Source: Pseudomonadota bacterium (lineage in GTDB: Bacteria > Pseudomonadota > Alphaproteobacteria > Acetobacterales > Acetobacteraceae). Taken from it: a DNA stretch of 32,823 nucleotides. The position numbers and the translations under genes were made by a program. Under the pieces are notes generated by a model that was not told the DNA's origin, made no database searches, and saw only the letters and a program-made list of their open reading frames with translations. Where the stretch lies: positions 1 through 32,823 of the forward strand of contig JAFEFJ010000012.1 of the NCBI GenBank assembly GCA_018240635.1. The letters run 5' to 3'. Shown here in pieces: positions 1-32,823 of this stretch; position 1 is the first letter of the stretch; every line of letters starts with the position of its first letter.

Positions 1-1
1 C

Positions 2-427
2 ACCGCGCAGGCGATCTTCGCCGCCGGCTATCCCGAGCAGAAGCTGGCGGTGGAGCCCGACTTCATCGAGCAGAGCCTGGGCGACTGGCAGGGGCTGCCG
101 CACGAGGATTTGCCGGAGCGGCTGACGCTGCCCGCGCATCCGTTCTGGCCGCACGCGGCGCTGGAGCATCCGCCGGGCGGCGAGACGCTGACGCATGTGA
201 TCGCCCGCGTGGGCGGCGCGCTGGAGCGGCTGGCGGACGCGCATCCGGGCGACGATCTGGTGGTGGTGGCGCATGGCGGGGCGATCCGCGCGGCGATCGC
301 GCATGCGCTGCGCATCGAGCCGGACGCGGTGCTGCATATGTCGGTGCAGAACCTGTCGCTCACGCGCCTGGAGCGCCACGCCGCCGCGTGGCGTGTCGTC
401 TGCGTGAATGAACTCCCTGGATATTAA
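2..427 (+). CDS. Histidine phosphatase family protein (C-terminal part)
   Basis: The frame is open from the window edge, so the N-terminus with the first catalytic RHG motif lies outside. What remains is the C-terminal two thirds of a phosphoglycerate-mutase-like (histidine phosphatase) domain: the ExxxGxW motif in EQSLGDWQG, the PGGET turn, and the second catalytic histidine in VVVAHGGAIRAAI. Family members hydrolyse phosphomonoesters through a phosphohistidine. Small ones of this type are often annotated as alpha-ribazole phosphatase (CobC) or as generic phosphatases, and nothing visible here decides the substrate. The gene ends at TAA, and the next gene starts 188 bases downstream after a GC-rich spacer in which I see no convincing hairpin. 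Family assignment is firm; function is open. Confidence 0.85.
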   Translation, partial: TAQAIFAAGYPEQKLAVEPDFIEQSLGDWQGLPHEDLPERLTLPAHPFWPHAALEHPPGGETLTHVIARVGGALERLADAHPGDDLVVVAHGGAIRAAIAHALRIEPDAVLHMSVQNLSLTRLERHAAAWRVVCVNELPGY

Positions 428-615
428 GCATTTTTATCTTGACTGATTGGCTGCGGGACGGGGATGGTGTGGCATCGTCCCCGATTCGGCTGACCCCAAC
501 CGGGGCCGCCGTTGCCCGAGGCAGGTCGCGGTCCGGCCCCAGAATTGGCCGGTTTGCCGGCTAACGGCCTGCCGATGAGCCGGTTCTTCCGCCGGCTCCG
601 GATAGGAGAACACCG

Positions 616-1476
616 ATGCCGCGCTTCCTGCCGCTCTCGTTTGGGCGTTCCTTCGCCGCACCGCTCGCGGCGCTCGCCTTCGCCGCGCTGCTCGCGCCGG
701 GCGCCGCCCGCGCGCAGTCCGATCAGCAGCAGCTCGTGGACCGCTCCACGCTCGCGGTGCAGGACCTGATGAGCGGATCGGAAAGCGCGCTCGGCATGCT
801 GCGCAAGGCGCGCGCCGTGATGATCTGCCCGCGCGTCTTCCGCGCCGGGTTCTTCTTCGGCGGCGAGGGCGGCGGCTGCGTGCTGGCCGCGCGCGACGCC
901 AGCGGATCGTGGTCGTATCCCGCGTTCTACAACATGGGCAGCGGCAGCTTCGGCCTGCAGATCGGCATCCAGGACATGCAGTTCGTGATGATGATCATGA
1001 CGCAAAAGGGCCTGGACGCGGTGATGGACGACCAGTTCAAGCTGGGCGGCGACGCGACCATCGCGGTGGCGACGTTCGGCGGCGGCGTGCAGGGCGCGAC
1101 GACGGGCAATTTCGGCGCCGACATCGTTGCCTACACGATGGCGCGCGGCCTCTACGGCGGCGTCACGGTGCAGGGCAGCATGATGACGACCGACACCAAG
1201 GACAATCAGGCCTATTACGGCCAGCCGCTCGCGGCGCGGCAGATCGTGGTGCAGATGCAGGGCACCAACCAGGGCGCCGACCCGCTGCGCGAGGTGCTGA
1301 CCCGCTTCGGCTCGGGCGCCGCGCCGACCGAGGCGGCGTCCGCCGCGCCGGTTCCGGGGGCCGCGCCGATGGGCGCGCCCGCGCAGGCCACCGGCCGGCA
1401 GCCGACGCAGCTGACGCCCTCCGCCGGGGTGGGCGGCACCGTCCAGCAGCAGTCGCTGCCGCCGCCGAAGGGCTGA
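616..1476 (+). CDS. Secreted SYLF-domain (YSC84-like) lipid-binding protein
   Basis: A protein of 286 residues. Residues 1-33 form a signal peptide (a basic start, then an Ala/Leu-rich core ending GAARA before Gln34), so the product should be exported to the periplasm. The mature part from about residue 40 to 220 matches the SYLF/Ysc84 domain: the repeated Gly patches GFFFGGEGGGC and the stretch with AYTMARGLYGGV are typical, and the family is known to bind phosphoinositide or other acidic lipids in eukaryotes. Its role in bacteria is poorly understood. The last 65 residues are a low-complexity Ala/Pro/Gln tail. A good ribosome site (AGGAGA) lies 7 bases before the ATG. It appears to be a single-gene unit. 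Confidence 0.85.
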   Translation: MPRFLPLSFGRSFAAPLAALAFAALLAPGAARAQSDQQQLVDRSTLAVQDLMSGSESALGMLRKARAVMICPRVFRAGFFFGGEGGGCVLAARDASGSWSYPAFYNMGSGSFGLQIGIQDMQFVMMIMTQKGLDAVMDDQFKLGGDATIAVATFGGGVQGATTGNFGADIVAYTMARGLYGGVTVQGSMMTTDTKDNQAYYGQPLAARQIVVQMQGTNQGADPLREVLTRFGSGAAPTEAASAAPVPGAAPMGAPAQATGRQPTQLTPSAGVGGTVQQQSLPPPKG

Positions 1477-1561
1477 TGCCGGCCGCCGCGACCGCCTGAA
1501 GGCCGCGGCGCCCCGCGGGGTGGGTCGCGTCGCGGCGGGAGGCGCGCTAGGTTGCCGCGCG

Positions 1562-2086
1562 ATGACCGACGCGGTGCCGTTCTGGAAGGCCAAGACGCTG
1601 GATGCGATGACCCGCGAGGAGTGGGAATCGCTCTGCGACGGCTGCGGGCGCTGCTGCCTGCACAAGCTGCGCTACGAGCACGACAATTCGCTGGCCTTCA
1701 CGGCCGTTGCGTGCCAGCTGCTCGACCTCGAAAGCTGCGCCTGCTCGAAATACGCCGAGCGCACGCGCTTCGTACCCGATTGCGTGACCCTGACGCCCGC
1801 GGCGCTGCGCGAGATCGACTGGCTGCCGCCGTCCTGCGCCTATGTGCGGTTGGCGCGCGGGCAGGATCTTCTGTGGTGGCATCCGCTGGTTTCCGGCGAT
1901 CCCGAAACGGTGCACGAGGCGCGCGTCTCGGTGCGCGGGCGCGCGGTGAGCGAGCGGCAGGCGGGACCGGCGGAACATCACATCGTGGACTGGCCCGGCC
2001 GGATGCCGCGCGCGCTCCGGCCGGCGGGATGGCCGGGGCGGCGGGCCGCAACCCAACGCGCGGCGAAAGGCCCGGCGAAGCCGTAG
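1562..2086 (+). CDS. YcgN family cysteine-cluster protein (UPF0260)
   Basis: A protein of 174 residues. The cysteine motif LCDGCGRCCLHK (Cys25, 28, 31, 32), followed by further cysteines in ESCACSKY and PDCVTL, is the hallmark of the UPF0260/YcgN group, related to the YkgJ-type zinc/iron-chelating Cys-cluster proteins. The CxxCxxCC pattern suggests metal or Fe-S binding; the physiological role is unknown. The start was chosen at MTDAVPFWKAK because family homology begins there. An in-frame ATG 14 codons upstream would add residues unlike the family. The last 30 or so residues are a basic, Pro/Ala/Arg-rich extension beyond the usual family end (E. coli YcgN is about 153 residues). No strong Shine-Dalgarno is visible. 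Confidence 0.85.
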   Translation: MTDAVPFWKAKTLDAMTREEWESLCDGCGRCCLHKLRYEHDNSLAFTAVACQLLDLESCACSKYAERTRFVPDCVTLTPAALREIDWLPPSCAYVRLARGQDLLWWHPLVSGDPETVHEARVSVRGRAVSERQAGPAEHHIVDWPGRMPRALRPAGWPGRRAATQRAAKGPAKP

Positions 2087-2111
2087 GGTCAAGCAACAAG
2101 GAACGACGACG

Positions 2112-3044
2112 ATGATGCAAGGCGCCTTGTATGGCGGCGTGAACGCGGCGGTGCTGACGCCGATGCGGGCGGACCTGTCGGTCGATCTCGACCGCATGGC
2201 GGCGCATTGCCGCTGGCTGCTGGCGAACGGATGCGACGGGCTCGGCATCACCGGAACCACGGGCGAGGCGAACAGCCTGGGCGTCGATGAGCGCATCGAG
2301 ATCATGGAGGGGCTGGTCGAGCGCGGCATCCCCGCGGCGTCCCTGCTGCCCGGCACCGGCACGCCGGCGATCCCCGACACGGTGAAGCTGACCCGCCGCG
2401 CCGCCGAGCTTGGCTGCAAGGGCGCGCTGCTGCTGCCGCCGTTCTTCTACAAGAACCCGAGCGACGACGGGCTGTTCGCCTATTTCAGCCAGGTGATCGA
2501 GCGCGTCGGCAGCGGGCCTTCGGGCAAGTTCGCTTTCTACCTCTATCACTTTCCGGCGCAGTCGGCGGTGCCGTTCGGCTTCGACCTGGTCGGACGGCTG
2601 ATCACTGCGTTTCCCGGCACGATCCGCGGCGTGAAGGACAGCAGCGGCGATCCGGCCAACACCTTCGGCTATGTCGAGCATTTCGGCGCGCAGGGCTTCG
2701 AGGTGTACGCGGGCGACGACAGCCTGCTGCTGGGCCTGCTGAAGATCGGCGGCGCAGGCTGCATCACGGCGGCGGCGAACGTGGGCTGCTCGGTCAGCGC
2801 CGAGGTGGCGGAGAACTGGAACAACGAGCAGGGCGAGGCGGCGCAGCAGAAGCTGACCGCGATCCGCAAGGCGGTGACGTCCGTGCCGCTGATCCCCGGG
2901 CTGAAATCGCTGATCGCGCGCCACCGCAACGACGAGACCTGGCGCAACATCCGCCCGCCGCACCTGCCGCTGACGCCCGCGCAGCGCAGCCAGTTGGTCG
3001 ATGCGTTCAGCGCCTGCAACGTGCGCCTGGGCGAGCCGGTCTGA
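2112..3044 (+). CDS. Dihydrodipicolinate synthase family (DapA-like) lyase/aldolase
   Basis: A protein of 310 residues with the class I aldolase TIM-barrel signature of the DapA/N-acetylneuraminate lyase family. The pyruvate-carboxylate binding motif is GITGTTGE (46-52), the catalytic tyrosine is probably Tyr145 in YLYHFP, and the Schiff-base lysine is Lys175 in GVKDSSGD. Members condense or cleave pyruvate-derived compounds. The sequence is not a standard lysine-pathway DapA (YHFP replaces the usual YNVP), and the neighbours are unrelated to lysine synthesis, so a catabolic aldolase or dehydratase acting on a sugar acid or similar keto-acid is more likely; the substrate is unknown. AAGGAA lies 11 bases before the ATG, and translation could also begin at the adjacent second ATG. 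The downstream spacer carries a large palindromic repeat. Confidence 0.85.
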   Translation: MMQGALYGGVNAAVLTPMRADLSVDLDRMAAHCRWLLANGCDGLGITGTTGEANSLGVDERIEIMEGLVERGIPAASLLPGTGTPAIPDTVKLTRRAAELGCKGALLLPPFFYKNPSDDGLFAYFSQVIERVGSGPSGKFAFYLYHFPAQSAVPFGFDLVGRLITAFPGTIRGVKDSSGDPANTFGYVEHFGAQGFEVYAGDDSLLLGLLKIGGAGCITAAANVGCSVSAEVAENWNNEQGEAAQQKLTAIRKAVTSVPLIPGLKSLIARHRNDETWRNIRPPHLPLTPAQRSQLVDAFSACNVRLGEPV

Positions 3045-3078
3045 GCGCAGTCCGCGTCTCCCGATTGCTCTGTTTTTC

Positions 3079-3164
3079 CGTCATGGCCTGCGAAGGCAGG
3101 CCATCCACGTCTTTGATCCCGCCTGAAGGAAGACGTGGATGGCCCGCCTTCGCGGGCCATGACG
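3079..3164. repeat. Family A intergenic palindrome, copy 1
   Basis: Two 35-base arms (3079-3113 and 3130-3164) are inverted copies of each other at 33 of 35 positions, separated by 16 bases. Each arm also holds its own hairpin: GGCCTGC/GCAGGCC on the left and GGCCCGC/GCGGGCC on the right. The two mismatches between arms fall on the two partners of one inner base pair. A second copy lies at 11206-11292. Such mobile palindromes are common between genes in alphaproteobacteria. Here the repeat sits between two genes read in the same direction. Confidence 0.9.
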
Positions 3165-3183
3165 TTGGAGGGGAAACCCCCTG

Positions 3184-4785
3184 ATGCTGCGCGGCGTGTT
3201 CACCGTGGGCGGCTGGACGATGGTCAGCCGCGTGCTGGGCTTCGCGCGCGACATGCTGATCGCGGCGATGCTGGGCGCGGGGCCGGTCGCGGATGCGTTC
3301 TTCGTCGCGCTGAAGCTGCCCAACCTGTTCCGCCGCCTGTTCGGCGAGGGCGCGTTCAACGTCGCCTTCGTGCCCGCCTTCACCGGGATGCTCGCGGCCG
3401 AGGGCCCGGACGCCGCGCGGCAGTTCGCGCGCGAGGCGTTCTCGGTGATGACGTTCTGGCTCGCCGCGCTGACGATCCTGGGCGAGATCTTCATGCCGCA
3501 GATGATGACCGTGCTGGCGCCGGGCTTCGCCGCCGATCCGGCGAAGTTCGACCTGGCGGTGACGCTGTCGCGCATCACCTTCCCATATCTGCTGCTGATC
3601 TGCCTCGCGGCGCTGGTCGCGGGCGTGCTGAACGGCATGGAGCGGTTCACCGCCGCATCGGCGTCCTACGTGCTGTTCAACCTCGTCTCGATGGCGTTCA
3701 TGGTGGGGCTGACGCCCTACGTGCCCACGGCGGGCCATGCGCTGGCCTGGGGCGTGACGGCATCGGGCGTGGCGCAGCTTGCGGTGCTGATGGCGGCGTC
3801 GCGGCGCGCGGGGATGCCGATGCGCCTGCCCCGCCCGCGGCTGACGCCGCAGATGCGGATGCTGCTGCGCAAGATGGCGCCCGGGCTGGTCGGCGCGGGG
3901 GTGACGCAGCTCAACCTTGCGGTCGATGTGATCATCGCGAGCCTGCTGCCCGCGGGCACCGTTTCGGTGCTGTACTACGCGGACCGGGTGAACCAGTTGC
4001 CGCTCGGCGTGATCGGCACCGCGATCGGCACGGCGCTGCTGCCCACGCTGTCGCGCCAGGTGCGCAGCGGCGAGGCGGACGCGGCGGCGGGAACGATGAA
4101 CCGCGCGATGGAGCTTGCGCTGGCGCTGACGCTGCCGGCGGCGGCGGCGCTGGTGGTGAGCGGGTTCCCGATCGTCTGGGCGCTGTTCGGGCGCGGCGCG
4201 TTTTCCTTCCACGACGCCGTGTTCTCGGCGCAGGCGCTGGCCGCCTACGCGGTGGGGCTGCCCGCCTTCGTCGCCGCCAAGGTGCTGGCGCCCGCCTTCT
4301 TCGCGCGCGGCGACACCGCGACGCCGGTGAAGATCGCGGTGTTCTGCGTCGCGCTGAACCTCGCGTTGAACCTCGCGTTCATGCGCCCGCTCGCGCATAT
4401 GGGTCCGGCGCTGGCGACCAGCCTGTCGAGCATGGCGAACGTCGCGCTGCTGGCGGCGGTGCTGGTGCGGCAGGGGCATCTGCGGCTGGATGCGCGGCTC
4501 CTGTCGCGCACACCGCGCATCGTGGCGGCGGCGGCGCTGATGGCGCTGGTGCTGGCCGGGCTCGGGCACCTGCTGTTCGGCGCGGACGGTATCGGCGTTC
4601 ATGGGCCTTCGCTCGTCCGGCTGGGCGCGCTGGGCGCGCTGGTAGCGGCGGGGATGCTCGCCTATGGCATCGCGGGGCAGGCGCTGGGCGCCTTCGACCT
4701 GCGCGCCGTGCGTGGCGCGATCGCGCGCCGCTTCTTGCGCCGGCGGCGGGGATCGGCCATTGCTCCCGGCCCGACCGACACCTGA
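3184..4785 (+). CDS. murJ: Lipid II flippase MurJ
   Basis: A polytopic inner-membrane protein of 533 residues that moves lipid II, the peptidoglycan precursor, across the cytoplasmic membrane; it is essential in most bacteria. The N-terminus carries the MurJ/MviN signature: SRVLGFARD (about residues 17-25), GPVADAFFVALKLPNLFRR and FGEGAFNVAFVPAF. About 14 hydrophobic segments follow, as expected for the MOP exporter superfamily, and the length is normal. The start ATG follows GGAGGGG at 11 bases, but a short GGGGAAACCCC hairpin (3170-3180) overlaps that site and could partly hide it. trpS follows after 9 bases, a pairing seen widely in alphaproteobacteria, so the two are probably co-transcribed. 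Confidence 0.97.
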   Translation: MLRGVFTVGGWTMVSRVLGFARDMLIAAMLGAGPVADAFFVALKLPNLFRRLFGEGAFNVAFVPAFTGMLAAEGPDAARQFAREAFSVMTFWLAALTILGEIFMPQMMTVLAPGFAADPAKFDLAVTLSRITFPYLLLICLAALVAGVLNGMERFTAASASYVLFNLVSMAFMVGLTPYVPTAGHALAWGVTASGVAQLAVLMAASRRAGMPMRLPRPRLTPQMRMLLRKMAPGLVGAGVTQLNLAVDVIIASLLPAGTVSVLYYADRVNQLPLGVIGTAIGTALLPTLSRQVRSGEADAAAGTMNRAMELALALTLPAAAALVVSGFPIVWALFGRGAFSFHDAVFSAQALAAYAVGLPAFVAAKVLAPAFFARGDTATPVKIAVFCVALNLALNLAFMRPLAHMGPALATSLSSMANVALLAAVLVRQGHLRLDARLLSRTPRIVAAAALMALVLAGLGHLLFGADGIGVHGPSLVRLGALGALVAAGMLAYGIAGQALGAFDLRAVRGAIARRFLRRRRGSAIAPGPTDT

Positions 4786-4794
4786 GACAGCAGC

Positions 4795-5793
4795 ATGTCC
4801 CGCATCTTCTCCGGCATCCAGCCGTCAGGCATCCCGACCCTCGGCAACTATCTCGGCGCGATCCGCAACTGGGTCGCGCTGCAGCAGGAGCCGGACTGCA
4901 TCTGGTGCGTGGTGGACCTGCACGCGATCACCGCCTTCCAGGACCCGTCGGTGCTGCGGCAGAACACGCGCGAGATGGCGGCGGTGCTGATGGCCTGCGG
5001 CATCGACCCCGACCGGCACATCCTGTTCCTGCAATCGGCCGTGCGCGCGCATGCGCAGCTGGCCTGGATCTTCAACTGCATCGCCCGGCTGGGCTGGCTG
5101 AACCGGATGACGCAGTTCAAGGACAAGGCGGGCAAGGACCGCGAGAACGCCTCGGCCGGGCTCTACGTGTATCCGAACCTCATGGCCGCCGACATCATGG
5201 CCTATCACGCGACGCGCGTGCCGGTGGGCGACGACCAGCGGCAGCACCTGGAGCTGGCGAACGACATCGCGCAGAAGTTCAACCACGACTACGGCATCGA
5301 GTTCTTCAAGCCGATCGAGCCGCTGATCCTGGGCCCCGCGCCGCGCGTGATGAGCCTGCGCGACGGCACCAAGAAGATGTCGAAGTCCGATCCGTCGGAT
5401 CAGAGCCGGATCAACCTGAACGACGATGCCGACACGATCGCGCTGAAGATCCGCCGCGCCAAGACCGATCCCGAGCCGCTGCCGTCCGAGCCGGCGGGGC
5501 TGGAAGGCCGGCCGGAGGCGCGCAACCTGGTGGGCATCTACGCCGCACTGGAGGGCACCGACCACGCGGCGGTGCTGCGCGAACACGGCGGCAAGGGTTT
5601 CGGCCCGTTCAAGGAGTCGCTGACCGACCTGATCGTCGATCGCCTCGCGCCGATCGCGGCCGAGACGGCGCGCCGGCTGGCCGATCCTGGCGGGCTTGAT
5701 TCCACGCTGCGCAACGGCGCCGCCCGCGCCGCCGCCATCGCCGATCCCATCGTGACCGAGGTGGAGCGCGTGGTGGGGTTCCTGCAGTCGTAG
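4795..5793 (+). CDS. trpS: Tryptophanyl-tRNA synthetase
   Basis: A protein of 332 residues, the normal size for bacterial TrpRS. It charges tRNA-Trp with tryptophan in the cytoplasm. It has the class I signature: the HIGH-like element PTLGNYLGA near residues 14-22, starting from the family N-terminus [10 protein letters not shown], and the ATP-binding KMSKS loop at 194-198 inside [26 protein letters not shown] is a further family block. The gene lies 9 bases after murJ with only a weak ribosome site, consistent with translational coupling. It converges with the CheA-like gene after a 37-base spacer without a clear terminator hairpin. Confidence 0.97.
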
Positions 5794-5830
5794 CGCGCGC
5801 CGTGGCGTTCGGGGGCCGAAAGGTGCGGGC

Positions 5831-6832
5831 CTAAACCGCCAGCGCGCCGTCCAGCACGTCGTCGCGGACTTTGATTCCCGGCGCGGGCGCGGGCAGGGTC
5901 AGGACGAACAGGCAGCCGCGGCCCGGCGTGCTGATCGCCTCCGCCCGGCCGCCGATTTCGGCGAGGCCGCTGGCTGCGGCGTCCAGCCCGACGCCGCGGC
6001 CGGAGATCAGGCCGGGGCGCGCCGCGGTGGACAGGCCGGGGCTGAAGACGAGTTGCGCGGCGTCCGCGTCCGCCATCGCCGCGAGCGCGGCGGGCGTGCC
6101 GAGGCCGAGCGCGGCCGCCTCCGCCCGGATGCGGTCCAGTGCGAGGCCGCTTCCGTCGTCCGCGACCTCGATCAGCGCCGCGCCGGGCACCGCGCGGGCG
6201 GAGACGCGCAGGGCGCCGACTTCGGGCTTGCCTGCGGCCCGCCGCTCGGCGGGCGGCTCGATGCCGTGGTCGATCGCGTTGCGCAGCATCTGGGCCAGCG
6301 CCTCCCGCAGCGGCGGCAAGGCGGCGCGCGACAGGGGCGTTTCGCCGCCTTCCAGCGTGAGCGCGACGCGCTTGCCGAGCCGGCCGGCGAGCTGGCGGGC
6401 GAGGATGGGCAGCGCCCCCCAGGCATCCGAGACGCGCGCCGCATCGCCGCCGTGCGCGGACGGCAGGCCGGGGGCGGAGACCGTGAAGGCGGGCAGCGGA
6501 AAGGCGGCAGCGGGCGGCGGCAGCGCGGCGGCGAGGCCGGTTGCGGCGCGGGCGATGCCCGTGAGCGCCTGCGCCGCCTGATCGAGCGCATCAGCGGACG
6601 GCGCGGGGCCGGCCAGCGCATCTTCGGCCAGGTGGGCGAGCCGCTCCATGCGCGGCAGGCCGAGGCAGCCCGCGATACCCTTGATGCCGTGCAGGTGGCG
6701 GCGGATCAGCGCGAGCGCGCCGCGCCCGGCGGGGCCGTGCGCCCCGCCCGCGCGCAGGCGGCCGAGCGCGGCCTGCGCCTCGGCGGCGCGCTGGTCGGCT
6801 TCGCGCAGGAAATCGGCAAGCAGATCGTCCAT
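5831..6832 (-). CDS. Truncated CheA-like histidine kinase (Hpt + ATPase only)
   Basis: A protein of 333 residues. Residues 1-75 form a four-helix Hpt domain with the phospho-acceptor His48 in LHGIKGIAG. Residues 137-315 form a CheA-type ATPase: N box LRNAIDHGIEPPAERRAAGKP (Asn185), G1 box DDGSGL (225-230) and G2 box GRGVGLD (278-284). The protein stops right after LTLP, where CheA would continue into its CheW-like P5 domain, and the P3 dimerisation helices between Hpt and ATPase are replaced by a Pro/Ala-rich linker of about 40 residues. No receptor, CheW or response regulator gene is in view. The ATG at 6832 was chosen over one 10 codons upstream because GGAGGGG lies just before it. It probably feeds phosphate to an unlinked response regulator. 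Confidence 0.82.
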   Translation of the reverse strand: MDDLLADFLREADQRAAEAQAALGRLRAGGAHGPAGRGALALIRRHLHGIKGIAGCLGLPRMERLAHLAEDALAGPAPSADALDQAAQALTGIARAATGLAAALPPPAAAFPLPAFTVSAPGLPSAHGGDAARVSDAWGALPILARQLAGRLGKRVALTLEGGETPLSRAALPPLREALAQMLRNAIDHGIEPPAERRAAGKPEVGALRVSARAVPGAALIEVADDGSGLALDRIRAEAAALGLGTPAALAAMADADAAQLVFSPGLSTAARPGLISGRGVGLDAAASGLAEIGGRAEAISTPGRGCLFVLTLPAPAPGIKVRDDVLDGALAV

Positions 6833-6896
6833 GGCCCCTCCGCGCCGATGATGGCGCGGCAAGGACTGACAATCGGTGAAGGACGCGCGGCTTCGG

Positions 6897-7415
6897 TTAC
6901 TCCGGGTAACGCCAGGGGACGGGCTGCGGGGCGTCCTCGTCGATGGTCCATTGCGGCAGGGACAGGCCGTCCGCCACGTCGGCGAACACCATGCGCATCC
7001 GCGTGCCGATGCCGACCTTCGCCACCATCTCGGGCGGCGCGAGCGTGCCGTCGGGCAGGCAGAGATTGCCCGCGACGCGCAGCGCCTCGTCCGGCGTGGG
7101 TTCGCCCTTCTGCGTGTCGAGATCGACCAGCAGGATCATGTAGGGCGTGCGGCCCTTGAAGGCGGGCTGGATGGCGTGGTGCACCTCGCCGTAGGAGTGC
7201 ACCGCGCCCTTGCCCTCCACCGGCACCCAGTGGCTTTCCAGCGTCATGCACCACGGGCAGGCGGTGGTGGGCGGGTAGCGCAGGCGCTGGCAGGAATCGC
7301 AGGCTTGCAGATGAAACTGGTGCCGCGCGCAATGGCCGAAATAGGCCATGTTCTCCTGGTCGAGATCATCGACCGTGAGCCCCATGCCGCCGAGATAGGT
7401 TCCTTGCAGGCCCAT
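6897..7415 (-). CDS. DUF35 Zn-ribbon/OB-fold protein, partner of thiolase-like enzyme
   Basis: A protein of 172 residues. The rubredoxin-like zinc ribbon CxxC...CxxC (Cys39, Cys42, Cys53, Cys56; CDSC and CPWC) is followed by an OB-fold (about 70-160) with the typical SYGEVHHA strand. DUF35 proteins pair with thiolase-superfamily proteins and are required for activity or for acyl-CoA binding, as in the ChsH2-Ltp2 aldolase of steroid side-chain degradation and in acetoacetyl-CoA synthesis complexes of archaea. Here the start lies 4 bases after the stop of the thiolase-like gene, so the two products should form one complex. No separate promoter is visible. Confidence 0.88.
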   Translation of the reverse strand: MGLQGTYLGGMGLTVDDLDQENMAYFGHCARHQFHLQACDSCQRLRYPPTTACPWCMTLESHWVPVEGKGAVHSYGEVHHAIQPAFKGRTPYMILLVDLDTQKGEPTPDEALRVAGNLCLPDGTLAPPEMVAKVGIGTRMRMVFADVADGLSLPQWTIDEDAPQPVPWRYPE

Positions 7416-7419
7416 CGCC

Positions 7420-8679
7420 CTAGCCCCTCCGCATGACCATGGCCGAGCCGGTGCCCGGCATCGCCCAGCCCAGGTTCGCCGTCAGTTCCGCGTCCTTCAC
7501 CTGCCGGCAGCCGCCCTCGCGGTAGTCGTAGGTGTGTTGCCGCTTGCCGTCGGGGCCGATGGGGCAACTGTCGTCGGCGTCGTGGCGCAACTGGCGGACG
7601 TTCTCGATCACCATCGCGATGCCGTGCGTGTAGCCCTCGCACAGATGCCCGCCCGAGGTGTTGTTCGGCCGCTTGCCGCCAAGCCGGATGGTTCCGTCCG
7701 AAACGTATTCCGGCCCCTCTCCTTTCTTGCAGAACCCGTATTCCTCGAGCTGGAGCATGGTGGTGAAGGTGAAGGCGTCGTAGGAGCCGGTGATGTCGAT
7801 GTCCTCTGGCCCCACGCCCGCGTTGGGCCAGAGGATGTCCTTCGCGTAGTAGCCGGCGACGCGCGAGATCGGGCCGTGCTGGTAGTGCATGTCGGCGCGC
7901 GGCTTGCAGCAGCGCCCGACCACGGAGCGGATCAGCACCGGATGGTGGCGCAGGTCGCGCGCGCGGTCGGCGGTGGTGACGATGATGGCGTTGGCGTTGT
8001 CGGTCTCCACGCAGCAATCCAGAAGGTGCAAAGGCTTCACGATGAAGCGGCTGTTCAGCACCTCGTCCACCGTGACGCGCTTGCGGTAGAGCGCCTTCGG
8101 ATTGTTCGAGGCGTGCTCGCTGTGGATGACCTTCACCATCGCGACCTGTTCGGGGCGCGTGCCGTAATCGTGCATGTGGCGCATGAAGGACGGCGCGAAC
8201 ATCTGGCCCGCCGCCTGCCATCCGTAGGCGCGGCTGTGCAGCGCATCGCCGTTCACCGGCACCGCCGAGCGCGCGCCGGTGCCGCCGATGCGGACCTGCG
8301 AATAGCCGTTCATCGAGCGGAAGATCACGACCGCCTTGCACATGCCGGCCTCGATCACGCCGATGGCGATGCCGACCAGCGCCTCGGTGCTCGACCCGCC
8401 GCCGTAGACATCCATGTAGAAGTTCAGCCGGATGCCGAGATCGCCGGCGATGAAGGGAGCGGGGGTGGAATCGTTGTTCGAGTAGGACAGCATCCCGTCG
8501 ATGTCGGACGCTTTCATTCCGGCATCGAGGATGGCGGAGCGCACCGCATCCGTGCCCATCGCGCGCGTGGTGCGCCCCGATCCGGCGCCGCGCAGATAGG
8601 GCGTCTCCCCAACGCCGACGATCGCGTATTTGTCGGCGAGGTGCCTGGGCGTGCCCGCGTCGATCTCCGACCCTGCCAT
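7420..8679 (-). CDS. Thiolase-superfamily protein, probably an Ltp2-like retro-aldolase
   Basis: A protein of 419 residues with the SCP2-thiolase/lipid-transfer-protein fold: AIVGVGETPY near the start and a thiolase C-terminal domain with NTSGGHLCEGYTHG (340-353). The nucleophilic cysteine of true thiolases is missing; the equivalent loop reads VYGGGSSTEA (91-100). The catalytic His positions of thiolases are tyrosines: Tyr300 in GSYDAF, where thiolases have HD(A/C)F, and Tyr350 in EGYTHG, where they have GHP. From memory, the steroid aldolase Ltp2 uses two tyrosines in these places. With the DUF35 partner directly downstream, a CoA-ester retro-aldolase is the best reading; the substrate is unknown. 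It is the first gene of the pair. Confidence 0.82.
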   Translation of the reverse strand: MAGSEIDAGTPRHLADKYAIVGVGETPYLRGAGSGRTTRAMGTDAVRSAILDAGMKASDIDGMLSYSNNDSTPAPFIAGDLGIRLNFYMDVYGGGSSTEALVGIAIGVIEAGMCKAVVIFRSMNGYSQVRIGGTGARSAVPVNGDALHSRAYGWQAAGQMFAPSFMRHMHDYGTRPEQVAMVKVIHSEHASNNPKALYRKRVTVDEVLNSRFIVKPLHLLDCCVETDNANAIIVTTADRARDLRHHPVLIRSVVGRCCKPRADMHYQHGPISRVAGYYAKDILWPNAGVGPEDIDITGSYDAFTFTTMLQLEEYGFCKKGEGPEYVSDGTIRLGGKRPNNTSGGHLCEGYTHGIAMVIENVRQLRHDADDSCPIGPDGKRQHTYDYREGGCRQVKDAELTANLGWAMPGTGSAMVMRRG

Positions 8680-8746
8680 GACGTTTCATCCCCGTTGGTT
8701 GCGGGGATTAAGGCATGGGCGGGGAGCGGTGTCCAAATGCGCGATC

Positions 8747-8844
8747 CGTCATCGCGAGCTGCCGCTTGGCGGCGTGGCGATCCAGCGGGAGGGCACGGCG
8801 CGGTTGCCCCCGATTGCCACGGCGCTTCGCGCCTCGCAATGACG
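8747..8844. repeat. Family B intergenic repeat, copy 1 (98 bases)
   Basis: The element begins CGTCATCGCGAG and ends with the inverted CTCGCAATGACG, and contains the block GTGGCGATCCAG and the inner stem GCCGC...GCGGC. A second copy of exactly the same length lies at 31103-31200 and a half copy at 13167-13196. It is a dispersed palindrome of a type abundant in alphaproteobacterial genomes. It lies in the 183-base spacer between the thiolase-like gene and the small membrane protein gene. Confidence 0.88.
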
Positions 8845-8862
8845 GGGTAAAGAGTGTGCCGT

Positions 8863-8964
8863 TCAGTCCGGCCGCCCGCGCTGGCGGGTGGGCGCGGTGA
8901 GCAGGGCGCAGAAGACGATCGCCACGATCAGGGCGGCGGCGGCGATCAGAAGGGTGCCCATCAT
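8863..8964 (-). CDS. 33-residue single-pass membrane peptide
   Basis: A short open frame encodes MMGTLLIAAAALIVAIVF, then CALLTAPTRQRGRPD: one hydrophobic helix (about residues 4-23) followed by a basic tail that would stay in the cytoplasm by the positive-inside rule. The main evidence is a near-perfect Shine-Dalgarno, AAAGGAGG, 5 bases before the first of two ATGs, stronger than that of most neighbours. No family is recognised and the role is unknown. It lies alone between hyuA and the family B repeat, with 128 bases separating its start from the hyuA stop. Alternatives are a chance open frame or a leader peptide. Confidence 0.6.
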   Translation of the reverse strand: MMGTLLIAAAALIVAIVFCALLTAPTRQRGRPD

Positions 8965-9092
8965 GTCTGCCTCCTTTCGTCCCAAGGGTCTGGCGAGGTT
9001 CCGGTGGCGCAGCATGAAGAATGCCGGCCCGGACGCGGAACGGCAGTGAAGCGTTTCACATGGAACGAACGAATCCGCCCTGCACCACGGAC

Positions 9093-11156
9093 TCAGCGTT
9101 CGACGAGGATATTCCCGAACGCATCCAGGTGCGCGCGCCAGTTGTGTGGCACCAGGCAGGTGGCATCGTATTCCTGCACGATGAGCGGACCCGGTTGTGG
9201 CGCGGTGGCGAGCTGCGCGCGATGGAGGACCGGAACCTCCGTCCATCCCGCATCGGGGAACCAGGCGTGGCGGGAGGGGTGCGGCGTGCCCGGAACGGGC
9301 GGGATCGCTGCGGGCAGGCGCGGGCGTTCCGGCACGCCGATGGCGGCGACGGTGACGGCCGTCAGCATGATCGGCTCGCCCTCGGGCGCGCGGAAGCCGT
9401 AGGTGCGCTCGTGCTCGGCAGCGAACAGGGCGGGCAGGCCCGCGATGACGGCGCGCGCGTCGCCATCCGGCAAGGCCACGGGAATGTCCGAGGACTGGCC
9501 GACATAGCGCGCCATCGCCGAGCGGCGGAGCGCGCGGCGCGACGCGGGGAAGCCGTCGCGCTCCAGCCGCGCCATTCCCTGCGCGGCGAGGACGGACAGC
9601 ACGGCGTCCAGCGCATCGACATCCGCTTCGTCGAGCCGCATCCGCACGCTGCGCGCGGCGTGATGCTCGGTGTCGGCGACGAGCAGGCCGAAGGCGCTGA
9701 ACAGGCCGGGCATCGGCGGGACGATGACGCGCGGTATGCCGATCTCGGCGGCGATGGCGGTGGCGAACAGCGGGCCGTTGCCGCCGAAGGCGAGCAGCGC
9801 GAAGTCGCGCGGATCGCGGCCGCGCTCCACCGAGACGGCGCGGATCGCGCGCATCATGGTGGCGGCGGCAAGCCGCAGCATCCCGTGCGCCGCCTGCTCC
9901 ACGGAAAGTCCCAGCGGAACAGCGAGCTTTTCCGCGACCGCCGCACGCGCCGCATCGGCATCCAGCCGCATCGCGCCGCCGACCAGTCCCGCCGCGTCGA
10001 GATAGCCGAGCACGAGGTTGCAGTCGGTGATCGTGGGCTCCGTCCCGCCGCGGCCGTAGCAGACGGGGCCGGGATCGGCGCCCGCGCTCTGCGGCCCGGC
10101 CTTCGGCGCGCCCGCGGCGTCGAGATGGCAGATCGAGCCGCCGCCCGCGCCGACTTCCGCGAGGTCGATCGCGGGCAGCTTCAGCATGTAGCCCGCGCCG
10201 ACCAGCAGCCGCGCGCCGGCCATCACGCCCGCGCCGACTTCCATCGCCTCGCTCTTGAGGACTTCGCCGTGTTCGACGAGCCCGGCCTTGGCCGTGGTGC
10301 CGCCCATGTCGAAGGTGATGACGCGCGGCTCGGCCAGGCGCGCGGCGAGCGCGGCGCCGCCGACGACGCCCGCGGACGGGCCGCTTTCGATGATGCGCGC
10401 GGGCTGCTCGGCGGCGAACTCGGCGGCGGCGAGGCCGCCGTTCGATTGCATCAGCTGCAACGGCGCGGTGACGCCGAGCGCCCGCAGCCGCGCGGTGAGC
10501 GCGGTGAGATAGGAGCGGATCACCGGCTGCACATAGGCGTTCACCGCCGTGGTGCTGGTGCGCGGATACTCGCCGATCTCGGGCAGGATTTCGTGGCTGA
10601 TCGAGATGGGAAGATCGGGAAGCGCGGCACGCACGGCGGCGGCGACCGCCTGTTCGTGCGCGGGATTGGCGTAGCTGTGAAGCAAGCAGATCGCGAGGCT
10701 TTCGACCTTTTCCGCGCGCAGGCGTTCGATGCAGGCCGCGACGCTCGTCATGTTGAGCGGGGTGGCGATGCTGCCGTCGGGGCGGGTCTTTTCGTCCACT
10801 TCCAGACGCAGGCGGCGCTCGATCAGCGCGGGCGGCTTCTGCCAGTGCAGGTCATAGAGGCGCGGCATCCGGAGGTCGCGGATCTCCAGCGTGTCGCGGA
10901 AGCCGCGCGTGGCGATCAGCGCGGTGCGCGCGCCGCGCGATTCCAGGATGGTGTTCGATCCGACGGTGGTGGCGTGCAGCACCTCGGAGGCCGGTTCGCC
11001 GGCTTCCCGCAGCAGATCCGCGAGGCCGTTGACGATGCCCTCGCCGTAGTCGCGCGGGGTGGAGGGGGTCTTGCGGGTCAGCACCCTGCCGTCCGACGCG
11101 ACCGCGACGAGATCGGTGAAGGTGCCGCCGATGTCGATGCCGACGCGGAGGGTCAT
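9093..11156 (-). CDS. hyuA: Hydantoinase/oxoprolinase subunit A
   Basis: A protein of 687 residues with the ASKHA-type ATP-binding start LRVGIDIGGTFTDLVA, the internal block ITFDMGGTTAK (phosphate-2 region) and the conserved GGG(S/T)I motif in EVGAGGGSICHLD. HyuA-type proteins pair with HyuB to hydrolyse cyclic amides (5-oxoproline, N-methylhydantoin) or carboxylate ketones (acetone, acetophenone) at the expense of ATP; sequence alone does not tell these apart. hyuB lies upstream, separated by 145 bases carrying a family A palindrome, so the order is B then A rather than the usual A then B. No ribosome site is evident before the ATG. Confidence 0.92.
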   Translation of the reverse strand: MTLRVGIDIGGTFTDLVAVASDGRVLTRKTPSTPRDYGEGIVNGLADLLREAGEPASEVLHATTVGSNTILESRGARTALIATRGFRDTLEIRDLRMPRLYDLHWQKPPALIERRLRLEVDEKTRPDGSIATPLNMTSVAACIERLRAEKVESLAICLLHSYANPAHEQAVAAAVRAALPDLPISISHEILPEIGEYPRTSTTAVNAYVQPVIRSYLTALTARLRALGVTAPLQLMQSNGGLAAAEFAAEQPARIIESGPSAGVVGGAALAARLAEPRVITFDMGGTTAKAGLVEHGEVLKSEAMEVGAGVMAGARLLVGAGYMLKLPAIDLAEVGAGGGSICHLDAAGAPKAGPQSAGADPGPVCYGRGGTEPTITDCNLVLGYLDAAGLVGGAMRLDADAARAAVAEKLAVPLGLSVEQAAHGMLRLAAATMMRAIRAVSVERGRDPRDFALLAFGGNGPLFATAIAAEIGIPRVIVPPMPGLFSAFGLLVADTEHHAARSVRMRLDEADVDALDAVLSVLAAQGMARLERDGFPASRRALRRSAMARYVGQSSDIPVALPDGDARAVIAGLPALFAAEHERTYGFRAPEGEPIMLTAVTVAAIGVPERPRLPAAIPPVPGTPHPSRHAWFPDAGWTEVPVLHRAQLATAPQPGPLIVQEYDATCLVPHNWRAHLDAFGNILVER

Positions 11157-11205
11157 GGGACGTGGACACCGAGAGTGGGAGGCGATTCTGCATTTGTTTT
11201 GATTT

Positions 11206-11292
11206 CGTCATGGATGGGCTTGGCCCGGCCATCCACGTCTTGGCGCCCGCACCGGAAAAGACGGGGATGGCCCGCCTCCGCGGGCCATGACG
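11206..11292. repeat. Family A intergenic palindrome, copy 2
   Basis: The arms at 11206-11241 and 11258-11292 show the same outer sequences as copy 1 at 3079-3164 (CGTCATGG..., CCATCCACGTCTT and the inverted AAGACG...GATGGCCCGC...GCGGGCCATGACG). The left arm has diverged more than the right. It separates hyuB from hyuA inside a presumed operon, where the folded RNA could lower read-through or stabilise the upstream hyuB message. Confidence 0.88.
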
Positions 11293-11301
11293 GATGAGGG
11301 G

Positions 11302-13080
11302 TCATGCCGCGCGTTCCGGTAGGGGGACATCCCACGCGACCGCTGGGGCGGGGGGGCGGGTCGCGCGCAGGCGGGCGCGCAGCGCCTCGGTGGCGGCCTC
11401 GTCGATGACGGGGGGATCGCCGGCGGCGACCACGCCGTAGTCGCGCGCGGCGCCCGCGACGGTGACGAGGCCGTCGCGCAGATCCTTCGCCACCAGCGCC
11501 AGGTCGCGGTCGAGCGGATCGCCCCAGCCGCCGCCGCCGGGCAGGTCGTGGCGGAACACTTCGCCGCGGCGGACCGTCATGGTCAGTTTCGCATGCAACT
11601 TCTTCTCGCGCGGCGTGCCGGGATCAAGGATGTTGCGGCCCGCCGCGCCCGGATAGCCGCCCTGCAAGCCGTAGGGCCGGTGCGCCTGGCGGTCGGCGCG
11701 CACCTGCAAAATGCCCTCGTCGGCCAGCATCCGCCATGTGCGCGACAGAGACATGCCGCCGCGATAGAGCCCGGCGCCGCCGGTGTCCGGCACCATGCCG
11801 TAGTCCAGCACCTCCAGCGGGTTCTCCGCCTCGATCACCTCGATGGAGAAGCTCGCCATGTTGGCGAACATCGTGGTGTTGCAGTCGATCCCGTCGGCCC
11901 AGGGCCGCGCGCCCCAGGCGGCGGAGAGGAAATCGACGTAGATGAACGGCTTCCGGTCGGCGTCGTAGCCGCCGATGGTGATGCCGGTGTTGCCGCCGTC
12001 GGACGCCGCGAAGACGCGGTCCGGATACAGCATGGCGAGCGCGCCGAAGGCGCAGTCGGCGGCGCGGAAGCCGGTCAGCCCGCGCGCGGCGCAGGCGGCG
12101 GGCGGCAGGGCGTTCATGATCGTGCCCTTCGGCGCGATCACCTCGACCGCGCGGAACACGCCGTCGTTGTTCGGCATGTTGACCGACATGACGGACTTCA
12201 CGGCGGTGAAGCTGGCGGCGGCGGTGTAGCTCCAGGTGTTGTTGATCGCGCCCTTCACCTGCGGGTTGCTGCCGGTCCAATCGACCTGCATGGAATCGCC
12301 GCGCTTGCGCACGGTGCATACCAGCTTGATCGGCACGCCTTCGTCGATCTGGTCGTCGTCGATCCAGTCGGTGAAGGTGGCCTCGCCGTCCGGCAGTTCG
12401 GACAGGCAATGCCGCGCGAGCCGCTCGCTGTGGTCCATCGTCTCGTTCATCAGCGCCACCACGCCGTCCGCGCCGTGGCGGGCGATCAGGTCGGCCATGC
12501 CGCGTTCGGCGATGGCGCAGGCGGCGAGCTGGGAGCGGATGTCGCCCAGCACGCGGCCGGGCAGGCGCACGTTGCGCTCGATCATGCGGAACAGCGTGTT
12601 GTTCGGCGCGCCGCGCTCGTAGAGCTTCAGCGGCGGGATGCGCAGCCCCTCGGCGTAGATCTCGGTGCTGTCGGAGGCGTTCGATCCGGGCACGCGGCCG
12701 CCCACGTCGGTGTGGTGGCAGATCGTGGCGGCGTAGGCGATGGGCCGACCTTCCGCGAAGATCGGCTTGAAGATGAAGATGTCGGGCAGGTGCATCCCGC
12801 CGTCGTAGGGATCGTTCAGCGTCAGCACGTCGCCTTCGGCGATGTCGTCGCCGAAGTGGCGCAGCGCGGCCTGGAGTGCGACGGGGATCGAGCAGAGATG
12901 CCCGGGCAGGCTGAGCCCCTGCGCGACCAACCTGCCGTCCGCGTCGCAGACGGCGGTGCTGTAGTCCATGATGTTCTTCAGCACGCCGGAATAGGCGGTG
13001 CGGTAGATGGTCAGCGCCATCTCGTCGCCGATGGCGGTGACGGCGTTGCGGAACAGCTCGGCGGTGACGGGATCGGTCAT
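11302..13080 (-). CDS. hyuB: Hydantoinase/oxoprolinase subunit B
   Basis: A protein of 592 residues that matches the HyuB family throughout: the start DPVTAELFRNAVTAIGDEM, the block LTLNDPYDGGMHLPDI, ICHHTDVGGRVPGS and the C-terminal LPGGGGWGDPLDRD. Together with HyuA it forms the ATP-dependent cyclic-amide hydrolase or ketone carboxylase; this subunit contributes the active site that works on the activated substrate. Length is normal. The region before the ATG is pyrimidine-rich on the coding strand and lacks a Shine-Dalgarno. It is followed by hyuA. A nearby CoA-transferase gene set reads in the same direction. Confidence 0.92.
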   Translation of the reverse strand: MTDPVTAELFRNAVTAIGDEMALTIYRTAYSGVLKNIMDYSTAVCDADGRLVAQGLSLPGHLCSIPVALQAALRHFGDDIAEGDVLTLNDPYDGGMHLPDIFIFKPIFAEGRPIAYAATICHHTDVGGRVPGSNASDSTEIYAEGLRIPPLKLYERGAPNNTLFRMIERNVRLPGRVLGDIRSQLAACAIAERGMADLIARHGADGVVALMNETMDHSERLARHCLSELPDGEATFTDWIDDDQIDEGVPIKLVCTVRKRGDSMQVDWTGSNPQVKGAINNTWSYTAAASFTAVKSVMSVNMPNNDGVFRAVEVIAPKGTIMNALPPAACAARGLTGFRAADCAFGALAMLYPDRVFAASDGGNTGITIGGYDADRKPFIYVDFLSAAWGARPWADGIDCNTTMFANMASFSIEVIEAENPLEVLDYGMVPDTGGAGLYRGGMSLSRTWRMLADEGILQVRADRQAHRPYGLQGGYPGAAGRNILDPGTPREKKLHAKLTMTVRRGEVFRHDLPGGGGWGDPLDRDLALVAKDLRDGLVTVAGAARDYGVVAAGDPPVIDEAATEALRARLRATRPPAPAVAWDVPLPERAA

Positions 13081-13166
13081 GGGGGCGGGGAGTTCTTATA
13101 GGCCGGTAGAAAGCGGGATGTGCGAGTCGCAAGAAACGTGCCTCGACGAAGCGGCTGCCCCTGCGC

Positions 13167-13196
13167 CGTCATTGCGAGCCGCGTAGCAGCGACGGG
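13167..13196. repeat. Half copy of the family B repeat
   Basis: CGTCATTGCGAGCCGCGTAG, then CAGCGACGGG. Only the left arm of the 98-base element is present, ending where a shortened inverted GACGG begins. It looks like a deletion product. It lies in the 125-base spacer between the enoyl-CoA hydratase-like gene and hyuB. Confidence 0.65.
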
Positions 13197-13205
13197 GAGA
13201 GGGGC

Positions 13206-14033
13206 TCACGCTCCGCGGAACACGGGGCTGCGCTTCTCCATGAACGCCGTACGGCCTTCGCGGTAGTCGGCGCTGTCGAAGCAGGCGTCGATCATCGCCT
13301 TCACGCGCGCCATGTCGCGGTCGGCGGCGTCCTTCACGACGTTATCGACCGCAACCTTGTGCGCGGCGATGGAGAGCGGGGCGTTGTCGGCGATGGTGCG
13401 CGCAATCTCCAGCACCGTGTCGGACAACTCCTCGTCCGGCACCATGCGGTTCACCAGGCCGATGCGCTGCGCCTCGGCGGCGTCGAAGCGCGTGCCGGTG
13501 TAGAGGATCAGCCGCGCCTGCGACGGGCCGACCAGGTCCACCAGCTTCTTCACCATGTCGAAGCCGTAGGCGATGCCGAGGCGCGCGGCGGGGATGCCGA
13601 ACTGGCTGTCCTGGGCGGCGATGCGGATATCGGCCTGCAAGGCGATGCCGAGCCCGCCGCCCAGGCAGAAGCCGCGGATGCGCGCGATGACGGGCTTCGG
13701 GAAGGCGGCGAGCTTGGCGCGGCCCGCGCTGGTCAGGCGGTCGTATTCCTGCTGCGCGTCGGCGTTCGCGCGCTGCTTCTCGAACTGGCTGATGTCAGCG
13801 CCGGAGACGAACGCCTTCGGCCCCGCGCCGGTCAGGATCACCACGCGCACCGACGGATCTTCCTGGAATTCGTCCAGGATCTCGCCCAGGCCAGCCCACA
13901 TGCCGACCGACATGGCGTTCCGCTTCTCGGGCTGGTTGAAGATGATCAGCCCCACCCCGTCATCGACGGCGGCGAGCATCTTGCCGTCCGCGTAGCGGCG
14001 GGTTTCCGCCTTCTCGGTGATCGCCTCGACCAT
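13206..14033 (-). CDS. Enoyl-CoA hydratase/isomerase family protein lacking both catalytic Glu
   Basis: A protein of 275 residues with the crotonase fold. The oxyanion-hole blocks are AFVSGADISQFEK (about 74-86) and GFCLGGGLGIALQADIRIA (121-139). The two catalytic glutamates of true hydratases are absent: the positions read GGGLGIA (Gly129) and FGIPAARLG (Ala149) where rat hydratase has GGGCELA and FGQPEILLG. Acyl-CoA binding should be intact, but simple syn-hydration is doubtful; isomerase, decarboxylase or hydrolase chemistry is possible. Its ATG overlaps the TGA of the CoA-transferase gene by one base (TGATG), so the two are translationally coupled and probably act in the same CoA-thioester route. 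Confidence 0.88.
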   Translation of the reverse strand: MVEAITEKAETRRYADGKMLAAVDDGVGLIIFNQPEKRNAMSVGMWAGLGEILDEFQEDPSVRVVILTGAGPKAFVSGADISQFEKQRANADAQQEYDRLTSAGRAKLAAFPKPVIARIRGFCLGGGLGIALQADIRIAAQDSQFGIPAARLGIAYGFDMVKKLVDLVGPSQARLILYTGTRFDAAEAQRIGLVNRMVPDEELSDTVLEIARTIADNAPLSIAAHKVAVDNVVKDAADRDMARVKAMIDACFDSADYREGRTAFMEKRSPVFRGA

Positions 14034-15250
14034 CAGACAACTCCTTCCGCGCGCAGCGCCTTGATCTCGTCCTCGGAATAGCCCGCTTCGCGCAGCACCG
14101 CATCGGTGTCCTGCCCCGCCTCGGGCGTGGCGGAGCGCACACCGCGCGGCAACCCCTGCATGTTGATGGCCGAGTTCACCACGTGCTTCGCGCCGAGCTT
14201 CGGATGCGCCATCGGCGCGGCCATGCCCAGGTGCTGCACCTGCGGATCGGCAAACACCTTGTCGATGGTGTTGATCGGGCCGCACGGGATGCCCGCGCCC
14301 TCGAACAGCTCGATCCAGTGTTCGGCGGGCTTCTTGGCGGTTTCCTCGGCGATGGCGGCGTTGATCGCGGCGCGGTCGTCGCTGCGGCCCTTCTGGGTCT
14401 GCCAGCCCTCCCGCGTCAGCCAGTCGGGGCGGCCGATGGCTTCGCAGAACCGGCCCCACAGCCGCGCGGAGCTGGCGGCGATGTTGATGTGCCCGTCGGT
14501 GGTGGGGAACACGCCGGTGGGAATCCCGGTCGGGTGGTCGTTGCCGGCCTGCTTCGCCACCTCGCCGTCGAACAGATAGCGCGCGGCCTGGAAGTCCAGC
14601 ATGAACACCTGGGATTCGAGCAGGCTGGTATGGACCCACCGGCCTTCGCCGGTGCGGGTGCGGTCGAACAGCGCCATCATGATGCCGAGCGCGAGCAGGT
14701 TGCCGGCGGTCAGGTCCACCATCGGGATGCCGACGCGCATCGGACCCTTCCCCGGCTCGCCGGTGATGGACATCAGCCCGCCCATGCCCTGCGCGATCTG
14801 ATCGACGCCCGCGCGCTTGCCGTAGGGGCCGGTCTGCCCGAAGCCCGAGATGCTGCCGTAGACGATGCGCGGATTGACGCGGCGCACGTCGTCGTAGGCG
14901 ATGCCGAGGCGGTGCTTCACCGCGGCGCGCATGTTCTCCACGATCACGTCGGCCTTCGCGGCGAGGCGCATGAAGGCCTCGTGGCCCTTCTTGTCCTTCA
15001 GGTTCAGGTGGATCGCGCGCTTGTTGCGGTGCAGGTTCTGGAAATCGAACCCGTCGCGCGCGCCCGCGATGTCCTCGCCGCTGGCCGGCGGCTCGATGCG
15101 GATGATCTCCGCGCCCCAGTCGGCCAGGTGGCGCACGGCCGTCGGGCCCGCGCGGGCGATGGTCAGGTCGAGCACGACGATGCCCGACAGCGGCAGGTTC
15201 GCGGCACCCTGCGCCATGTTTTGCTGGGCTTGTGTCCGTCCATCCGGCAT
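14033..15250 (-). CDS. Class III CoA-transferase (CaiB/BaiF family)
   Basis: A protein of 405 residues. The family features are the LSGIVVLDLT start, WGAEIIRIEPP, the block RNKRAIHLNLK, and the presumed catalytic Asp179 in VGIPMVDLTAGN that forms the acyl-aspartate intermediate. Family members move CoA between organic acids (formyl-CoA:oxalate, carnitine, succinyl-CoA:aryl succinate). The start at 15250 is supported by GGGAGAG upstream; an open extension of 44 codons further upstream is Arg/Pro-rich and unlike the family, so it was left out. It is coupled to the hydratase-family gene downstream. The DUF1194 gene diverges from it after 71 bases, so a promoter must lie there, though none is obvious. 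Confidence 0.9.
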   Translation of the reverse strand: MPDGRTQAQQNMAQGAANLPLSGIVVLDLTIARAGPTAVRHLADWGAEIIRIEPPASGEDIAGARDGFDFQNLHRNKRAIHLNLKDKKGHEAFMRLAAKADVIVENMRAAVKHRLGIAYDDVRRVNPRIVYGSISGFGQTGPYGKRAGVDQIAQGMGGLMSITGEPGKGPMRVGIPMVDLTAGNLLALGIMMALFDRTRTGEGRWVHTSLLESQVFMLDFQAARYLFDGEVAKQAGNDHPTGIPTGVFPTTDGHINIAASSARLWGRFCEAIGRPDWLTREGWQTQKGRSDDRAAINAAIAEETAKKPAEHWIELFEGAGIPCGPINTIDKVFADPQVQHLGMAAPMAHPKLGAKHVVNSAINMQGLPRGVRSATPEAGQDTDAVLREAGYSEDEIKALRAEGVV

Positions 15251-15321
15251 GGCGCTCTCTCCCGCGGTTCGCGCCAGCATCGGACGGCCGGGCCGGGTTC
15301 TCAAGATGGGCGGTGAACGGG

Positions 15322-15942
15322 ATGGCGGAGGGCGTCGATCTGGCGCTGGTGATCGCGCTCGACGGGTCGGCCAGCGTGACATTCGAGGAGTTCAACATGA
15401 TCGCGGGCGGCATGGCCGCGGCGTTCCGCGATCCGCTGGTGGCGAAGGGGCTGACCGGCGGACCCGCCGGGGCGAGCCTGGCCTGCCTGCTGCTTTGGTC
15501 CGGCACCGGCGCGCAGAAGGCGATGATCCCCTGGACGCGCGTCGCCTCCGCCGCCGACGCGGACCGCTTCGCCGGCATGATCGACGACATGCCGCGCGGC
15601 GTGCAGGCGGGTGCCACGGCGATCGGCGAGGCGCTGCTGGCGGCGATCACGCTGCTGGCGCACCTTCCCGGCCCGGCGGCGCGGCAGGTGGTGAACGTGG
15701 TGGGCGACGGACGCTCCAACAACGGGATCGCGCCCGGCCCAATCCGCGACCGCATGGCCGCGGCGGGCATCACGATCAACGGCCTGTGCATCCTGCACGA
15801 GGAGCCGGACCTGCTGGACAGCTACACGAACGAGGTGATCGGCGGCCCCGGCGCCTTCGCGGTGATCTGCCCGGACTACGCCGCCTTCGCCGAGGCGATG
15901 CGGCGCAAGCTGCTGCGCGAACTGGAACAGCCGACGGTGTGA
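15322..15942 (+). CDS. DUF1194 protein (von Willebrand A-like fold)
   Basis: A protein of 206 residues. DLALVIALDGSASVTFEEFN carries the metal-binding DxSxS motif (Asp14, Ser16, Ser18) of von Willebrand A domains, followed by the conserved AAAFRDP and NVVGDGRSNNG blocks. DUF1194 proteins are alphaproteobacterial, usually exported, and of unknown function. This one starts directly at the domain with no signal peptide unless the true start is upstream. The ATG at 15322 was chosen; an in-frame GTG three codons earlier is equally possible. The cyclase gene follows after 120 bases. Confidence 0.8.
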   Translation: MAEGVDLALVIALDGSASVTFEEFNMIAGGMAAAFRDPLVAKGLTGGPAGASLACLLLWSGTGAQKAMIPWTRVASAADADRFAGMIDDMPRGVQAGATAIGEALLAAITLLAHLPGPAARQVVNVVGDGRSNNGIAPGPIRDRMAAAGITINGLCILHEEPDLLDSYTNEVIGGPGAFAVICPDYAAFAEAMRRKLLRELEQPTV

Positions 15943-16062
15943 ACGGGATCACTCCCGCCGGAAAATACCTGCGGTAACGGTAATCCGATATGTGGTAACG
16001 GTCGGGCCAGCGGGAAGCCGCTGACCGGCCCCGCGTGCAGCACAACCAACTTCGGGCCGAGC

Positions 16063-19000
16063 ATGGACAGTCCGGACGATCCCGCCATCGGCGCCTGGCT
16101 CGACCGGCTCGGGCTCGGCCGGTACCGCGCGCTGTTCGCCGCCCAGGAACTGGACATGGAGACGCTGGCCGAGGTCAGCGAGCAGGACCTGGAAGCCTGG
16201 GGCGTGCCGTTCGGCCCGCGCAAGCGGCTGGCCAAGGCGATCGCCGCGCTGCGCGGCCCGCCCGCCGCCGCCGCCGAGTCCGCGGCCAACGCCGCCGCGC
16301 CGCTGGGCGGCCCGGCGCAGGCCGGCGAGCGGCGGCAGGTGACGGTGATGTTCTGCGACATGGTCGGATCGAGCCGGCTCGCGCTGCGCCACGACCCCGA
16401 GGACGTACGCGAGGTGATGCGGGCCTACCGCGACATCTGCGAGGCCGCCATCGCGCGCTACGAGGGGTTCGTGGTGCGCTATTTCGGCGACGGCGTGCTG
16501 GCCTGCTTCGGCTGGCCCGAAGCGCACGAGGACGACGCCGAGCGCGCGGTGCGCGCCGGGCGGATGATCATCGCGGAGATGGCGTCCTCGCAGCCGCTGC
16601 CGGACATCACGCCGAAGGTGCGCATCGGCATCGCGACCGGGCTGACGGTGGTGGGCGACCTGATCGGCGAGGGCGCGGCGCGCGAGACCTCGCTGGTGGG
16701 CGACACGCCGAACTTCGCCGCGCGGCTGCAGGCCTTCGCCGAGCCGAACACGGTGCTGATCGCCGCCGGCACGCGCCGCCTGCTGGGCAGCCTGTTCACC
16801 CTGCGCGAGGTGGGGCCGCTGACGCTGAAGGAGCATCCCGAGCCGGTCGCCGCCTGGCAGGTGGAGGGCGAGGCGGTCACCGACAGCCGCTTCGCCGCCG
16901 TGCGCAACGCCGCCCCCTCCGACCTCGTGGGCCGCGACACCGAGATGGCGCTGCTGATGGATCGCTGGCAGCAGGCGCAGCACGGCGAGGGCCAGGTGGT
17001 GCTGCTGTCCGGCCAGGCGGGCATCGGCAAGTCCCGCCTGGTGGAGGCGCTGATCGACCGCGTGGCCGACACGCCGCACCGGCTGCTGCGCCTGCAATGC
17101 AGCAGCCATCACCGCATCAGCAGCCTCTATCCCGCCGCGCAACTGGTGCAGAAGATGGCGCGCATCGAGGCGGACGACCTGCCCGCGACGCGGATCGCCA
17201 AGCTGCGCGCGCTGCTGGGCAAGGAAGGCGCCGCCTGCCTGACCGCCTATGCCGAGCTGCTGTCGCTGCCGACCGAGGGGCTGGAGCCCCGGCTCGATCC
17301 CGACCCGCAGGCGCGCCGGCAGGCGCTTTTGAACGCGCTGACGGAGCGGATGGCATGGCATGCCGGCAACGACCCGCTCGTGGTGGTGCTGGAGGACGCG
17401 CACTGGATCGATCCCTCCACGCGCGATCTGGTGGAGCGCGTCTTGACCAGGCTGCCCCGCCTGCCGGTGATGCTGGTGATCACGCAGCGCCCGGAACTGG
17501 ACTTGGGCCTGGGCGACCATGCCAACGTAACGCAGTTGCAACTGAACCGGCTGGCACGCCGCTCCTGCGCGACGCTGGTGGACCGCGTCGCGGGCGGGCG
17601 CACGCTGCCGCGCGGCGTGCTGGACGCGATCCTGGAAAAGACCGACGGCGTGCCGCTCTTCGTCGAGGAAATGACGAAGATGATCCTGGAATCCGGCCAG
17701 CTGCGCGAAGTGGGCGAAGGTTACGTCCTGAACAATCCGCTGCCGCCCATCGCGGTGCCGACCACCTTGCAGGACAGCCTGATGGCGCGCCTGGACCGGC
17801 TGGGGCCGGTGAAGCAGATCGCGCAGATCGGCGCCTGCATCGGGCGCGAATTTCCCTACGTGCTGCTCGCCGCCGTGGTGCCGGTGGACGCGCCCGCGTT
17901 GCAGGACGCGCTGCGCCGGCTGAACGAGGCCGAGCTGATCGTCGGCGCGGGCCACGCGCCAGAGTCCGTCTACAGCTTCAAGCACGCGCTGGTGCAGGAT
18001 GCGGCCTATGCGTCGCTCCTGCGCAGCCACCGCCAGCAATGGCACGGCCGCATCGCCGAGGCGCTGCTGGAGCGGATGCCGAGCCTTGCGGAGACCCAGC
18101 CGGAAATCATGGGCCGCCACTTCGCCGAGGCGGGTGCGGCAGCCAAGGCGATCGACTGGCTGCAGCGCGCGGGCGAGCTTGCGATCCGCCGCTCCGCCGA
18201 CCGCGAAGCCTGCGGCCATCTGGGCCGCGCCATCGAACTGATCGCCACGCTGCCGCACGACGCGGAACGCGATGCGCGCGAGCTCGATCTGCGCGCGCTG
18301 ATCTCGGGCTCGCTGTTCGCCACGCACGGCTACAGCTCGACCGAGGCGGCGGAGAATTCCGAGCGCGCCTACGAGCTGTGCCAAGTGGTGGGCGCGCCGC
18401 ACCGGCTGTTCCCGACGCTGTTCGGGCGGTTCTCGAACTTCCTGGTGCGCTCGGAAATCCACGCCGCCATCGAGGAGGCGCGGCGGTTCGAAACGCTGGC
18501 GAACCAGCACGGCGATCCCGCCGTCGTGTCGATGGCGCACCGCAACCTGGGCGTCGTGCATCTGGTCGCGGGCGAGCCGGCAACCGCGCGCCTGCATCTG
18601 GACCGCGCCGATGCCCTGATGCGCCCCGAGGACCGCGCCGACTACACCTTCGCCTACGGGCTCGATCCGCTGATCACGCTGCTCAGCACGCGCGCGCTGG
18701 TGCTGCTGCAATTGAACGAGCACGTGGAGGCGGCGGAGGCGGCGCGGCTTGCATTGGACGAGGCCCGCACGCTGAACCATTTCGGGTCGCACGCCTATGC
18801 GCTGTCGCGCGTCGGGCTGTACCTGATGCTGCGCGACGACCGGGATGCGCTGGCCGATCACGCGGCCGAGCTGCTGCATGTGGCGCGCGAGCGCAACGGC
18901 CGCACCTGGGAATGCTACGGCGAGATGCTGACCGGCTGGTGCATCGCGCGCGGCGGCGACGTGGCGGCGGGTACCGAGCGGATCGAGCGGGCGATCGCCG

Positions 19001-19308
19001 GGCTGAGCCGTTTCAACGGAAAGCTGTTCGTCTCGCTCGTGCGCTTCGAGCAGGCGGCGCTGCTTCTGGCCGACGGGCGGACCGAGACGGCGCTCGCCTG
19101 CCTGGAGGCGGCGCGCCCGCTGCTCGATCCCGGCGGGCAGCGCATTGGCGAGAGCGATTTCCACCGCCTGATGGCGGTTGCGCTGCACCAGGGCGGCGCG
19201 CCGCGCGCGGCGGTAGAGGCGGAACTCGACCGCGCGCACGAGGCGGCGGTGCGGCGCGAGGCGCATTTCTACGCCGACCGCGTGGCACGGACGCGGGCGG
19301 GGTTGTAG
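16063..19308 (+). CDS. SAM domain / class III nucleotidyl cyclase / AAA ATPase / TPR protein
   Basis: A protein of 1081 residues. Residues 5-65 are a SAM domain (WLDRLGLGRYRALF, LEAWGVPFGPRKRLAKAI). Residues 92-240 are a class III adenylate/guanylate cyclase domain with metal ligands Asp99 (FCDMVGSS) and Asp143 (FGDGVLACFG), and the VGDTPNFAARLQ block with Asn217 and Arg221 for ribose and phosphate. From 285 comes a STAND-like ATPase: Walker A GQAGIGKS (317-324) and Walker B VVVLEDAHWID. The C-terminal third consists of TPR-like helical repeats. All catalytic residues look intact, so cAMP production is expected, gated by the ATPase/TPR sensor. The architecture is widespread in rhizobia and relatives. 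It converges with the six-gene operon across a family C repeat. Confidence 0.92.
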   Translation: MDSPDDPAIGAWLDRLGLGRYRALFAAQELDMETLAEVSEQDLEAWGVPFGPRKRLAKAIAALRGPPAAAAESAANAAAPLGGPAQAGERRQVTVMFCDMVGSSRLALRHDPEDVREVMRAYRDICEAAIARYEGFVVRYFGDGVLACFGWPEAHEDDAERAVRAGRMIIAEMASSQPLPDITPKVRIGIATGLTVVGDLIGEGAARETSLVGDTPNFAARLQAFAEPNTVLIAAGTRRLLGSLFTLREVGPLTLKEHPEPVAAWQVEGEAVTDSRFAAVRNAAPSDLVGRDTEMALLMDRWQQAQHGEGQVVLLSGQAGIGKSRLVEALIDRVADTPHRLLRLQCSSHHRISSLYPAAQLVQKMARIEADDLPATRIAKLRALLGKEGAACLTAYAELLSLPTEGLEPRLDPDPQARRQALLNALTERMAWHAGNDPLVVVLEDAHWIDPSTRDLVERVLTRLPRLPVMLVITQRPELDLGLGDHANVTQLQLNRLARRSCATLVDRVAGGRTLPRGVLDAILEKTDGVPLFVEEMTKMILESGQLREVGEGYVLNNPLPPIAVPTTLQDSLMARLDRLGPVKQIAQIGACIGREFPYVLLAAVVPVDAPALQDALRRLNEAELIVGAGHAPESVYSFKHALVQDAAYASLLRSHRQQWHGRIAEALLERMPSLAETQPEIMGRHFAEAGAAAKAIDWLQRAGELAIRRSADREACGHLGRAIELIATLPHDAERDARELDLRALISGSLFATHGYSSTEAAENSERAYELCQVVGAPHRLFPTLFGRFSNFLVRSEIHAAIEEARRFETLANQHGDPAVVSMAHRNLGVVHLVAGEPATARLHLDRADALMRPEDRADYTFAYGLDPLITLLSTRALVLLQLNEHVEAAEAARLALDEARTLNHFGSHAYALSRVGLYLMLRDDRDALADHAAELLHVARERNGRTWECYGEMLTGWCIARGGDVAAGTERIERAIAGLSRFNGKLFVSLVRFEQAALLLADGRTETALACLEAARPLLDPGGQRIGESDFHRLMAVALHQGGAPRAAVEAELDRAHEAAVRREAHFYADRVARTRAGL

Positions 19309-19321
19309 CAGACCGACGGCC

Positions 19322-19458
19322 CCTCTCCGCCCCGGGGGGCGGAGAGGCTGGGTGAGGTGGAGGATTCCAGGGACGTTGCCGTTGGCGTTTCCCACCTCAC
19401 CCTCCCATCGCTGCGCGATGGGCCCCTCCCTCTCCCCCCGCAAGGCGGGCGGAGAGGG
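19322..19458. repeat. Family C palindromic element, copy 1 (likely bidirectional terminator)
   Basis: Several nested stems are visible: a near-perfect 12-bp hairpin at 19322-19347 (CCTCTCCGCCCC and its inverse), an 11-bp pairing of 19350-19360 with 19392-19402, and CCCATCG-CTGCG-CGATGGG at 19404-19422 followed by CCCCTCCC. The last motif recurs at 28092-28110 with the same CTGCG loop. The element fills the space between the convergent cyclase gene and the GNAT gene, so termination from both sides is likely, although there is no T-tract. Confidence 0.82.
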
Positions 19459-19461
19459 GTG

Positions 19462-20103
19462 TCAGGTCGAGGGGATGGTGGGACTTGGACCTTCCCACGG
19501 CCAGCGTTCCGCCGCCTTGGCGGCTTCCTCCCGCAGCGCTTCCAGCGCGACGGGGAATACCTCCGGCGGCAGCCAGGCCAAGAGCGGCGGGCGGAGGGGT
19601 TCGACCTCAGGGTCCCAGACGCGGGCGGGGGGCGCGGTGCGGTAGCCGATCCTCGCCATCACCGACAGGCGGGGCGCGCCCTCGTAGACCAGGCCCAACG
19701 CCGCGCGCGCGCCCTCTGCGGCGGCGGCGCGCAGCAGGTGCCAGCGCAGCAGCGAGTTGATGCCGCTGCGGCCGAGCGCGGGATCGGTCGCAGCGCGGCT
19801 GAGGATGACGGCGGGGAAGAACCCGGCGGGCAGATCGACCGAGAGGCCCATCGCCTCCGCCGCCGCCGCCGCGCTCGGCGCAAGCGCGGCGCGCATCGTG
19901 GCGACGAGGCGGCCGTCCCGCGTCCAGCCGGCGGCGACGCCGCCCGCGCCGGTGCGTCCGTCCCAGGCGAGCATGTCGGGGCGCAGCAGTCGGAACTCCC
20001 GCGCTGCTTGGTACTGCGCGAGCAGCAGCGCATTGATCGCCGGCGCGTCGGTCGCCGAGGCGAGGCCGACATGGCCGAGCGGCAGGGCGTCAGGGTCCGG
20101 CAT
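19462..20103 (-). CDS. GNAT-like N-acyltransferase (operon gene 6)
   Basis: A protein of 213 residues, last in the six-gene operon. The central region looks like a GNAT fold: a long strand AVILSRAATDP (98-108), then the acyl-CoA pyrophosphate loop GRSGINSLLRWHLLRAAAAEG (111-131), then GLVYEGAPRLSVMARIGYR (137-155), the usual end-of-domain strand/helix/strand with the conserved GYR. The N-terminal PINALLLAQYQAAREF helix and the spacing recall FeeM-like N-acyl amino acid synthases and LuxI-type autoinducer enzymes, but this is only a resemblance. The ATG overlaps the TGA of the protease gene by one base (TGATG). The acyl donor and the acceptor are unknown; an amine on a product of the operon is a plausible target. 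Confidence 0.6.
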   Translation of the reverse strand: MPDPDALPLGHVGLASATDAPAINALLLAQYQAAREFRLLRPDMLAWDGRTGAGGVAAGWTRDGRLVATMRAALAPSAAAAAEAMGLSVDLPAGFFPAVILSRAATDPALGRSGINSLLRWHLLRAAAAEGARAALGLVYEGAPRLSVMARIGYRTAPPARVWDPEVEPLRPPLLAWLPPEVFPVALEALREEAAKAAERWPWEGPSPTIPST

Positions 20104-21098
20104 CAGACCCAGGCATAGGCGGGCGGCAACAGGCGCACCTGCAACTGATGCTCGATGAAGGTGAAGGGGTTGAACCAGGTGTGGTGCGCGGTGCCGCCGA
20201 ACAGCATCCCCACCGCGCGGTTGCGCGAATCCAGCAGCAGCGAGCCGGAATCGCCATAGGCGGCGGGGATGTCCACCACGATCTGATCGGTGAACGCGGC
20301 CAGGCCATCGTCGAAGCCGAGCGGCGCGTAGTTCGCCTTCACCGCCGCATCGACGAACACCACCTTGCCCTCCGTCAGCCCGGTCGACCGCCCCACCTTG
20401 CGGACGGTGTCGCCGGGCTGGAGTTCCCAGGGCGGCGCGCTTTCGCGGATCGCGCCGATGCCGTGGACGTGATTGGAGACCTGCCCGGGCCAGCACGCTG
20501 CGATGGCGGCGTCCACCTGGTTCGCCGTGCCGTCGAAATGCACTGGCACGAAGCGCAGCAGCGCGCCCTGCGCCTCTCCCGGATACCAGCCGCCGTCGTC
20601 CGGCGCGGGTTGCAGTGCGGCGTCGCCGATGCGGCCCTGGTTCATGCGCGCCAGCACATGGTTGCAACTGAGAACGCAATGCGCGCCGAAGATCATGTCC
20701 TGCACGCCGATGGCGGCGGTGCCGATGGGGAAGTCCCAGTGCGACAGGCTCGATCCGCCCGCGATGGGACGGTGCGGCGCGACCAGCGCGGCGTCGGCGG
20801 GGCGGGGCGTGCGGATATGCGTGTGCGGCGCGGGCACGCTGGGCGCTTCCAGCTCCTCCACGTCGATCTCGGTGCGCTGGCCGCCGCCTTCCAGGATGCG
20901 CGGCAGCAGGCGGGATTCATGCAGTTCGCCGGGCGGCCGCTTGCGCAGCACGAAGATCTTCAGCACCGGCTGGTCCGTCATTTCGCCGCCGCGCCGGCGG
21001 AAGCCGACGGCGGTGCCCACCACGTCGCCGTGGCGCAGCAGCGCGTGGCGCTGGTAGTTCTGCACCACGCGCGCCGCGATCATGTAGCGTTGCGTCAT
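20103..21098 (-). CDS. Cytoplasmic trypsin-fold serine protease, NAL1-like (operon gene 5)
   Basis: A protein of 331 residues without a signal peptide. A chymotrypsin-type triad can be placed: His147 in LSCNHVLA, Asp196 in NQVDAAIA and Ser284 in YGDSGSLLLD. The block GRSTGLTEGKVVFV between Asp and Ser, and the long N-terminal region before the His that includes a GTAVGFRRRG strand, resemble the NAL1 (narrow leaf 1) protease group of plants and its poorly studied bacterial relatives rather than secreted DegP or trypsin. An intracellular substrate is therefore expected. It starts 19 bases after the methyltransferase gene with AGGGGG before the ATG, and overlaps the GNAT gene downstream by one base. 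It appears to be the only enzyme in the operon with a clearly intact protease site. Confidence 0.75.
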   Translation of the reverse strand: MTQRYMIAARVVQNYQRHALLRHGDVVGTAVGFRRRGGEMTDQPVLKIFVLRKRPPGELHESRLLPRILEGGGQRTEIDVEELEAPSVPAPHTHIRTPRPADAALVAPHRPIAGGSSLSHWDFPIGTAAIGVQDMIFGAHCVLSCNHVLARMNQGRIGDAALQPAPDDGGWYPGEAQGALLRFVPVHFDGTANQVDAAIAACWPGQVSNHVHGIGAIRESAPPWELQPGDTVRKVGRSTGLTEGKVVFVDAAVKANYAPLGFDDGLAAFTDQIVVDIPAAYGDSGSLLLDSRNRAVGMLFGGTAHHTWFNPFTFIEHQLQVRLLPPAYAWV

Positions 21099-21117
21099 CC
21101 CCCTGCCCCTTCCCGGT

Positions 21118-21894
21118 TCATGCCCGGACCCCGGCGGCGAGCACGATGGTGAGGTGCGCCACCACCCGCGCCGCGGGCCACGCCGCCATCGCCGCGCGCC
21201 ATTCCCCGGCCTCGGTCTCGTCCACGGTTCCGGCGCGCGCCGCCTCGCGCAGCGTGGGCGCGAGCAGGTTCGCCGCCTGCGCGCCGGTGAGCGGCGCGGC
21301 GAAGGGCTCGACGCCGACGAAGCCGAGACCGGCTTCCGTCATGATCCGCCCCAGCGTGCGGCCGGAGAACGGGTTCTCGAAACGCCGCAGATGCAGCGCC
21401 TGCATCCGGCGTTCCAGCGCGGCATCGGCGCAATCGACGGAGAAGCTACCCCAGTCGGAATCGACCATCACCATCGCGCCGCCGGGGCGCAGCACGCGCG
21501 CGGCTTCGGCGATGCAGCGCCGCGCCGCGTCGGGCGGGACGTGCTGCAACAGCCGGTCGCTGCAACAGGCGTGGAAGGTTCCGTCCGCAAACGGCAGCGC
21601 GGTGGCATCGGCCTCGCGGTGCGCGGTCCAGGCCGCGATGCCCGCCGCCTGCGCGGCCTGGTCGGCCTCGCGCAGCATCGCCGCGTCGCGGTCAACGCCC
21701 CAGACCTGGCCGAAGGGACCGACGATGTGCGCGAGATCGACCGTGCCGACGCCGGGGCCGCAGCCGATATCGAGCGCGGCGGCGCCGGGGAACAGGCCCA
21801 TCAGCGCGTAGGCACGCTGCTTGATGGCGCGGATCGCAGGCGTGGCGGCGGCGCGGCGCAGATACTCGGCCGGAACCTGCTGGATCGGGTTCAT
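21118..21894 (-). CDS. Class I SAM-dependent methyltransferase, UbiE-like (operon gene 4)
   Basis: A protein of 258 residues. Motif I is ALDIGCGPGVGTVDLA (about 40-55), the acidic residue that binds the SAM ribose is in VWGVDRDAAML, motif II is ADATALPFADGTFHACCSDRLLQHV, and the post-motif is VLRPGGAMVMVDSD. This is the UbiE/Coq5-type layout seen in many small-molecule methyltransferases, including those in natural-product clusters. The substrate cannot be read from sequence. The ATG overlaps the stop of the PCMT-like gene by four bases (ATGA). A second methyltransferase directly upstream suggests two methylations, or methylation at two sites, in the same pathway. Confidence 0.85.
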   Translation of the reverse strand: MNPIQQVPAEYLRRAAATPAIRAIKQRAYALMGLFPGAAALDIGCGPGVGTVDLAHIVGPFGQVWGVDRDAAMLREADQAAQAAGIAAWTAHREADATALPFADGTFHACCSDRLLQHVPPDAARRCIAEAARVLRPGGAMVMVDSDWGSFSVDCADAALERRMQALHLRRFENPFSGRTLGRIMTEAGLGFVGVEPFAAPLTGAQAANLLAPTLREAARAGTVDETEAGEWRAAMAAWPAARVVAHLTIVLAAGVRA

Positions 21895-22547
21895 GGCTCG
21901 GTTCCCGCGCCGGGAATTGCGGCGAAGGCGGCGGCAGCCGGCTGCACGGCGGCATGAGGGCCGAGATCGCGCGGGCGCAGCACGCCCGACGGGTCTGCGC
22001 GCCACAGCGCGAGCCGCGCCGCGCCCGCGATGGCGAGCGGGGCGACGATGCGGCCGCCCGGCGCGAGCTGCGCGGCCAGCGCGGCGGGAAGCGCCGCAAA
22101 GGGAATGTTGGCAACGATGGCATCGAAGGGCGCGGCATCGGCGAAGGCGTCGAGATCCCCGCCCAGGCTGCGCGCGATCCCCGGATCGCCGTGCCGCGCC
22201 AGCGCGCCCTGGCTGAGATCGTAGCCGCCGGCTGTCTCCACCGTGAACACAAGCGCGCCCATCGCGGCGAGGAGCGCCGCCTGGTAGCCGCTGCCGGTGC
22301 CGATTTCCAGCGCGCGCTGGCCCGGCGCAATCGCGAGCGCCGCGGCGGCGCGCGCGACGGCGGACGGCGCCGGCAGCCAGCACGCGCCGAGCCACAGGCC
22401 GGTTTCCGCATAGGCGATGCGCCAGAAGTCGCGCGGCACGAAGGCGTGGCGCGGCACCGCGCGCATCGCCGCGATCACGCCATCGGGAAAGCCGATGGCG
22501 GCGAGCCGGTCAGCCATCGCCGCGCGCGCGAGCGGCAGGTCGATCAT
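21891..22547 (-). CDS. Protein-isoaspartate methyltransferase-like enzyme with altered loop (operon gene 3)
   Basis: A protein of 218 residues, about the normal length for PCMT. It has the family start (RAAMADRLAAIG), VPRHAFVP (about 31-38) and the SAM motif ALEIGTGSGYQAALLA. The substrate loop that in PCMT reads GxGQTIS(Q/A)P is rewritten to GACWLPAPSAVA, losing the conserved Thr and Ser of the active-site loop. Repair of isoaspartate is therefore doubtful, and a different carboxyl or hydroxyl acceptor is likely. PCMT relatives are known as tailoring enzymes in some lanthipeptide, lasso-peptide and graspetide clusters. Both ends overlap neighbours by four bases (ATGA), placing it firmly inside the operon. 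Confidence 0.8.
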   Translation of the reverse strand: MIDLPLARAAMADRLAAIGFPDGVIAAMRAVPRHAFVPRDFWRIAYAETGLWLGACWLPAPSAVARAAAALAIAPGQRALEIGTGSGYQAALLAAMGALVFTVETAGGYDLSQGALARHGDPGIARSLGGDLDAFADAAPFDAIVANIPFAALPAALAAQLAPGGRIVAPLAIAGAARLALWRADPSGVLRPRDLGPHAAVQPAAAAFAAIPGAGTEP

Positions 22548-24574
22548 CGCCCGTCCTCCGCCGCTTCCGCATAGGCGCGGTCGAAGCCGCCCAGCGCCGC
22601 CACCATGCCGGCGGGATCGCCGTGCAGCGCCACGAAGGCGAGCATGCGCACCACCTCCCGCGCCGCCTGAAGGTCGCGCGCATGGGCGGCATCGAACGCA
22701 TCCGACAGACCGGCGAAATCGGCGCGGGAGAGGAAGATCTCGTCCATGTGCTCCGCATCGTAGCGGTCCACGAAAACGCCCGTATCCAGATCGGCGAATT
22801 CGGCGAGCAGCGTGACGTTGTTGTCGCCCAGCGTGTAGAGCCAGGGGCGCGCGGCGCGGCCGATTTCCGGCTGGTGGTAGTCATGCAGGAAGCGCAGGCG
22901 GCTGAAGCGCGCCAACTGCGCGCCCATCGCTGCGGCGAACCAATCGACGTATTCGGGAACGCTCGGGCAGTCGGTCTCCGGGTCGCGGCCGAGTTCGGCG
23001 GCGAGGCGGGCGCGCGCGAGGCCGAGCACGATGGGCGCGTGCAGGCGGATCGCGTGCAGGCGGCGGGCGCGGGCGCGGGCGGCATCGGCGGTGGGCGGCG
23101 GCGCGGCGAGGCCCGCGAGGCTCGATCCCGCCGCATACGCCTCCAGCGCCATCAGCATTCCCTGCGCATCGGGTGCGGGAACGATGGCGTTCCATTGCGG
23201 GTGCATCAGGAAATCGTGCGCCAGCGGGGCGTATTGGACGCTGTGATAGAACCCCGCGATTGGGTCGAGCTGCTTCACGCGCAGCACGCAGCGGAAGCCG
23301 CGCACCGCGATGGCGGCTTGCAGCCTGCCGATGCCGGGAACATCGATCCAGTCGTCGTGCAGCGTGGCGATGGCCAGCACGGGCGCGGCGCGGCAGCCGC
23401 CCGCTTCCAGCCGCTCGGCGCAGGCGCGCCGGTGGCGCGCGCGGCACAGCGCCGCCAGCCCGTCGATGGCGCGGCCCACATCGACGAAGCCGCCCTCGCT
23501 GTAGGGCGTGCGGCCGACGCCGACGGCGGTGAAGTCGCGCAGCTCCGGCCGTCCCTTCACCGAAAGCCGGTCGATCAGCACCGCGCGGCCGACGCCGGGC
23601 TCCACGAGGCGCCGTCCGTGCGGCTCGTCCACGCCGTCCGGAACGATGGAACGGATGGCGTGGCGCTTCAGCGCGGCGGCGCGGGGCGCGCGCGGCGCGT
23701 CGGCGAAGCCGGGGCCGGCGAGGTCGGGCGAGAGGAAGTCGAACGTGGCATCCGCGCGCTCGGAGGTGCGCACCATCAGGTGCCCGGCGGCGGGGGAGGG
23801 CAGGACGTCCGCGAGGGCGGGGGGCGGGGCGGGACGCGCGGGGTCGATGGGGCCGCCGGACGCGGGCGCGGCGCGGCCTGTCGCGGGGGCGGGCAGCAGC
23901 AGCGGCAGCGGCGGCGCGCAGCGCGCCCGCGCCGCATCCAGCCAGGCGGTCAGCAGGCCAGCGTCGATCCCGTCCGCGCCGTCCAGGAAATCGAAGCGCG
24001 CGCTGCCGTCCGCGGCGCGCAGCGGCAGCAGCACGCGGCGCGGGTCGCCGGCGGCGAGCAGCGCGGGCAGCGCATGGCCGGCGGCGAGCGTTTCGCACAG
24101 CGTGGCCAGCGCACCGGCCTCGGCGCAGGGCGGCACCGGGCGGGCATGGTCCGGGGCGAAGGAGAGGATGCCGCGCAGGGCGGGGCCGTCCGGCGCCTCC
24201 GCCGGGTCGAGCAGCGGCGCGATCGTGGCGGCGCAGGAGGTGTTGAGGAACCCGGCGGCGGCGAGGCGCCCGGCGCGGCCCAGCGCGGCGGGGCGGGCGA
24301 GGCAGAGCATGGCGTCCGGGCGCATGTCCTCGGGCGCGGCGATGGCGCGGCGGTTGCCGCCCGGCAGCGCCTCGTGCCCGGCGGTGGCGGTGGGTGCCGC
24401 GATGCCGGGCGCCAGCGCGAACCACGGGACCAGCACGGCGCGGAACCCGGCGGCGAGCGCCGCCTCGGCCGCCGCCGCGCCGGCGGGGCCGGGGGCGTGA
24501 TCCTCCGTCAGCATCAGCAGGACCGGCCGGTGCAGGGTGCCGCCTGCGTCGCCGGGCGCGCGGGCGAAGATCAC
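22544..24574 (-). CDS. 676-residue protein of unknown function with a faintly SelO-like C-terminal half (operon gene 2)
   Basis: The start is a GTG that overlaps the stop of gene 1 by four bases (GTGA). The next ATG would leave a gap and drop conserved-looking sequence. The N-terminal 220 residues look like alternating strands and helices (RPVLLMLTED, FRAVLVPWF, DAMLCLARP) but match no family I can name. A Pro/Ala linker (225-260) follows. In the C-terminal half, GVGRTPYSEGG (352-362) and LGDNNVTLLAEFADLDTGVFVD (582-603) recall the GxTPYSRxGDGRA and NTDNxSxxGxxxDxGPFxFxD blocks of SelO, a pseudokinase-fold AMPylating enzyme, with Asn586 and Asp596 in the metal-ligand places. This is a visual resemblance and needs a profile search. 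No signal peptide or membrane segment is present. Confidence 0.7.
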   Translation of the reverse strand: MIFARAPGDAGGTLHRPVLLMLTEDHAPGPAGAAAAEAALAAGFRAVLVPWFALAPGIAAPTATAGHEALPGGNRRAIAAPEDMRPDAMLCLARPAALGRAGRLAAAGFLNTSCAATIAPLLDPAEAPDGPALRGILSFAPDHARPVPPCAEAGALATLCETLAAGHALPALLAAGDPRRVLLPLRAADGSARFDFLDGADGIDAGLLTAWLDAARARCAPPLPLLLPAPATGRAAPASGGPIDPARPAPPPALADVLPSPAAGHLMVRTSERADATFDFLSPDLAGPGFADAPRAPRAAALKRHAIRSIVPDGVDEPHGRRLVEPGVGRAVLIDRLSVKGRPELRDFTAVGVGRTPYSEGGFVDVGRAIDGLAALCRARHRRACAERLEAGGCRAAPVLAIATLHDDWIDVPGIGRLQAAIAVRGFRCVLRVKQLDPIAGFYHSVQYAPLAHDFLMHPQWNAIVPAPDAQGMLMALEAYAAGSSLAGLAAPPPTADAARARARRLHAIRLHAPIVLGLARARLAAELGRDPETDCPSVPEYVDWFAAAMGAQLARFSRLRFLHDYHQPEIGRAARPWLYTLGDNNVTLLAEFADLDTGVFVDRYDAEHMDEIFLSRADFAGLSDAFDAAHARDLQAAREVVRMLAFVALHGDPAGMVAALGGFDRAYAEAAEDGR

Positions 24575-26307
24575 TCCGCCGCTGCCCGCGGCGGCGGCCC
24601 GTCCCCCTCGGCGGCTTGTGGCGTTTCCGCGACGACGCCGACCGCGACGTGACCGAGCGGGGTGATGGCCCAGACCGCGCCGTCCGGCGTGGCGGCGAGG
24701 CGATGCGCGACGCCTTCCGCCCGCCGCCACGCTGCCTCGCCCGGCATGCGGCGGTAGATGCGCCCGCCGCGGCGGGAGGCCACCCACGCCTCACCGCGCG
24801 GCCCGATGGCGATGTCGCGCACGTTGCGCGCCTGGCGCGTCCAGGCCTCGCCCTCCCGGCGCAGCGCCTCGCCCGCCGGGGTGACGATCCAGGGCGTGCC
24901 GTCCGGGGCGAGGGCGATGCGTTCGGCCTGTGCGCCGGCCTCGGTCCAGTCGGCATCGGGAGAGGCGCGGTGCAGCACGGCGCCGCCATGCGGTCCGGCG
25001 GCGCGCGCGAGGCCCCACAGCGCGCCGGAGGCGCCGACGGCGATCTGAGCGACCTGCCCGCGTTCCGGCCGCCAGTCCGTGCCGGTGAAGCGCAGCAGCG
25101 TGCCGAAGGCGTCCACGAGCCAGGGCCGCCCGTCGGCATCGGCGGCGACGGCGAGGCCGCCCGCCCAGGCGGGGGCCCAGAACAGGCCGGTCCAGCGATA
25201 CAGCGGGTGGCCGCCCGGCCCCGCCAGCGCGCCGAGCGCCCAGAGCGAGCCGTCGCCGCCCGCCGCCAGGTCGCGCGCGGCGGACCAGGGCAGCAGCCGC
25301 CACTGCACCGGCAGCGGGGTTTCGTGCGCGGGGCCGGGGAAGCGGTCGGTTTCGTAGGCGACCTGCGCGCGGTGCAGGGCGGCGGCCGGGTGGGCGGTGA
25401 CGGTCAGCGCGTCGAAATGCGGGCGCGGCGGCGGGGTTTGCGGCGCGGCGGGCAGGACGGACGGGGCAAGGGGCGCGCGCAGCCGGGCGGCGGCGTGCAG
25501 CGCGGCGTCGATCGCGCCGCCGGTCCAGGACTTGCCCGCTTCGGGGGCCGCGAGGCGGCCGGGGCGGTGGCCGTCGTCGGGCAGGAACAGGCGCACGCCG
25601 ATGCGGTCGGCCTCCGCGGCGAGATGCGCGGAGAAGCCGTCCGGCTGCGGCGGCGTCCAGCCGGTGCAGACGACGGAGGGGCGGTTGTCGAGGTCGTGGA
25701 TCGCGGCGCTGACGGCGTCGATCCAGCCGCGCGCGGTGGGCGGGGCGGCATAGACCATCACCTTCGCCTTGGGCGCGAGGGCGGCGAGGATCAGCAGCAT
25801 CGGCAGCAGCGGCCCGTCCGGCGCTTCCGGCGCGGGCGGCGCGTCGTCCACCACGACGAGATGCGGGCGCTGCGCGGGTGGCGCGATGCCGAGCGCGGCG
25901 CAGGCGGCTTCCATCGCCGCGCGGCGCACGGTGCCGCCGCAACTGACGATGCCGACGCAATGGCCCGCGCCGTCGCCCTCCGGCAGGCCGAGGCTGGCGG
26001 CGAGGGCGGCGGGGGTTTCGCCCGCGCCCGAGGTGAGCGCGACGGCGGGGTGCGGCAGGGAGGGCTGGCCCTCGCCGTAACCGTCCGGGCCGAAAACGGC
26101 TTCGACGACCGGACGCAACAATTCCGGAATCGGATGGAGTGCGCCGGCGAGCACATCGGCTGCGCCGCGCAGCACGGCACAGCGGCGCGAGACATCCTCG
26201 GCGGCGACGGCGAAGCCTTGCGCGGCGGCGAAGTCCGCGACCACGCGGAACCCGGCTGCGCCCGCTTGCCGGCGCAGATAGACGCTGACCGCCGATTCCC
26301 CGGCCAT
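24571..26307 (-). CDS. Pseudo-sedolisin (S53-like) fused to a tectonin-type beta-propeller (operon gene 1)
   Basis: A protein of 578 residues and the first gene of the operon. Residues 5-75 resemble the prokumamolisin pro-domain (SVYLRRQAG, then ADFAAAQGFAV and FGPDG). Residues 85-280 follow the sedolisin catalytic domain up to LAPKAKVMVYAAPPTARGWIDAVSAAIHD and DNRPSVV, but the catalytic Glu and Asp of kumamolisin (GEVxLDIEV) are Pro166 and Met170, and the GTSxxxP serine block is missing. Residues 340-555 hold six repeats about 38 apart, each of the form IAVGxDGxxWxL (346, 384, 421, 463, 498, 536), as in tectonin/TECPR propellers. It is therefore probably a binding protein, not a protease. 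There is no signal peptide. The ATG follows GGGGGA. Confidence 0.72.
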   Translation of the reverse strand: MAGESAVSVYLRRQAGAAGFRVVADFAAAQGFAVAAEDVSRRCAVLRGAADVLAGALHPIPELLRPVVEAVFGPDGYGEGQPSLPHPAVALTSGAGETPAALAASLGLPEGDGAGHCVGIVSCGGTVRRAAMEAACAALGIAPPAQRPHLVVVDDAPPAPEAPDGPLLPMLLILAALAPKAKVMVYAAPPTARGWIDAVSAAIHDLDNRPSVVCTGWTPPQPDGFSAHLAAEADRIGVRLFLPDDGHRPGRLAAPEAGKSWTGGAIDAALHAAARLRAPLAPSVLPAAPQTPPPRPHFDALTVTAHPAAALHRAQVAYETDRFPGPAHETPLPVQWRLLPWSAARDLAAGGDGSLWALGALAGPGGHPLYRWTGLFWAPAWAGGLAVAADADGRPWLVDAFGTLLRFTGTDWRPERGQVAQIAVGASGALWGLARAAGPHGGAVLHRASPDADWTEAGAQAERIALAPDGTPWIVTPAGEALRREGEAWTRQARNVRDIAIGPRGEAWVASRRGGRIYRRMPGEAAWRRAEGVAHRLAATPDGAVWAITPLGHVAVGVVAETPQAAEGDGPPPRAAAE

Positions 26308-26340
26308 TGATTCCCCCGCCGTGTCCGCAACGATGCGCCG

Positions 26341-26369
26341 CCTATAGCACCGCGCCGCCTGCTCGTCTT
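26341..26369 (-). promoter_or_regulatory. Possible sigma-70-type promoter of the six-gene operon
   Basis: Reading the minus strand, AAGACG (26364-26369) and TATAGG (26341-26346) are separated by 17 bases and lie 34 bases before the first ATG of the operon. The -35 match is only the GAC core. It lies in the 151-base divergent spacer shared with the GMC oxidoreductase gene, the only large upstream gap of the operon. Confidence 0.3.
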
Positions 26370-26458
26370 GTGCGGCTTCCTGCGGGCGGTGCCCCGCCGC
26401 GATGGGGTTGCCTTCCGCATGGCGGCGGCTACCGTTGGGGGGAGCGGAGGGAACCGGG

Positions 26459-28075
26459 ATGAACGAGTACGACTACATCGTCGTCGGCGCGGGATCGGCG
26501 GGCTGCGTGCTGGCCAACCGGCTGAGCGAGGACCCGTCCAAGACCGTGCTGCTGCTGGAGGCCGGGCCGAAGGACGCCAGCATGTGGATCAGCATCCCGG
26601 TCGGCTTCTCCAAGCTGCTGAACAGCCCCGTTTACAACTGGAACTTCGAGACCGAGCCCGAGGCGTCGGTGAAGGGCCGCACCATCCCGATCCCGCGCGG
26701 GCGCACGCTGGGCGGATCGAGCTCGATCAACGGGATGCTGTACGTGCGCGGCAATCCGCTGGACTTCAACACGTGGTCGCAGCTCGGCAACCGTGGGTGG
26801 TCCTACGACTCGGTTCTTCCCTATTTCCGCAAGTCCGAGAATTTCGAGCCGGGCGGCGACGAGACGCGCGGGCGCGGCGGGCCGCTGAACGTGGCCAACA
26901 TGATCGAGCGGCACGAGATCCTGGATGCGCTGATCGACGCCGCGGAAGCCGAGGGCTGGCCGCGCAATCCCGACTACAACAACGGCAAGCAGGAAGGCTT
27001 CGGCTACTACCAGGTGACGCAGAAGAACGGCCAGCGCTGGTCCACCGCGCGCGCCTTCCTCGATCCCGCGCGCGGGCGGCCGAACCTGCATATCGAGACC
27101 GACGCGCACGCGATGGGCGTGATGCTGGAGGGCAAACGCTGCGCCGGCGTCGCCTACAAGCAGGGCGGCGCGTTGCGGCAGGCGCGGGCGCGCATCGAGG
27201 TGGTGCTGTCGGCGGGCGCGGTGCAGTCGCCGCAGCTTCTGGAACTGTCGGGCATCGGCCAGCCGGAGCTTCTGCAAAGCCACGGCATCGAGGTGCGGCA
27301 CGCGCTGCCCGGCGTGGGCGAGAACTACCGCGACCACTTCGCGCCGCGCATGAACTGGCGCGGCAAGCTGCCGATCACGCTGAACGAGTTGACGCGCGGC
27401 GTGAAGTTCGCGCGCGAGGTGGTGAAGTACTACACGCAGAGGCGCGGCGTGCTGACCTACACCGCCGGCATCGTCTACGGCTTCGTGCGCACGCGGCCCG
27501 AGCTGGAGGAGCCGGACGTGCAGTTCCATTTCGCGCATGCGAGCTACGCAACGGCCGCGACGCGCGTGCTGGACCGCGAGCCGGGCATGACGCTGACCGT
27601 GTATCAGTGCCGCCCGGAATCGAAGGGCTCGATCCATATCCGCTCGGCCGATCCGTATGCGAAGCCGGTCATCCGCCCGAACTTCCTGGCCGATCCGCTG
27701 GACCGGCAGACGGTGGTGGAGGGGATCAAGATCGGCCGGCGCATCATGAACAACGCGGCGATGGACAAGTACCGCAAGCACGAGATGAACCCGGGCGAGG
27801 CGGCGCAGACCGACGAGCAGATCCTCGATTGGGCGCGCGGCAATGGGCAGACCACGTATCACGTGGTGGGCACCTGCAAGATGGGCCAGGACCCGATGGC
27901 GGTGGTGGACGATCAGCTGCGCGTGCGCGGGATTTCCGGCCTGCGCGTGGCCGACGCCTCGATCATGCCGACGATGGTTTCAGGCAACACCAACGCCGCC
28001 GTGATCATGATCGCCGAGAAGGCCGCCGACATGATCAAGCAGGCGGCGGTGGAGAAGATGCGGGCGGCGGCTTAG
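26459..28075 (+). CDS. GMC family FAD-dependent oxidoreductase (choline/alcohol dehydrogenase-like)
   Basis: A protein of 538 residues. The FAD dinucleotide fold is at the very start (DYIVVGAGSAGCVLANRLSED, residues 5-25), then GGSSSINGMLYVRG (GMC signature 1), SAGAVQSPQLLELSGIG (signature 2) and the active-site region TTYHVVGTCKMG with the catalytic His, ending in VADASIMPTMVSGNTNAAVIMIAEKAAD. Family members oxidise primary alcohols such as choline, long-chain or polyethylene-glycol alcohols; the substrate is not evident. GGAGGG precedes the ATG, and an upstream in-frame ATG 19 codons earlier lacks support. It diverges from the six-gene operon and converges with the luciferase-like gene across a family C repeat. 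Confidence 0.93.
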   Translation: MNEYDYIVVGAGSAGCVLANRLSEDPSKTVLLLEAGPKDASMWISIPVGFSKLLNSPVYNWNFETEPEASVKGRTIPIPRGRTLGGSSSINGMLYVRGNPLDFNTWSQLGNRGWSYDSVLPYFRKSENFEPGGDETRGRGGPLNVANMIERHEILDALIDAAEAEGWPRNPDYNNGKQEGFGYYQVTQKNGQRWSTARAFLDPARGRPNLHIETDAHAMGVMLEGKRCAGVAYKQGGALRQARARIEVVLSAGAVQSPQLLELSGIGQPELLQSHGIEVRHALPGVGENYRDHFAPRMNWRGKLPITLNELTRGVKFAREVVKYYTQRRGVLTYTAGIVYGFVRTRPELEEPDVQFHFAHASYATAATRVLDREPGMTLTVYQCRPESKGSIHIRSADPYAKPVIRPNFLADPLDRQTVVEGIKIGRRIMNNAAMDKYRKHEMNPGEAAQTDEQILDWARGNGQTTYHVVGTCKMGQDPMAVVDDQLRVRGISGLRVADASIMPTMVSGNTNAAVIMIAEKAADMIKQAAVEKMRAAA

Positions 28076-28081
28076 GCCCTG

Positions 28082-28176
28082 CCCTCACCCTCCCAGCCCT
28101 GCGGGCTGGGCCCCTCCCCTCTCCCGCGGTGCGGGAGAGGGGAGGGCTCGTTGCGGTAGCAACGGGAGGGTGAGGG
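28082..28176. repeat. Family C palindromic element, copy 2 (likely bidirectional terminator)
   Basis: The outer stem pairs 28082-28094 (CCCTCACCCTCCC) with 28164-28176, a perfect 13-bp inverted repeat. Inside are CCCAGCC-CTGCG-GGCTGGG (28092-28110) and a CTCTCCCGC...GCGGGAGAG stem. The CTGCG loop, the flanking CCC/GGG and the following CCCCTCCC are shared with the element at 19404-19422, while the four stem pairs differ in a paired way. It lies between the convergent GMC and luciferase-like genes and fills nearly the whole spacer. Confidence 0.88.
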
Positions 28177-29370
28177 TCAGGTATCCCGCGCGCCGATGGT
28201 GCGGGACTTGTATTCCTCGGGCACGGCGTGGCCGAAATCGGTGAAGGCGCGCTTCACCGCCTCGGGCGTGGCGCCGAACACCTGCTTGCGGTTTTCCCGC
28301 GCCCAGGTCTGGGACGACGCGATGGTTTCCAGCGAGCCCTGGAACTGCGGCATCACGTAGCGGGCGAACAGCTCGTAGCTGCGCAGCGTCTGCTCGCGGT
28401 TGGCCCATTCGTGGGCGCGGAACAGGATGCCGCCGAAGCCGCCCTGGCTGTATTCCAGCAGGCGGCGGATTCCCTTCGCGACCGTATCGGGCGAGCCGAC
28501 CAGCGTGGTGCCCATCTTGACGCCGTCGCGCAGCGGATCGTCGGCACGGCCGGGCGGGCGGCCGAGCGTGTCCTCGAAATAGGTGACGGTTTCGCGCCGT
28601 TCGCCCTCGCGCACCTCGCGCAGCGCCTGCTCGTCGTCCTCGGCGATGTGGGCGTTCACCACGACGCGCCACTTCTTGCGGTCCATCGTCTTGCCGTTCT
28701 TCGCCGCCGCTTCCTCGGCGATCTTCCATTGCGAGGCCAGCGCCTCCGGCCCGCCGGGCAGGCCCGCGCCGATCGACAGCACGCCCACGCCATGCGTGCC
28801 CGCCGCGATCATGCCGAAGGGCGTGATGGTGGAGGCGACCGCGATCTCGAAATGCGGATCGGACCACGGCGCGAGGTGCAGGCGCGCCTCGCGCAGGTCG
28901 AACCAGTCGGTCTTCATGGTGACCGGTTCCTTGCAGGCGAGCAGGCGCATGATCGCGTCCATCGCCTCCAGCATGCGCGGGCGCTGCGTGCTGGGCTCGA
29001 TCCCCAGCATGTAGGCGTCGGACGTCAGCGCGCCGGGGCCGCAGCCCAGCATGGCGCGCCCGCGCGTCATGTGATCGAGCTGCACGAAGCGCTGCGCCAC
29101 CATCAGCGGGTTGTGGTAGGGCAGGCTGGTGACGCCGGAGCCGAGCCTGATGTGCTTGGTGCGCTGCGCGGCGGCGGCGATGACGATGCAGGGATCGGCG
29201 ATCAGCTCCCAGCCGGCCGAGTGGTGCTCGCCGATCCAGGCCTCGTCGTAGCCGAGATGGTCGAGCCACTCCAGCAGCTCCACGTCCCGGTCCATCGCCA
29301 GCGTGGGGTTCTCGCCCACCCGGTGGAAGGGCGCGAGGAAGATGCCGAACGTCATGCCGCGATGGGCCAT
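28177..29370 (-). CDS. LLM class (luciferase-like) flavin-dependent monooxygenase
   Basis: A protein of 397 residues with the bacterial-luciferase TIM-barrel pattern: FGIFLAPFHR near the start, GYDEAWIGEHHSAGWE (the conserved EHH), RIRLGSG-like RLGSGVTSLPYHNP, the block MTRGRAMLGCGPGALTSDAYMLG, and LVGSPDTVAKGIRRLLE near the C-terminus. Such enzymes use FMNH2 or F420H2, usually supplied by a reductase, to oxidise aldehydes, sulfonates, limonene or similar small molecules. The start MAHRGMTFG at 29370 has GGAG 8 bases upstream; an open extension upstream lacks family similarity. It diverges from the SDR gene. Confidence 0.92.
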   Translation of the reverse strand: MAHRGMTFGIFLAPFHRVGENPTLAMDRDVELLEWLDHLGYDEAWIGEHHSAGWELIADPCIVIAAAAQRTKHIRLGSGVTSLPYHNPLMVAQRFVQLDHMTRGRAMLGCGPGALTSDAYMLGIEPSTQRPRMLEAMDAIMRLLACKEPVTMKTDWFDLREARLHLAPWSDPHFEIAVASTITPFGMIAAGTHGVGVLSIGAGLPGGPEALASQWKIAEEAAAKNGKTMDRKKWRVVVNAHIAEDDEQALREVREGERRETVTYFEDTLGRPPGRADDPLRDGVKMGTTLVGSPDTVAKGIRRLLEYSQGGFGGILFRAHEWANREQTLRSYELFARYVMPQFQGSLETIASSQTWARENRKQVFGATPEAVKRAFTDFGHAVPEEYKSRTIGARDT

Positions 29371-29390
29371 CGGAAGTCTCCGCGTCTGTA

Positions 29391-29405
29391 TGCACCCATG
29401 GTGCA
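29391..29405. promoter_or_regulatory. Inverted repeat in divergent spacer, possible operator
   Basis: TGCACC-CAT-GGTGCA, a perfect 6-bp inverted repeat with a 3-base spacer, lies 21 bases upstream of the luciferase-like gene start and 82 bases upstream of the SDR start. A dimeric repressor controlling both divergent genes would fit. No regulator gene is in the window, and a site this short can occur by chance. Confidence 0.25.
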
Positions 29406-29486
29406 ACGGGCGGGCGGCGTAGCCAAGCGGGCGGGGGCGTGGCAGCATCCGCAGTCCCGGAACGGCGGGCGAGGATGGGGGGAACG

Positions 29487-30239
29487 ATGCGGCTTGAGGG
29501 CAAGGTGGCGCTGATTTCGGGCGCCGCGTCCGGCATGGGGCGGTCCACGGCGATCCGCTTCGCCAAGGAAGGTGCGAAAGTGATGATCGGCGATCAGCTC
29601 GACGCCGAGGGCCAGGCGGTGGCAGACGAGATCGTGCGCGCCAACGGCACCGCTTCCTTCATGCACCTCGATGTCACGGACGAGGCAAGCTGGCGCGCCA
29701 TCGTGGCCGAGACGGTGAAGCGGTTCGGCAAGCTGGATATCCTGGTCAACAACGCGGGCATCAGCGGCAGCGGCGTCGATGACCTGTACGAGACGGCGGC
29801 CTGGGACCGGCTGATGGCGGTGAACGGGCGCGGCGTGTTCCTGGGCACCAAGTTCGCCATCCCCGAGATGAAGAAGGCGGGCGGCGGGTCGATCATCAAC
29901 CTGTCCTCGATCTCCGGCACGGTGGGGCAGGACGGCATCCACGTCGGCTACAACGCATCGAAGGGCGCGGTGCGCACGCTGACCAAGGCGACCGCCGTGC
30001 AGCACGGGCGCGACAACATCCGCTGCAACTCCATCCATCCCGGCCTGATGCCGCCGATGCGCACTTCGGGCCGCACCGCCGATCCGGCGTTCCGGGGCGA
30101 GATGCTGAAGGGCGTGCCGATGGGCCGCTTCGGCGAATCGGACGAGGTGGCGAACGCGATCCTGTTCCTGGCCTCCGACGAGGCGTCCTACGTCACCGGC
30201 GTGGAGCTGGCGGTGGACGGCGGCTACCTGGCGAAGTAG
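29487..30239 (+). CDS. Short-chain dehydrogenase/reductase (SDR)
   Basis: A protein of 250 residues, a classical SDR length. The cofactor motif is SGAASGMGRS (11-20, the TGxxxGxG type), and Asp36 at the end of the second strand suggests a preference for NAD(H). NNAG is at 88-91. The catalytic residues are Ser141, Tyr155 and Lys159 (YNASK), and the end VTGVELAVDGGYLAK is typical. It oxidises an alcohol or reduces a ketone in the cytoplasm; the substrate is unknown. The ATG at 29487 was chosen because GGGGGG lies just before it; another ATG four codons earlier is possible. The EctD-like dioxygenase gene follows after 26 bases, so the two probably form an operon. Confidence 0.93.
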   Translation: MRLEGKVALISGAASGMGRSTAIRFAKEGAKVMIGDQLDAEGQAVADEIVRANGTASFMHLDVTDEASWRAIVAETVKRFGKLDILVNNAGISGSGVDDLYETAAWDRLMAVNGRGVFLGTKFAIPEMKKAGGGSIINLSSISGTVGQDGIHVGYNASKGAVRTLTKATAVQHGRDNIRCNSIHPGLMPPMRTSGRTADPAFRGEMLKGVPMGRFGESDEVANAILFLASDEASYVTGVELAVDGGYLAK

Positions 30240-30265
30240 GCACATATTTTCGGAGGAAACCAACC

Positions 30266-31081
30266 ATGCTCTCCGACACCAATCCGCTGACCGAGGCGCA
30301 GGTCGCGCAGTTCCGCGACGAAGGCTACCTGTTCCTGCCCGACGCCTTCAGCCCCGAGGAAGTGGCGGCGCTGCGGGAGGAGGCGGTGGCGATCTTCCGC
30401 ACCGACCGGCCGGAGATCTGGCGGGAGAAGTCGGGCTCGCCCCGCACCGCCTTCGCCGCCCACACCTACAACGAGGCGTTCCGCCTGCTGGGCGCGCATC
30501 CCCGCCTGATCCGGCCGGTGGAGCAGCTGTTCGGCGAACAGCTCTACATGCACCAGTTCAAGATCAACGCGAAGTCCGCCTTCGACGGCGAGGTGTGGCA
30601 GTGGCACCAGGACTACGGCACCTGGAAGCGCGACGACGGGATGCCGGAGCCGCGCGCGATGAACATCTCGGTGTTCCTCGATGAAGTCACGCACATCAAC
30701 GGCCCGCTGATGCTGGTGCCGCGCAGCCAGCGCCACGGCACGCTGGACGCCGCGCACGACCTGACCACCACGTCCTATCCGCTGTGGACGCTCGACAACG
30801 ACACGGTCACCAGGCTGGTGGACGAAGGCGGCATCGTGGTGCCGGTCGGCAAGCCCGGCGGCGTGCTGATGTTCCACGGCAACCTGGTGCATGGGTCCGC
30901 CGGAAACATCACGCCCTTCCCGCGCAAGATCGTGTACCTGACGCTGAACGCGGTCTCCAACCACATCCGCACGCCGACGCGCGCGGAGTGGATCGCGCAC
31001 CAGGACTTCACGCCGATCGAGCCGGTGGCCGACGATTCGCTGATGGAGTTCGCGCGGCGCTACCGCGCGGCGGCGGAGTGA
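30266..31081 (+). CDS. Phytanoyl-CoA dioxygenase family protein, EctD-like
   Basis: A protein of 271 residues. It is a non-haem Fe(II)/2-oxoglutarate dioxygenase: the iron ligands are His114 and Asp116 in WQWHQDYGTW and His209 in FHGNLVHGSAGN, and Arg220 in ITPFPR probably binds 2-oxoglutarate. The region WHQDYGTWKRDDGMPEPRAMNISVFL...NGPLMLVPRSQ closely follows the ectoine hydroxylase pattern. No ectABC genes are nearby, so hydroxylation of another small molecule is as likely. A strong ribosome site (CGGAGGA) precedes the ATG. It lies between an SDR and a LivJ-type binding protein, fitting uptake and oxidation of one compound. Confidence 0.9.
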   Translation: MLSDTNPLTEAQVAQFRDEGYLFLPDAFSPEEVAALREEAVAIFRTDRPEIWREKSGSPRTAFAAHTYNEAFRLLGAHPRLIRPVEQLFGEQLYMHQFKINAKSAFDGEVWQWHQDYGTWKRDDGMPEPRAMNISVFLDEVTHINGPLMLVPRSQRHGTLDAAHDLTTTSYPLWTLDNDTVTRLVDEGGIVVPVGKPGGVLMFHGNLVHGSAGNITPFPRKIVYLTLNAVSNHIRTPTRAEWIAHQDFTPIEPVADDSLMEFARRYRAAAE

Positions 31082-31102
31082 TCGCGGTACCCTCTTAACG
31101 GC

Positions 31103-31200
31103 CGTCATCGCGAGCCGCCTTCCGGCGGCGTGGCGATCCAGGGGCGCGGCAGGGTGCCCCGGCCCTGGATTGCTTCGCCGCGGTGTTCCTCGTAATGATG
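31103..31200. repeat. Family B intergenic repeat, copy 2 (98 bases)
   Basis: It starts CGTCATCGCGAG and ends CTCGTAATGATG; the right arm has drifted from the perfect inverse. It shares the GGCGGCGTGGCGATCCAG block and its total length with the copy at 8747-8844. It fills most of the 149-base spacer between the dioxygenase and binding-protein genes, both read rightward. Confidence 0.88.
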
Positions 31201-31230
31201 GTTGCCAAATCCAAACGAACGGAGAATCGG

Positions 31231-32445
31231 ATGTTTTCGACCAAAACGCTCGCGGCGGCCGCCGCGGCGCTGCTTCTGGGCTTCGGCGCGGCGCGGGCGG
31301 AGATCCCAGGCAACAAGATCGTGATCGGCGTGATCACCGACATGAACGGCGGCAACGCGGCCTCCACCGGGCCGGGCTCGGTCGTGGCGGCGCAGCTTGC
31401 CGCCGAGGACGCCGCCGCCTTCCTGCCCGGCAAGACGATCGAGGTGATCGAGGCCGATCATCAGAACAAGGCCGACATCGCATCCGGCATCGCGCGCGAC
31501 TGGATGGCGAACAAGGGCGTCAACGCCATCGCCGACGTGCCGTTCTCCTCGGCGGGCCTCGCGGTGAGCGAGGCGGTGCGCGGCGCGCCGTCCACCATGT
31601 TCATCGTCTCCGGCACCGGCACGTCCGACCTGACGGGCAAGGCGTGCTCGCCCAACACCGTCCACTGGACCTACGACACCTACGCCACGGGCAGCGCGGT
31701 GGCCCGCGCGCTGGTGGGCAAGGGGCTGAAGAACTGGTTCTTCATCACCGCCGACTACGCCTTCGGCGCGGCCTTGCAGCGCGACACCGCCGCGACCGTG
31801 ACGGCGCTGGGCGGCAGCGTGGTGGGCAGCATCAAGAACCCGCCCTTCTCGTCGGACTTCTCGTCCTTCCTGATCGCGGCGCAGAGCAGCCCGGCGCAGG
31901 TGATCGGCATCGCCAACGCGACCGCCGACTTCATCAACCTGGTGAAGCAGGCGCACGAGTTCGGGCTCGATTCCAGCGGCAAGCAGCTTGCGGGACTGCT
32001 GGTGCAGATCACCGACATCGAGGCGATCGGGCTGGACACGGCGCAGGGGCTGTATCTGGCCTCGCCGTTCTACTGGGACCTGAACGACCGCACGCGCGCC
32101 TTCTCCGCCCGGTTCAGCGCGAAGATGAACGGGCGCAAGCCGACGCTGATCCAGGCCGGCGTCTATTCCGGCGTGCTGCACTATCTGAAGGCGGTGAAGG
32201 AGACCGACAGCGTGAGCGCGCCCACGGTGATGGCGGCGATGCAGCGCCTGCCTTCGGACGACGACGCGCTGGGCAAGGGCTCGGTCCGCAAGGACGGCCG
32301 CGCGCTGCATGATTTCTACCTGTTCCAGGTGAAGAAGCCGTCGGAGTCGAAAGGCCCGTGGGACGACTACAAGCTGATCGCGACCGTGCCGGGCGATCAG
32401 GCCTTCCGCCCGATGTCCGAAGGCGGTTGCCCGATGGTGCAGTAG
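31231..32445 (+). CDS. ABC transporter substrate-binding protein, LivJ/branched-chain amino acid type
   Basis: A protein of 404 residues. Residues 1-24 are a signal peptide (FSTKTLAAAAAALLLGFG, then AARA before Glu), so it works in the periplasm. The mature part is a type I periplasmic binding protein: NKIVIGVITDMNGG, VIEADHQNKADIASGIARDW and the SGTGTSDLTGKACSPNTVHW hinge region match the HAAT (LivJ) group that delivers amino acids, amides or aromatic acids to Liv-type permeases. No permease or ATPase gene is in the window. The ATG at 31231 has GGAGA upstream; an extension of 16 codons runs into the repeat and was left out. It is probably part of the SDR-dioxygenase group. Confidence 0.92.
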   Translation: MFSTKTLAAAAAALLLGFGAARAEIPGNKIVIGVITDMNGGNAASTGPGSVVAAQLAAEDAAAFLPGKTIEVIEADHQNKADIASGIARDWMANKGVNAIADVPFSSAGLAVSEAVRGAPSTMFIVSGTGTSDLTGKACSPNTVHWTYDTYATGSAVARALVGKGLKNWFFITADYAFGAALQRDTAATVTALGGSVVGSIKNPPFSSDFSSFLIAAQSSPAQVIGIANATADFINLVKQAHEFGLDSSGKQLAGLLVQITDIEAIGLDTAQGLYLASPFYWDLNDRTRAFSARFSAKMNGRKPTLIQAGVYSGVLHYLKAVKETDSVSAPTVMAAMQRLPSDDDALGKGSVRKDGRALHDFYLFQVKKPSESKGPWDDYKLIATVPGDQAFRPMSEGGCPMVQ

Positions 32446-32453
32446 GGAGACGC

Positions 32454-32500
32454 GCGGCGGCCCCGGATGCCGGTTCGGGGCCGGAATCCGGGGCCGCCGC
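32454..32500. terminator. Strong GC hairpin between convergent genes
   Basis: A perfect 15-bp stem, 32454-32468 (GCGGCGGCCCCGGAT) with its inverse at 32486-32500, closes a 17-base loop. It lies 8 bases after the stop of the binding-protein gene and 4 bases before the stop of the oppositely directed luciferase-like gene. It is probably an intrinsic-like terminator for both, although no T-run follows. Confidence 0.7.
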
Positions 32501-32504
32501 GGGG

Positions 32505-32823
32505 CTACAGCCTGTCCAGCACGCCGTCCTTGAAGCGCTTCATCGCGTCCAGCGTGCCGGGCAGCGACTGCGCGGCGCCGTAGCCGAACAGGCGGACATC
32601 GACGCACGAGACGCCCATCTCCTCCAGCGTCTTGATGTCGCCGACCCAGTCGGCGTCGCTGCCGGTGAACATCTCGGCCTCGCCCTCGATGCTGCCGCGC
32701 GGCCTGGTGCCGGGGCCGGACAGCACGCGCAGCGCCGTGGTGATGGAGACGGGATCGCGGCCCGCCTTCTGCGCGAAGCCCGCGAAGCGGTCGAGCCCGG
32801 CCTTGAAGCGGCTTTTCGTGTTC
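32505..32823 (-). CDS. LLM class (luciferase-like) oxidoreductase, C-terminal fragment
   Basis: The frame is open at the window edge; about 105 C-terminal residues are visible. RFKAGLDRFAGFAQKAGRDP, then the strand SITTALRVL, the FTGSDADWVGDIKTLEEMGV block and the closing VDVRLFGYG match the end of F420/flavin-dependent luciferase-like monooxygenases, where a helix before GxxxVDVR binds the cofactor phosphate. It would be the second luciferase-like enzyme in this neighbourhood. It ends at TAG, just inside the terminator hairpin shared with the binding-protein gene. The N-terminal barrel and substrate clues are outside the window. Confidence 0.75.
   Translation of the reverse strand, partial: NTKSRFKAGLDRFAGFAQKAGRDPVSITTALRVLSGPGTRPRGSIEGEAEMFTGSDADWVGDIKTLEEMGVSCVDVRLFGYGAAQSLPGTLDAMKRFKDGVLDRL

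Follow-up and report, generated by a model that had tools for sequence, protein, structure and literature searches.

The window, which is the whole stretch of 32,823 nucleotides that was analysed, carries a block of seven genes. Six open reading frames run on the minus strand from position 26307 down to 19462, and a seventh gene lies convergent to them on the plus strand. Gene 1 (24571..26307, minus strand, 578 amino acids) encodes a kumamolisin-like pseudo-sedolisin with a tectonin-type beta-propeller at its C terminus. Gene 2 (22544..24574, minus strand, 676 amino acids) encodes a divergent SelO-like protein, and its GTG start overlaps the gene 1 stop in a GTGA junction at 24574-24571. Gene 3 (21891..22547, minus strand, 218 amino acids), which is PIMT/PCMT-like, overlaps gene 2 by ATGA at 22547-22544. 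Gene 4 (21118..21894, minus strand, 258 amino acids) encodes a class I SAM-dependent methyltransferase and overlaps gene 3 by ATGA at 21894-21891. Between gene 4 and gene 5 is a 19-nucleotide gap (21099..21117, minus strand) with a G-rich, Shine-Dalgarno-like stretch before the ATG of gene 5. Gene 5 (20103..21098, minus strand, 331 amino acids) encodes a NAL1-like trypsin-fold serine protease. It shares TGATG at 20105-20101 with the GNAT-like gene 6 (19462..20103, minus strand, 213 amino acids), which sets the gene 6 start at 20103. Gene 7 (16063..19308, plus strand, 1081 amino acids) encodes a protein with a SAM domain, a class III cyclase domain, an AAA_16 ATPase and TPR-like repeats. All six minus-strand frames and the junctions GTGA, ATGA, ATGA, 19-base gap and TGATG had been listed in a preliminary description of this DNA, and each was found in place. 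No stops or frameshifts were seen in the block genes, and no consensus promoters or terminators were found within 19250-26480. None of the six operon products begins with a hydrophobic stretch strong enough for a signal peptide. As had been proposed, their N termini point to a probable cytoplasmic location.

A second copy of the block was found in the metagenome-assembled genome (MAG) palsa_911, which belongs to another genus. The six operon genes occur there in the same order, split over two overlapping contigs. One contig (C271) holds genes 1 and 2 with the beginning of gene 3, the other (C305) holds gene 3 to gene 6, and their ends have 67 identical bases in common inside gene 3. The junctions in palsa_911 are ATGA, ATGA, ATGA, a gap of ~21 nucleotides and an 8-nucleotide overlap. 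The gene 1 proteins of the window and palsa_911 are 40% identical, those of the other genes 52-55%. Codon position 3 was the least conserved position in all seven genes; the effect is clear in genes 2-6 and modest in gene 1 (49 versus 56%, position 3 being lower). Conservation of codon positions 1 and 2 above position 3 fits selection at the protein level. Gene 7 is found in palsa_911 in the same position and orientation and is 55% identical over ~1040 amino acids; in 18 further genomes of the family, the best full-length match reaches 39%. The genes beyond gene 7 differ between the two genomes. Because of its conserved place, its higher identity and this change beyond it, gene 7 was counted as part of the block. 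The preliminary description had recognized all six operon genes but had missed this conserved cyclase/AAA/TPR signalling protein.

Searches of 249 family genomes with gene 2 and with gene 6 returned matches in the window genome and palsa_911 only. A pattern scan for gene 2 across 84,980 species genomes, a method that misses distant relatives, returned only Acetobacteraceae bacterium palsa_911 (3,963-base contig PKWQ01000004.1). Two gene 2 matches in genus g89 were rejected as false positives, as their reading frames read as CoA-binding/acyl-CoA-synthetase-type proteins. Plasmids gave no match for either gene 2 or gene 6, and viral contigs gave none for gene 2. Gene 5 has a 53% identical ortholog in palsa_911, and close orthologs are confined to these two genomes; other family relatives lie elsewhere and are at best ~40% identical, over a portion of the protein. 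The TrpS proteins of three other genera (G077, G006 and G093), none of which gave a gene 2 match, compare with that of the window genome at 83-85%, the same closeness as palsa_911 TrpS. Because TrpS is equally close in these gene 2-negative genera, the distribution is patchy and reflects lateral transfer or repeated loss. The preliminary description had treated the genes as one unit, a view that homologues standing mostly apart would have contradicted. When this was checked, the diagnostic genes were not found apart; exactly two genomes have them, in each case as a block. Gene order, orientation and the pattern of overlaps agree between two genera, and the diagnostic genes occur in 2 of 249 genomes; the block is thus one co-inherited accessory module of a few Acetobacteraceae, known from two copies, both in MAGs.

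Gene 1 belongs by homology to the sedolisin fold (S53). In the window protein, residues 97-271 match kumamolisin (E = 1e-17), and the tectonin repeats match Pfam Tectonin (E = 6.6e-10). With P0008, the palsa_911 protein, the alignment to kumamolisin (1t1e) extends over 413 residues (E = 6e-98). For the catalytic residues Glu78, Asp82 and Ser278, the kumamolisin numbering and roles were taken to be those established for the family. Glu78 and Asp82 are lost in P0008 and Ser278 is replaced by Gly. All three residues are lost in both module copies, neither of which thus carries the Glu78-Asp82 pair and Ser278 of S53 peptidases; every one of the 29 further sedolisins sampled from the family retains them. 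The window protein has additionally lost much of the peptidase domain's C-terminal half. Most of the 29 other sedolisins stop within ~20 residues of the peptidase domain, and three have longer tails. No work joining tectonin and sedolisin was found in the literature searched. The sedolisin part of gene 1 looks catalytically dead from these substitutions, in agreement with its earlier reading as a degenerate protease.

For gene 2, hhalign aligned residues 304-435 to the SelO alignment with a probability of 95.7 (E = 1e-8), and 0 of 60 column shuffles was as good. The C-terminal lobe gave no significant hhalign alignment to SelO, and statistical support for the resemblance is limited to residues ~304-435. 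Against Pfam SelO, the palsa_911 protein (P0007) scored 21.7 bits (E = 1e-4; cut-off 22.8) and the window protein (P0002) gave no match. We take the ATP-binding Lys and the alphaC Glu to have the roles established for the SelO family. The Lys aligns to Val351 in gene 2, a Glu at the expected alphaC position is absent in both gene 2 copies, and neither copy thus carries the ATP-binding Lys together with the alphaC Glu. In SelO, the VAIK-type Lys sits in LHLK/WHLK (PMC12599244). The resemblance of GDNNVTLLAEFADLDTGVFVDRYD to the SelO catalytic loop is convincing by eye but is not claimed, because 1-3 of 60 shuffles scored as high. The AlphaFold model of gene 2 was unusable (pLDDT 33). An ordinary, intact-looking SelO is encoded elsewhere in the window genome (C69, 393 bits). 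Judged by its residues, the gene 2 protein looks catalytically dead, although sequence-based verdicts of this kind can err, as with SelO, which had itself been labelled a dead kinase (PMC12409994). Of the earlier proposal of a SelO-like protein and possible AMPylator, the relatedness to SelO holds for residues ~304-435, and the loss of Lys and alphaC Glu makes the AMPylator reading less likely.

Two of the genes had been described as methyltransferases. Gene 4 fits this assignment: it matches Pfam Methyltransf_25 (E = 1e-21), and motif I (DIGCGPG) is intact in both copies, the palsa_911 ortholog being 55% identical. Gene 3 is PIMT-like, with 87.6 bits against Pfam PCMT (E = 1.3e-24, cut-off 20.3). 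Its motif I is kept in the window (EIGTGSG) and lost in palsa_911 (EVGALTG), where a gap also removes part of the Rossmann core. The substrate-binding segment GQTISQP is degenerate in both copies. With its SAM motif lost, the palsa_911 gene 3 protein looks catalytically dead. The genome encodes a better-scoring PIMT paralogue at another place (C504, 137 bits).

Gene 5 combines a NAL1_N domain with a trypsin-like domain carrying His, Asp and Ser (Pfam NAL1_N, E = 8e-10; Trypsin_2, 4e-7; Nal1_C, 5e-6) and matches rice NAL1 (PDB 7y77) at E = 2e-13. The presumed triad H147/D196/S284 is intact in both copies, and the motifs CNHV, VDAA and YGDSGS are invariant between them. The window protein exceeds the cut-offs of NAL1_N, Trypsin_2 and Nal1_C, and the palsa_911 protein falls under all three; its triad motifs are present. 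Conservation of the His/Asp/Ser motifs in both copies is consistent with the active-looking protease of the preliminary description. Limited literature searches found no established bacterial role of NAL1-type proteases. For gene 6, the proposed GNAT-like acyltransferase, similarity to Pfam GNAT was detected but is weak in both orthologs (E = 0.011-0.089 in the window, 0.0032 in palsa_911), and the best score of 18.2 bits lies below the curated cut-off of 20.7. The AlphaFold model of gene 6 was unusable (pLDDT 35).

Pfam assigned a SAM domain, a class III nucleotide cyclase, an AAA_16 ATPase and TPR to gene 7. The cyclase motifs FCDMVGS, YFGDG and VGDTPNFAAR and the Walker A motif GQAGIGKS are present, and Pycsar-cyclase models of PADLOC match the cyclase domain. 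Gene 7 also matches TIGR03903 (TOMM kinase/cyclase) at E = 1e-141. The two module copies score 474 and 504 bits on this model; for seven further paralogues in the family the scores are 407-615 bits. All these values lie under the cut-off of 705.75. The match is therefore non-specific, and a TOMM/RiPP link through TIGR03903 was rejected as specific evidence. No TOMM genes were recognized in the window.

The reading that we tentatively prefer, at a probability of roughly 0.3, has a protease and a methyltransferase working in the cytoplasm as one regulated module, with pseudo-enzymes as adaptors. Gene 7 would use its TPR/STAND-like part to sense a cue, and would control the module. The working catalysts would be the gene 5 serine protease and the gene 4 methyltransferase, possibly also gene 6; this assignment is suggested by the conserved NAL1 triad motifs and gene 4 motif I. 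Genes 1 and 2 and probably gene 3 would be non-catalytic adaptors that bind a cytosolic protein or peptide and present it for modification or limited proteolysis. The adaptor role is suggested by the loss of the sedolisin and SelO residues, and of the PIMT residues in one copy, together with the intact-looking SelO and PIMT paralogues elsewhere. No domain for binding cyclic nucleotides was detected among the operon genes, so a direct link from the cyclase to the operon is hypothetical. A more specific form, a so far undescribed bacterial machine for signalling and proteolysis in which a coupled complex stands under a cyclase/ATPase sensor and the dead protease/propeller, dead SelO-type AMPylase and PIMT-like adaptors serve the NAL1-type protease and the methyltransferase, is doubtful. 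The fixed stoichiometry, complex and peptide-modification pathway suggested by the preliminary description were not borne out: no precursor reading frame was recognized, and three presumed enzymes look dead in at least one copy.

Several other explanations were weighed against the adaptor module. A cluster that makes a small molecule or a modified peptide appears rather unlikely; in such a biosynthetic operon the NAL1-like protein would be the protease for leader removal or maturation, and tailoring would fall to the methyltransferases, the acyltransferase and the SelO-like protein. The gene set does consist of tailoring-type enzymes, a NAL1-like gene on a Rhizobium plasmid adjoins radical SAM and HEXXH peptide-modification genes, and the architecture of gene 7 matches TIGR03903. 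Seven paralogues of gene 7 from the bacterial family score comparably on that model, though, all below its cut-off, and pseudo-enzymes would be unusual as tailoring enzymes. Neither a precursor gene nor a transporter was recognized in the block, which leaves little room for either, and the pairing of a precursor peptide with a modifying core enzyme that marks TOMM/RiPP clusters was not recognized there. A conflict or defence island, in which gene 7 would act as a STAND-like sensor and the effector against phages or plasmids would be the NAL1-like protease, is likewise rather unlikely. It would agree with the patchy family distribution despite non-carrier TrpS proteins as close as that of palsa_911, and with the sensor-like character of gene 7, whose cyclase domain is matched by the Pycsar models. 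Against it, the PADLOC matches are only generic ones to class III cyclases and methyltransferases, with no effector recognized, and no complete PADLOC gene set of Pycsar or another known anti-phage system was found. In a non-systematic inspection, no signs of mobile elements were noted at the block.

The lost active sites might instead be plain decay of a former protein-modification module, which we regard as distinctly unlikely. Some losses do differ by copy: the window has lost half of the sedolisin domain, and palsa_911 part of the PIMT Rossmann core. Sedolisin Glu78, Asp82 and Ser278 are nevertheless gone from both copies, and all seven genes keep intact frames and codon positions 1 and 2 conserved above position 3, with the coupled junctions retained. 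That the block is a chance or loose neighbourhood of unrelated genes is scarcely credible. Distant NAL1-like and sedolisin relatives do stand alone in other genomes, but the orthologs are found together in just two genomes, where the gene order is the same, the junctions are nearly so and the flanks differ, and the second copy in palsa_911 rules out chance adjacency for the orthologous set.

The preliminary description knew of no system with this gene set, and we likewise found none in the literature searches or family libraries used. The composition appears new; all the families involved are known ones, often represented in the block by a distant relative, and the function is putative, with two MAG copies at hand. 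Few test cases exist for the reuse of dead enzymes in which bacterial pseudo-enzymes share a fixed operon with intact partners. Here a pseudo-sedolisin and a candidate SelO-type pseudokinase are kept together with a NAL1-type protease, a type whose plant relatives have solved structures. The block is small enough to be expressed and tested as a whole.

Compared with known systems, gene 1 resembles kumamolisin (sedolisin, MEROPS S53) in that the palsa_911 protein is homologous over its full length, the prodomain part included. It differs by the absence of Glu78/Asp82/Ser278 and the added tectonin propeller in the module copies, and by the missing half of the peptidase domain in the window copy. 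Gene 2 shares with the protein AMPylase SelO/YdiU an N-lobe segment with G.GRA..L and D....G.G.TP.S. Unlike SelO/YdiU, it has Val351 in place of the Lys, no alphaC Glu was found, the rest of the protein gives no significant alignment, and an N-terminal region of ~300 residues is added. A term search of a survey of SelO gene neighbourhoods found no mention of methyltransferases (PMC10364804). Gene 3 matches the whole PIMT domain (E = 1e-24) but has the degenerate ACWLPAP segment for GQTISQP, and the palsa_911 copy lacks motif I. Gene 7 has the same cyclase-AAA-TPR part as the TOMM kinase/cyclase fusion (TIGR03903); unlike that fusion, it has no kinase domain, and it scores under the cut-off, with similar scores in unrelated paralogues. 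Gene 5 shares the NAL1_N domain, the trypsin fold and the His/Asp/Ser motifs with rice NAL1 and the bacterial NAL1-like proteases, of which the other bacterial members examined lie in unrelated contexts, often with a partner gene of ~77-100 amino acids.

A small gene encoding 77-100 aa follows the gene for a distant NAL1-like protease in other Acetobacteraceae and in Rubrobacter (loci outside the window, numbered within each locus: L017:2079-2375, L018:9598-9894, L019:9110-9412, L020:9371-9607, L021:9156-9392 and L066:6899-7132). Compared by eye, its product resembles a stand-alone NAL1_N domain, and the two proteins may form a protease-inhibitor or prodomain pair. On the Rhizobium ruizarguesonis plasmid NZ_CP071682 (L067:1342-6852), a NAL1-like gene has three notable neighbours: a radical SAM gene, a HEXXH gene with a putative role in peptide modification, and an ORF that resembles a precursor and is rich in repeats (MHDQTHSEGGG). 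Conjugation genes surround the group. On a Rhizobium sp. T1473 plasmid, a NAL1-like domain is internal to a protein annotated as a DNA/RNA non-specific endonuclease (L071:5887-7785), next to a tyrosinase-family gene.

Within the window, gaps between convergent genes contain GC-rich perfect inverted repeats with arms of 12-16 nt (at 19320-19459 and 28082-28176), perhaps dispersed palindromic elements or terminators.

The Acetobacteraceae cyclase/AAA/TPR proteins (window 16063-19308 and paralogues L072-L078) scored 400-615 bits against TIGR03903, the TOMM system kinase/cyclase fusion model. All scores were under its cut-off, and a TOMM link would be easy to over-read from them.
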